64,000 bases of DNA from Sacculina carcini. Taxonomy: Eukaryota; Arthropoda; Thecostraca; Sacculinidae. Below are positions 1 through 64,000 of this stretch, piece by piece (within the stretch, counting starts at the first letter, position 1; the number at the start of each line of letters is the position of its first letter). The notes below the pieces were generated by a model. The model did not search any database. It saw nothing but the letters and a program-made list of their open reading frames with translations, and was not told the origin of the DNA. The stretch lies in assembly GCA_916048095.2 (NCBI GenBank), contig OU696573.1, positions 8,092,306 through 8,156,305 on the forward strand, read 5' to 3'. The translations under genes and the position numbers were made by a program.

Positions 1-790
1 AAAGTCATAAAATAGTCATGTTCTGCTCTCAAACTTGTGCATTTTTACATTTCGCCTGGGTACTCACATATTTGTACTCCCATATATATATATATATATA
101 TGCTCACATATTTGTAGCTACAGAAAATGAGCTAAGCTTGAGCTGTCCTGTCTCTTTGTCAATATCCAGCTATATCCAACCTCTCCTTGAATGTTCCGAT
201 ACACTGCACTCACTATTACTGTGTACTCAAATAGTTCCATGCATCCACACGCCTACTAGACAAGCTGGGCAGTCACATTACTAATAAACCTCATGTTTTT
301 TCAGTTTACTGTCATGGCGTCTTTCATTTGATCCATCTCACACCAAGGAATCCTTTCTGTCAATCTTCTCCATTCTGATCTTAATTTTTGGCACGTTGAT
401 CGAGTCACCTCTCAATCTCGTCTTTCCCAGAGTCACCACACAAATTCTTTCTAACATTCCCTTGGAGTCCGATTCCTTCAGTTCTTGCACCATCCTTGTC
501 GTCACCCTCTATATGATTTCAAAATTTTGTTTTTGTGTGGAAATCATATCACATCTGCATGCCGTAGATTCCGGCCATTTAGCTCATATAATCAAATATT
601 AAATAATTATCCAAAATTATACTCCATTTGAATAGTGGACTTAATGGCCAGAACAGGGTGAGATATTCAGTCTGCCAAAGTTATATTTATCCTTAAGAAA
701 AAGTTTCATCATAGTATGAATTATATCAATGTATATATATTACAAATATGTGCAATAGTTTGATAGAAAACTTAAACTAATACGCACATC
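1..790. other. AT-rich intergenic DNA, no gene recognised
   Basis: No reading frame here resembles a known protein. A short TA repeat lies at about 81-101. The rest is AT-rich unique-looking sequence up to the LINE remnant that begins near 790. Confidence 0.6.
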
Positions 791-794
791 ATAT

Positions 795-1870
795 GGACGG
801 AAGAATTTTTTCCAACATATTCTATATGTGAAATCAACAAAGTATCTGAAAAAACTACCGAAAGATAGATCGAATTTTGTGCAGGCTCATTGCACCGTGC
901 TACTGAAAACCAAGTTTTTCAAGCCTGAAAAGCGGCATGGACTCAAAGACCAAGTAGACTTAATTACCGGGATCTCGGGTACTCGAAATGCTGGTTTACA
1001 ATATAGACAATTATCTTTCTCAGCAGTGGCGACGCCAGAATTTTTTCGGTGGGGTCCTGAGGGGGGCTAATGGAAAAGATGTGGGGTCTGGGCCAAAACA
1101 TGAGGAAGTGCACTAGAAATGTTCATGGTCGGGATTTTGGGGAGGGCTCAGGGGGAGTATTTGGAACATTTGTGGTGGTTTCAGTCCCTCCAAGCACCTC
1201 CTCGACTCCGCCACTGTTTCTCAGCATATCGCCATCCAGGTAGTAGAACTCCAACTTCAGTCTCTTCAGTGACGAGTAGGCCACTACAGCAAGCTTACCT
1301 AAATGTTTCTCAGCCGAAAGTGCTTCTCCAACAACTCCCAAATCTTTTTCTTCGAATAACCTTTTTAATTCTTCGCTTCCAAATTATACACCCTTGAAGA
1401 TTTTCTCCAGTCTCTATCTATTTCCATGGCATGATACTTATTGACATTGAACGCACCTCCATTTTCACATTCCATCCGAATATACTATCCAAATCATTAT
1501 ATATCTCTTGGCAACTATCACGATTTGCAATTATTTTTCGTATCTTGGTATTTTTTGCAAACAGACCAATATAACATTCAGCCCTTTCTATAATGTATAA
1601 TGTATAATGTATTTATGTAAACCAAAAACATAATAGGACCTAGTACAGACTTCTATGATACTACACTCTTCACTGGTCCCCATGCCTAAGATACTTCTTT
1701 AACCTCAGTTCTCATTCTTCTGTCCATCAGATAACTCTTCATCCACTCCAATAGATGTTTTCTTTGATTCCCCCATCATTCTTATTCTTCAACAAAAGCA
1801 TCCAATCAATTATCCTAAAGTAACAACTAAAAAATTTGGACACACATGATCTACTCTTCCTAAAACCATA
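795..1870 (-). pseudogene. Dead LINE reverse transcriptase fragment (CR1/Jockey-like)
   Basis: Read on the minus strand, this is the C-terminal half of a non-LTR reverse transcriptase. From high to low coordinates one can read a GPIMFLVYI stretch (motif B region), YIGLFAKN where active elements have FADD, then EEKDLGVVGEALSAEKHLGK and YYLDGDMLR. These correspond to the conserved post-catalytic segments of CR1/Jockey-type RTs. Frameshifts and stops break the frame throughout. The catalytic aspartates are lost (FADD to FAKN). A hAT MITE at 1024-1216 splits the coding remnant just after MLR, and the coding match resumes on the other side with a stretch like the RT thumb (VNQHFEYP). RT identity is secure from the motif order. 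The clade assignment is a guess. No nuclease domain or 5' end is visible. Confidence 0.75.
1024..1216. mobile_element. hAT MITE (family 1, copy 1) with exact 8-bp TSD
   Basis: Inverted ends begin CAGTGGCGACGCC on the left and finish CTCCGCCACTG on the right. They are flanked by identical 8-bp target duplications TTTCTCAG at 1016-1023 and 1217-1224. At 193 bp it is too small to encode a transposase. Its left end matches ends of the copies at 27765-28085 and 63295-63612. It sits inside the LINE remnant and is therefore younger than it. Confidence 0.9.
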
Positions 1871-2097
1871 TTGAGCCTTAGTATTTGTGTAAATATGTTG
1901 GTGAATTTTCGTGTTACAAAATACTACTTGATAAAAACACTCAAATTAAACATTACTGCCAAGAATCTATCTGTCCTCCTAGACTTGAATATACTCATCC
2001 AGTCCTTCTATAGTCGCAAAAAGCAACCGATTTATCGCGTTCACAAGACAGTGAGTATGAGGCACCTTAGCAGGCCATTCTATTTCAACGGAAATGA

Positions 2098-2200
<103 letters not shown>

Positions 2201-2339
2201 AGCAAGTATTCAGCTAGCTGTATGTTTTCAAGAAATTAGCTGAGTTCATACTGTCCTACCTCGTAATCTCACATTATCCGGTCTTATTAAGCATATCTAT
2301 ATTATTTAACATGATGTTTTCCTCATGTATATAATTGAG

Positions 2340-2759
2340 TTTTGCGTGTATGTGTGCGCGTGTGCGTACTTATGTGTGTGTGTCTGCGTGTGAGTGTATG
2401 TATGTTTGTGTGTGTATGTTTGTGTATGTGTGCTGCGTATGTTGGCTGGTTGGTTTCCATTTAGGACACACTAATTCTCTGCGGAATTCGATCGGCATTA
2501 GAAATTTTCTTCAATGATGAATGTTATAGACGTTTGTCGAGGCCTGTGGTTCTCAAACAGATGAACATTTGTCGCATGATGAAATGAGCTTCTTGCGTCT
2601 GTGTCGCCTCTCCGAGTAGTATTACTGTGTCCACCGTTTCGATGAAGCGATGCTGTAGCCGTTGGAGAAGTCGTCTTCTTTGATCCCTCTATTTCCAGCA
2701 GTCAAAGAGAGCGTGGTGGACCGCTTCATCGACGCCACCGCAATGTGGACACGAGGATG

Positions 2760-2800
<41 letters not shown>

Positions 2801-2964
2801 TGTGTGTGTGTGTGTGTGAACAGCTGTCAAACGGGCGACAAATGGATAATTGTCCTCAATTATTCTATCAGTGACACGCACAGCCTCACACACACACACA
2901 CACACGCACACATACACATTCACCCACAGACACACACACACACACACATAGACATTCACTCACA

Positions 2965-3002
<38 letters not shown>

Positions 3003-3118
3003 TATACACACACATACGCATACACAAGCGAACAAGTGTTCACACCCACGTATAATACCTATCAGTTTCTCTTGTTCTGACGACTTCTCAGCGTCTGTAT
3101 GTGTGTGTATGTGTGTGT
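2340..3118. repeat. Cluster of interrupted TG and CA microsatellites
   Basis: TG-rich blocks at about 2340-2440, 2760-2818 and 3098-3118 flank an opposite-phase CA block at about 2886-3030, with some unique DNA between. The facing CA and TG tracts could pair with each other as an imperfect hairpin. No gene is supported here. Confidence 0.9.
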
Positions 3119-3260
3119 GTATTGTATTGTATTGTATCATTTATTGCCAAAAAAACAACATCACACAGGTAACACAAAATAACGAAAACATCAGAGGCAA
3201 TATAGTCTGTCAAGCCATGGCTTGTTAGACAGACAATAAATATTTTTAATCTAGATTTGT
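3118..3260 (-). mobile_element. LINE or SINE 3' end with (ATACA)n tail
   Basis: Read on the minus strand, the sequence runs into GGCAATAAATGATACAAT and then repeated ATACA units. This is the kind of short tandem tail that ends many non-LTR retrotransposons. Just upstream is a 14-bp perfect palindrome, CAAGCCATGGCTTG (about 3212-3225). No coding part is attached, so the family is unknown. Confidence 0.5.
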
Positions 3261-3399
3261 GCAGTGCAACAAATTACTACAAAACATATGCTAAAACAAA
3301 ACATGCAACAGAACAATGCAAAAACAGAATATATACAAAACAAACAATACAGTCATACTGTGAACGTACAAATTATGTGTTTGCCTGGGTGTGTGGGTG

Positions 3400-3400
3400 G

Positions 3401-3480
<80 letters not shown>
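3400..3480. repeat. (TG)n microsatellite
   Basis: Nearly pure TG array of about 75 bp with GTGGG interruptions at the edges. Confidence 0.95.
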
Positions 3481-3486
<6 letters not shown>

Positions 3487-3924
3487 GGGTGTGTAGAAAC
3501 ATGTGGCAAGTAGAGTTGTTCAGTAATAACCGGGCGTTTCGATTTCACTGACACTATATACGACAAGGTACTTTCTTGCCCGTTTGATGGTTCACCAAAG
3601 AATAGCTGCTTAATGAACTAAATTCGCATGTGTTCATGTGTTTTATACTGTTCTTGAATCTAGTTAGAAGATTATTAAATCAACCTCGTCATAAAACAAT
3701 TTCTTTTTCTGTTTGAGCGATAATGTTTACGTTTTTGTTAACTGTCAAAACGTCTCACATGCAGTTATCACCAGAATGTAAAAAAATGTAATGCACCACC
3801 GACTATTCACAATATACCACCGACTATTCATGCTATACCACTGAAGAAAAATTGAGGTTGATCTTCTCTGTAATTGCTCGAGTTTTTGTGTCACACGCGC
3901 ATACGCGCACACACAAACAAGACC

Positions 3925-4265
3925 TTACCACAGGGGTTCTTGAGCGGGGATGCCCGAACCCGCGCCCGCCTCACAAGACCGAAGAACCGAGGGCCGTGGT
4001 TCGACTCCCGGGGGAGCAGAATTTCATTGGGCGAATTCTATAATCCAACAGCCCCTGTCCACCCAGCAGTAAATGATTGTACCAGATGTCAGTCGTGTGT
4101 TGTGTCATGCATTCTGTGGAGGTGACCCTCTCTAATACGTCTTACGTCCATGTGGTGTCATAGCGTGGAGAGGGTCGGTTCTGCGGTGGCAGCGAGCTGC
4201 ACGGGGCACACCTGTGTGTTCATAAGCTTCGGCTTTTTCCCGTGTAGCAGCTATCACTTAAACAT
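3925..4265 (+). mobile_element. tRNA-derived SINE
   Basis: A perfect pol III B-box match GGTTCGACTCC lies at 3998-4008, preceded by a GC-rich tRNA-like head of about 70 bp (weak A-box near 3942). The body contains CACCCAGCAGTAAATG near 4059, a motif type I recall from conserved SINE bodies in invertebrates. The 3' end has TTTAACC-like short repeats near 4265, as expected for a SINE borrowing a LINE tail. A plain tRNA gene is excluded because no cloverleaf can be folded around the B-box. Confidence 0.55.
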
Positions 4266-5070
4266 TTAACCTTTAACCCCTAGGGATGTGAGCTTGATTC
4301 CTAAGGAATGCGATGATTCATGTGAAAAGCTTGAAGAAAGTATATGTTTCTGCTCATGCTTTATACTTTTAACTGAAAAAATTTGAATGAAACCTGAAGG
4401 AATTTTCAGCTGTATCAATGCATATTAAATATAAAAAGTATACTACGTCGTTTGTATTTTTTTTCATTTTCGTATATTATCAATATCCAGATCCAGATAA
4501 TCCAGGGGACGTGAGAACTATCTGCTGATTTGAAAGAGGTCGGAACACTGGAAATGTTTGTGAACCACTGCCTTAGCAAGCTGACAGGGCTCCAGGGATC
4601 AAATATACTGGAACCACACGTCAAAATGGCGAATGATTTTAATTCAATAATACTGGATGGGTGTATGATCTCCTTGGTCGCTTTAATATGGTTCACTTAT
4701 TTATGCTATTATTATCGAAATAAGTGTGTCTGCACAGAATGCGCATGTACACTGACAATGAGTCGTGCGCAGTCACAGCACGTGCGTAAGTCACTAGTAA
4801 GTCACTAGTAACTCTACCAGTCAGTCTGCAACAGTCAACTACTGGCATCCGATAAGCTAGAGTGAGTACTCAATTTAGGAATAACACAGATTCCTCGTTT
4901 TACGCCATTTATGTGAGTGCTACATGAGAGAGGATCAATATATTATTGCGCAAATTGGAGGTTTCCACTCTTCAATTTCGCTATTCGGATTTGGAACTAA
5001 CGCGTATTTGATAGGTTTTTGGTAGGGACTAAGGGAGTATTTCGCTATTTGGAGGGTCGACTATATTCAC
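4266..5070. other. Intergenic DNA, no gene recognised
   Basis: No protein similarity was seen. Two copies of TAAGTCACTAGT stand side by side near 4789-4811. The same CACTAGT core dominates the minisatellite at 12.1-12.9 kb. A sequence ending GTGAACCACTG at 4569 resembles a hAT right terminus but has no partner. Confidence 0.5.
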
Positions 5071-5340
5071 GTTTGCAAACGAGATTAAATTCAATTCAAA
5101 TTTTGCATTTTGCAATTTTTTTGCTGGTAGATTATTAATCTCGTGCCATTTTCTGGTCGCTTTGACTCAAAGACTTAAGAAGCATTCCTAAATTGTTTGA
5201 CGTTTCGGAGTAAACTGACTCCTTTTTCAGACAAAAATTTATTGTCTCAAGATGGTGTCAGTTAACTCCGATTTGGAATCTACCAGAAGAAAAGATTGCA
5301 AAGTGCGAAATTGCAATTGAATTATATCTCGCTTGCAAAC
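5071..5340. mobile_element. Fold-back MITE with ~70-bp inverted repeats
   Basis: The first ~70 bases (GTTTGCAAACGAGAT... to CTGGTAGATT) recur inverted at the right end (AATCTACCAG... to CTCGCTTGCAAAC) with scattered differences. The loop of about 130 bp is non-coding. No target duplication is obvious, so the superfamily is open. Such long inverted ends are typical of fold-back or MITE-class DNA elements. Confidence 0.65.
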
Positions 5341-5487
5341 TCGAAAATCTACTGCCTGTCTACACCAATATCATATATATACATGTATATATACGTCTGA
5401 TGTTGTAGATGTTTTTCGTCGCTTCGTGACAACTCTGTCTCAAGTCACCACTGTTCGTGAGATCATTAAAGGCCTGCTACAAATTGG

Positions 5488-5770
5488 CACACACACATGC
5501 ACACACACACACATGCACACATACACACACACACACACACACTGATACACGCGCACCTGTGTTCTTGCCTGGCTGCACCTGGCCGCTGTGGACGCCAGTC
5601 GCCCAGGTGTGGCAACGGCGCCTTATCGCGGCAGCAAGATTGGCAGGTGATAACTCGACCCTCCTGCACGAACGTGCACGTGGTGTGTGTGCATGTGTGT
5701 GTGCGTCTTTGTGTGAATGAGTGTGCCAAGTGTGTGTGTGTGTGTGTGTGTGTTTGTGTGTATGTGTGTA
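5488..5770. repeat. CA then TG microsatellites around GC-rich spacer
   Basis: CA-rich tract at about 5488-5545 and TG-rich tract at about 5680-5770. The GC-rich spacer between them reads open in several frames but resembles no protein. Confidence 0.85.
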
Positions 5771-6074
5771 TGAAGTTGCACGCACGCATGCAGCTTTGAA
5801 GCAGGTCAAGAATGCGTGCACCCGGCCGAGACCTTGGTTATATGAGCCGCCTCTTCGCCTATGTCTATCAGCGATGTATTTTCCAGAAGAAAAAGATTGC
5901 CCGTTTATAGCACTGCTCTGACGTCAACGCACGGCCGGAGAATATAGGCGGAACTAGGATTCTGAATGATAAAGACACGTCACAGTAATCGCGAGCAAGC
6001 GTTGATATCAAGGATGTGATCCGAGGATTCCAGCTTCAAATTGATGAAACAATGCTTTCGTATGAGTATGCAGG

Positions 6075-6162
6075 ATACATACACATACGAATACATACAC
6101 ATACGAATACATACACATACGAATACATACACATACGAATACATACACATACGAATACACAT
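6075..6162. repeat. 16-bp minisatellite
   Basis: Five tandem copies of a 16-bp unit reading ATACATACACATACGA, the last shortened. Confidence 0.9.
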
Positions 6163-6237
6163 ACAGGATACAACTTTTCTTCTATTCTACCTGAAGAGAA
6201 GCTCCGACAAAGAGTATTGCGTCCAACAAATCTAAAA

Positions 6238-6531
6238 CAGTGGTTCGAAACTTTTTTCTCTTTTTTCTCTACTTTTTAATAAGCCAAGTCTTCATTTTCC
6301 ACAAAAGCGCTTAGAAATCCAACAAATATAGTTATTACGCCAAATTGAATGTCAAAAAGTCACTAGAAGCTAAAATAAATGCATTCGTATTGACAAAAGC
6401 ACTCATTTATTTGTCTGTCCGTCCTTTAATACCCCAGTTATCTCCATTTACCAGTTACCTCCATTTCTCACTTTTAACTTTCTTCCGTTTCTCTGTTAGC
6501 GGGAAAATCCCCACAGACTAGGACGAAAACT
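6238..6531. mobile_element. hAT-like fragment related to 19978-20829
   Basis: It starts CAGTGGTTCGAAAC, a hAT-type terminus. The block at about 6360-6530 (CTAGAAG..AAAATAAAT.. CTGTCCGTCC ..CCCCA) parallels the block at 20710-20840 in the same order. The right end is eroded and no target duplication was found. Confidence 0.4.
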
Positions 6532-6539
6532 TTCTAGAA

Positions 6540-6835
6540 CAGTGTTCTTGCCATGTCCCCCTCAACACAATGCGAGTCTTTGTAGCCGCCCAGAAACAGT
6601 CCGTGGTTCTTTTAGAAGTCCCCATACTCACACGGATTGTCGCATCGCGACTTCTCCAGTGCTCATGTACGTCGGTGACTATTTCCACTGACCACCAAAA
6701 CAACGCCACGACCTTGTGTACAGGTGGGGTGAGCACAAACATCGGCGGATCACTCGATTAAAATGTGCAACATCGAAAATAATAAGAAAATAAACTGTTT
6801 CAACATAAATTTTTCGTGTCCCCTGGGAAGCACTG
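6540..6835. mobile_element. hAT MITE with 7/8 TSD
   Basis: Left end CAGTGTTCTTGCCATGTCCC and right end GTGTCCCCTGGGAAGCACTG form imperfect inverted repeats. The flanks are TTCTAGAA (6532-6539) and TTCTAGAC (6836-6843), an 8-bp duplication with one change. At 296 bp it carries no transposase. Confidence 0.8.
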
Positions 6836-6984
6836 TTCTAGACCAGTGAACGTCCGTCTAATACTGCCAGATGAGCGCTGGACGCTTGATACTGCTTGAC
6901 AGGTTCTTCGTGTATTCATACTGTATGTGCTATTAATTATATGTGTGCAATAAGCGCAAACAAACAAAGCAAGCTCACATGCTA

Positions 6985-7140
6985 CACGCACACGCACAAG
7001 CATAAACATGCAACACGCACATGCACAAGCATACACATGTGCACGCACACGCACACGCATACACATACAACACGCACACGCACAAGCATACACATACAAC
7101 ACGCACACGCACATTTTCGCAACAGACACAAGCACAAGCA
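6985..7140. repeat. CACACG/CAAGCATA repeat tract
   Basis: Imperfect short repeats of CACGCACACGCACAAGCATA type. The long frames in all phases come from the repeat. Confidence 0.85.
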
Positions 7141-7187
7141 GGCATGAGCACCGACGCGTACATATTTATCATATGCATACATACATA

Positions 7188-7450
7188 CAGAGCCGATACG
7201 AGGTATTATGGGCCCCTCAAAGGCAATTGGGGTCCCCATTATAAATAATGCACCAAAAAATAAATCAATTTCTCAGACATGTACACATAGCAGTACAGGC
7301 TTAGGCAAGCACACCTGAATATCAATGCGAAATATATATACATATACTTTAATTAGTATTTGACTTACGAACAATTAATGCATATAAACAAAAGCTACAA
7401 ATGCAAACTTTTGTTCGAAAGAATCTGGCAAGCTTCAGATTTCCGGGCGC
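7188..7450. mobile_element. hAT MITE (CAGAGCCG family), right end missing
   Basis: The left end CAGAGCCGATACGAGG and internal CCCATTATAAAT ... GCACCAAA match the complete copy at 56528-56780 in order and orientation. Homology runs to about 7450, where the HINE element begins and the MITE's last ~30 bp are absent. Confidence 0.7.
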
Positions 7451-7452
7451 TA

Positions 7453-8161
7453 ATTACGAGCGAGCGAAGCGAGCAAGTTCATACTTGGTGTTACTAGAAA
7501 AATGAGTATGAGCGGCCCGCCGGCCGGCCCGCCGGCCGTGGTCACGCTTTTCAGAGGCTTATATCTCTGAAACCATAAGTCCGATTAACATGAATTATTT
7601 TTGTTGGGTAGCCTCATCCTTCTTGCCGCGGATGAGAACAAGCCGAATTATGTTAGTGCCCACTTTGGCACGTGGCACGTCCCAAATGCCCTCCTACTTT
7701 TTCCAAAAACACTTTTCACCCGATTTTCAGAGGCTTATATCTCTGAAACCATAAGTTCGATTAACATGCGTTTTTATGTTGGGTAGCCTCATCCTTCTTC
7801 ACGCGGATGAGAACAAGCCAAATTATGTTAGTGCCCACTTTGGCACGTGGCACGTCCCAAATGCCCTCCTACTTTTTCGAAAAACACTTTTTACCAGTTT
7901 TTCAGAGGCTTATATCTCTGAAGCCATAAGTCCGATAAAATGCGTTTTTTTGTTGGGTATCCCAATCTTTCCTGCCGCGAATGAGCCCATGCCGAATCAT
8001 GTCAGTGCCCAGTGTGGCACGTGGCACGTGCCATTTGCCCTCTTATGATTTAGCAGAAAAATTTGCCCATGCACGCAGACAAATGCATTTACGACAAAGT
8101 TTGATTACATATGATAGCTTCGCGCTCGCTCGTTCATCGCCGAACACGGCGCCTTACTGGT
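7453..8161 (+). mobile_element. HINE/pearl-like non-autonomous Helentron, copy 1
   Basis: Structure from left to right: ACGAGCGAGCG at 7456-7466; a GC-rich GGCCCGCCGGCC-type tract near 7514; three tandem core units (about 165-186 bp) at 7548-8050; the inverted subterminal repeat CGCTCGCTCGT at 8123-8133; a hairpin CGCCG-AACA-CGGCG at 8138-8151; and a terminal CTGG at 8157-8160. Subterminal inverted repeats, a 3' stem-loop and a tandem-repeat core are the described hallmarks of DINE-1/HINE elements and bivalve pearl elements. No protein is encoded, although the core reads open in one frame. Classification is inference. The repeat structure itself is certain, because copy 2 at 60653-61723 shares both ends. 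Confidence 0.75.
7548..8050 (+). repeat. Core tandem array of HINE copy 1 (3 units)
   Basis: Units start TTTTCAGAGGCTTATATCTC at 7548, 7734 and 7899. Each carries CCATAAG, TGTTGGGTA and GGCACGTGGCACGT segments in the same order. The last unit diverges at its 3' end into the element's terminal region. Confidence 0.95.
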
Positions 8162-8499
8162 GTAATGAATGTGAACTGTTATTGTAATTGTTACTGTAAT
8201 TAATGTGAACCGTTAAATGCAGCGACGCAGACAATATTGCCTGTTATATATTTCATTTGAAATTAGTTCATGTATCTACTGATACGGCCTCAGCGTTGAA
8301 ATATGTAGCCTAAACGCGAGTCTGTAACCTAGCGGTAAACTCGAGTCTGTAGCCTAGCGGTCACCATGTAGCTGATTGATCGCGATATGGACACATTTAG
8401 TCATTGCAGATTTATAGACACCTGTATAAGGTATGTCTTACTTATTTAGATATATGTAAAAGTTCATTTTAATACAGACAAAATTTGAAAGCAATTTGA

Positions 8500-9225
8500 A
8501 AAAAGGAATGGAGGTTCGACGTTTGGATAATGCAGTTACGAGGAGTCCCTCGGTCCCATTATGCAGGGGACCCATCATCGGCCTATATACCTCTCTCACC
8601 TCCTATCTCTCTCTGACAATTCTTCTTACCGTATTTCACTTCCTCTTCTCTGTCCTCGAGCCATCAACGAATCATCCTGGTCTGCCAAGTCCTTCTCATT
8701 TTTTGGCCCAAGATTTTCAACTCTCTTCCTCCTAACATCCTTTCATCTACGTGGAATCGATCATTCTCTTATTCGCTATTGAAATATCTCTTCATTCTTT
8801 CTTTTGATTCGTTAACGCATTCACTGACTCCCTATGCTTCTATATAATCTCTCACGCCAAACCTATGCGATGTTTTATTTTACTTTAATTTTTTTAGTTT
8901 GCAGTCCTCTCTGATCACACTTCTGTATAATATTCACATTATCACTATCACTATCACTATCAAGTTTCTCCACTACATGTGTGACTCTTCCATATATGAT
9001 ATTTGCTTATTTCTCATTTATTTGTTCAGTTTTATATTAGTCTATCTTGCGTCTATTTTTTCTGTATTTTGGAATTGTTTCTTAATGTTCACTCGTGCTC
9101 TTTTATACCTGTTTCTGTGTGCGCTTTTCTACTTGTTATTAATTTTACCTCATCTAATCTGTATCAGCTCGCGATTTCGTCATTCAAATGTTCTATAGCA
9201 AATACATGTTGTTTTTTGTTTGTTT
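8500..9225 (+). pseudogene. LINE 3' fragment, same family as 22311-24185
   Basis: Translation near 8560-8730 contains CPRAINESSWSAKSFSFFGP. It parallels ACPRASNESSWSSKSFFFYA in the minus-strand LINE at 22-24 kb. The extreme 3' end also matches: CTATAGCAAATACATGTTGT at about 9192-9211 is followed by a T/G-rich tail. Only the last ~60 codons and the 3' UTR remain, with frameshifts. Confidence 0.75.
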
Positions 9226-9544
9226 TGACTTACGATACTTTACATGCTACTCTATGATTAAATACAACATCATGTGTGAAGCAGCATGATAATGTTGATT
9301 ACCTGCGACACAATGCATAATCGTGTATTGCACCATGTCATGCATCTATATTTCCTATAGATAATGACTGTCATTGAAATGATAACTGCCCTGATATTAC
9401 ATTTTATCATATACCTTTAACAATTGTAATAATAATTTAAATTTTGATAATAATTATTATTTTAAAAGCAATAATATGTACGTTTCTGGTCAGCAAGTAT
9501 ATTTTCATTGTAGGCAAATGTTTTGGCACGCTCAACCGAAGAAT

Positions 9545-9549
9545 TGTGT

Positions 9550-9591
<42 letters not shown>

Positions 9592-9592
9592 A
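9545..9592. repeat. (TG)n microsatellite
   Basis: About 22 TG units, one TA interruption. Confidence 0.95.
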
Positions 9593-9739
9593 TTGTATGT
9601 ATACGCGTCTGTGCGAAGCCATTTGCCTTGACAGGTCTGTGTGTCAACTAACACACACAGACACACAAACACACAAACAGTCAGACACGTACACATGTTT
9701 GACAGATAGTTTATGTTCATTAGCACCTGCATCTGTTTG

Positions 9740-11073
9740 TGAGTGAGTGAGTGAGTGAGTGAGTGAGTGAGTGAGTGAGTGAGTGAGTGAGTGAGTGAGT
9801 GAGTGAGTGAGTGAGTGAGTGAGTGAGTGAGTGAGTGAGTGAGTGAGTGAGTGAGTGAGTGAGTGAGTGAGTGAGTGAGTGAGTGAGTGAGTGAGTGAGT
9901 GAGTGAGTGAGTGAGTGAGTGAGTGAGTGAGTGAGTGAGTGAGTGAGTGAGTGAGTGAGTGAGTGAGTGAGTGAGTGAGTGAGTGAGTGAGTGAGTGAGT
10001 GAGTGAGTGAGTGAGTGAGTGAGTGAGTGAGTGAGTGAGTGAGTGAGTGAGTGAGTGAGTGAGTGAGTGAGTGAGTGAGTGAGTGAGTGAGTGAGTGAGT
10101 GAGTGAGTGAGTGAGTGAGTGAGTGAGTGAGTGAGTGAGTGAGTGAGTGAGTGAGTGAGTGAGTGAGTGAGTGAGTGAGTGAGTGAGTGAGTGAGTGAGT
10201 GAGTGAGTGAGTGAGTGAGTGAGTGAGTGAGTGAGTGAGTGAGTGAGTGAGTGAGTGAGTGAGTGAGTGAGTGAGTGAGTGAGTGAGTGAGTGAGTGAGT
10301 GAGTGAGTGAGTGAGTGAGTGAGTGAGTGAGTGAGTGAGTGAGTGAGTGAGTGAGTGAGTGAGTGAGTGAGTGAGTGAGTGAGTGAGTGAGTGAGTGAGT
10401 GAGTGAGTGAGTGAGTGAGTGAGTGAGTGAGTGAGTGAGTGAGTGAGTGAGTGAGTGAGTGAGTGAGTGAGTGAGTGAGTGAGTGAGTGAGTGAGTGAGT
10501 GAGTGAGTGAGTGAGTGAGTGAGTGAGTGAGTGAGTGAGTGAGTGAGTGAGTGAGTGAGTGAGTGAGTGAGTGAGTGAGTGAGTGAGTGAGTGAGTGAGT
10601 GAGTGAGTGAGTGAGTGAGTGAGTGAGCGAGTGAGTGAGTGAGTGAGTTAGTGAGTGAGTGAGTGAGTGAGCGAGCGAGTGAGTGAGTGAGTGAGTGAGT
10701 GAGTGAGTGAGTGAGTGAGTGAGTGAGTGAGTGAGTGAGTGAGTGAGTGAGTGAGTGAGTGAGTGAGTGAGTGAGTGAGTGAGTGAGTGAGTGAGTGAGT
10801 GAGTGAGTGAGTGAGTGAGTGAGTGAGTGAGTGAGTGAGTGAGTGAGTGAGTGAGTGAGTGAGTGAGTGAGTGAGTGAGTGAGTGAGTGAGTGAGTGAGT
10901 GAGTGAGTGAGTGAGTGAGTGAGTGAGTGAGTGAGTGAGTGAGTGAGTGAGTGAGTGAGTGAGTGAGTGAGTGAGTGAGTGAGTGAGTGAGTGAGTGAGT
11001 GAGTGAGTGAGTGAGTGAGTGAGTGAGTGAGTGAGTGAGTGAGTGAGTGAGTGAGTGAGTGAGTGAGTGAGTA
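9740..11073. repeat. 1.33-kb (TGAG)n tetranucleotide satellite
   Basis: About 333 head-to-tail copies of GAGT/TGAG. All visible interruptions (GAGC, GTTA, GAGCGAGC) fall within about 10625-10677. The rest is pure. On the minus strand the array reads as an endless Ser-Leu-Thr-His repeat of over 400 residues. I treat this as a repeat artefact, because any tetranucleotide lacking stops stays open in every phase. Confidence 0.98.
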
Positions 11074-11189
11074 GACACAGGTGCGCGTGCTGGGAGAAAT
11101 GATGTTGATTATGATAATTGGTGTTTAAGGGGCGCACCGGCCTATCAGACCATATGGTGCCCCCGGGCGACAAATGCAATGACTGCGAT

Positions 11190-11262
11190 TGTGTATGTGC
11201 GTGTGTGTGTGTGTTTGTGTGTGTGTTTGTGTGTGTGTGTGTTTGTGTGTGTGTTTTTTTGT
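11190..11262. repeat. TG-rich microsatellite with TTTG interruptions
   Basis: Imperfect TG tract ending in a T run. Confidence 0.9.
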
Positions 11263-11741
11263 GTGCCTTACCTTGAAAGCAGAAATTCCCGACAACCGAC
11301 AGCCACTCGTCAACCTTAATGATTCCAAATACATACATGTATAGATGAGCTGTATGTCTGAACATAATGATGTACGCAAGGGCGGACTCAGATATTTTTA
11401 TTGCGGAGCTGTAGTGGTGTTTACAGCTGTCAACTTACCTTGTACCAAGACAAGGCACCTGAATTCTAACCTGATGGAAAATGGTTTGTGCATTCTGTCA
11501 GAGTAGAATTCGAAGGAGAAACTAAGGTAGCCACAAGCATACTAACGATTCTTCCACTCGGAATGGAGTGGAATGGAGTGGAGTGACAAGTGTTGAAAGC
11601 CACGTGGTGGTGTGTGAACGCATGATGAGTGAACTCAGCAGCCGGTGCTAACATCAGATATTTTGCCAGTCACATAGTCAATTATCTGCTATCGTTAACA
11701 GTTATCACCCGAAACCAGGTATTAGCATATTTTTCCAGACA

Positions 11742-11742
<1 letters not shown>

Positions 11743-11813
<71 letters not shown>
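11743..11813. repeat. (TG)n microsatellite
   Basis: About 35 pure TG units. Confidence 0.97.
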
Positions 11814-11814
<1 letters not shown>

Positions 11815-12055
11815 ATGAGTTATTTTGTTATATAGGATGTATTTGCCGAAGCTTAATGAATACAACAATCAACGTGGTGTTTCATGATGTTGTTAAATAT
11901 GTGAATTGCTCTAGCAGCTTCATTTCATAATAAAAATGCATTATTTTTAGCTTTTCGAGCAAATGTAAATGACAAGTATTTTGTGTGCAAATTAACAATG
12001 AACGATTATTGCAAGATGCAACACACTGCAACGCAAATCAATTATTTTGCCTAGT

Positions 12056-12916
12056 AGTCTCACCTCACTAGTCATTGTAGTCACTAGAAATCTCACCTCA
12101 CTAGTCATTGTAGTCACTAGTAATCTCACCTCACTAGTCATTGTAGTCACTAGTAGTCTCACCTCACTAGTAATTGTAGTCACTAGTAATTTCACCTCAC
12201 TAGCAATTGTAGTCACTAGTAATCTCACCTCACTAGTAATTGTAGTCACTAGTAATCTCACCTCACTAGTAATTGTAGTCACTAGTAATCTCACCTCACT
12301 AGTTATTGTAGTCACTAGTAATCTCACCTCACTAGTAATTGTAGTCACTAGTAATCTCACCTCACTAGTAATTGTAGTCACTAGTAATCTCACCTCACTA
12401 GTAATTGTAGTCACTAGAAATCTCACCTCACTAGTAATTGTAGTCACTAGTAATTTCACCTCACTAGCAATTGTAGTCACTAGTAATCTCACCTCACTAG
12501 TAATTGTAGTCACTAGTAATCTCACCTCACTAGTAATTGTAGTCACTAGAAATCTCACCTCACTAGTAATTGTAGTCACTAGAAATCTCACCTCACTAGT
12601 AATTGTAGTCACTAGTAATCTCACCTCACTAGTTATTGTAGTCACTAGTAATCTCACCTCACTAGTAATTGTTGTCACTAGTAATCTCACCTCACTAGTA
12701 ATTGTAGTCACTAGAAATCTCACCTCACTAGTAATTGTAGTCACTAGTAATTTCACCTCACTAGTAATTGTAGTCACTAGTAATCTCACCTCACTAGTAA
12801 TTGTAGTCACTAGAAATCTCACCTCACTAGTAATTGTAGTCACTAATAATCTCACCTCACTAGTCATTGTAGTCACTAGTAGTCTCACCTCACTAGTAAT
12901 TGTAGTCACTAGTAAT
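12056..12916. repeat. 33-bp minisatellite, about 26 units
   Basis: The unit reads TCTCACCTCACTAGT then NATTGTAGTCACTAGNAA. Each unit has two ACTAG cores. Because 33 is a multiple of three and the unit has no stops in one frame per strand, both strands stay open: an 11-residue NLTSLVIVVTS repeat on plus and TTITSEVRLLV on minus. Variant units (TTTCACC, AGAAA, AGCAATT, TTATTG) recur in groups. One five-unit variant pattern recurs about nine units later, which indicates block duplication. A hAT element ends the array. Confidence 0.95.
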
Positions 12917-13574
12917 TAGGGCTGTAAAAAGTTAATAAAGTTACTTTTTCACCTAAAAGTCACTTTTTCTTAAGCTACCTAAAACTGAACGAAAACGTTG
13001 TATACGATGATTATTAAAAATGATATTAGGTTACCAAAAGTGACATTTTCATCGTTAGGTTACATTTTTTGTTTTTGGGTGACTTTTTATCGTCGGGCTA
13101 CCTGTTGTTATTTGTCTTTTTTTAGGTGACTTTACTATGGAATTTGGTAAATTTTGCAGATGAGAGGCACAAAAACGGTATAAGTCAGTATAAAATGGGA
13201 AAAGAGATCGAAAATCAGGTCTGAAAATCAAGAAATGTCAAAAAGTCTGCTGTTAAGATTTAACCATTGATATTCAGCTTAACATCTGTACTACTTGATA
13301 TTTTTACGTTTTTGGGTATGCAGGATATTGACATTTAATTTTAGGAAATGTCCACGAACCGGAGGATGTCACGAGATGTTTGAAGAGTGGGATAGTACGA
13401 GGTGTAAGCTCTCTGTACCCCATACTGAACTGTAGCACCTGACAGTACGCATTTAATTGCACAGGAAGTAGCACGCGATTTTCAGGGCGTGATATAGCGC
13501 CACTCTCACACGTCTGAGCTCAAGTGATGAAACAGTGCCCCCTTCTAATTTTAGTCACTAGTTATCTCAGCCCA
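12917..13574. mobile_element. hAT-N element (TAGGGCTGT family), copy A, internally deleted
   Basis: It begins TAGGGCTGTAAAAAGTTAAT and parallels copies B and C up to about 13537. There it jumps to AGTCACTAGTTATCTCAGCCCA, ending at 13574. The flanks are CTAGTAAT (12909-12916) and GTAGTAAT (13575-13582), 7 of 8 identical, so both ends are fixed despite the damaged right terminus. The last segment before the right end resembles the adjacent minisatellite unit. No transposase is encoded. Confidence 0.8.
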
Positions 13575-13582
13575 GTAGTAAT

Positions 13583-14098
13583 AGTTCTAATGCTAACGAC
13601 AGTTGCATTAGCTTTTTAAAATACAGTCGAATTGAGGTGATTGGGCCTTGTACGAGACAATTTGAGAAGCAACGAGTAAATTCATCAATATGATCAAGCA
13701 ATTTCTAGAGCGCTCGCTACCTCTGAAAGGCGCTATTGCAGCGTCTCGTAAATGCACATATGGATCAGCACAGAGGATATTTTATTCTGCTCAAGACTTG
13801 TATTGTGTCGTAGTCATGGAAACGTCGATAATTCTCCGGCCTCATGACGACAAATTAGTTGATCATCGTCTCGCAGCCACAGTCTCACATCCCCATTCCC
13901 CAATTCCCCACTGCACACAACCGCACATAGTCGACAGTATTTGTCTGCTACCGAACGCCGTTGTCATGGCGACCGACGCGAGCACGTGCTCACCTCTGAC
14001 CTGCCCGCACCACGCTCACCGCTTGAGCAAGCCCTGCTCGCTGCTCTCTTCATCTACTCGTTTCAACATTTGCATCTTGCGTTTCTGTGCGTATGTGT
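13583..14098. other. Intergenic DNA, no gene recognised
   Basis: A frame from 13690 stays open into the TG array but resembles no known protein. Confidence 0.5.
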
Positions 14099-14100
14099 GC

Positions 14101-14175
<75 letters not shown>

Positions 14176-14176
14176 G
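14099..14176. repeat. (TG)n microsatellite
   Basis: About 37 TG units, bounded by GTATG and CGGTGGG. Confidence 0.97.
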
Positions 14177-14291
14177 GTGGGTGTGAGGGAGTGAGCGTGT
14201 GCACGTGTCGTGATGCGCGCTGTAGAATGTAGGTCAGTGAGCGAGTATGAACGCTTCACCCGCATTCCTGCTGTCTGAATGTCAATACACC

Positions 14292-14783
<492 letters not shown>

Positions 14784-14902
14784 TACGTGACTGCCGTATA
14801 GCAAAGCCAAAGTGAATCTTGCAGCCAGCAGCGCAGTTGCATGCGAGGTCAATGCCACATGACGCTGTATAATGCCAATGTATTGTGCTGGTATTTCTAC
14901 GC

Positions 14903-15187
14903 CAGTGTTTCTCAACGTGGACCATATGGTCCCCTTTGGGGGCGATGAGATTCTTTAGGGTTTATAAGACCAAATTTATACAATGGAGGGCCACCATATT
15001 CAATTAGGGGCTGCGAAAGACTTATGTTAAATCAATGTATTCCTATATCTAATTAGTATCGATGTTGTTCATTACAATCGTACAGGGCCACAAGGACTTC
15101 TAGGGAGGCCAAGCACTATTTCTGGGGAGCACGAGAACTCTCATTGTGTTGTAGGGGGCATGACAAGGATAAGGTCGAGGAATACTG
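14903..15187. mobile_element. hAT MITE with 7/8 TSD
   Basis: Left end CAGTGTTTCTCAACGTGG and right end AGGTCGAGGAATACTG are imperfect inverted repeats. The flanks are TTCTACGC (14895-14902) and CTCTACGC (15188-15195). At 285 bp it is non-coding. Confidence 0.85.
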
Positions 15188-15195
15188 CTCTACGC

Positions 15196-18140
15196 GACAC
15201 CATGAATTGAAGGCTAGGAAGATGGTAGGAGCTCCGGAGCTGAAGAGTTTTGTAGTTGGTGCTCAGGGAAAGTGTATTGGCGGTGAATTGTCTCACAATA
15301 GTCATTATCCAGAAAAACTTATGACAATAAAAATTTAATAATGCACAATGAAAACGCATTGTGAAATACATATTTATCCGTGAATTTATATATGTTTGAT
15401 TTTGTTTGGAATCCATCAACTAAAAATTGCATCATGCGTATGATGTGTGTATTATGAACATATTGAACAACGCCATTTGCATATTAATCAACACCATTTT
15501 AGGACAATTTGAGCACAAGCAGTGGTGTTTTGGTTCATTCGCTCCACAGTATAAATATGGAGATTGAAGTCAGAGAAACTTCTTGAATCATAAAGTCGCT
15601 AAAGATTCACTTGATTGAGTATGAATTCAACCTAAAACTGATTAAATATTAGCTATCACAAGGGTAGTACATAATTGAGAAAATAAAATCTCGTCTAGAA
15701 TCTGCTAGTGTTTTTGTAGGTGTCCGCCCCAAGTGGCAGCCACTGTTGATATGTTTTTATCCACAGGATGTTTCCTTTGAATGATGTCATGATGTTTGTG
15801 ATGATGTCCAAGTGATAATTCCCTCTGATTTCAATTATGATTGAATGTATTAAGTAGAATGCATGCTCACTTGTTTTGCACGTCATTTTTCAGTGGTCCG
15901 ATTATCAACAATTCACGAATAACAACAATCCGATAACAGCAATATCATGAATTCTTTACCATACGTACACTGCATTTATAAACAACTCAACCAAACACCA
16001 TTGAAATAACTCCTGAAGTCGCCGTTCTTGAGGCCCCTGCTCATGCCACTGCTGACGCCGCCTCTGTCAATGTAAACCGCATTACTTGAAAGTTGCACGA
16101 CCTTGCATGCAATGCGCCAACGTTTGCTGCACCGTGCTAGTTGGCGTGTTTGCCGCCAGGGTGGAGCACCGTCGCCAGCCAGGCAACAGTGGCGATAGCA
16201 GCCAGACACTAGGGTAGGCGCGCTGTTCACAAGGCAAAATGGAATATTTTCTTACAGTGCTCGAAATTCCCGCGACATTAAATTAGGAGGAACGACTGAT
16301 CTAGCCGAATAACCTTGGAGAATATTATTACACGCACGAAGCTCTTCTTCCAATCACCAAGTTCCAATTTTCAGTGTAAATTAGAAAGATGAGGTTGCTC
16401 ATTTGGATAAGTGTGGTGAAATGTAGAATGTTGAGTGTGTGCCAGTCTTCATTTCAACCCGGCTACAAACATGTAATTTCGTGGCAAATTCACTCAGACA
16501 TCAAAAAGTAAATAAATGGAATTTGATTTGATTCGTCTCATAGGATTTATTCAATCAATATTGCATATGGTCTGATACACTTGCAGCAAAATCACTATAG
16601 ATACCACAGGAGAACGCCTATTTTGAGCCGAAAATATTAGTCGCTCAATAGCAAATACCATTCCAGCAAATGCCGACTCCTCTATTTAGAAGGCTGGGTA
16701 CGTCCTTGATTGCCAAGATCACATCTGCACCGGCACATCAGGTAATTTCCTTAAGATTGATATTTCTAATTTTCCAGTGTTTTGATACATGTTAATCCGA
16801 CAAATGAGGTGCAGTGACCCGGCAAGGGTGGAGCAGAGCGTTTGATTTTAAGAAGGCTTCGAAAGCAGTTGCCTCCACAAAAAACATATCATTTATGACC
16901 ATTGTACATGTATATGTACATGTAAGTGTATTGTACAGGTATATGTGGTGAAAATGCAAAGTTATCCAAGAAAGCCTACAAGAACACGGTACATACGAGT
17001 ATATTATCGGAAATGTGTTAGTTTTCCTGGATAGGCCTTCATTCATTCTGAAAATACTGATTTCCTTGAAGATAAAAAAGAATAGCTTCTTGTGAATATA
17101 CCCAAAGTTTTAGTGAAAGTTTCAATGTCATCAGAGCCTTCATATAGAACATTGCTGTTTCTGAAAAGCTGTTCAGAGAGGTAGAAAACTGATCCTGGAT
17201 CCTAGATTCTGAAAAGGGATATTCTAGGAGGATCTGAAAAACTTATCACTTTCTTTCTGAGTAGTAAATAATCGCTTGCTCTGAAAACTCAACTAAATTT
17301 GACCAGACCAGAGGTGCTTCATCGCGTACATGACTCACCAACATATCCTTTCGTGACATGACGTGAGTGTGTGTCTGACACCGCAGCGCATTAGTCAACG
17401 CCATCAAGATACTATCTAGGTGTGTCAGAGTGATCGAAATTCGTCATACACACACACATACAGGTGCAATGACAATTGCTGCTGTGCTCCGATAACACGG
17501 TGACAGATCAGGGAACAGGAAACCTTCGAGAAAAAAACGCCTTGGGAACTCAATATATGCATCCAAGCAGAATTACCTCAGGAATATGGCACTTTGATGG
17601 AAGCTACTCACATATAGATTAAATGTTGGTAATTATTGGCTTCCTCCTCCATGTCATCTATTGACGTCGCTTCTACATAGTGAGTAATTTTTCTTGTCAG
17701 AATACATCTATTGCGTCGTATGTAGAGATTCCAAGTCAACGCGTTTGCATTCAGAGATTTGTGACCACATTCTGATACAAAAACACCATAGACAGCCTTG
17801 TGGTGGCTGAATATCTCTTCTGCTTAGGCATCTGAATAAAACAACAGTCTTTTCATCAAGTTTCATGATAGAATTATTCATAATATTTTGCACAAGAAGT
17901 AGTCGATTCTGTTGCAATGTATGTAATTTTTAATTCTAATAGCATACTGTACTGTTAATATACTACTTGGACACATATTCAATCACATAATTAAACACTT
18001 ATACACACACACATATACGTTTGTATATACAATTAGTCAGTAAAACACGTCTTTCACGAATTTTGAATTGCATTAATTTATTCATTCCTCAAGATTGTAA
18101 TGTAGGGATAGCGATAACAGTATTTTAAGACTTTCCCATT
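15196..18140. other. ~2.9 kb AT-rich intergenic DNA, no gene recognised
   Basis: Only short frames, none resembling a known domain. There is a small CA stretch near 17450. I see no TIR pairs or tandem arrays. Confidence 0.5.
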
Positions 18141-18185
18141 GTTTGATTTTAACATGGTTATGTGACAGATATACTGTAATTACAC

Positions 18186-18259
18186 GTGTGTGTGTGTGTG
18201 CGTGTCTGTGTGTGTGTGTGTGTAAGTGTAAGTGTGTGTGCGTGTGTGTGTGTGTGTGT
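18186..18259. repeat. Interrupted TG microsatellite
   Basis: TG tract broken by CGTGTC and TAAGTGTAAG. Confidence 0.9.
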
Positions 18260-18599
18260 CGTGCACTTGGTGTATGGCAAACTACGCATCTCCAAATCCA
18301 TAATCATTTCATCTTTCAATTCGATCTCCCATACAAACGTTGTGATGACCAAAGTAGGCGCTTTGAACTTGAACTTGAGGTGCCGAGTGGAAGGCAAACT
18401 TAATACATAAGCAATGCTATGAAAGTCGCTTCGTTTGATCACACGCTTGTAGTTGAGGCTGGGATGGAAGAGCATCAAAGTCATCTAAACGTTTAACAGA
18501 ACGAGTGTACTGCGACTGTCAGCATGCGATCAATTCAAAGTTTGTCAGTGAAAATGAGCGACGCGCAATCAACGCCCATGTGAATGACCCACTTGTAAA

Positions 18600-19040
18600 C
18601 ACTTGAGAAAGCAGGAGTGATTCGCACATCACGGCCATCACATCAAGTCGTCACCACATCAGCACATCACACTGGCGCATGACGTGGGGCTCAATTACGC
18701 AGTTGTGTCGGACGAACCCCTGCTGCTTCCGGCAGCTCCCCTCGTCAGCGCCGCTGGGATTTGCACAGGGGCTCTCCCGCACTCAGCGCAGCAGACAGGC
18801 GGGGAGAACAGAACCGCTAGCTGTCTGGCTCGCTGCTGCTTCTGATTGCCACCAGGGGGCGCTGGTGCATCCGACGCGCCGCGCCTCGACCCACGTGTTC
18901 GGGTGCCACGTGGCCAGACTCACACAGGCGAGGTCGTTCACCCCTGGTGGTTGTGCAATGGTGAGAGTTCAGTCGACAGCACCTGGCGCCACCAATATGG
19001 ATGCCACCAGGTAGCACACACTCCACCACACAGTGGCTAG
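18600..19040. other. GC- and CpG-richer segment
   Basis: Visibly richer in G, C and CpG than its surroundings. It could be a promoter-proximal or conserved regulatory piece, but no TATA box, start or exon can be assigned. Confidence 0.3.
18849..18865 (+). promoter_or_regulatory. CTCF-like motif
   Basis: CCACCAGGGGGCGCTGG matches the CTCF core consensus CCASYAGRKGGCRS known from vertebrates and broadly kept in bilaterians. It lies inside the GC-richer block. A single match cannot prove binding. Confidence 0.4.
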
Positions 19041-19977
19041 GTATCACCGTCACACAAACGTTGCTCACAAATCGACATTTACACGCGCATAAGTGCATAA
19101 GTGGTCGACGTGTTTTTGGTGTTATTATCACACAATGAGACGACTCAATGCGTTAATGTGTTAATCAATGTGGGTGAGAAGCATGAACACAGTGTTGAGA
19201 ACAGCCGAAGCCGACTGTAGTGTTGACGCACTATACTGACGAGTTCAACACATGCCAATAAATATGAATGAATTGATTGCGATTTTCATAATTAAATAAC
19301 CCTTTTTTGATCAACGTTTCACGTTGATCACATATTGTTAACCTATAAACATTCATTGGTGTGTATTTGCTGCTTGATCTTGGTCACATTCCTGGTTCAC
19401 TCCCCAAGTACATGTGCCGAATCTCGAGCCATTCCTCTTTCCTCTTCTTCATTCGTATCAGCCTATAGGTCCGATTAAACCGCTATGATATTCACTGGCA
19501 GACGCACACCACTGTTCTATCTAGCGAATAGAGAGAGGGATAGGGGATATTAGGAAAAAGGTGGGTGGTCGCAAACAGCCGCCCACAAGTGTAGTTAAAA
19601 GGCAGCTAATACGTTCCTCTTTTGACCTCAAAATTTTCCATAAGGCCCACACCATTCACCATTGAACTCACTCAGGGGATCATGCACTCATAATTTGGTC
19701 CTGATTTTCGCACAGATAGGTCCACTATGACACGACCTGCATAGCTAGCACAATGCATGAGAAATGTTTCTTCTTCCAAATGTGAAAGCGCAAATAAATT
19801 ACGGCAGTAAGTGACGCCGGCGAAATTCGCACAGATTATATCGTCACATATAAGACCGTCACGAACGAAATGCACGCTGAAATTCGGCGTAGTTTACACG
19901 CCACAATGACGCACTTCACTGCGTAGATCAAGTGGTGTGAAACGCGACACGACACGAATTCTCCACTGCCGCTAGTC

Positions 19978-20829
19978 CAGTGGTTCTCAAACAACTGTCA
20001 TGACAAGAAGTTTGGGGAGCTATGGTGGGCTGTGACAAATGATATATTTACATATAATGTTGCATGTCTGCAGGGGAAAACTCCCGCTTCCCAAGTGATT
20101 GTCAACAGGGAGGCAAAATGAAGTGAAAAAGGTTGGGATCCCCTGGCGCCGGTGGTTTTGTGAGTGCCAAGTCGGTCGGCAGTTCGTATAATCAACGCAG
20201 TATCGCCATATTCTACGTCAATCAGTCGCGTTCGTCGTTACATGCGTTGCTTAATTGCGTTGTGTTTTCATCAGCACGATTAATTTCAGCTAGCTAATGC
20301 TAAAAGATGGTCTTGTACTGGCAGTAGCCGGAGTTTTTTTGGGCGTTGAATTTAGAATTGTTCACGTCATCCTCATTCACTAATAATTTGTCATAAGCTT
20401 AAAAGAGAACCCTAAATTTATAGTTTACATTACTTAGTGTTGTTGGAAACTTTCACTTCACATCTCTGCTATTACAGCAATTTTGCATTGATTGATATCA
20501 ATTGATCATCGATTTATATCACTCAATTCGATTGTGGGCGACTAAAGTTGTCGTTTTCGAAAAGGTCCCGTTATGAAAACAACATTGCGACCAAGAGTCA
20601 TTGAGTGAATAAATAGTGTGTCTTTTGATTTTTATCCGGTTCTTGCGTGACAATTAAGCACTGATAAATCTAATAAATTCAATTGTTCCACTAAATTAAA
20701 TGTATTAAACGGTCGCTAGAAACAAAAATAAATCGACTGAAAGAATCACGCATCTGTCCTTCTGTCCAGCCTTCAATTCCCCACTTGACAACCACCAATA
20801 GGGAATTACCCGCAGGCTACGCACCACTG
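19978..20829. mobile_element. hAT-like element with nested hAT-type terminus
   Basis: Left end CAGTGGTTCTCAAAC and right end GCACCACTG. The flanks CGCTAGTC and TCCTAGAC share five of eight bases. A second hAT-type right terminus (GGTTGGGATCCCCTGG) near 20147 suggests either a shorter element of ~170 bp or a nested one. No transposase was found. Confidence 0.4.
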
Positions 20830-20906
20830 TCCTAGACGAAACTGAGCAGAGCATTGTTCGGTGATCACTGCACCACATCCGCATTGCTCACTGCACTCAA
20901 CACACC

Positions 20907-20914
20907 TGTCTGAC

Positions 20915-20974
<60 letters not shown>
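20907..20974. repeat. (CTGT)n microsatellite
   Basis: About 16 CTGT units. Confidence 0.97.
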
Positions 20975-20976
<2 letters not shown>

Positions 20977-21024
20977 CCCATCCGTCTCATTGCAATCAGA
21001 ATTTCTGCAAGAGAAAATATGTGA

Positions 21025-21159
<135 letters not shown>

Positions 21160-21769
21160 TTGAAGAGTGCATGCAAGCATGCGGACGAAGGCAAAGACAA
21201 GGTCACTTGGTCACTCAATACAGCCACATACCTGTCTTCAATCCAGTGGGTGGCTCTTGCCAATGCATGCATTTGAGAACGTACAGAAGTGCATGCAGGT
21301 GCAAGCAGGTGCTGCTGATATTGTCCAGTCTCCTTATGTATTACACCGACCATTTTCAGATGTATCAGTACACACGAGCATACAAACAACATACTAGATA
21401 ACATACAACATACAAGTGGTTTTCTTTCGATTCACCTGAAAACATCATGCTAAAAAATAGCCTCTTATCGCGAGAGCAACACTCATTGAAGATCCTTCAT
21501 AATTACAATCCTGCAATAACGAACGTTTGATAATCCAGCTGGAAAAATATGAAGATTTATAATCTGTACATTTTCCAGAAAAACATCGAGGTAGACATCA
21601 TAAAAGCGCACTGTATTGGTGGCAGGGGCGTGATCAATTGTTGGCGGTGATGCGCTGGCTGTATTGGTGGCAGAGTGGCTGCTTGAGCGATGTGATGGTA
21701 CAATCCACATCAACTCTGCCTGTTATAACTGGAGACGAAAGTTGACTCGCAGAAATTGTCGTAAAACTT

Positions 21770-21860
21770 GTGTGTATGTGTGTTTGTGTGTGTCTGTGTG
21801 TTTGTGTGTGTTTGTGTGTTTGTGTGTGTCTGTGTGTTTGTGTGTGTTTGTGTGTGTGTA
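21770..21860. repeat. TGTGTTTG-type compound repeat
   Basis: Alternating TGTGTGTC and TGTGTTTG units. A block of about 34 bp is itself duplicated. Confidence 0.9.
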
Positions 21861-22166
21861 TGCTTTCCGAACAAGTGAAAGTTACCTCGACTGTATGTCC
21901 ACTCACACGATACAGAACACACACCAGCACCAGGTAATTGGAAAAATGAAAACAGATGAGAAAAGAATGAGAAATTGTTCTCACCAAGTTTGCCGCAAGC
22001 TCAACTTGTTTCAGTTGTAAAGCTAATTAACCTTAAATTACCCCATTATAAAAAAAATAATGATACAACATCCATGTTGACATTTGAAGAAACTTTGAAT
22101 ACATGGTGCTAAGTGGATACTTGAAGGAATGTGAATATTTGTATCAACAACCTGTCTTACAAATTT

Positions 22167-22220
22167 AGGGACCCTTAATACCCTCAATACCCTTAATACC
22201 CTTAATACCCTTAATACCAA
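22167..22220. repeat. 9-bp minisatellite (CCCTTAATA)n
   Basis: About five to six copies of CCCTTAATA, the first units degenerate. Confidence 0.85.
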
Positions 22221-22310
22221 CCCTTGATACCTAACATCAAAATCCTAATATCAAAATCTTAGCGTTTCTTCTCTAAGCAGAAGCTTGTTTTCCTCTGGCA
22301 TTTGAAAGTG

Positions 22311-24185
22311 TATAACGACAACGAAAACAACACCAACGACAACAACGTGTATTTGCTATAGCGCCGGTAAAACACAAGCGCGAAAAACGATAAACGTCAA
22401 TTGTGGTAAAACGACAATTATAAAGAATAAGGGAGAAATCAGCAGATAAAAGAGCGTGAAGTCACAATAGAAACCAAAATGGGTAAATAGCAAGCACAAA
22501 CACAAATAGCACAGATCCAAAAATCAAGTGGTATGTTCAAACAATAAAGTCGACAGAGAATTTTTAAAGAGAACATACACAATAGAAAAAATAAAGCAGC
22601 AAGGAAGGAAAGGAAGCAGTAACTGTGCTCAAGACAGGGAAAATATGACAACGAGGAGAATTGAAACAATCATGAAACGGAGAAATAGTTTAAACAATAT
22701 CACAGAGAGGCGAAAGGAGAGAGAGAGAGTGAGAGACGGGATCAAACGAAATGTCAAAAAGGTGAAGGCGAAGCCGACGGCGGAATGACCAAAATGTAGA
22801 GACGCGGGTGATATGAGAGGGAAGAGAATTATACAAGCGAGGGGCGTAAAAGAAGAACGATTTAGAGGACCAGGAAGATTCGTTAGATGCACGAGGACAA
22901 GCGAGAGGAAGAAGGCGACGAGAAGAGTGTGAGTCAGTGGGAGACAGAATATTAGCAAGATAAGAAGGTTGGTGAGGATCATGCAGTAGCTTGTAAATGA
23001 GACAGCAAAGGCGAAGGCGAATGAATTCGTGGGATGATAGGAAGCCAGTGGAGTTGAAAAAGTAGGTGAGACGTGTGGCGAGAGAAGGTAGGGTGAAAGA
23101 CAAATCGACAAGATTGGTTGATCACACGCTGAAGGATTAAGAGATTAGAACGAGGAGCACAAAAGTAAAGCGAGTTGCAGTAGTCTAACCTGGGAAAAAT
23201 GAGAGTATGAACAAGAGTGATGGCGGAATTTTTATCAAGATATATGGTATACGTATAGGGTAGAGATAGCGCAGAATAAGACGACAAGTGCGAGCGACAG
23301 AAACGATATTGTCAAAGCAGGAGAGCGAAGAGACAAAGATAGAGCCTAGGTTGCGAACAGCAGTTGATATAGGAAATGGGAGAAGAGGAGGTGAGATACG
23401 GGGTGGATGGAGGACGATGAACTCAGACTTAGAAGTATTCAAGTACAGCTGCCGAGAGGCGGCCCATGATAAATTTCAGAAAGTATATCAGGGAGAATGG
23501 AGGAAGTATCAGGAGTGACAGGAATGAGGAATTGGATGTCATCGGCATAGATTTTGAAAGTGATGGAATGTTTTCGAAGAACGGGGCAAAGAGAAGACAT
23601 ATAAAGATTAAATAATAGTGGGCCAAGGACGGAACCTTGGGGAACACCAGATCGAAGAGGGAAGTGAGCAGAGGTAGAGGAATTGAAGTCAACTGAGTAA
23701 CTAAGACCAGTGAGGTAAGATTTCAGAAGAGAAAGGGCGGAAGAAGAGAGACCCAAACAGGAAAGATAACGAATAATAATAGGGTGACTGACAAGATAAA
23801 AAGCCGAGGACAGATCAAGTAAGACCAAGAGGACAGATTGACGGCAGGAGTTGAAAGGGTTTCATTACACAAGGAAATAAGTACAGATTCAGTAGAGTGA
23901 GCAGAGCGGAAACCAGATTGACACGGGTCAAGGAATTTAGAGATGTAAGGAGAGAGTTGCAATGAAATAGCGGATTCAAGGAGTTCGGAGGGAAGACTGA
24001 GGAGAGATATAGGACGGTAATTGGTGAGAGCAGTGGGATCAAGAGTAGTTTTTTTTAGAATGGGTCGAACAGTAGCATGTTTGTCTGGCAAGAAGGCACC
24101 ATGCAGAAAAGAAGAGTTGATAAGGTGGAGAAGGTAAGGCACAAGAGAAGGAAAAGTTGTATAAAGTTGAATGGTCTATAAAATG
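22311..24185 (-). pseudogene. LINE (Rex1/L2/CR1-like) reverse transcriptase, 5'-truncated and frameshifted
   Basis: On the minus strand the RT fingers-to-thumb order is clear. NYRPISLLS and QSGFRSAHSTESVL come first, then LDLSSAF (motif A), SGVPQGSVLGPLLF (motif B), an intact YADDIQF (motif C, near 23531-23551) and FPRLDYCNSLYF. A C-terminal tail follows, with HWLPI and NESSWSSKSFFFYAP. At least three frameshifts split it. It starts abruptly near 24185, next to a TA repeat, with no endonuclease, so it is 5'-truncated. The 3' end near 22311 has an AAC/GTT-rich tail. Fragments of the same family lie at 8500-9225 and probably 56815-57180. The catalytic residues are intact, but the frame is broken. 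Confidence 0.85.
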
Positions 24186-24215
24186 GTAAGCAAGTGGCTA
24201 AAAAGGTTTAACTAG

Positions 24216-24218
<3 letters not shown>

Positions 24219-24275
<57 letters not shown>
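24219..24275. repeat. (TA)n microsatellite
   Basis: About 28 TA units between the LINE 5' end and the Penelope-like element's 3' end. Confidence 0.97.
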
Positions 24276-24279
<4 letters not shown>

Positions 24280-24398
24280 GATTTGTTGAAATCAACAGCA
24301 ATCTGGGCACTGTTGTGCTGGTACGATAGCTTCTCTATGCTGCGCACGATTTTTCTGTGTTCAGGAGACAACACACTCAGTTGTTCACTGAAGTTTAT

Positions 24399-24443
24399 TC
24401 CTCGAGGTACCTTTCGGCTATCACTAGCCATCGTCAGGAGAAG
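24399..24443 (-). ncRNA. Candidate type I hammerhead ribozyme
   Basis: Read 5' to 3' on the minus strand. Stem I strand CTTCTC is followed by the core CTGACGA and stem II GGCTA-GTGA-TAGCC. Then come the core GAAA and stem III (GG-TA-CC closed by the A-U pair), followed by C17 with predicted cleavage after ..CCTC, then GAGGA pairing back to stem I (five pairs, one G-T). All invariant core positions are present. The one irregularity is an extra U between CTGACGA and stem II. Type I hammerheads are known in Penelope-like elements. This one lies about 150 nt after the stop codon. Confidence 0.65.
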
Positions 24444-24590
24444 TAGATATAACACAATACAAAACAAAATACACAATATCAAACAGTCCACGATAAACGG
24501 TGTTTATATACAAGGTGAGACAATATATCACTCATGTGCCAATGTGGCACCTACATAATAACACCTATGCGGCAAACGGTCGTTACAAAA

Positions 24591-25742
24591 TTAGCACCTA
24601 TGTGCCAAGGTCGATTGGTGTCGCATGGATGGGAGGGCGACATCTGGCTGTTGTTGAATGTTAATTTCACATTTATTTTTATTAATAAATACAGCTTCAA
24701 TTATTTTGAGCCTACGGATATCATTTTCTCTGTAAATGATTTCGGTTTTCTCATCCATAGTTTTTCGGTCCACTTTGATTTGATGCTGCTGGCGGTAGTG
24801 CCTGGCAATGGCTCCGTCTTGAAGGTGTGCTGAAATTCGTTTGGACAGCGTTGTTGTTGTGTAGCCAATGTAGTGCGAGTTTCGGCGACTGCAGTCACCA
24901 GTTGTACATGTATGCTGGTACACTACATTGGTTTCTTGCAACATGCTGGTCTTGGGAAGGCAACTGTTCTTCATCACTAAGCTGCGTGTTTTGCGTGTCT
25001 TGTAATAAATGACAAGCTGCAACTTGGTGCCTTCTTCTGTTGGCTGCACGTTTCTATCGACGATTCTTCTGATGGCGTTCTCATCATCTCGATAGGCAGA
25101 AGACATGATGTTCTTGTAGTACAATTTGATGGTCATTGTCTCTTTGTGTTTTCTCTCTTCTTCGATATATTTCGACAATTTGTCGCGTATTACACGATCA
25201 ATGGTCGTTTGTTCGTAGCCGTTGTTTGCTAGTAGTTGCCGGACTCTTTTCAGCTCTGTGCTCGTTGCAGACCATGTTGAGCAATGCGTAATCGCTCTGT
25301 TCACGAACGACCTTATGACGCTCATCTTATACGCTTGCGGGCACTCACTAGCGGCGTTCAGACTGAAGCCTAGGTCTGTATTTTTCGTATAGACGGCTGT
25401 GGAAAATGAGGTCTCGTGTCGTTCTACTGCAACGACCAGGAAACTCAGTTTGCAATTCGCTTCCTGCTGATGTGTGAACTTCAAACATGAGTTTCGCTGA
25501 AGCTGATTTGCCAACTGAAGTACGGCGTCTTCCTCGGCACATATAAATACATCATCGACGTACCTGGCGTATATTGGTGGCTTGCAAGTCGGTTCTGTTG
25601 CGAACGTAGTTGTTTCAACGTGGCCCATGTAGAAATTGGCGAAAAGCACGCCGAGAGGAGAACCCATCGCTACACCGTCGTGTTGGATGTACATCTTTCC
25701 ATCTGGTGCGTAGAACGGTGCTTCTTTCGTGCAGGCACGAAA
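24591..25742 (-). CDS. Penelope-like RT/GIY-YIG endonuclease (partial, open)
   Basis: The open frame is about 383 codons and enters from the truncated 5' side. The first Met at 25694 is internal and not a true start. Counting from that Met, motif B-like GVAMGSPLG is at 7-15 and the catalytic YVDD at 45-48 in IYARYVDDVFI. The C-terminal GIY-YIG nuclease has NVVYQ at 256-260, HYIGYT at 274-279, the arginine of SKRISAH at 286 and the catalytic glutamate of KIIEAVF at 333. C263, C268, H299 and H304 fit the CCHH zinc-binding motif of Neptune-type elements. Family-wide, the RT copies the RNA and the nuclease nicks the target. No internal stop or frameshift occurs, which suggests a recent insertion. 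Complete relatives are about 600-800 residues, so roughly the N-terminal half is missing. Confidence 0.9.
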   Translation of the reverse strand, partial: FRACTKEAPFYAPDGKMYIQHDGVAMGSPLGVLFANFYMGHVETTTFATEPTCKPPIYARYVDDVFICAEEDAVLQLANQLQRNSCLKFTHQQEANCKLSFLVVAVERHETSFSTAVYTKNTDLGFSLNAASECPQAYKMSVIRSFVNRAITHCSTWSATSTELKRVRQLLANNGYEQTTIDRVIRDKLSKYIEEERKHKETMTIKLYYKNIMSSAYRDDENAIRRIVDRNVQPTEEGTKLQLVIYYKTRKTRSLVMKNSCLPKTSMLQETNVVYQHTCTTGDCSRRNSHYIGYTTTTLSKRISAHLQDGAIARHYRQQHQIKVDRKTMDEKTEIIYRENDIRRLKIIEAVFINKNKCEINIQQQPDVALPSMRHQSTLAHRC

Positions 25743-25754
25743 GAATATAAAGAA

Positions 25755-25776
25755 TATATATATATATATATATATA
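25755..25776. repeat. Short (TA)n tract
   Basis: TA run abutting the truncated 5' end of the Penelope-like element. Confidence 0.9.
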
Positions 25777-26470
25777 CAAGACTAAACACCATTGAAAATG
25801 AGTGCAATCAACGAAAAACGTCCCTTAAATATTTGTTTTAAATGCATCAGATTAAATGTACTCAATTTGTTTTGTATGACATATAATTGGCAAAAAATCA
25901 ATTTTTTATACAATAGAATTTTTGTGTGGAAATTGGCACAGCAGTTGCGCAGTTATTGGCGCGCGAATATGGCGTATATGGCGTGTGTTACGGTCGGACC
26001 GGGTCATGTCGCTTAGGGCTGCTCAAATTGAACCTCAATCTTCATATAGATATATCTTTGCTTATCAGTCATATATTCTTGGGCTCACAACTGGTGAGAA
26101 ATTTATTCTGGGGAAAACGCATGATGCATGGGGTGTATATTGCATGAGCGGAACCCTCACTAATTTGTCCATATGCACACGATCAAATGTGAGTACCACA
26201 TACATGTGCGTCAAAAAGTGTATGTGTGCGTGGGTGAATCAAACTGGTCGATGGTTGAGCCAAATTTGTTTAGCTTATGTTCAGTAATATACATGTATAT
26301 AGTAATTTTTCATAACACTATTCTATTCACCATTTCTCCATAATACAGGTAAATAGTTTTTGCGGGAATAATTCAAACTTATAAACAGTTTCAAAGGGCA
26401 ACAGCGCGTATGTGGATAGTTCCAAATTTTGAACAAACTCAACAGCGAAGCAGAGTGAAAAAAATATAGC
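25777..26470. other. Intergenic DNA, no gene recognised
   Basis: Short frames only, none with recognisable domains. Confidence 0.5.
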
Positions 26471-26570
26471 GAATTATCGATCTACGAAAGATTGGGAATT
26501 ATCGATCTACGAGAGATTGAGAATTGTTGATCTACGAGAGAGTGGGAATTCTCGATCTCGTAAAATCGAC
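26471..26570. repeat. 25-bp minisatellite, 4 units
   Basis: Units start at 26471, 26496, 26521 and 26546 with GAATT, followed by GATCTACGAGAGATT-like sequence. The last unit is degenerate. Confidence 0.9.
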
Positions 26571-26727
26571 AAATTTGCTGGTAATATGGTCTATCTCGCA
26601 TGTGAAATTCATTCCTTTCACCAGCTGTATATTTGCTGTGTTTCTCGAGTGTATGAATTAATTGGTGGATTACAGCCTGCTGCGTATCGCCTGAGGTGTT
26701 TGCATTGTGCTGGATTTGTTTCTCGTG

Positions 26728-26730
26728 TAG

Positions 26731-26776
<46 letters not shown>

Positions 26777-26910
26777 AATGCACTATTTCATTACCGCACT
26801 TCGCAACCGTCCAAAATACATGCAAATGTGAATGATTAGAACAGCACGCAACTGCGTAACAAACGGATAAGGGAACAAGCAGAACCAATCACACTCTTAT
26901 CTACATTGAC

Positions 26911-26976
<66 letters not shown>

Positions 26977-26993
26977 GTGTGTGTGTGTGTGTG
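26728..26993. repeat. Two (TG)n microsatellites
   Basis: TG arrays at 26728-26774 and 26913-26993, separated by ~140 bp of unique sequence. Confidence 0.95.
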
Positions 26994-27109
26994 AATGGGG
27001 GTGTAAATTGCGCTGTTGAAACAGGATGGATCAACGATGTTTACGGCGTGATCTTATGATCAACGACAACGTCACACAATCACAATGCAACATACCGGCC
27101 GACGCGGAA

Positions 27110-27637
<528 letters not shown>

Positions 27638-27764
27638 CATTCGAGCTGAGCAGTGACATGTTTCGTAATGGCTTCATACAAGTAAAAAGATTGAAAGCTG
27701 CTATAGACCGTTCGTTCATCAAAACTCGCTACCGCAGAACTTAATAAAATACCAACCATGATAA

Positions 27765-28085
27765 CAGAGGCGGTGTCAGGAATTTTCCAGTCGGGTTGTA
27801 GGCCGAAGCTTGCTAAGGGAAAACATTCGAGGCTTGACGAAACACAGCGCGACCATACTATCATATCAAATCACACATCATCACACATCACACATCATCA
27901 TCAAATCACTACATCTATCAAATAAGCACACTGGTGCGCGCGCGAAATATTGAGGTTTTTATTGCAAAATTCACCTTTGTATATGACAAATCAATGACAA
28001 ATATGTTTATTGACGTTTTTTGAGCACACACCGAACCATTATACTGAAGCACCCCAAGCCCCCCCCCCTCTCGGCGCCACCACTT
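27765..28085. mobile_element. hAT MITE (family 1, copy 2) with 7/8 TSD
   Basis: Left end CAGAGGCGGTGTCAGG, right end CGGCGCCACCACTT. The flanks are CATGATAA (27757-27764) and TATGATAA (28086-28093). Its left end matches the reverse complement of the right end of the copy at 63295-63612, so these two lie in opposite orientation. At 321 bp it is non-coding. Confidence 0.8.
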
Positions 28086-28177
28086 TATGATAATAATAAA
28101 TGGTAACAATGTAATAATTACAATGATAGTAAAATGACATTTAGAAAAATGAATGTGTTTGTGTTTTACAAACACAT

Positions 28178-28184
<7 letters not shown>

Positions 28185-28240
<56 letters not shown>
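28185..28240. repeat. (TA)n microsatellite
   Basis: About 27 TA units after a short CA run. Confidence 0.97.
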
Positions 28241-28241
<1 letters not shown>

Positions 28242-28925
28242 TTATTCACTATTGTAATCAGAATGTTAGCTACGTCTGGCACCGGGTGGGCGTTCTAATC
28301 GAATTTCAATGAAGCCCGACAACAAATGATATCCATACAAATGACAAGCAAAGTTGGAGTACATTGAACATGCAACGTTGCAGTACATGCATTGCAGCCA
28401 CGCTTGCACGCAGATCTTTATTTCAGCATATCAATGCCACTCAGTCAATAGTGCAGTCGATCGGGGGTGGGCGTGGAGAAGGGTATGGGGCTATTTCCCA
28501 CCTCCAGTATTTCTATCAGTGATGCTCGTGCGATGCTCAACCGAGCCTTTTTGCGCTCAGAACATCTGGTCGATGTAAAAACTGTTAGCATTCACTGATG
28601 ACACTATGGCTGTATTTCATTATCACTAACGTGCTGAAGGAAGTTGATGGAAGTCAACGGATAATGAAACATTTTGTGAAGTGATACATCAATGACGCTT
28701 GTTTGACTATTTTGAACAGCTGACTGCGAATAAACCCTCAGATGTTCTGGTCCAAATTATTTGTTTCGCTTCTTTTTCATCATTTGCATTTGGTTTCTGT
28801 TGATTGGCTGAATTTTAGTTAATGGATTCATTAATTCCTTATGGAGCTGCGCTAATCTCAGCATTGTCGGATTTTTTTGCTCTTTCTGCTTTCCTCTTAC
28901 TGCCATGTTTCAATTTTGCAGTGTA
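28241..28925. other. Intergenic DNA, no gene recognised
   Basis: No protein-like frame and no clear repeat structure. Confidence 0.5.
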
Positions 28926-28927
28926 TG

Positions 28928-29030
28928 TGCATGAGTATGTTTGTGTGTGTGTGTCTGTGTGTGTGTGTGTGTCTGTGTGTGTGTGTGTGTGTGTATGTGT
29001 GTGTGTGTGTGTGTGCCTGTGGGTGTGTGT
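28928..29030. repeat. Interrupted TG microsatellite
   Basis: TG tract with TC and CC interruptions. Confidence 0.92.
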
Positions 29031-30435
29031 ATTGTCCGCATGTTTGTTTTTTTCTAAGCGGCGTGTCTTACTTATTTGTTTTTATTTTTTGCACCAATAT
29101 TTGTCTTTTCGCGCGTGTGTTTTAATCTTCGCTATATAAATAAACGTTAATGAATGAATAATGAATTAATGAATTTATACAAATACCATACAACTACTTT
29201 AAGCCGTCCGAATTGGCGAAAAAAATTATCACAGAAAATCTATTATATTCCTCACAACACAGTAGAAGCGGGAAATGGAATGTGGCTAAAGCGCAAGTAT
29301 TGCCTTCTGCTTCAAGCTTTCCGAGTGAAGCGCAGTGTAGTACTTCACTCCGCCTTCAGCATTGATAATGTAACACCGTGAAGCGCTTACTAGCGCTTCA
29401 GCATTGATAATGAAACACGCCCTATCACAATGAGCCATCACAACACTAGATTGACATGACAATTTGATCATCCCCTCATCACACCTGAACATATGCGAAA
29501 TATTGGCATTTTCTTTGAGACAAATTCCCAGCTACGACAGTGCATTATAATTATTGTTATTATTATTATTATTTTATTACTGTTAGAATAAATAATAGTA
29601 TAATTCGGATAATATTTATGCAAATTACACTATTTATATTTTTATGAATATTATAATTATTATTTTTTCACAGAGCGAACACAATTCCGCAGGAGCAGCT
29701 CAAGATTATAAGCTGTATTAGTCATAATTAAATATATACTAATAGATATATGCATGAAATATTTATGAGTGTTTAAATTAGTAAATAATAATATGCGTGA
29801 ATATGAATATATGTGCACGTGCATGTATTGCATCGTATTAGCAATTTGATTCAGCTTAGGCATCACAAGCATCACAAACAGCTTCAATTGCCTTTCCTGT
29901 TTTGTTTGATCGCACTTTACTAATGTTAAATTGTATGCCTGAAAAATACATGAATAAATGAATGAATATAATTTTGTATTATAAGCTAATCGTAATATAT
30001 GAGCTCATTAAAGCGCCATATACTAGGGACGGTCCCCTTCGTGTGACACGTTTTGGGGGAGACACAAGAGCTGTTGATGACGTTGAACTATCGTTATATC
30101 TGACTCGCATTTCTGATTACACTGTTTCATATAGTCTGTTTCAATCTCAAATAAACTAGGGTTGATTGAAGGCAAGAGCGATTGAAAAGAATGATATTTT
30201 CAGAGGGTCAGTAGTGTCATTTCATTATCTCTATTCATACCTGAAAATCTCTTGATTCTCGAATCGAGAGATCCAAATGACAATTTCGAGATGACAAAAT
30301 CGAGAATTCAAATCATAAAACAATGTCAAGTATTTACTTCCATAGATCTAAAGGTATATCCAGTCATTACAGGTAGATCATTTGTAGAATTATCCGCTGA
30401 GATATGGGGACTACAGGGTGTGCTATTAAAATGAT
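29031..30435. other. AT-rich intergenic DNA, no gene recognised
   Basis: A near-duplicate phrase CTTCAGCATTGATAATG occurs at about 29354 and 29397. The rest is AT-rich with no recognisable coding frame. Confidence 0.5.
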
Positions 30436-30439
30436 GCAG

Positions 30440-31690
30440 GAACGTTTTTCAGTGGGGTATGTCACCACCTGCCCCGTGCCTGAGAGAAGAGCAAGAAAAG
30501 ATGATCGCTCTCTGTAAAGTAGTCTTGTGAGGGGTAGGCGTAGATGACAACAGGTCCTTAACAGATTCGTATCTTCTTAGTTCGGTCCGCCAGTAAGTTA
30601 CTACACAAAAAGTCCTGGCCGTCACATATTCACTCCATTATTCATTAGTTATGGATCTGGACCAACGATGATGGGCCGTCTGCTTGACCTGCCGGGTAGA
30701 ATAACAATTTGCAGCAAACCATTTTCATTGGAGCCGAGTGAAATCCTTCACAGCCACTCGACGAGATATTATTGCTCATAGTTGTTCTTTCATTGCTGAA
30801 GCAGGATCATATCACTATTCAGAATCCGGCCAAGACAAATGTTATGCACATCATTCACAGCCGAGCCCCAATTGACATGTGATTTCATGATAACCTTTAT
30901 TGATCGTATAAGCAGGCTCTTATTGATGATTGAGCCCAATGGTTAAATCAGAATGATGGGTGGATTCAAGCGGAGCATGAGTGGGAACCTTGATTACATC
31001 AGATACATCGGTGAAAACAAAATCCACAGTTACCGGTTGAATGAGTCGAACTGGAAACCGACTGAGCACAGCCGGGTGTATTGGCAAAATATAGGGCAGT
31101 ACGACTATGAAAGTCGGTATCATTAGTCCTGGGAATCATTCGCTCTGATGTGCATTGAAGTTACCAGCAAAGACAAAGTCGTATTTGTGGTCATCTTCTT
31201 GAATCAATGACAGCTCCCGAATAAAGCATTCATAAATGGAATCATCAGAGTTCGGTTGCGATACTAGCCGAATATGCCATTGATAACTTAAGAACACACA
31301 CGAATAACCAAACATTCGTGACTATCACATTCATACTTCTTGTAACGACGAGAAGGAAAACAATTTCGCATTTGAAGCGACAAACCAGGCCTGCACTTGA
31401 AAGCGTCGCGATAAATGAGTGATGTTTCTGATAACCCAAGAATCAACAGTTCGGATTTAGGCCGCTAACTTGAATCATATGACTCTTTGAGGCGAAGAGT
31501 ATCATGTGACTGGACAACAAGCGAAACATCCTGGGTGTTTTTACTAAACTGCAAACGTTCGTGCACAACAGGATCTTGCTCTGATCCGTGCTTGCGCAAC
31601 GAGGATTGGTCTCAATGTCACTGCAGAAAACACCGCAGAAATTTAGAACAATCCAATTAATGGTATAAGTCGCATCTAAAGACAACCCGG
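30440..31690 (-). pseudogene. LINE endonuclease and linker remnant (APE type), dead
   Basis: On the minus strand, from high to low coordinates, one reads CSDIETNPRC, then KILLCTNVCSLVKTPRMFRL, ASKSHM, VFAGNFNAHQSE near 31146-31170 and VFTDVSDVIKVPTHAPLEST followed by HHSDLTI near 30930-31010. This is the motif order of the apurinic-like endonuclease of Jockey/CR1-type LINEs, where active copies have GDFNAH and a terminal SDH. Both catalytic positions are changed (D to N and D to H). Stops and frameshifts are frequent. Downstream, 30440-30900 keeps degraded linker sequence toward the RT, and no RT follows. I cannot say whether it belongs to either LINE family with RT in this window. Confidence 0.75.
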
Positions 31691-32110
31691 AGTTAATAAA
31701 TCCACAAGATGCAGCCCTAAATATATATTATTTTTTATAATCCATGGCACATTGTATTCTCGGCGGATCAAGTTATTCCTGAGAAGCACCACATCAGGTG
31801 AAGCAATTAGTTTAGGGGGCCGTTGGTACGCCCAAAAACAAGGACCCTGATATATTCGATGGCAAATATAGTCACTGCCACTATTTACATTTCCAGCCTG
31901 CCTCCACAGCTGAAGATTCCGGGAAAATACACATGAAACAAAGAGAAAAATGAAACGAGGATAATAGAAGAACCCATTGTGCAGTCAGTCAGATTGGGGA
32001 GGACGGGAATTTCGTTGTAAGGCTAGAAGGCACAACTGTGTCAGCGAAATTCCAATTCCACTATTAAGCTCAATGGTCGTTGGCTTAAGTAAGCTCATTC
32101 GCAATTTGAC
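31691..32110. other. Possible LINE 5' region, nothing readable
   Basis: It lies upstream of the endonuclease remnant and could be its 5' region, but no frame is recognisable. Confidence 0.3.
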
Positions 32111-32114
32111 AGGT

Positions 32115-32275
32115 ACTTGTACTTGATCCTGTTGGGTGTTTAGCCACTCTTCTCACCGGTAGAACCAGTGGGGAAGTTGTTTTAGTCGCCGACAATCCGA
32201 CAACCGATCAGCTGCTTCTTACGACATGCATGGGATGCGGTGGAGGTATTCTGATCCTCTTACCACAAAGATCAA
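32115..32275 (+). repeat. Dispersed repeat shared with 57235-57330
   Basis: Shares the ordered phrases GGGTG, AGCCAC, TCTCACNGGT, AACCAGTGGG and TTTAGTCGCCGAC with 57235-57330. It continues TTACGACATGCATGGGATGC then GGTGGAGGTATTCT, a style I associate with conserved SINE or LINE 3' ends in invertebrates. The family is unassigned. Confidence 0.5.
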
Positions 32276-34065
32276 ATTCTTATTAAGCATTTTAATGTTT
32301 TTATTTTCTAACCTGGTGAATGTCCTGGTATGATTGAATCGCAGTTGCAATATTTTCGTTGCGAATCGGCATATAAGTTCCTATTCTTTTGTTATTATTT
32401 CAATTTGTATAATAAATATTTATCGAAACGTGCAAAAGTAATTGTGGAGTATTCATAATAACTATAAACATAGCCATTGATTGTCGATGTCATACATAAT
32501 TTGTCATTACGCTGATTACATAATAATCACGATAATAATGTTATCATTAATACCAAATAATAAAAATGATTTACGAAATAACAAAATTATCATTGTAACT
32601 TATCTCAACGATTGAAAGTATTGAGCTATCAAACCCTGATCATTTTCAAATATCACAATAATACAAAATAGAACGCATGATCCTACAACTTTCATGTATG
32701 AAAAACTTCCATGTTCATTCTTAACGTCTGCTTTTGGCACACTGAAGTTGATCGGATTTACTCAATATTTCTTGAGTCCACAATAATACAATTATCAGTT
32801 TGTTTGCAACAGTGTTTTGTGATGCTGCCAGCCATGTCATGTAGATTTACCCTCTTGTTTTCGCATCAACAGCGTTAGGCGTTTTTCTAAAGCCTGATGT
32901 ATCTTTTGAACGATTGAGAACAATAGCAAAAAGCATGAAAAACACAGTATCTCTAAACAAATCCACAACACTTCCGCATACATTGAATTGACAACAATCC
33001 CAGCCTCGATGATACCCTGGTGCTTTTTGTGGTTTCCAGTGCAGATGTGCCGATGAACCAAGCACCTGGCCACAGCGATGGATGGGTGTCGATCAAGGAA
33101 GTGCGTGCCGTCTGCATGTATTGAGGACTTATCATCAGTGGTGATTCACCACCCCAAACTTTGGCCACACCACCTGGTCTCTGGGCCGTAGAAGTGAAAG
33201 CGCCGAGCAGATCCTAGTACAAGTGCTACCTCGACAAGGATTTATAGCACTAGGCTTGATTCTGATAAAAACTCGCCCAAAGTGTGTGTTTGTCTAGTCA
33301 ACAAAAACGTCAGTACACCTTCACACACGTGCGTATGCAGCCCACTCACAGCCCCACACGTACACACACCTACAGATAGGGTTGGCCAGAAAAATGACCG
33401 ACAACTCGACAGCTGGACATCCGCACCGCCCCACTTCACTTTCTCGTGAGTTCTGGTCGATGAGAAGGCGCGAGAGGGAATGACACAGAGATAGAGAGAG
33501 AAAGGAAAACGAGAGAAGAGCCATGTGGCTGACAGATGTGACGCGGACAATGCCACGCCGCATAAGAAACCATTCTGCCGCCTTCCAAGCAGCTTGCCAT
33601 CGTCACCTGCCGTGGGAATGCGTACTTGTTTGTGTGTGCGCCAGTGTAGATGCATGCAGTCTTGTGAAGGCTTGGATGTAGCACAGTCCCATAGTCACCT
33701 TTCATTCTGCATCTGTCAAGCTATACGGACGGTTTGTTGAGCGTGCAGGTCTATCTTTTGTTTGTTTGCATTAGCTCCATCCTGCGGCAGACCTTGGTAC
33801 GCTCATGGCTCAGCATTTGCAGTCACCCCACTCCCACGTGCACGCCGGCGGGAGATGTCTGGCCAGGTGACAAGCACCGCGAGTTATGTGTGTTTATGAC
33901 CGGCCCATACTCTTTCCGCCTGCGTTCTTCCATATGCCCTTCCTTTTTCATTCTCTCATCCTCTGTCTCAGTCTATCTGCCTACCTGACTACTGTCGTCC
34001 ATAACACACGCGCGCTCCACGTGGTTTGACGCTGCGACCACGTGGTGCTTGTTTTCAGCTGGCAC
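32276..34065. other. Intergenic DNA, no gene recognised
   Basis: Minus-strand frames around 32840-33170 are open in two phases but match no family I know. 33250-34000 is GC-richer with no recognisable exon. Confidence 0.45.
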
Positions 34066-34332
<267 letters not shown>

Positions 34333-35284
34333 AGCGCAAGTGTAATTCCTCTCAGGTCGAACACTACAAACAGCTCGAATGGGGTGGAAGCGTTGGAAGT
34401 GTATGAAAACAAGCGCTTACACATTGATGTATAGCCAATGGCTACTGGGCTGGCGTTAGCAACGTCAATTACACAATTTACACCATTCACAATCAGCTAA
34501 ACAAAGTTTCTCAGCAGCAACAACATTGGGTGTACGGCTTGCGAACGCACAATACACGTTGCTCCTGCCCATCAACAAGAAATTCCTCTTCGATGGTCGC
34601 ATTACAGCAATGTTTGGCGAATTGAATTAAACTTCATTGCCAATCTAATGCCTCGTAATCTGTTCAATTTGTTTCGGTTAGAGACCATACGAAAACTTAC
34701 TGAATCTCTACCGAATCTCTCTCTACCGAAAATACTGAATCTCTACCGAAGGGTGGTCTATAGAAGTGTATAGAAGTTGAGAGTTATGCTTTTGAAAAAT
34801 CGTGTATAATCGTATATCTGAAAAAGAACTACAATCGAGTTTGTGTCTTCTACAAATCATATATTTTTTCTCCCTAAAAATGAACGAATAGGCCCTTGCG
34901 TGACATAACCACCAATAAACTGTCGCAAAATCATATTTACTATTAATTGTCAATTGTGGATATTATTGATGTGGGCTTGGTTATTGTCAATCGAATACGC
35001 GCCATTGATTCTATTAGAGTTCATCAGAAACTGTACACCAAGGCACAAGTGAAATTCCACTTACTCAGATGCATAGAACGTGCGATTTCATGCGATTGTC
35101 TTCTTAAAGGCTGATTGTTCTAGTGAATATACACACTTTCACGATACATGCGAATTCCTTCGCGAGAGACTGTTCATGGTGTCGCTGACAGATGCCTGCC
35201 AACCTAGTTTTGTCTACAAACAATGTACAAGTGATCATGATTTAGAATCATCTGAGTAATGTTGTATTTACGAATATTGATACA
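34333..35284. other. Intergenic DNA, no gene recognised
   Basis: Two copies of CTGAATCTCTACCGAA lie near 34701 and 34735. No gene-like frame. Confidence 0.5.
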
Positions 35285-35642
35285 CAGTCAAATCTCGCTA
35301 CTAAGTCACCCGTCGGGACCAAGCAAAAATGGCATAGTAGCGTGAGTGGCATAAGGCTCAATTTCCTAGATGTTGAAGTCAGAAAACTCAATTTCCTCGT
35401 TCCTGTGAGTCTTTTCTGCGGAAGGTAGATCTTCCCAGATCTCGAGCGGTTCAGAATCCTCCGATTCAAGCTATATCTCTTTCTCGACAAACTTAGCCTT
35501 CGCAAAAGAGTCCTTATCATCGACAAAAGTAGCATAGTAGCGAGCTTAGTGGTGTCATAGTAAATTGATTTTGCATAGAAATTTGTCGGGACCGAGCGAA
35601 AGTGGCATAGTGGCGGGGTGGCATAGTAGCGGGATTTAACTG
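35285..35642 (-). mobile_element. Tigger/pogo-like MITE with possible transposase C-terminal stub
   Basis: Left end CAGTCAAATCTCGCTACTA and right end (reverse complement) CAGTTAAATCCCGCTACTA are inverted repeats of about 27 bp with five differences. A TA follows the right end. On the left a TA lies two bases away. The phrase GTCGGGACC with GGCATAGT recurs inside both halves. On the minus strand a short acidic frame reads FVDDKDSFAKAKFVEKEI, then LESEDSEPLEIWEDLP and NEEIEFSDFNI. It resembles the acidic tail of pogo/Tigger transposases. The superfamily rests on TIR style; the stub is inference. Confidence 0.65.
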
Positions 35643-36995
35643 TATATTGTCAGATATAGATTCAATGTATTTCTGTCAGTATAGCGGCATCATCTCGTTC
35701 AAAATATCCCACAAATACAAGCTAATTCAAGCACAGTAATTGTTTATATCAGCAACATCAAGAAATAAACAGTTTGATAAAGCTAAGTCGTAAAAAAGGT
35801 ATTGAAATATTGTGATCAAAAGTGTTTTGCAAAAAGTTTCTTGCGGTCACTTGTCTCAATCTATATATTTCCTCTATGACACCACCACGTTCAGCTTTAT
35901 CAGAACTCGTTTTAAAACTGCCCTTTAATCCATTTAAGGAAGTGAATTTCAAAGTTGTTAGAAACAAGTTGAATTGCATATTGTCAACTGGAATATCAGT
36001 TGAAGTAAACTGGCCTAAACAAGTACACTTATGAGACTCAAATAATAATTTCGGTTGCTCATTTTACATGCTTCGTAATTGACTAAGCTTGATCAAATAT
36101 AGATCAAATAATACAGAATCTGACCTATGTGTGATGGGGGGAGTCGACACATGCTGTTCCATATCTGGTGCTTGATTCGTAAACAAGTGTGTTTGTGTAA
36201 ATAAATATAGTTCGAATCGGTGTCGGAAATATCTGGAACAAACTTGGTTCGAAAACATCGAACCGACATGGTCAAGAATGAATTGGTTGAGTTTAGTTTA
36301 GGAAAGTCCAAAAATACACTTGAGTCTATATAGGAGACCATATTTATGTTTTGTGTTGATGTTTATAGCTCGATAGGGAATTAAAGATACGTTTTCAGCA
36401 GTGTTCACGATTTGTTTATCAAAGCTAAATTGATTATTCGAGCAACTTTAATGTCGGCGACCTACAATACACGTTCTCCTCCTACCTACTACGACCTTCT
36501 CCGTACAATAGAGACTTGAAACAGTCTGTTTTGTGAACACACCGCAAAACTTGAGTCCAATGCAATCACTTGCGAAAAGCATATTGCGTATATACTCAGC
36601 AAGTTGGGGCTAGTAGAATTCACTAGTGAATTCGTGTTCCAGCAGACCAATGCGTGCCAGTACGAGATAAAGATCGTAGATCTTGTAGATTCGTAGATCA
36701 ATTTAGAAATTTTCGCCGGTTACTTTTACTGTTTTAGCTTAGTGGACATTATGGCAATGTTGAAACATAACACAAACCACACTACGTGTTAGTTTCACTG
36801 CAATGTGCCTGTGTGACTCGTGCGTTCCGTGGTACACGATACATGCACTTCACATATCGGCGGTGCCATTGCGAACTACAATATTTAATTTAGCATTTGA
36901 TTGACACCAAACACGAAAATGAGTGAAATATCTAATTTGTTCTTCGCCAATTTTTACTGAAAAAGTAAATTGGTCACGTGTAGCAGACATGTCAC
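35643..36995. other. AT-rich intergenic DNA, no gene recognised
   Basis: Open frames on both strands at about 35760-36030 overlap but match nothing known. Confidence 0.5.
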
Positions 36996-37130
<135 letters not shown>

Positions 37131-37156
37131 ATATGTCCTTTGTCGTATGACCATTG

Positions 37157-37300
37157 AATGAAGTACGGTACGATACGATTGGTTTTTCGTAATTCGTACC
37201 AAAGGAAAAATGTAGTACCGTGCTTTCGTACCGTACCTCTTTTGCAATCGTACCGCACTAGTGCGAACAATATTTCATACCGTAATTCTGTACCTTGTTC
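37157..37300. repeat. GTAC-rich repeat, locus 1
   Basis: Many overlapping CGTACCGTACC and GGTACGATACG words. A similar GTAC-rich stretch, in the opposite sense, lies at 40015-40170. Possibly a MITE family, with no ends fixed. Confidence 0.5.
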
Positions 37301-37425
37301 ATACTTTCAACAACCATTGTCATGTGGTATCAATCGGTATTTACCATCCCATATATGGACTTTTATTATTAACTCCCCATCTGATCTCATATTTTACTAA
37401 ATATAAAATCATGAAATACATCCTT

Positions 37426-37427
<2 letters not shown>

Positions 37428-37497
<70 letters not shown>
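37428..37497. repeat. (TA)n microsatellite
   Basis: About 34 TA units. Confidence 0.97.
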
Positions 37498-37501
<4 letters not shown>

Positions 37502-37509
37502 AAGCAACG

Positions 37510-37580
37510 TAATAAAGTGACGTAACGACATAATAATAACGTGAATAAAGTGACGTAATAATGACGTACGTAATAAAGAA
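37510..37580. repeat. Degenerate repeat rich in GTGACGTAA
   Basis: GTGACGTAA occurs twice and AATGACGTACGTAA once within 60 bp. These are CRE/ATF-type words, but repeat origin is the simpler explanation. Confidence 0.5.
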
Positions 37581-37592
37581 TTATATAATACC

Positions 37593-38706
37593 TAGGGCTG
37601 TCGAAAGTTAATAAAGTTACTTCTTCACTAAAGGGGCACATTTTCATAAGCTACCTAAGACAACATAAAAAGGCGTGTGCTATAAATATTAAAAAAGTTA
37701 TTACGTTACCAAAAGTTACTTTTTGATGGTTAGATTACTTTTTTTGCTCTTGGGTAAATTTTCCATCGTTAGGTTAGTTTTTGTTATTTTTCTTGTTATT
37801 AGGTCACTTAATCACGGGATTTGATAACTTTATGCAGATAAAGGGCACAAAAAAGGCACAAAAAGGTATAAATTAGGATAAAATAGGAAAACAGGTGGAA
37901 AATCAAGTCTTAGGTTCAAGAAATGTCAACATTTTGGCTGTTAAAATTTATCACTTGTTCTTCACTTCATTCTCTGTACTACTAGCCATGTAACATGTTG
38001 CATGTTACATATTTTAAGTACGCAGGATATTGTGCTTCCATTTTAGGAAATACCAGCCAACCAGGGGGCACCACGCGATGTTTGGAGCGTGGCATAGTAT
38101 ATGGTGTTAGCTGTCTATACCCGATACTGCCACACGAATATTTGTCAATACGCATTTACTTGGACAGGAAGTAGCGCGTGATTTTTAGGACGTGAGATAG
38201 CGCCACTTACCCACGTTTGAGCTCAAGCGTCGAAACAGTGCCACCTTATCATAAGATTGTGAGTAAAGGATGCTTACATGAGGACGGGGGCATTCACACA
38301 TGCAGTGATTACGCTCACACAGTCATACATACTGGCGCAGGGAAATACAAGCTTCTTGCATGTGCTTAGTCGATAGGAATAGTAAGTCTCATAAAATCCT
38401 CACTGAAATAATATGAATAACATTATTACGATTATTGACATAAGAAATAATTACATTTCAGAATACTTTTTTATCTTGGAATTAATTTTTATTTTTGTGA
38501 TATATCACTCTATGGTAGATTGTTATAAATATAACACCAAATTGGAGAAAATGTGAAAAAGAGGGTGGTAGAAACTTGGTGTTTTCCTCTTGCAGAAAGA
38601 CATTGACTTTTTGAGACAACATATTTTATTTAGGTAAATGTTTAGGTTACTTTTTTCGAAAATAAAGTTAATTTTCTGATTTTTTGTTACTTTTTTGACA
38701 GCCCTA
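37593..38706. mobile_element. hAT-N element (TAGGGCTGT family), copy B, complete
   Basis: TIRs are TAGGGCTGTCGAAAGTTA on the left and TTACTTTTTTGACAGCCCTA on the right. The target duplications ATAATACC (37585-37592) and ATAATAAC (38707-38714) match 7 of 8. At 1114 bp it has no transposase frame, so it is non-autonomous. Internal landmarks shared with A and C include TTTTAGGAAAT and GATAGCGCCACT. Confidence 0.9.
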
Positions 38707-38714
38707 ATAATAAC

Positions 38715-40014
38715 GTAATTGCGTCATAATGTAATATAATAATAAACGTTTAATGGGAACATTCAACGGAAGATAAAAAATAAGTATAAACACTCGATTG
38801 ATACTTCTCGGTAAATCAGATTAAAAAATGCACGTCTTTTCTGTGTGGATGAGGGTTTGTATATCCCCTGATAAATTGGCTCGGTAGAGGAAAATGCATG
38901 CATATATATATATATTTGCCAGATATTTCCGCCGGACGTCCGTCTTGATTATATACCGAAGATTTATTCAAAGGAAATGAAGTACATTACGAGAATTGTA
39001 ATGAATTTACATGGATCAATTTTAACACATCAAGACGTTGCCGAATTTGTTTTTGATTTTTAACATCATTTTCTCTTATGTTTCTCTCAACAGTGACCAT
39101 AAAATCCTATGATATAGGCACATTTTAGACACAAAAGAGGAAAATCAATGTGAAATGTCAGTTTCTTCGAACACTGATGGAGGCAGAGCATACACTGTTG
39201 TAGCTTCAGTAATCATTTATCATTTATTCAATATTGCTATACTCCTGCGCATTCCCATTGCTGATTATATCGTGTCAAGCCTCACTCGCTTAGAATCTGG
39301 TATTTTTGGCAAACAGATGAGATCAACTTACCTCCTCGATGACTTTTCATTGCGTGTTTCTTCAGCTTTTTGTACTCGCCCAGATGCTTCGTTTTCAGAC
39401 GGCGTGTTAAAATTGTTCAGTAAAGATAACTACTAATACCAGGAATAGTAAACTGTAATAGTAAATAGTAAAATAACAGGGATAGTAAATACCAGACTAC
39501 AGTTCATATGGATGTCAGCAGTGTCAGCAGCAGTTCATATGGATGTAGCCTTGCATAATGCGTACCTTGACGAAGCGTCGAGATATTCACTCGCCAATAA
39601 ACTCACGTTGCCGCCTATTGTCCAGGCTACCGTGAAATCAGCTGAATCAGATATGTCAGTATTGCAGCGGAAGTGCTGATACTGGTGATTTTGAATAGTG
39701 CTAAGTGTATGCTTGTCTGTGCTTTCAATTGACAATCAGGCTAGAGCAGTTTGCGCTGGAATATTGGTGTGTATGTTTGTGCCCGTGGTGCGTTCGTCAC
39801 GTGGTCATCTGAGTCATCTGTGCACGCGCTATGATTGTTCCACGTGTATACATGTGAATCATATACATGTGTGTTGTATACATGTGAATCATATCATGTA
39901 CACGTGTGCTGGCTCGCAATATTTATCGCAATAAAATATGAACGTTTTGAGATAGTCCGACCCTGGATTTTCGGTCGGACCTAATTATAACTGACTTGGC
40001 TTGTGACTCACCAT
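38715..40014. other. Intergenic DNA, no gene recognised
   Basis: A frame at 39155-39436 is open but matches nothing known. A duplicated ATACATGTGAATCATAT phrase is near 39848 and 39879. Confidence 0.5.
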
Positions 40015-40170
40015 GTTTTGGTACTAAAACGTACGGTACTTTTTTACCACTTTTGTACCGTAGCGTACTTCGCAAAAAATTTCGTACCATAATTTCGTTC
40101 CGCACTTTTCCCCGAATTTTAATCGTACCGTAACGTAATTTCGTACCGTACCGTACCGTACCCATACTCT
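40015..40170. repeat. GTAC-rich repeat, locus 2
   Basis: Dense CGTACCGTACCGTACC words, related to 37157-37300 in opposite orientation. Confidence 0.5.
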
Positions 40171-41986
40171 GCTTATGACATAACACGACAAACGTCTTAC
40201 AAACCATGCTACGCAAGCTATCATGGATGCAGTCATTGGTGCAGCCTGTTAATTTGTTGTCAAAATTGTTCACTACAGCAGCATTTTCCTATGCGATTCC
40301 AAGGTATCCTTGTGATCACTTGAACATTTCCAAGCACGGACAAGACATTCTTCTCTCGCTGTTTTTAGTTTGCATTGATTCAAATGCGATTCACGTCTTG
40401 TCCATCAACGGCTGCAAGATGGTTAGAGACCTACAAAAACTTGCCGCGGAAAGAGAGCTGCAGTCACACAGGTGCAGACCGCATCTTCCGTCCGGTCAAG
40501 AGTGATGCGCCAAGCTGTTTGAAACACTACTTTTTTGTGCGGCGCTGAAGTGAAAGAGCTTCGAAATGGCCTCGCTTCCTCTCCATCACCAGGTGTATAC
40601 GTCCGGTGACATGCATGTTCTCATCGTGGACCTCCACGAAGCCAAGCCCAAGTTGCTTTGGTATTCACAGTGCAGACTGGCTGACAAGTAGGGAAGTGCT
40701 TGAAATCACTATCAATATCTAACGTCCGAATCAGATCGACTGAATTTGCTTTCAGTAGTTGCGTTCTGAAATGTACGATTTTTTCATTTGTATGTGCCTA
40801 TGTATTTTCATATTTGTATTGCTCTCTACAACTATTTATTGAAATATCTGGTTGTTTGCTTGTCTATTGACTGTAGAGATTATCGTTGAAACAACTGTTG
40901 CTGTTGCTCACATCAGTGCTCCGACTCTCCCCAAGTTCAAATGTATCATGACCATGCCCGCGTCTAGATTCACGCTCAAAGTACCGTCACAAGTGTTAAT
41001 AGCAAGCCACTTCATCATCTTCTACTTCTAGATATACCTCTCCTATATGAAACCAGAAATCGCCCAAAAAGATGGAGCAGAACATGTTATCTCAACTTGC
41101 CGTCTGAACAGTGATTGCTGGATGAGATTTCGAGTTTCATCGAGTTGCATTGTTGGGCTTCCTGACTTCTGACTTTGCAAGTGCTGAACATATCCGTATG
41201 TACTACCTTTATGTGTGCATCACATTACTTGCTGCTAGCGAGTACACTACATGCGGTGTATGTCCACTTTGAGTTGATCGAGTGGCTTTCCAGTCACTCG
41301 ACAGCGATTGCCAATTAGTCGGCACACGTGTCGATTCGTGCGCTGTTTTTGCCCCGATTGTCTAATGTGCGCCAAATTGACGCAGTCCGCAAATTCGCAC
41401 AACTTGCGTGCCAACTGGCCATTTCTGCGGCCCACGACTCCATGCTATCCGTGTGCGTGCGTGCGTGTGTATGTGTGTATGTTCGCCCACGCATCGCCAT
41501 CTTTCTGTCGATTCAAGCGAGCATTTGGAGCGAAAGCACGACATACGCGCGTGTGCGCCGAAACGGTCGAGTCAGCTTCTACGAACAGTATGTGCAATCA
41601 AGGCGACCGGCCTGCAACGAGCCGCACCTCACTGCTGCCGCCTGCACAAACATGAGGTGAAGCATGTGTGACTGTTTGAATTGCTGGTCGACCGGCCGTT
41701 TTTATCCACAGCAGCGTCATTAGGAGCAGGGTAACAGCATCGCAGATGGTCGCCGGCCACGACAAACCTGACGAAAAATCGCCGTTGCGTGCAGATCGCC
41801 ATTACCTTGTGATTGTCACGCATAACGGCCACTGATGTCTCGCAAAACTTTCAGCATGCAAATTTCTATGATAACAATTTTTCGAACTTGATTTGTCATA
41901 TCCATGCTAAGACGCCAACGATTCAAAACAGAAAATATTATGTGTGAATATTATATGTTTTAATATTATTCTATATTAAGCATTAT
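40171..41986. other. Intergenic DNA, no gene recognised
   Basis: Moderate-length frames around 40206-40505 and 41300-41660 show no known domain. Confidence 0.5.
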
Positions 41987-42174
41987 CAGTGGTTGCCGCG
42001 TGCGATAAAAATGAGCGATAAACGATAAACTATAATATCGCTGAGGTCAAACCTTTTATCGTTTATCGTAAATATTTCTAAAATTATCCCTCATTCACGT
42101 ATCGCTAGTCCAAAAAAAGAGGAACGAAAAAAGATAAGTTCAAAAAACTTTTGTATATATTAACTAGCATTAAA

Positions 42175-44320
42175 ACCCGCCCGTTGTGCGGAACAATTCA
42201 TAAAAATATTGCAAATTAAAAATAAATGAGGCAAACTCATGAAAACCTTAATCAATTAAAAGGTCTAAATTTCATTATTTTTAATTTTATTTTGACAAAA
42301 CATTTTCACTCAACCCGCCTCATATTTAAACCCGCCCGTCGTGCTGAATAATTCAGAACTCGAACACGATCCGTTCTGGATCTTGAAGTCAAATCCATTG
42401 GTTTTGTGCATGGATTAATTCTACAGGGTAAATTTAACGTTCTATGGTCTATAGTTGCTGCCCGCGGAGCATTTGTATTTTTAAAAAAATACTTTTTTCT
42501 AAATGAACCATTTGAAAAAATGAACTAAAAAATGGAAACACTTTTTTTAAACCCGCCCGTCGTGCGGAACAATTCATACAATACAATTCATATTTGAAGT
42601 CATATCCATTGGTTTTGTGTATGGATTAATTCTAGAGGGGAAATTGAACGTTCTATTGTCTATAGTTGCTGCCCGCGGAACATTTATATTTTATTCATTT
42701 ACATTAACATTTTTATTTTTTATTTTTTATGAACCATTTGAAAAAATGATCTGAAACACTTTTTTAAACCCACCCGTCGTGCGGAACAATTCATACAATA
42801 AAATTCATATCAAATCCAGAAAATATAATGAATACAAATTGAAAACCAAAAAATGTAACCTATAAATATCTTAACCAATAGAAAAGTCTGAATGTGAATA
42901 TTTTTGTTCTTATTTTCACAAATATTATTCCTCAACCCGCCTGATATATAAATCTGCCCGTCGTGTGGTATAATTCAGAACACAAACACGAAACAAACAA
43001 TGAAAGATGATGAAATCTTTTCATCAGAATGCTTCCAAACTATATTTATTACTTAACATCATTCCCCAATATCATTTGCTCAAGTACTATTTCACTTTTA
43101 CCGCTATAATATTTATTGTTAAAATTTATATATTTTCCGCTATCATTAAAACCCAATATAACCTGAGTCAAACCTACCCAACCCAACCCAACCATTCAAT
43201 CTTGACCGCTCTCAGCCTAGTCTGAGGTGATTTAACTTATTAGTTTGTGATCACAAAATATACTGATGCGATCATAATTTGTAATCAGAAGACTGAGATT
43301 ATCTACCCCAGGGGTCCCAAACACGCGGCCCACCAATACTTTTCTCTCAACCCGCCAATATAGTATCGGGACCAAACTGTAATGCAGCTAAATTCACATT
43401 TGTTGCATAATGCGATATAATTATACACCATTATCATATTATCTCATAATTCCCGGTTAATGCTTCCACTAATGCCTCATATTCATACAGTTGTTATTTT
43501 TTGGATTACACCGATATTACAGCCCTTGATATTACAGCCGATATTATATTATGCAATCTATATTCTGCTACGTATTATTCCTAATACATATATCATCAGA
43601 TCGCAAAATATATCTAAAGGTTCACATCATTCTCCAAAATCATTTGCTTAAGAGCTATTCTACTTTTATCGCTAGAATATTTACTGCTAGCAAAATATCA
43701 TATACCTCGCTATCATTTAAACCCACTCTTAATAGATACATTTAATTCCCCCGTCGTGCGGAACAGTTCATAAAATATAATTAATATTGAATTCATAAAA
43801 AATTAGTGCAAATTGAACAAGAAAAACAAACCCATAGGAAAGTTTTAGCTAATATAAAAGTCTAAATGTGAAATTTATGTTTCAATTTAGAAAACATGTT
43901 TTTCCACAACCCGCCTCATATTTATAGCTACCCGTCGTGCGGAATAATTCAGAACTCAACCACGAAACAAACACAAAGAAAATTGATGAAAAACGACCAA
44001 TAGAAAAGTCAAATTTGTAAATTCTTGTTTTAATTATTGACGATGATTTTCCCTCAACACTGCTCAAATTCACACCCGTCCTTCGTGTGTAGTAATTCAG
44101 AAGTGTAACACTATCAAAACAATGAAACATCTCTATAATTCCAGATTAATGCTTCCTCTATAACAGCATATGAATATACTTGGCATTGCATGATATTACA
44201 ACCCGTATCCTTATGCAACTTAAGCGTATGCAACTTGAAATTAAACCAATTAAATTACACAGTAAAATTCAGTAGCTTACTTTGTTCCAAGTAGCATTTT
44301 ACCCGCCCGTCGTGCGGAAC
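42175..44320 (+). repeat. Interspersed CCCGCCCGTCGTGCGGAA repeat array
   Basis: Occurrences, some with changes, are at about 42175, 42330, 42550, 42768, 42951, 43748, 43928, 44074 and 44301. Many are preceded by CAACCCGCCTCATATTTA. Spacing is about 150-230 bp except for an ~800-bp gap after 42951. Near 43318 in that gap a hAT-like start, CAGGGGTCCCAAAC, appears, suggesting an insertion. Confidence 0.85.
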
Positions 44321-44449
44321 ATTTGATGTGTAAATATTGAGGACAATAAAGACTTTCTATTCAGTATAGTTTCGCATTAATTAAACTGTACGCAATAAAA
44401 CCACACCATCCATGCTTGGAGATAATATGATGCATTCTTAATTGTGATT

Positions 44450-46150
44450 GGGCTTCAGTGAAATTTAATCGGTGTATATTCCTGTGTAATCGCAAGTGCG
44501 CATAATAGCTGTCAAATTGGCAATATGTCCTTTTGACTTTACACCGCCGTAACTTCCTTCAGATACCCTTTGGAAAATTACAAATTATACCGTATTGTAG
44601 AAAACAAGATTTCTAGCACGATGGTATAATTTATTTTTATGTATAACAAATAGTTACTGAGAAATGGTAGAAAAATTAATTAATTTTAGTCGCCCGGTGT
44701 TCAAGTGTAATTTTGGATGTATTTGAGAATTTTGCCAATTTGACACGTTTTTTGTACCATTTGTGGGTATAAATTATAGCTTATATTGTAGAACACAAAA
44801 TTCTCTACACAGTAGTATATTCCTGTGTAATCGCAAGTGCGTAAATTGTGATTGGACTTCAGTGAAATTAAATCAGTGTATATTCATGTGTAATCGCAAG
44901 TGCGCATAATAGCTGTCAAATTGGCAACATGACATTTTGAATTTACACCGCCGTGACTTCCTTTAGATACACTTTGGAAAATTAAAAATTATACCGTATT
45001 GTAGAAAACAAAATTTCTAGCACGATGGTATAATTTATTTTCATGTATAACAAATAGTTACTGAGAAATAGTAGAAAAATTAACTAATTTTAGTCGCCCG
45101 GTGTTCAAGTGTAATTTTGGATGTATTTGAGAATTTTGCCAATTTTACACGTTTTTTGTATCATTTGTGGGTATGAATTATAGCTTATCTTGTAGAACAA
45201 AAAATAATCTACACAGTTGTATATTCCTGTGTAATCGCAAGTGTGCATAATAGCTGTCAAATTGGCAACATGACATTTTGACTGTACACCGCCGTGACTT
45301 CCTTTAGGTTCACTTTGGAAAATAAACAATTATACCGTATTGTAGAAAACAAAATTTCTAGCACGATGGTATAATTTATTTTAATGTGTGACATATAGTT
45401 ACTGAGAAATAGTAGAAAAATTAATTAATTTTAATCACCCGGTGTTCAAGTGAAATTTTGGATCTATTTGAGAATTTTGCCAATTTTACACGTTTTTTGT
45501 ATCATTTGTGGGTATAAATTATAATTTTTATTGTAGAACACAAAATTATCTACACAATAGTATAATTTTTATAGCTGTACCATTGCTGGTTTATGAGGAA
45601 TAGATAGCGGAATATTGACCAAAATATTCACGTTTTTGTGTGCTAATTTTGCCTTTTTGACTTTGTCATTTACACTTCACACCGCCGTAACTTTTTTTTA
45701 ATACACTTTGTAAAATTAAAAATTATACTGTGTTGTAGAAAAGAAAATTCCCAGCATGATGGTATTATTTATTTAGATGTGTGATAATTATTTTTTGAGA
45801 AATAGAGAAAAAAGTATAGAAAATTTGACGCGTGGAGTTTAAATAAAATTTTGAATGTAGATTGAATTTTTTTCCATTTTACATGTTTTATATTAAATTT
45901 TTGGGGTATAAATTATAGTGCGTTGAGTAGAAGATAAAATGTTATACACAGTGGTATAATTTGTATAGTTGTACCATTGCTGGTTTAGGAGGAGTAGTCT
46001 TCAGAAAATCGACCAAAATTTTCGCATTTTTTAGGGTTCATTTTGTCTTTTCACCGCAATAACTTTTTTTGGTTTTATTTTTGAAATTTAAAATTTAGTG
46101 TTAAGTGTAGACAAAATTTCCAACATTATTGTATAAATTTTCAGCGGATA
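44450..46150 (+). repeat. Degenerate ~340-405 bp tandem array, about 5 units
   Basis: The phrase CACCGCCGTAACTT (or a variant) recurs at about 44542, 44947, 45288, 45679 and 46053. CTGTGTAATCGCAAGTG and GGTATAATTTATT recur in the same relative order. Divergence rises toward the 3' end. Confidence 0.85.
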
Positions 46151-46601
46151 CGCCAAGTGGTGGCCGAGTATTAGCTGATAGAATATGGACCAAGGATGGT
46201 GAACACACAGACACACACACAGAGGATCTCTTTTATATATATAGATAAATGTTTACGGCGGCAATAATCACAACAACCCTCCTGACGTTTCCAGACCAGT
46301 TCAAGCTGAGAGTATATATAGGGTAGAAGGATCAACACTGGTTTGCAAGTAAACCCTGAAAAACCTCATATGAGAGCTGCCAAGTGTGTGTCGCTGGCCC
46401 ATCGCATTATTATTCACAGCTGCAGTGCGCCAGTCTCGCTGGAGTTCTCGATTTAGGAGGGTGTGTGCCGCTCTCTGCCATGCGCCTTGACCCACCCCAA
46501 CCATGGCCCCTTCATCTTGAAGCAAGTGACCCTGTCCTTGAAGTATATATCAAGCAGATGTTCATCAGGAAGATAGTCACCTCCATCACATCCACACCTA
46601 A

Positions 46602-46827
46602 CAGTGGCGGATCCAGAGCGCAATTTTGGGAGGGGCAGAAATTTGGGGGCGATCAGTCGTGTACATGCATCATTATGCAACATCTTTGCGAAAATGTTTA
46701 TATCAACAAATTCTTCAGAAACATATTTCTCTTGACCACTTTTAGTGAACCTCTTGGTTATGAGGAGTTGACAGGAACATTTTTAGGGGGCTTTAGCCCC
46801 CTGATCCCCCTTCTTCGTCCGCCAGTG
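46602..46827. mobile_element. hAT MITE (CAGTGGCGGATC family), copy 1
   Basis: Left end CAGTGGCGGATCCAGAG and right end CGTCCGCCAGTG. Flanks ACACCTAA and ACAACTGA (6 of 8). Internal sequence (GGGGGCGATCAGTCGTGTAC, CATCATTATGCAACATC) matches the copy at 55702-55946, which is inverted. It lies just upstream of the recognisable transposase remnant. Confidence 0.75.
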
Positions 46828-46859
46828 ACAACTGACCCTCTCCCCTCCAGCCAGAGCCA

Positions 46860-47235
46860 GGGCATGGTGACAGAAAAGCATAAAGAAGCCAGTGACGACC
46901 CATTTGCCCTTTTTGAGAGACCCACTGTCATGGAGGAGGATGTGCCCAACATTGAGTGGCTCATCATGAAGGAGGTGGACACCTGGGGCAGGAGCAAGGT
47001 GGCAGAGGTGAAACCTGAGCAATTCCCCAGCATGTACAGAGAGAAGTGATCTCGCTGTTCATCAAGTACAACACGGCCTTACCCAGCTCTGCTGCCGTGG
47101 ATCGTAGTTCAGCACTGCTGATTACGTCCTCAGACTCAAGCGTGCATGAATGACTAGTGATAGGCTTGAGAAACTGGTCTTTACCAAGAAAAACATGCAG
47201 CTCATGGATGCTGTCTTCAGGAGGGAGGGAGAGTC
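46860..47235 (+). pseudogene. hAT transposase C-terminal (dimerisation) remnant
   Basis: The plus strand reads DDPFALFERPTVMEEDVPNI, then KEVDTWGRSKVAEV and EQFPSMYR. After a frameshift come LFIKYNTALPSSAAVDR, a second shift, and DRLEKLVFTKKNMQLMD. This is the order of the C-terminal hAT dimerisation region, where the key signature is LPSSAAVER..FS. Here E is D and the frame breaks immediately after it. Stops occur at about 47049 and near 47150. The N-terminal BED finger and the catalytic core are not visible. It plausibly belonged to the element whose ends are at 41987 and 47559. Confidence 0.75.
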
Positions 47236-47559
47236 TGAGTCAGGGAGACTAATGAGGAATACAACTAGTAGGTCATAGACTGGCTGCAGTGACAGTTTTG
47301 TCTAGTTTAATTAATTTTCATCGTGGAAAAATAGTTTATATGCTTTTTTAAATATATTTTTATTATCATAATTTTTTAATTTCGACTAAATAATGGTACT
47401 GATCATCTATCACTTTTGTTATCGCAAGTTAACATTTTTTATCCCTATCGTTTGATCGATTATCGCTTATCGCATGTTGGGTTTTTAATTTTTTTCGTTT
47501 ATCGTTTATCGCAGGTTGGGAAAAAAGTTATCATTGTATCGTTATTGCAGAAACCACTG

Positions 47560-48042
47560 TATATTATATATATAATTATATATTACCATATATTATATAT
47601 TGTTATATATAATATATCATGAATATTATTAAATATTATTATTATTTTTTATAAGCATTATAAATTTGTGAGGTATATGTTTTTTTGTTTTTAAGCATTG
47701 ATATGCTTAATTTTCAGTATATTGACTCGAATAATGAAAGATTGTACACGAACAGCTTGTTTTTACACACTCAAAAGATTCAATGCTCAATAGAAACTCA
47801 AGAGAGATAAGTTGCGTGACAATAGCATGGTAATGATTATCTGCACGCAACACTGAATTTTCACCAATTTTGACGCAGTACAACACAATTATAGCGCTCA
47901 ACACAGAGGTCATTCCTGTTCTAACCATCAAACAGTAATTTAACCATTTGACCAATGTGACCATGAAATGTAATATGAGCGTTAATGACTTGTAATGTGC
48001 ACATATGTATAACTTGTATGAGGTTGATACATTTGTTATAAG
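47560..48042. other. AT-rich DNA between hAT elements
   Basis: TA-rich stretch at 47560-47650. No gene-like sequence. Confidence 0.5.
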
Positions 48043-50866
48043 TAGGGCTGTCAAAAGTTAATAAAGTTACTTTTCCACCTAACGGTCACTTTTTCATAAT
48101 CTACTTGAAACTGAATGAAAAAGTTATGTACGATTATTATTAAAAAAAGATATTAGGTTACCAAAAGTTACTTTTTCATCGTTAGGCTACTTTTTTGCTT
48201 TATAGGTTACTTTTTTATCGTCAGGTTACCTTTTGTTATTTTTTTTTATTAGGTCACTTTCCCACGAAGTTTGGTAACTTTTTGCAGATATGAGGCACAA
48301 AAACGATATAAATGAGGATAAAATAGAAATAGAGATGGAATATCAGGTCTGACGATCAAGAAATGTATAAGTTTCTGATGTTAGGATTTAGCAATTGATC
48401 TTCACCTCAATATCTGTGCTACTCGATAGTTACACGTTTTTGGGTGCGCAGGATAGTATGTATGTATGTATGTATTGGCCACTTTCAACAAAGTATCGGC
48501 GGGTTTAACAGGGTAAATGCAAGTACAAAAGAGCTAACTAAAACAAAGTTAATTGTCATGAGGCACATAGGCCGACACACAAACATTGACGAAAACTAAA
48601 GCATCGCACGAGCTAGCTCGGTAGTTAGACAAGCATAAGCTTAGTTGCGGGCGAACAGAGGGTATACACAGCTAGGATGGTCGGTCAAGACGGTGGTTGG
48701 AAATGTCACAACAGGTGAGGAAACCGCTACAGATGGGAACTACATGTGTCGTAGGGAGCCGAAAAGGACAGTGGAGAGAAGGATAGCATGAGGAAAAACA
48801 AGCAAAGTTAACCCGATAGGATTCCAGAAGATGTTTATGAAACTTAAGACTGAAAGATTCATTGGACGTGGCAGAGATTATATGAGAAGGCAGCGAGATA
48901 TATAGTCGATAATCTACGAACTGAAAAGATCGCGAGGACCAGGGAGATTCAGACGTGGCGCGAATTTTAGGAGAGCGATAGATTTCCGGGTATTATGGGC
49001 ATGGGTCGAAGGGTGGAGCAGCTCTCTGAGATAGGGTGGAGGAGCAGGTGAATGTAGGATTTTGAAAATATGGCAGCATATTTTTTGGTGGACTAAAAAT
49101 TTAAAGGGAAGCCAGCCTAGTTTATTAAGCAGAGTAGATGTAGGATGGCGAGCAGGGAGTCTAAACACAAAACGACACGATTGATCGAGTATAGATTGCA
49201 AGGATTGTTGTTTCGCTGATAAGGAAGAACAATAGTTAAGATGGGGAAAAATATATGAATGTATGAGTGTGATTGAAACTTGTTGGTCAATATATTTTCT
49301 AATGATATAAAGGCTGCGAAGCATGAATCTACATTTGCGTACAGTTTGAGCAATATGGTAAGAAAAACTAAGACTGAAGTCAAATGTGACAACAAGATTT
49401 CGTGTGTGGAAAAGGTTTTTGAGTTGGCATGATTGGGCGTCCAATGAAGGTGGCTGGAATATAATAGTTTGTGTTTTAGAGGGATTGACTGATAAAGAGC
49501 ATGAAGCAACCCAAGAGGAAATTTAATTTAGTATGAGAGGAAGGTCATTTTGTCGAGATAGAGGAAGGTAGATCTGGATTACGTCGACGAAAATGTGGTA
49601 CTGCAAAGACAGGGAGCGAAACATGGAGCAGAGAGAGAGAGAGAGCATGCACCTATTGAAAAGGATAGGACCGAGGACAGAGCCTTAAGGGACACCAGAT
49701 GAGAGTGGTTTCGAAAGAGAATCTTCGGAATTCAACCGCGCGGATAATATGCGATCAAACAGATATGATTCAAGAAGAGCAGAAGCAGAATCAGAAAAGC
49801 CAAGTCCGTGGAGGTCATTTAAAAGAATACGATGATCCACCAAGTCAAACGCGGATGAGAGGTCAATTAGGGTCAATATGACAGGAGCTTTCGTGAAAAA
49901 TGGTTGCAGAATATGGTTTTTACTCTTAACAGCGCCGTTTCAGTGGATCTATTAGCAATAAATGCCGAAATAATTAAAGCAAAGAAAACACCATGAAGGA
50001 AAGAGACATTAATGAGGTGGGTGTAAAAAGGAGCAGAAAGGTGAATGCTAGATGATATTTTCTTGAAACAAATCGGATTAAACGGACAGGAGGAAGGTTG
50101 AGTCTTTCGTAAGAACCGAATAGTATCGAGAAGTGAGATTTGTGCAAAAGAATTGAAAGGAGCAATGGAATGAGAAATGCGCGAGGAAAGGGAGCCAGAA
50201 GGTTTGACAATAGAGCTGAGTAGGGATTCGATCTTGGATGAATGGAAATCAGAGAATGACGAAGCTGACAAGAGGGGGGGTTCAAAGTGGATTTGCCCAA
50301 TTATAAACCATAGTTGCATTTCATTTTAGGAAATGCCCACGAACCGGAATCTCTCGTGATATGTTTGGAGTATGTGAGCTCACTATACCAGATAATGCAG
50401 TGTAGCACTTGACAGTACGCATTTACTAGGACAGGAAATAGCACGTGAGTTGCAGGGCGTGAGATAGCGCCACTTTCCCACGTTTGAGCTCAAGCGACAA
50501 AACATTGCCCCTTATAAGACTATGATAACAGGTTGCTTACATAAGAACGGGAGCATTCACACATGCAGTGCGATCACATTTTCATGAATATGCTCCTTTT
50601 GGCGATGTTAGCCAAATGATGTTAAGCCACTTTTGGTGGTTTGTTGTAAAAAGGGTATCAGATCTGAGAGGGTGGAAAATAGTAACAAATCGTAATAAAA
50701 AAGGGACGGGTGTATATTCTTCCCACAGAACTACAAAAAGAAATTGACTTTTTTTAGGGATATTTTTATGCAGGTTAGGTTATTTTTAGGTTACTTTTTA
50801 GGTTATTTTTTCTCGAAAATAAAGTTACTTTGTTCTGATTTTTAAGTTACTTTTTTGACAGCCCTA
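48043..50866. mobile_element. hAT-N element (TAGGGCTGT family), copy C, split by a LINE
   Basis: TIRs are TAGGGCTGTCAAAAGTTAAT and TTACTTTTTTGACAGCCCTA. The target duplications GTTATAAG (48035-48042) and CTTATAAG (50867-50874) match 7 of 8. The internal sequence breaks after GCAGGATA (48455) and resumes at TTGCATTTCATTTTAGG (about 50314), with the LINE between. Without the LINE it would be about 965 bp. Confidence 0.9.
48456..50312 (-). pseudogene. LINE (Rex1/L2/CR1-like), second family, dead
   Basis: The minus strand reads IDLSSAFDLVDHRILLNDL (motif A) and SGVP followed by a stop where GVPQGS is expected. It continues FVDVIQIYLPL in place of FADD near 49573-49595, then TRNLVVTFDFSLSFSYHI, HSYIFPHLNYCSSL, NKLGWLPF and PYLRELL. 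The nonsense codon in motif B and the second aspartate's change to valine in motif C make it catalytically dead. The 3' end at 48456 has a (CATA)n tail, unlike the GTT-rich tail of the 22-kb LINE. It is 5'-truncated. A possible short target duplication ATA(G) flanks it inside hAT copy C. Confidence 0.85.
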
Positions 50867-50874
50867 CTTATAAG

Positions 50875-52150
50875 TTATACTATTACAACTTATAATTATG
50901 CATGGTTTTATACGTTACAATGGCCAAAACCCGTTTGCTGAATTGCAATATCAATATAGGCGTTATTTTTGCAATTCAGTTCAAAACAGTGTCGTCCACT
51001 ATCAAAACATTTTCCATTATCATCCGTCTTCTTACTGTAAGCCCTGCCCAATAATGTGTGTGCATTTGCCATCTCAGCTTTCTCAGCAGGCCCATATTGC
51101 AAGTACGATCACACTGATAGTTAAATAGCCATATATTCATGCACATCCTCGGAGGGCATACGAGATATACTCGTATAATCCTTGTTCTCCTGAATCTGCA
51201 TGTCTTCACATTCACTTGAACCGCTTGACGCTCCCGGCAACAGTGCTCTTCAAGAAGTCATTGCATGTACATGTGTTGGATTGCAGAGTGTAGTACATCA
51301 CTGAGATAGTGAACAGGAAGAATTGAGTCAGTGATATAAGCCGGCCGACCAAGAATGAATTCTTAGAATCCTATCAGTTAATCCCCTAATCTTCTTCAAT
51401 AATGTATCGCATGTGCGATTTTTAATCTCTTTGTGTTAGCAGGAAGTGTCAGATGTATCTCCGATCAATCAGCTAACCAAGCAAAGGAAAAGCTACCTCA
51501 CCACTACAGCGTCTTTACCACCGACACATTGAAATGAACCCAGTCAGAGACAACCTTGACCGGTCATTTTCACGCACGGTAGCATGATATGCCGCTCAAA
51601 TCAGCTCGTACCGCGCAGCTGAATAACGGAACGCCAACAAGTCGATCAAGGACGTGCACATACTGGCGGAGCAATGCTCTTGAACATATAGTGAGAGGGT
51701 GGCGGTGGCATTGTCCTGTGAATCACTGTCCGACCTATTGGCAGGGCGAAAGAGAAAAAGAGAGTAGCAAAAAGAGAAACTAAGCCAAATTGTGAACATG
51801 TGCAGGAGCGTTCAGTTCAAAGTGGAAACTATGAGGACACAATGGTTGATGTGTTGACAAGCGACCACCTCGTAAATCCAGACTAGCGTCTCTAGCAGTT
51901 CCAATCCAAGCTGCTGTCTCTGGCGCGGCTCTTATCAATCGTCCCCCGAGTCTATCTACTAAACAGTCGGCGCTCGTCTGCCTTTGTGTTTCTTGTGCGA
52001 CCGTGTGTTTGTTTACATTGTGGGCAATCAAGTGCCATAAATGGCGAAACGTTTCAAAGATGTTTACCCAAATAGCTGGACATATCACAATTGTCCTCCG
52101 CCAGGCACCAATTTACCATCACAACACAAGGCCACTGAGCACAATCTCGT
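50875..52150. other. Intergenic DNA, no gene recognised
   Basis: Short frames only. 51550-51960 is somewhat GC-richer. No domain was recognised. Confidence 0.5.
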
Positions 52151-52152
52151 AC

Positions 52153-52199
<47 letters not shown>
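52153..52199. repeat. (TA)n microsatellite
   Basis: About 22 TA units. Confidence 0.97.
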
Positions 52200-52201
<2 letters not shown>

Positions 52202-52484
52202 ACATATCCCGAGAATCTACGCCCATACATTCCGGGCCCATTACACTACCAATCAATGTGACAAGTGTCCGTGTTGAAGCAAAAGGTTTTTACAAAGGTC
52301 GGTCAATATGTTTTTCCACCATAAGCCCATTCTAGTCGCTCTGTATGCTTAAGAAGCACTCCAATCCATTCCTGTACTCTGCTTATCTCACTTGATTTTC
52401 CAGCAGGAAGTGCACACATGTCGATTACACCAAACAATACGTCATTGGATGAATACACCTGTACGTGGGTATTGTGTTCCTTTT

Positions 52485-52533
<49 letters not shown>
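52485..52533. repeat. (TG)n microsatellite
   Basis: About 23 TG units. Confidence 0.95.
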
Positions 52534-52538
<5 letters not shown>

Positions 52539-52689
52539 TGTGTATGACGTTGACTCGATAACAAAATCGCATCCGGACGGCCAATGACACAAAGCAGGCG
52601 GAACACGGCACTTGAGTGATAAAAAGTTCACGTTCATTGTTACACATCACCGTCGTAAAACAATCCGCATGGTGTTAGGTAGCAGCGTC

Positions 52690-53060
52690 GAGATAGCTAC
52701 GACTAATCACAGTGCGTTCATTACGCCGCACCGCCGTTCCATGACCATGAATGAACCGCCAGCACGTCACGTGTGACCGGAGTGCTTGGTTTCGGCGCGA
52801 ACACATGACCTAACTGCGCGCCAACTCGATTTGCTTGTCGTCCATGACTGGCAGCGCTGCGGTGACTGCAGGTGGCAACTTTACGACGCAGTAAATCGCC
52901 AGCGACGCGCATTGTTACGTCTTCGGCGCGGCGTCGGTTGTAAAACGCGCGCGGTCGCTAATTGTCGATCGGACGACACCGCACTTACTCGACAGTGTTG
53001 GACTGCTGCAGGGTCGTGTCGTCTCAATCGGCCAGTTGACAGAGCTGTCTCGAACAGCTC
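52690..53060. other. CpG-rich segment
   Basis: Dense in CG dinucleotides (GGCGCGGCGTCGG, ACGCGCGCGGTCG) relative to its flanks. A frame at 52786-53079 is open on plus but resembles nothing known. It could be an unmethylated promoter-like island or a decayed exon. Confidence 0.3.
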
Positions 53061-55015
53061 TCAGCAAGTCACTAGTTGACCTGCATGTGAAACATGGCGT
53101 ATCGGACGCACTCGTGCCTCACTAGGATATCAGAAAAAGTCGGCAATTTGTGGACTCAGTACCTCGCGGATCTTATTACTGATCCTGCCATTTCTAATTA
53201 TGCCAATTAATTATAATTCGCTGCTAGCAATTTGTTGTGGCTTAATGCGCAATTATATCATGCCTTCATGCCTTATGTCATAATTATGTAATTGTGCCAT
53301 CATACCTTCACTTTCATCCGACGAAAGAATATTCGCCTCCAGGCGATGCAAGACTTAACAGTGAGATCACAGCCAATGGAACGTTTGCAGGCTCAAATGA
53401 CCGGTTCGAAGATTCAAAAGACTTACGTTTGATGACTGAAGGATTCCAGTGGAGCTCTATCAGCATTAACACACTTGCATAATCACTAGGCCATTTTTTA
53501 ATGTGAGTGTAGTATTGGTTTGAATTGTGCTGAATATTATGCCAAGCAACCACACGCGAGTTTAATGTGTGCCGTTTTCTCCGAGATAAACAAGTTCCGG
53601 GGCTTATTGTAATAAGTTCCGGGGGCTTATTGTAATATGCTCCGGGGTTGCTAATATCAACCACATATTCCGCTTTTTTCGAGATTGACTTCTTGCAAAG
53701 CCAAAGGCTGATGAAGAACTATACCAGAAAGAGGAAGGATAATCGTGGTGCCGTTTCTCTGTCTATCATGTCCCTGCGTGTGATTGTCTGAAAACTAATG
53801 CAAATGAGTGTTGGGGATGTGCCGTGTTGCCACACTCAGTAAGCAATTAGAAAATTCCTGAGTGGACAAAGCACATTTGCGTCTGCTTCCTGGTAATTCA
53901 CAGTCTAATTGGATTTTTCCTTGTTCTGTGACACATATCGTGTCGCACGACGCCAATTAGTCTACAACATTTATTATGTGATTGCGTCGAATTCAAGCAG
54001 GCTAACTGTGCACATCACCAGCTTCCAATTAGAAGCCGTAAATCGCCAAAGCATTGAGGCATGAGAAGCAGCAGAGACGTGCTCTTCAACTTGCATCATA
54101 CGAGCACGTTTCATTTTCGGTGAATCCAGATTTTTAACAAGCTCTACACAAGTCTTCATTAACACGTTTTTGGATTTCACAATAGCGAACGCTAAAGTTG
54201 TGCTAATCCGATTCAGTAGGGGATGTCGTGTGGTCGTCGGGACCAGTGCACGCCATAAACACGAATAACAAGACGGAACAAATCAACGTAATCTCACTGA
54301 GGTGTTTGGACAGCGAAAATCCCATCTGACGAATATGAATAATTCTAGTGTCACTCAGGCTTATTCTCTGATTTGCCTTCATTGTAGTCATTTTAGACAT
54401 AATTAGTGAAATTTCAACGCGGCTAGTCTTATCACACACACACACACAGTTTGAATGCTAGGCACTATTACGAGTGATGTTTCCCAGATCGACGTCGAGT
54501 AATAAAAAAAACCTAACAACATTGTCTTTCTTGTCGCATTATGCATATGAGCAGTTATTTTTCTGTTTTTTGATGTATTGATGAATTGGTATGCGTTCGT
54601 TGTTCAAATGCATATGCAATACACTGAGCAGGCAAGTGCAAGTGTTGCAGCACAGATTTCATTACATGAGGATTGGAATTGCAATTTGCGTTGATCTTGT
54701 TTTGCGTTTGGATTTGGTTCTGTAAGAATGTGCGGAAAGTTGAGGCGCATTTCCCAGTGTTAAAAACCTGAAATTTGCCCAGGTCAAGTTTTACTGTCAA
54801 TTAAATTGACTTCAAAACATTTTAAATGTTTGCAATATTACATTTCATAATTTTGCTTCACATTTTTGTGTATAAAACTAATTCCTTAGCGAAATTAATA
54901 AATATATATTTAACAAAATATAAAAGTAATTTTCCACACACTCAAAAACACGTTATAATCAATAAAAACAAAAGCATATACATTATGCAAACAGGCTTAA
55001 CATCAAAAGAATGAG
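53061..55015. other. Intergenic DNA, no gene recognised
   Basis: A duplicated GGGGCTTATTGTAATA phrase lies near 53600-53640. Other frames are short and unrecognised. Confidence 0.5.
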
Positions 55016-55315
55016 AAATATGCAAAGGTAAAAAATGAAGCCAAACCTTATCTAATCTGTCCTGAAACAATTCACAGCGATAGAGGTGCACAATTCGTGT
55101 CTTCTGATCTCAAGCATTTCCTGTATCACAACGGTGTAACTATGTCGCACTCCTCGCCGTATCATCCTATAGGAAACGGCCAATGTGAGAGAATGAACGG
55201 CTGCCTGTGGAGATCCATACGTCTGGCACTACCTGACCGAATTGAAGTGAAAAGCAGGATTAGATTGCAAGCGCAGATTGCAATCGTATTTCGAATACAA
55301 ACAAAACTGCAATAA
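55016..55315 (+). pseudogene. Ty3/Gypsy integrase core fragment
   Basis: The plus strand reads PETIHSDRGAQFVS, then SPYHPIGNGQCERMNG. This is the second half of a retroelement integrase catalytic core. The aspartate (codon 55079-55081) and the glutamate (55187-55189) are separated by exactly 35 residues, the DD35E spacing. The first catalytic aspartate, zinc finger, RT and LTRs are all absent. After about 55245 the resemblance ends. A small scrap of an LTR retrotransposon, not a gene. Confidence 0.8.
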
Positions 55316-55701
55316 ATGCAATTGCTTGCGAAGTGTCATGATTGAATATGCATTGAACAACTAATGTATATCGAATCTTCAACTTGAAAACTAACTAAAA
55401 GTATATTCCTAGTATTATCAGGCAGTATCTTATTGGAATATTTACAAATTTGTAGTCAAATATGTACTTACTGGCGTATTGAAAAGTTCTTAGTCATAAA
55501 AGGAAATGCTGTTGAATTTTTAGCACGATCTGGGCGCGAGGAACAACGCTGAAAGCGCCGAATGCTATTTCATATCTATTAAAGATATTATAATATCTTT
55601 TATTGAACGATCAGCAATTGATGGTCATCAGGCTGTTCAATTTGAGAAATATGTGTTCGCTTGATATTGAAAAAACACACGTCTCCTTGAAGGAGCGATA
55701 G

Positions 55702-55946
55702 CATTGGCGTATCCATGGGGGGGGGCTCAGGGGGCTGACGCCCCCCAAAATGTTTATATCAACTTCTCATAACCAAGAGGGTCAGTAAGAGGTCAAAAAA
55801 GGTACTTTTTCTGTAGAATTTTTATATATAAGCATTATCGCAAGGATGCTGCATAATGATGCATGTACATGACTGATCGCCCCAAAATTCAGCAGCCCCC
55901 AAATTACTTCAGCCCCTCCCAAAAATGTACTCTTGATCCGCCACTG
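55702..55946. mobile_element. hAT MITE (CAGTGGCGGATC family), copy 2, exact TSD
   Basis: Ends CATTGGCGTATCC (left) and GATCCGCCACTG (right). Identical 8-bp target duplications AGCGATAG at 55694-55701 and 55947-55954. Inverted relative to the copy at 46602-46827. Confidence 0.92.
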
Positions 55947-56053
55947 AGCGATAGAAGCATATTCATGCAGACGTTTTAGTTTCGGTGACTTGGCCCGTGT
56001 GACTCGGCCGCTACACTAGGGTCAGTCGGTCTAGTTGTCTGGTACTCACAAGA

Positions 56054-56288
56054 ATGGTGTTCTCCTTCATCAACACATCCAGTTGGACGGCTGTAGAGAC
56101 GCATGCGAGCGGCGAACCAATGAGCAGTAAGATTTCTATGGGGAATCACAGACCAACCAGGCTTTATCTAGGAAACGACTCCGTCACCAACGCCACCACG
56201 GACTTCACCACGGACTTCACCACGGACTTCACCACGGACGCCACACCGCTTGTTCTCAGCCAGATGACACCTGTCACCGGAGTTGCAT
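56054..56288 (+). CDS. Candidate first coding exon, secreted/receptor-like N-terminus
   Basis: An ATG in good initiation context (A at -3, G at +4) opens a 78-codon stretch with GC-rich third positions unlike its neighbours. It carries three N-glycosylation sequons (NTS, NDS, NAT) and a 12-bp tandem repeat (about 56194-56240) coding Asp-Phe-Thr-Thr. It ends at ACCGGAGTTGCAT followed by GTATGT, an acceptable splice donor at 56289, after which the sequence turns into TG repeat. Sequon-rich, low-complexity N-termini are common on animal G-protein-coupled receptors and other surface proteins. No hydrophobic signal or transmembrane segment is visible, and no downstream exon was found within the window. 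It could be chance. Confidence 0.3.
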
Positions 56289-56527
56289 GTATGTCTGTGT
56301 GCTGGTGTGTGTGTGTGTATGTGTGTGTGAACCGGCGCACACACGCATACAAATGTATTCAGACGCAGACAATCCTGCAGACGAGCATACATCGAGCACG
56401 CACGCTACACGCTTCAGTGGACACAGCACACACACATGCACCCAGCCATTTACTTGGGGGAAGTCCTGTGATTGCAGACTTGAACGACGGCAACGCACTT
56501 GCATGCAAACGTGCCAATGCATAGGCG

Positions 56528-56780
56528 CAGAGCCGTTGCGAGGACTAAGGGGCCCCCCCGAAGGCGACACTTGGGGCCCCATTATAAATATAGCACCAAA
56601 TAATGAATTTAATTATTAGACATAATCACATAATACAAGTTCAGGTGAAAACATCCGAGCGAAAACAAAGGCTATACATAATAAATATTATAAATTTCAA
56701 TATCATACGTGAAGCAGCGGGGTCCCTCAACATTCGGGGCCCCCGGCCGGGGGGTACGGGGGGCGGTTGCTACGGCTCTG
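56528..56780. mobile_element. hAT MITE (CAGAGCCG family), complete, exact TSD
   Basis: Ends CAGAGCCGTTGCGAGG and GGTTGCTACGGCTCTG. Identical duplications CATAGGCG at 56520-56527 and 56781-56788. 253 bp, non-coding, with C/G homopolymer runs near both ends. A second, truncated copy is at 7188-7450. Confidence 0.93.
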
Positions 56781-56813
56781 CATAGGCGCTTTCCAACTGC
56801 TTAATTGCTCGTC

Positions 56814-56814
<1 letters not shown>

Positions 56815-56850
<36 letters not shown>

Positions 56851-57052
56851 TGTATTTAATATAGTGCACTTTCGAGGGCAAAAGCGCGACCAGGAGTAGA
56901 ATAATAAAAGTGTAGACACAGAGCGGTATGGGGACAAAAATAAGGAGCACAAATCGACACAAATTACATGGGTGCTTGCAAAATTGAATACATACATAGA
57001 CAAAAACACATGCACACGAACACATACACGCGCACATATATACACATACGTG

Positions 57053-57088
<36 letters not shown>

Positions 57089-57180
57089 TAATGTAATGTA
57101 ATAGAGAATATAATGGGAATAGAGAAAATAAAACAAAGTGAAAATTAAAAAAAGCATTAGATAAAAAAAGATAAAAATAA
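56815..57180 (-). mobile_element. LINE 3' end with (GTT)n tail
   Basis: On the minus strand the sequence ends TTAAATACATGTTGTTG and continues as about ten GTT units. The same terminal phrase ends the LINE at 22311 and the fragment at 9192-9225. A TA tract (57058-57086) and CA-like runs lie inside. No coding part is present. Confidence 0.65.
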
Positions 57181-57184
57181 ATGC

Positions 57185-57430
57185 TAGATGGCCGTTGGCT
57201 AGCGAGTAGCTCTTCCGCCCTTGGACAGGTTTTATTTTCAGTCCTGCTGGGTGCCTAGCCACCCTCCTCACTGGTGGGAACCAGTGGGGGAGCCGGTTTA
57301 GTCGCCGACCACTCGACTATGAGACTGGTTGTACTGAGCCACACAGTACCAGTAGCAGGAATTCTCCTGACCAGACAATTTACCAGACCGATGTGAGTCA
57401 ACCAGCCAAACACAGTAGATCACAACGAGG
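57185..57430 (+). repeat. Dispersed repeat shared with 32115-32275
   Basis: Contains GCTGGGTGCCTAGCCACC, CTCACTGGTGGGAACCAGTG and TTTAGTCGCCGACC in the order seen at 32130. It may be a SINE body. The family is not assigned. Confidence 0.5.
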
Positions 57431-59495
57431 AAAAAGTTTGAAGATAACGGAAAAGATTACAGGGTAGGTAAGCGCCACCAGCAGCGATTATTGAAATATT
57501 GCGCCCGCGAAACCGGGAAATTTGTCACAATGAACTCCATTAATAAAGTGGATGATTCATGGGAGGCCGAAATGGAAAAGCAAGTGAATTAGTTGATTTT
57601 TCGCGAGTAAAAATTCAAACATTAATGGAAGAATGAATGATAGTAATCAAATTCAAGTTTGGATGTTGAAGCAATCATTGAATCGTGAAAGAATCGCCAT
57701 TTGGGCTGTCAAAAATTAATCTAAGAATTTCAAAAAGTACTTTTATTTTCGAGAGCAAGTAGCCTAACAAAAACCATATTGATTTCAAACTAAATCCAAA
57801 AACCTGATTTGAGAAAACCAAATACATAATCTGGTGAGAAAACAAAATATATATCCAAGCGAACGGAAGATTAAAATCATTCACAAATACTAGGCAAGCA
57901 GTCACACAAGCACCCACCACAGATTAGAACTCGCAGATCAAAACGTATTCTCATGAATAACCATGATGCAACTGAACAGTGCATTATTATGACTATTTTT
58001 GTAATAAATATTACTAAAATGGAATAAGAAAATGTAGTTGGATTACACGCGAACACTTTATATGGCATGGCTGCAATTCTCTTTGATCCTTGATCATCCT
58101 TGAAACCTTGATCATCGACAGATAATCACAATATGTCTTGATCATACATAGACACAGAGATAGAAGAGCACAGAAAACAATAATAAAAGAAAGGCCAGTG
58201 CAACAAGATCAAACAGAAATGCTCCCAAAAACCCACAATACACGCACACACGCACTTTGTACAGCAGAAGGCGAAACAAATGACTAGCCCCAAATAAGTG
58301 CACTGACACAGGGCAGAAAAACACGCCAAAGTTGTGTTGGAAATTGGAACAGGTGCCGATTTTGCTGCGCTGGCGTTGATAATGCACGACCGTATTGCAC
58401 GCGCCAGCCCGCCCCGGCCAGCATTGTGATGTGGCCTGCAAGCTGGCAATGTGCCAACGTTTTCAAGCAGCCACACCTGTGCTAGTGTGAGACTGCTTTG
58501 ACATTTGTCACGCCCAGTGCAAGAAGGGCACACAAGTTTGGCTGTGTGGGTGTGTGGCTGTGCATCTTACACCTGTCCGTCTGTATGTATGTGTATGTGT
58601 GTGTGTGTGGGTGGTTGTGTTGTTGTTGGTTGCACTTATGTACAATTGCGAACATGTCGTGCACATGCATACAAGTGCACACAAATACACCGACTGATTA
58701 CAGTTCGTAGGGTTCGCTAAAACCTCGCAACAAGGAACATTGTCAGCTCGAGCTCAAATGTCGCTCCACTTCACACTGCTGAACATATTTGTTACAATTT
58801 TCAAAGATATTTCAAAAATGTCATTCATTGGCCGGCTTGAAGAATCAGCGGTTAGCAGTCCACGGCCGGTTTCACTGGGGTTATCAATTGACGATTGCGC
58901 AATTATTTGAAATGCATTCGATTATTGGCGGCTGGCATCCAATGCCGGTTGAAATAAGGAAGTCTACAAATCAGCAGCGAACTCAAGACGAAATATCATA
59001 TTTAAGTGGAAATAGGATCAAGAAGGGTGCGATGCTGTCAATGTTAGAAAGTATAGGTGTTTTGATGGAAATTATGATTCAGTACAAGCATTGTTGATTG
59101 CTCAGTACAATACAATATTATTTGCCGAACTAGCGAGTGAAAAAATTACAAATGGCAAAGAAAAAAATGCGCTTTTGCTCGGCAAATTTGCACAAATATT
59201 TCTGAGCGTTGAGATACTAGGCAGTTAAAAGCAAAAATCAGCAAAAAGCAAAAATTGAGCAAAAATTGAGCAAAAATTGCAAGAATTGAGCGTATTGCAC
59301 TTGGAATTTTGCTAAATTAACAAGAAAAATAAAATAAATTTCCGCTCGGAACATACCAAAACCACGCTGATCCATACTAGCCATGAGAAAAATCATACTC
59401 AAAGCTATGAGCACTAATAAATATTATGATATATGAAAAATATGCAGTCTGTGAAATAAACCTTGTGGCAAAAACGCTAGAGACCACAATATATC
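57431..59495. other. Intergenic DNA, no gene recognised
   Basis: Short TG tract near 58590-58610. A 102-codon frame at 58789 matches nothing known. AAAAATTGAGC-type short tandem repeats lie near 59230-59290. Confidence 0.5.
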
Positions 59496-59574
59496 AGGTG
59501 TGAGCTGTCACTGTCAGGTGTTCATCCCACACTCAGGTGTCACGTGCACGCCAAGTCAAATTGAAGCATGCACT

Positions 59575-59682
59575 GTGTTTGTATGTGTGTATGTGTGGGT
59601 GTGTTGCAAGCATTGCCTGTGTGTGTGTGCATGTGTGGGTGTATCACAATTATTGCCTGTGTGTGTGTGGGTGTGTGGGTGT

Positions 59683-59739
<57 letters not shown>

Positions 59740-59797
59740 GGTGGGTGTGTTGGTGGTGGGTGTGCTGGTGTGCGCAAAATAGTGTATGTAAACGAGA

Positions 59798-59837
<40 letters not shown>

Positions 59838-59850
59838 ATACAGTGCGTGT
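59575..59850. repeat. Compound TG microsatellite
   Basis: TG blocks at about 59580-59680, 59688-59738 and 59801-59836 separated by GGTGGGTG variants. Confidence 0.95.
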
Positions 59851-59899
59851 GTAAGTAAGAAGATGTGTGTGAATATATGCGTACACACGGTGTTTTGAG

Positions 59900-60650
59900 T
59901 GCTACGAAAAATATTATTTGTGGTTTTGCTGATGATTTCACAGTGATAACAACCATTGACTTTCAAAGATCGTGTTGAGGTATCAGTAAATCATGAACAC
60001 TTTTGCCGCAATTATGAACACTTCAAAAAACGCTTTATCATGAAATAAAATGTCGAAAATGTACTTGATCTAGCTCAAGCACACCAAGTCCTACTTATGA
60101 ATTTGTCGGTTGACGACAATGGGCTGATTGAAGACTGCCAATTGGATAGAGGATAGATATATTGAGCGCCAGACTAGATCTGACCTTCCGAAAACAACGG
60201 TTACTTCAGCTTCTCAAGTATTTTTTCTTAATCGTGTAGAATCCTCGGCAAAATATGCATGCAGCAGATTTTCACCAGCCCTTATTGGACAGAATAATCG
60301 CGTCAGCTAGGTTTCTGTGTTGTGGCAAACTTAATATGGACCTAGTCAGCGGCAGGTAATGTTTGCAGCGTGTACATGCTTCATAGCATCAAGCACAATG
60401 CACAATTAATGCTCCTGAACTGTGCAATCTCCTGCTACACACTGCTGATGCACTGTCACTAAGCTTGCAACAGTCGAGAAGTCGTAGCAATCGGCTTGAG
60501 CCGTGGTGCACATATGATTCTATTGAATTATGCAGCATGCTAGTCGAAGAGGTGTGTTGTGAGAGCCAGATGCAAATATCCAATTTGCCGTCAAGAAAAA
60601 TACTGAAAACGACATACATCCAAGACTTGTTAGTTATTCATTATAAACTA
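59900..60650. other. Intergenic DNA, no gene recognised
   Basis: No recognisable coding frame or repeat. Confidence 0.5.
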
Positions 60651-60652
60651 AT

Positions 60653-61723
60653 TATTACGAGCGAGCGATAGCGAGCGAGTTCATACTTGGTGTTACTAGA
60701 AAAATGAGTATGAGCGGCCCGCCGGCCGGCCCGCCGGCCGGCCGTGGTCACGCTTTTCAGAGGCTTATATCTCTGGAACCATAAGTCCGATTAACATGCA
60801 TTTTTTTTTGTTGGGTAGCCTCATCCTTCCTGCCGCGGATGAGACCAAGCCGAATCATGTCATTGCCCACTGTGGCACGTGGCACGTCCCAAATGCCCTC
60901 CTACTTTTTCGAAAAACACTTTTTACCCATTTTTCAGAGGCTTATATCTCTGGAACCATAAGTCTGATTAACATGCTTTTTTTGTTGTTAGGTAGCCTCA
61001 TCCTTTTTGCCGCGGATGAAACCAAGCCGAATCATGACAGTGCCCCATGTGGCACGTGGCACGTCCCAAATGCCCTCCTACTTTTTCGAAAAACACTTTT
61101 TACCCGTTTTTCAGAGGCTTATATCTCTGGAACCATAAGTTTGATTAACATGCGTTTTTTTTGTTGGGTAGCCTCATCCTTCCTGCCGCGAATGAGACTA
61201 TGCCGAATTATGTCAGTGCCCAGTGTGGCACGTGGCACGTCCCAAATACCCTCCTACTTTTTCGAAAAACACTTTTTACCCGTTTTTCAGAGGCTTATAT
61301 CTCTGGAACCATAAGTTTGATTAACATGCGTTTTTTTGATGGGTAGCCTCATGCTTTCTGCCGCGAATGAGACTATGCCGAATTATGTCAGTGCTCACTG
61401 TGGCACGTGGCACGTCCCGAATGCCCTCCTACTTTTTCGAAAAAAAAATTTACCCGTTTTTCAGAGGCTTATATCTCTGGAACCATAGGTCCGATTAACA
61501 TGCGTTTTTGTTTGTTGGGTAGCCCAATCCTTCCTGCCGCGAATGAGACTATGCCGAATTATGTCAATGCCCAGCATGGCACGTGACACGTGCCATATGC
61601 CCTCTTATAATTTAGCAGAAAACTTTGCCCATGCACGCAGACAAATACATTTACGACAAAGTTTGATTACATATGACAACTTCGCGCTCGCTCGTTCATC
61701 GCCGAACACGGCGCCTTACTGGT
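60653..61723 (+). mobile_element. HINE/pearl-like non-autonomous Helentron, copy 2
   Basis: Same plan as copy 1: ACGAGCGAGCG at 60657-60667, GGCCGGCC tract near 60720, five core units, CGCTCGCTCGT at 61685-61695, hairpin CGCCG-AACA-CGGCG at 61700-61713 and terminal CTGG at 61719-61722. Flanks outside these limits differ from copy 1, which fixes the ends to within a few bases. Confidence 0.78.
60754..61625 (+). repeat. Core tandem array of HINE copy 2 (5 units, ~176 bp)
   Basis: Units start with TTTTCAGAGGCTTATATCTC at 60754, 60931, 61108, 61284 and 61458 (spacing 177, 177, 176, 174). A 172-codon open frame across the first units is a by-product of repeat length and low stop content. Confidence 0.96.
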
Positions 61724-61759
61724 TAATACAATTCATACTTATTAACTATTTAATAGATC

Positions 61760-62075
61760 TATACAAGAATGACGCTTTTGTATTAATTTATTTAATTATC
61801 GTTGTTGCAGATTTAGTTGTTATGTGTTGTGTGTGTTCCCAGCGAGTTGTAGTGCGGGCAGGATTGAGTCAGCTCGTCTGTCCCGCCTTGCATTGATAGA
61901 ATATGAGTCTTTAAATCCTTTGATGGTATTTTTGTTTGTGATATTGGCCGGTAACTTATTCCAATCTGATATATTTATATATGGAAAATTATATTTTTCA
62001 TCCCGTATTCTTTTATTATAGTTTCTTGTCATAGCTCCTGGCAGATTTGGATATTTTGAACATTCCCTCATGTTG
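61760..62075 (-). pseudogene. LINE RT C-terminal scrap
   Basis: The minus strand reads KRIRDEKYNFPYINISDWNK, continuing LPANITNKNTIKGFKDSY. It resembles the terminal 'R..WN.LP...' segment of CR1/Jockey-type LINE reverse transcriptases. About 80 codons remain, with no catalytic part. Confidence 0.6.
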
Positions 62076-62249
62076 AATTGTGTCTTTTCTACTTTAACAT
62101 TTATATATCAGTATGCCATTACCTCTTTCTGTTTCTTCTAGCGCTGACAAGTCAATTTTTCGAGTGTCTGCTCATAATTCAGTAGTTTCAGTTCAGCAAT
62201 ACATTTTGTAAGACCTTTGCACTCTCTCAATTGCCGTCTGTGTCTCAAA

Positions 62250-62552
62250 CCTCCGTGTGTGTACATGTGCGTGTGTATGCATGTATGTGTGCGTGTGTAT
62301 GTGTGTGCGTGTGTATGCATGTATGTGTGCGTGTATATGTGTGTGCGTGTGTGTGTCTGTGTGTGCATGTGTGTTTGTGTGTTAGTGTGTTAGTAGCCTT
62401 GAACTTTGTTGAAGTCTGTAGTCGGTGTATTGGTTGATGCCAATGCAGTTCAAAACACCCAGCCGCACACACACGCACACACACACACACGCACACTCAC
62501 ACACACACACACACACGCACACTCACACACACGCACACACACACGCACACAA
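62250..62552. repeat. TG block and CA block facing each other
   Basis: TG-rich with TGCG and TGCA variants at 62250-62395, then CA-rich with CACGCA and CACTCA variants at 62462-62552. Confidence 0.93.
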
Positions 62553-62559
62553 TGAGATG

Positions 62560-63294
62560 GTCGTATAGCACAGCGCCGTGGTGTCGATGGGAAAATAGAA
62601 ACATTTGTACGACTACTATTTGATGCACTTGTAAGACTGCACAGAACACTGTTATTTTTGGGTTCAGCGATTTTGTCTATATATCTATATCTATATATCT
62701 GCCTAACTTTCTATCTATTTATGTTTCTATATAGTCAAAAACCGCATTATTGACTTCAAGATCCCCATATAACGCAATGTAACAACATCATATATTTCAG
62801 GAGGCCGGTTTCCAGAGGTCTGTGAGCTTGTCCCCCTTATATGGATAGATTTGGATATAATCCTGATCATACATTCACGCCAGTTCTGCACGTACTCGAT
62901 AAGATGCAACGGTGTGCATTCCTCAGTCCACCATTAGCACAGAAAAAAGTACAAATTAAACACATCTACCTCTATTTACGCCAAAATCCGCTTAAATATC
63001 TTAATTGGTTGTCAACTGTCACAAAATGTCAGGTTGAAAAATGCTATTTTATTAGGGAAACCTGATTTCTGGATTAGCAATCGATTGACAGAGCCAAGCC
63101 GAGGAGACACGGGCTGCAAAATGCCAATCTCATGCCATGAGATTTAGCGTTGGGTTTTTCAAGCCGTTATCATTAGCAGATCAATCACAACAATGTTACG
63201 TAAACAAACCAAATTGTTCGTCTTTGAAAATCAGCTTTTAGTCAGTACTACTTAGTCATTTTGATTCTTGTGAGTTTGTTGATTGCATTTCAAA
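62560..63294. other. Intergenic DNA, no gene recognised
   Basis: Short TATC repeats near 62678-62715. No gene-like frame. Confidence 0.5.
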
Positions 63295-63612
63295 CAGTGG
63301 CGGCGCAAAGGGGAGGCGGCGGGGGGGTGCTGGACCCCCAAACAATATGTCAAGCCCCCCCACTCTAAGCCCCCCAAATTAATGATCATGGACATTATAA
63401 TTTATTACCACCGTAAATGAAGTCCTGTAATTTTGGTTCAAGTTCGAGGACTGTATCAGTGTGCCCCAGTCCCTTATTATTATATCATGTAGTCAGCGTT
63501 CGAGTGTAGCTCTTCATACTTCGCTAAGCCCCCTCAATGTTTTCCTTAGCCCCGCAACTTTTCCTCAGCGCCCCTCAGTCACCTTATCGGAAAAATCCTG
63601 GCGCCGCCACTG
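63295..63612. mobile_element. hAT MITE (family 1, copy 3)
   Basis: Ends CAGTGGCGGCGC and GGCGCCGCCACTG. Internal C-runs and a right end matching the left ends at 1024 and 27765. Flanks ATTTCAAA and GCTTCTAG agree at only four of eight bases, so the target duplication is decayed or misread. Confidence 0.8.
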
Positions 63613-64000
63613 GCTTCTAGCGCCAAATTAGCAACAAAAACTGCCGATGGCATATTGATTTTTTGAAAAATTTCTGATTACAAACTCGCATTTGCCATTT
63701 TTCGCAATTACACCGTGGCAATTGTCTAGCCACGCATTGACGTCATGCGCTCGGCGAATCACACAAAATTAACTTGCCTTTGAGCCTTTGCTTTTGTCTC
63801 CAGCATAGCGGTACATGCGACATCCAATTTTCACTGCCACGAAATTGTATGACGTAAATCGATTATGGTACTTGCAAGTATATCATAGCATACATGGAAG
63901 TATAGCATTTGGATCGATTAATTACCTTCCTATGTTCATACAAGAGTTACACAAATTTTGAACTGAACTGAAACTGAACTGGAAATTGTTGAACTGAAAT
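63613..64000. other. Intergenic DNA, no gene recognised
   Basis: No coding frame or repeat beyond a short AACTGAACTGAAACTGAACT run near 63960-63980. Confidence 0.5.

Follow-up and report, generated by a model that had tools for sequence, protein, structure and literature searches.

The 64,000-nucleotide stretch of Sacculina carcini DNA that we analyzed (hereafter the window) contains two copies of a short repeated element, both on the forward strand: a five-unit copy of 1068 bp at 60655..61722 that runs from TTACGAGCG to CTTACTGG, and a three-unit copy of 707 bp at 7454..8160 that belongs to a more diverged subfamily (89.8% identity over 620 bp to the five-unit copy). These exact bounds come from flank comparison. 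After removal of one duplicated locus, 38 independent insertions were left of 39 elements with both ends, and their comparison places the boundaries exactly at TTACGAG...CTTACTGG, with no target duplication. The first element base and the base flanking it are both T, and the cut could be placed one base to the right with the same data. A sequence-only reading of this DNA had already described two copies with both ends in common and boundaries that coincide with a hairpin and a CTGG end. All of this was confirmed by flank comparison, and the copies themselves are real, but 1–2 flanking bases per side had been wrongly included in their coordinates. Elsewhere, the window holds a 1.3-kb (GTGA)n array (9739-11072; 333 units, 99% matches), a 33-bp minisatellite (12051-12916), and tandem duplications that overlap one another and repeat every 404 or 341 bp (44440-45564).

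The two ends carry an 11-bp subterminal inverted repeat (ACGAGCGAGCG / CGCTCGCTCGT), with 2 nt between it and the 5' terminus and 27 nt between it and the 3' terminus; it occupies 60657..60667 and 61685..61695 in the five-unit copy and at 7456..7466 and 8123..8133 in the three-unit copy (all on the forward strand). When the two 60-bp ends were shuffled 2000 times base by base, no inverted repeat of such length arose, and these repeats, which had been noticed before, are real features of the element. Downstream, a hairpin with a 5-bp stem, CGCCG-AACA-CGGCG, occupies 61700..61713 on the forward strand (8138..8151 in the three-unit copy) and ends 9 nt before the 3' end, followed by the terminal CTGG at 61719..61722. 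What upholds the previously proposed hairpin is its conservation in 341 tails across the genome (reversed-pattern control 0) and not its folding energy, which is ordinary compared to shuffles (z -0.43). Near the 5' end, we read from the sequence an internal inverted repeat, TCATACT...AGTATGA, around the word CTTGG^T (60681..60713, forward strand); a predicted fold pairs its arms, again with ordinary energy (z 0.09). The right module with the 3' end covers 61605..61722 on the forward strand, and the distance from the start of the last unit to the end of the element is 257–265 nt in 40 elements. The family's end words are TTACGAGCGAGCG on the left and CGCCG-N4-CGGCGCCTTACTGG on the right, and three end sequences of the element had no match in the literature that we searched.

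We scanned the 264-Mb genome (43 contigs) and found 341 right ends (≤2 mismatches in a 38-mer) and 188 left ends (≤3 mismatches in a 38-mer, a count that omits the subfamily of the three-unit copy, which has an indel there). Reversed-pattern controls gave 0 matches in both cases, and the ends of this family are thus not a product of chance; a shorter exact left pattern gave 314 matches, with 3 for its reversed control. Two copies elsewhere share 99.5% identity with the five-unit copy of the window and another two share 98.9%, and since these near-identical copies sit in different flanks, their sequences argue that the family was recently active. The longest reading frame in the element, 172 aa, spans the repeats and had no match in a Pfam search at E 0.1, and the element is apparently non-coding and gene-less. 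On contig C4 there are seven right ends at 9.29–9.48 Mb, and on contig C1 six left ends, all flanked by the letters TAA, are spaced out over 1.83–2.47 Mb, which suggests segmental duplication.

Comparison of flanks further revealed a near-absolute target word, T-N-R^T, with ^ as the insertion point. Position -3 of the left flank is T in 38/38 selected insertions and in 307 of 314 exact left ends genome-wide, and position +1 of the right flank is T in 38/38 selected insertions and in 272 of 278 exact right ends. At -1, purines make up 37 of the 38 bases in the selected set and 90 of 100 in the first listed left ends (A 74, G 16, T 10); in the latter, C is found at -2 only three times. For comparison, the background probability of T at -3 given R^T is 0.27 in the window. 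At the five-unit copy, the target bases are TTA on the left (60652..60654) and the conserved T on the right (61723..61723), both on the forward strand. Insertion between T and T, which had been expected for this element, was not what we found: a second T follows the conserved one in just 13/38 insertions, so that neither way of placing the cut gives TT.

The same 38 insertions include none with a flank-to-flank identity of 4, 6, or 8 bp. Identities of 3 bp in eight of them, of 5 bp in one, and of 7 bp in one are read as chance among AT-rich flanks that all begin with T. Ten comparisons of joined flanks with empty sites, of uneven strength, likewise show no target duplication, so that the anticipated absence of such a duplication is supported. 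Three of the empty paralogues lie in the window itself, all on the reverse strand: one for the L019 site at 43513..43672, where GATCTGATGA|TATATGTA is unbroken (95.6% over 160 bp across the junction), one for the L040 site at 43722..43880 (92.5% over 161 columns), and one for the L033 site at 44252..44416 (90.9% over 165 columns). The T run of the L040 site is one T longer than that of its window paralogue and no longer than that of a second paralogue in locus L019. Short empty paralogues exist for L014, L024, and L044 (47, 49, and 67 columns), while L017 sits in one unit of a local tandem repeat, the remaining units being unbroken, L027 sits in a 12-bp repeat (judged by eye), and L021 and L080 are self-insertions (see below). 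Paralogue matches of L015/L018, L026, L029, L046, and L041 were left uncounted due to gaps, simple repeats, or element sequence at the junction, and at L093 an AAT microsatellite surrounds the insertion, so that duplication is not judgeable there. Window positions 43513-44416 are paralogous to the places where L019, L033, and L040, three separate copies, inserted, which points to an AT-rich repeat family that was hit by the element more than once.

Most of the element is taken up by a central array of ~176-bp units. TRF reports 4.8 copies at 60754..61604 in the five-unit copy (unit starts 60754, 60931, 61108, 61284, and 61458) and 2.8 copies at 7548..8042 in the three-unit copy (7548, 7724, and 7899), both on the forward strand, and the unequal number of core units reported earlier, 5 vs 3, was recovered as eight core matches with ≤3 mismatches and none in shuffles. 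Genome-wide there are 869 unit cores (≤3 mismatches in 33), or ~2.5 per tail. Element lengths form a ladder: among 51 exact left ends on contigs C1–C12, 34 have an exact right end no more than 3 kb away, and 33 of these pairs round to 1, 2, 3, 4, or 5 units (n = 3, 5, 11, 7, and 7), in a set that required exact ends and was not chosen via the five-unit copy. Its exceptions are a 775-bp member of 3.3 units, which is among the 33, and one pair broken by another insertion. Arrays above five units were seen at L039 and L041 (6 units each) and at L040 (7 units).

The positional identity of the units reveals how these arrays change. We compared units by position in 40 elements that were mostly found by searching with the five-unit copy and are thus biased to five-unit elements; they include L015 and L018, which have flanks in common, and L027, which was scored with four units because one core was missed although its spacing shows five. 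In a set of 29 five-unit elements, mean divergence between elements is 2.0–3.7% for units of equal position, whereas units at different positions differ by about 7–16.5%, also within one element. The nearest relative of a unit is the one at the same position in another element for 141 of 145 units, and it lies inside the unit's own element for only 4 of 192. Larger arrays read 1-1-2-3-4-5, 1-2-3-2-3-4-5, or 1-2-3-3-4-5, and smaller ones lack inner units (e.g., 1-2-3-5). Type 1 comes first and type 5 last in 10 of the 11 elements not scored as five (L027, really five, included), and a one-unit copy carries type 5. Because positional identity is kept, we conclude that the array is inherited as an ordered block that is edited by gain or loss of whole units. 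Growth and shrinkage of an array inside a mobile element, as proposed from the two window copies, is therefore borne out in the form of whole inner units, over the ladder of 1–5 and the arrays of 6–7. The proposed seeding of satellite DNA found no support, since the 869 units do not exceed what the elements would hold. We saw no long free 176-bp arrays in this comparison of 869 cores with 341 tails or at the first 100 exact core places, and the longest array, 7 units inside an element (L040), refers to assembled sequence only, with heterochromatin unassembled.

Some copies are nested within each other. L021 (contig C1) and L080 (contig C8) each contain a complete copy within another copy, in the same orientation and at the same site, CATACTTGG^TGTT, whose homologue in the five-unit copy is the CTTGG^TGTT at 60690..60691 on the forward strand. 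The word CTTGG^T conforms to T-N-R^T and looks similar to the 3' end of the element itself. These two events are independent because the outer left flanks differ (TTA and TTT) and the inner copies have five and three units. The third nested 3' junction, at L041 (contig C15), is related but carries a one-base difference and no outer 5' end, and we accordingly count two independent self-insertions. If all T-D-R^T sites were equal, two insertions at one site would have a chance of ~0.04 on one strand and 0.02 on both, which makes a preference for the internal CTTGG^T site suggestive only. No head-to-tail junction of an exact tail and a left end was found; tandem copies are described for Helitrons in the accessible part of PMC7492417. 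A different insertion, L093:1956-3207, lies near the 3' end of a copy and has 8 bp of the element repeated at its edges in a cut-and-paste-like manner.

The genome contains at least 150 matches to the Rep domain PF14214 (150 of 179 candidates scored). We compared 57 of these 150 Rep places (on C1–C12) with 90 exact tails from the 100 that were listed, leaving out short second pieces beside typed places as well as 10 tails on C15, and no Rep/helicase locus among them bears the element's ends. The predicted Rep/helicase partner with the same 3' hairpin was hence not found in this part of the Rep loci. The nearest Rep fragment lies 1.7 kb from a tail, outside that element (L076), and the next nearest 23 kb away. 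The exact 29-nt tail is preceded by a non-C two places upstream only twice in the genome, both times on elements that are short by their coordinates, with left ends ~690 and ~890 bp away. Among 13 left ends chosen by eye because they seemed to have no tail or a distant one (L081–L092 and L094), eight do reach a right end, in the case of L091 with a long insertion, and five do not; at L081, homology to the element is lost after 40 bp.

The 20 best Rep loci (L048–L067) have the motif GLPH in 18 cases, Helitron families A and B included. Family A encodes a PIF1 helicase after the Rep, and the resemblance between two of its copies continues beyond the stop codon over no less than 10.2 kb on C1 and 8.4 kb on C36, within which no end could be placed. 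Judged by eye, its loci (L048–L060, L068, L072, L077–L078, and L095–L098) have tandem repeats before the Rep domain, and far downstream lies an array of short units of ~41 bp. Family B ends at GGTTTTAC, which is not CTRR, and its unlike flanks do not start with T. On contig C7, a Rep/PIF1-like locus (L073:898-3999 and L074) with the Rep motif RGTIHAH (GTIH), unlike families A and B, is followed by a frame for a ubiquitin-specific protease (PF00443, E 3.5e-47). Contig C35 has a cluster of 28 of the 150 Rep matches, all partial, at ~3.3–4.46 Mb.

We consider it likely that the element is a non-autonomous, rolling-circle member of the Helitron superfamily whose architecture is mosaic. Nicking and joining by an HUH-type Rep is the mode of the Helitron superfamily, and the combination of no duplication, fixed asymmetric ends, and the recurrent word T-N-R^T fits it. 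A Rep/helicase supplied in trans by another element would bind the subterminal inverted repeats and nick at T-N-R^T, one strand would be displaced by replication from the 5' end until the hairpin and CTGG stop the process, and the displaced strand would be joined to target DNA in which this word has been nicked. T-N-R^T does stand at all three cut places of this model: as TNR^TTACG where the element begins, as CTGG^T where it ends, and in the target. As no autonomous partner was found among the Rep loci compared, we only infer the Rep, the helicase, and the strand displacement. The 176-bp array would be passive cargo, with its first and last units fixed to the neighboring modules and with in-register recombination or slippage during replication adding or removing inner units. 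Several points speak against a rolling-circle Helitron: the 5' end is TT instead of TC, hairpin energy is ordinary, no head-to-tail junction was seen, T at -1 (10) and C at -2 (3) occur among the first 100 listed ends, some flanks share 3, 5, or 7 bp, and the L040 site has an extra T relative to one paralogue.

Other explanations account for part of these data. A MITE of a cut-and-paste DNA transposon could be just as short and apparently non-coding, with inverted repeats near both ends and several hundred copies, but it is scarcely credible here because the 38 insertions show no fixed target duplication, the empty sites have none either, and the inverted repeats are asymmetric and internal. 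It is very improbable that we are looking at a dispersed satellite with common flanks that spread by recombination or extrachromosomal circles without any transposase: the tandem 176-bp core of variable copy number would suit such an origin, but both ends are base-exact, the target word is near-invariant, and units are not homogenized within arrays. A true HINE, i.e., a non-autonomous Helentron that inserts at TT or T-rich sites and is moved by a Rep-helicase-endonuclease Helentron, would explain the subterminal inverted repeats that start 2 nt inside the 5' end, the 3' palindrome 9 nt from the end, the internal 5' inverted repeat, and a central ~176-bp array like those in the available descriptions of Cg_HINE and DINE elements. 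Against it stand the target T-N-R^T instead of TT, the CTRR-type 3' end, a 3' subterminal repeat 27 nt from the end compared to about 38–60 nt in mite HINEs as far as the accessible text describes them, and the prevalence of GLPH in the best Rep loci, which the available part of PMC4067079 gives as the Rep form of Helitrons and not of Helentrons. We therefore find a true HINE unlikely.

Within the Helitron superfamily, the evidence could be joined into a more specific picture that we put forward tentatively as one possibility. The element may belong to a transposase lineage intermediate between Helitrons and Helentrons (TT...CTRR plus subterminal inverted repeats) that reads the one word T-N-R^T in the target as well as at both ends of the donor; the CTTGG^T mimic near the 5' end might draw self-nesting, and the partner may have been lost or have diverged. 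With several hundred copies, some of them near-identical, and with T-N-R^T the same at both junctions and at the empty site, the family offers a sharp view of target choice and joining by a rolling-circle element. It also illustrates that arrays in such elements can grow and shrink without visibly turning into satellite, a counter-case to the general view of satellite seeding.

Compared to canonical Helitrons (Helitron1), which end in 3' CTRR with a hairpin ~10–12 nt upstream, the element ends in CTGG with a hairpin slightly closer, at 9 nt. Canonical Helitrons start with TC and insert at A^T without duplication, whereas our element starts with TT and has T at +1 (272/278) but a mix of bases at -1 (A 74, G 16, T 10 in the first 100). 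On balance, its CTGG, the hairpin close by, and insertion at R^T recall Helitrons more than the Helentron initially suggested. The known families closest to it are insect Hel-2 Helitrons, the proto-Helentron, and, for the central array, oyster Cg_HINE. Hel-2 and other insect non-autonomous Helitrons share with it, in the available text of PMC4344730, the 3'-CTRR, the hairpin, flanking AT, subterminal and 5' internal inverted repeats, and internal tandem repeats; according to the same text, Hel-2 starts with TC and carries a tetranucleotide microsatellite, unlike the TT start and 176-bp satellite-like unit found here. The proto-Helentron of Phytophthora infestans, a term that we met in the literature searched only in the accessible part of PMC4067079, is described there with 5'-TT, 3'-CTAG (CTRR type), and A^T insertion without duplication. 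Our element has the TT start, CTGG in place of CTAG, and R^T with A in 74/100 cases; the proto-Helentron is autonomous, ~14 kb long, and equipped with a Helentron-type Rep, whereas no partner was found for ours in a partial survey. Fusarium FoHeli1/2, as far as the available portion of PMC5148889 goes, are alike in their asymmetric inverted repeats, hairpins, and extended target context but have an ATTTT end and insert between TNAT and T or A (both are given). HINE, DINE-1, Cg_HINE, and Pearl elements resemble ours in subterminal inverted repeats, a 3' palindrome, and central repeats, and differ in their TT or T-rich targets from its T-N-R^T and CTGG end (accessible parts of PMC4067079, PMC2374699, and PMC7492417); oyster Cg_HINE central repeats measure 140–180 bp in arrays of mostly up to 5 in the available text of PMC7492417. 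The Helentron/HINE label of the sequence-only reading thus stands with respect to the subterminal inverted repeats, the 3' hairpin or palindrome, the central array, and the absence of target duplication, but not for insertion between T and T, the preference that excerpts of PMC4067079 and PMC7492417 give for Helentrons and HINEs. Since the element lacks both this TT target and the 5'-TC of Helitrons, we assign it to the Helitron superfamily and not to any finer group, and its combination of Helitron ends with Helentron-like subterminal repeats in one element bears on the split between the two groups.
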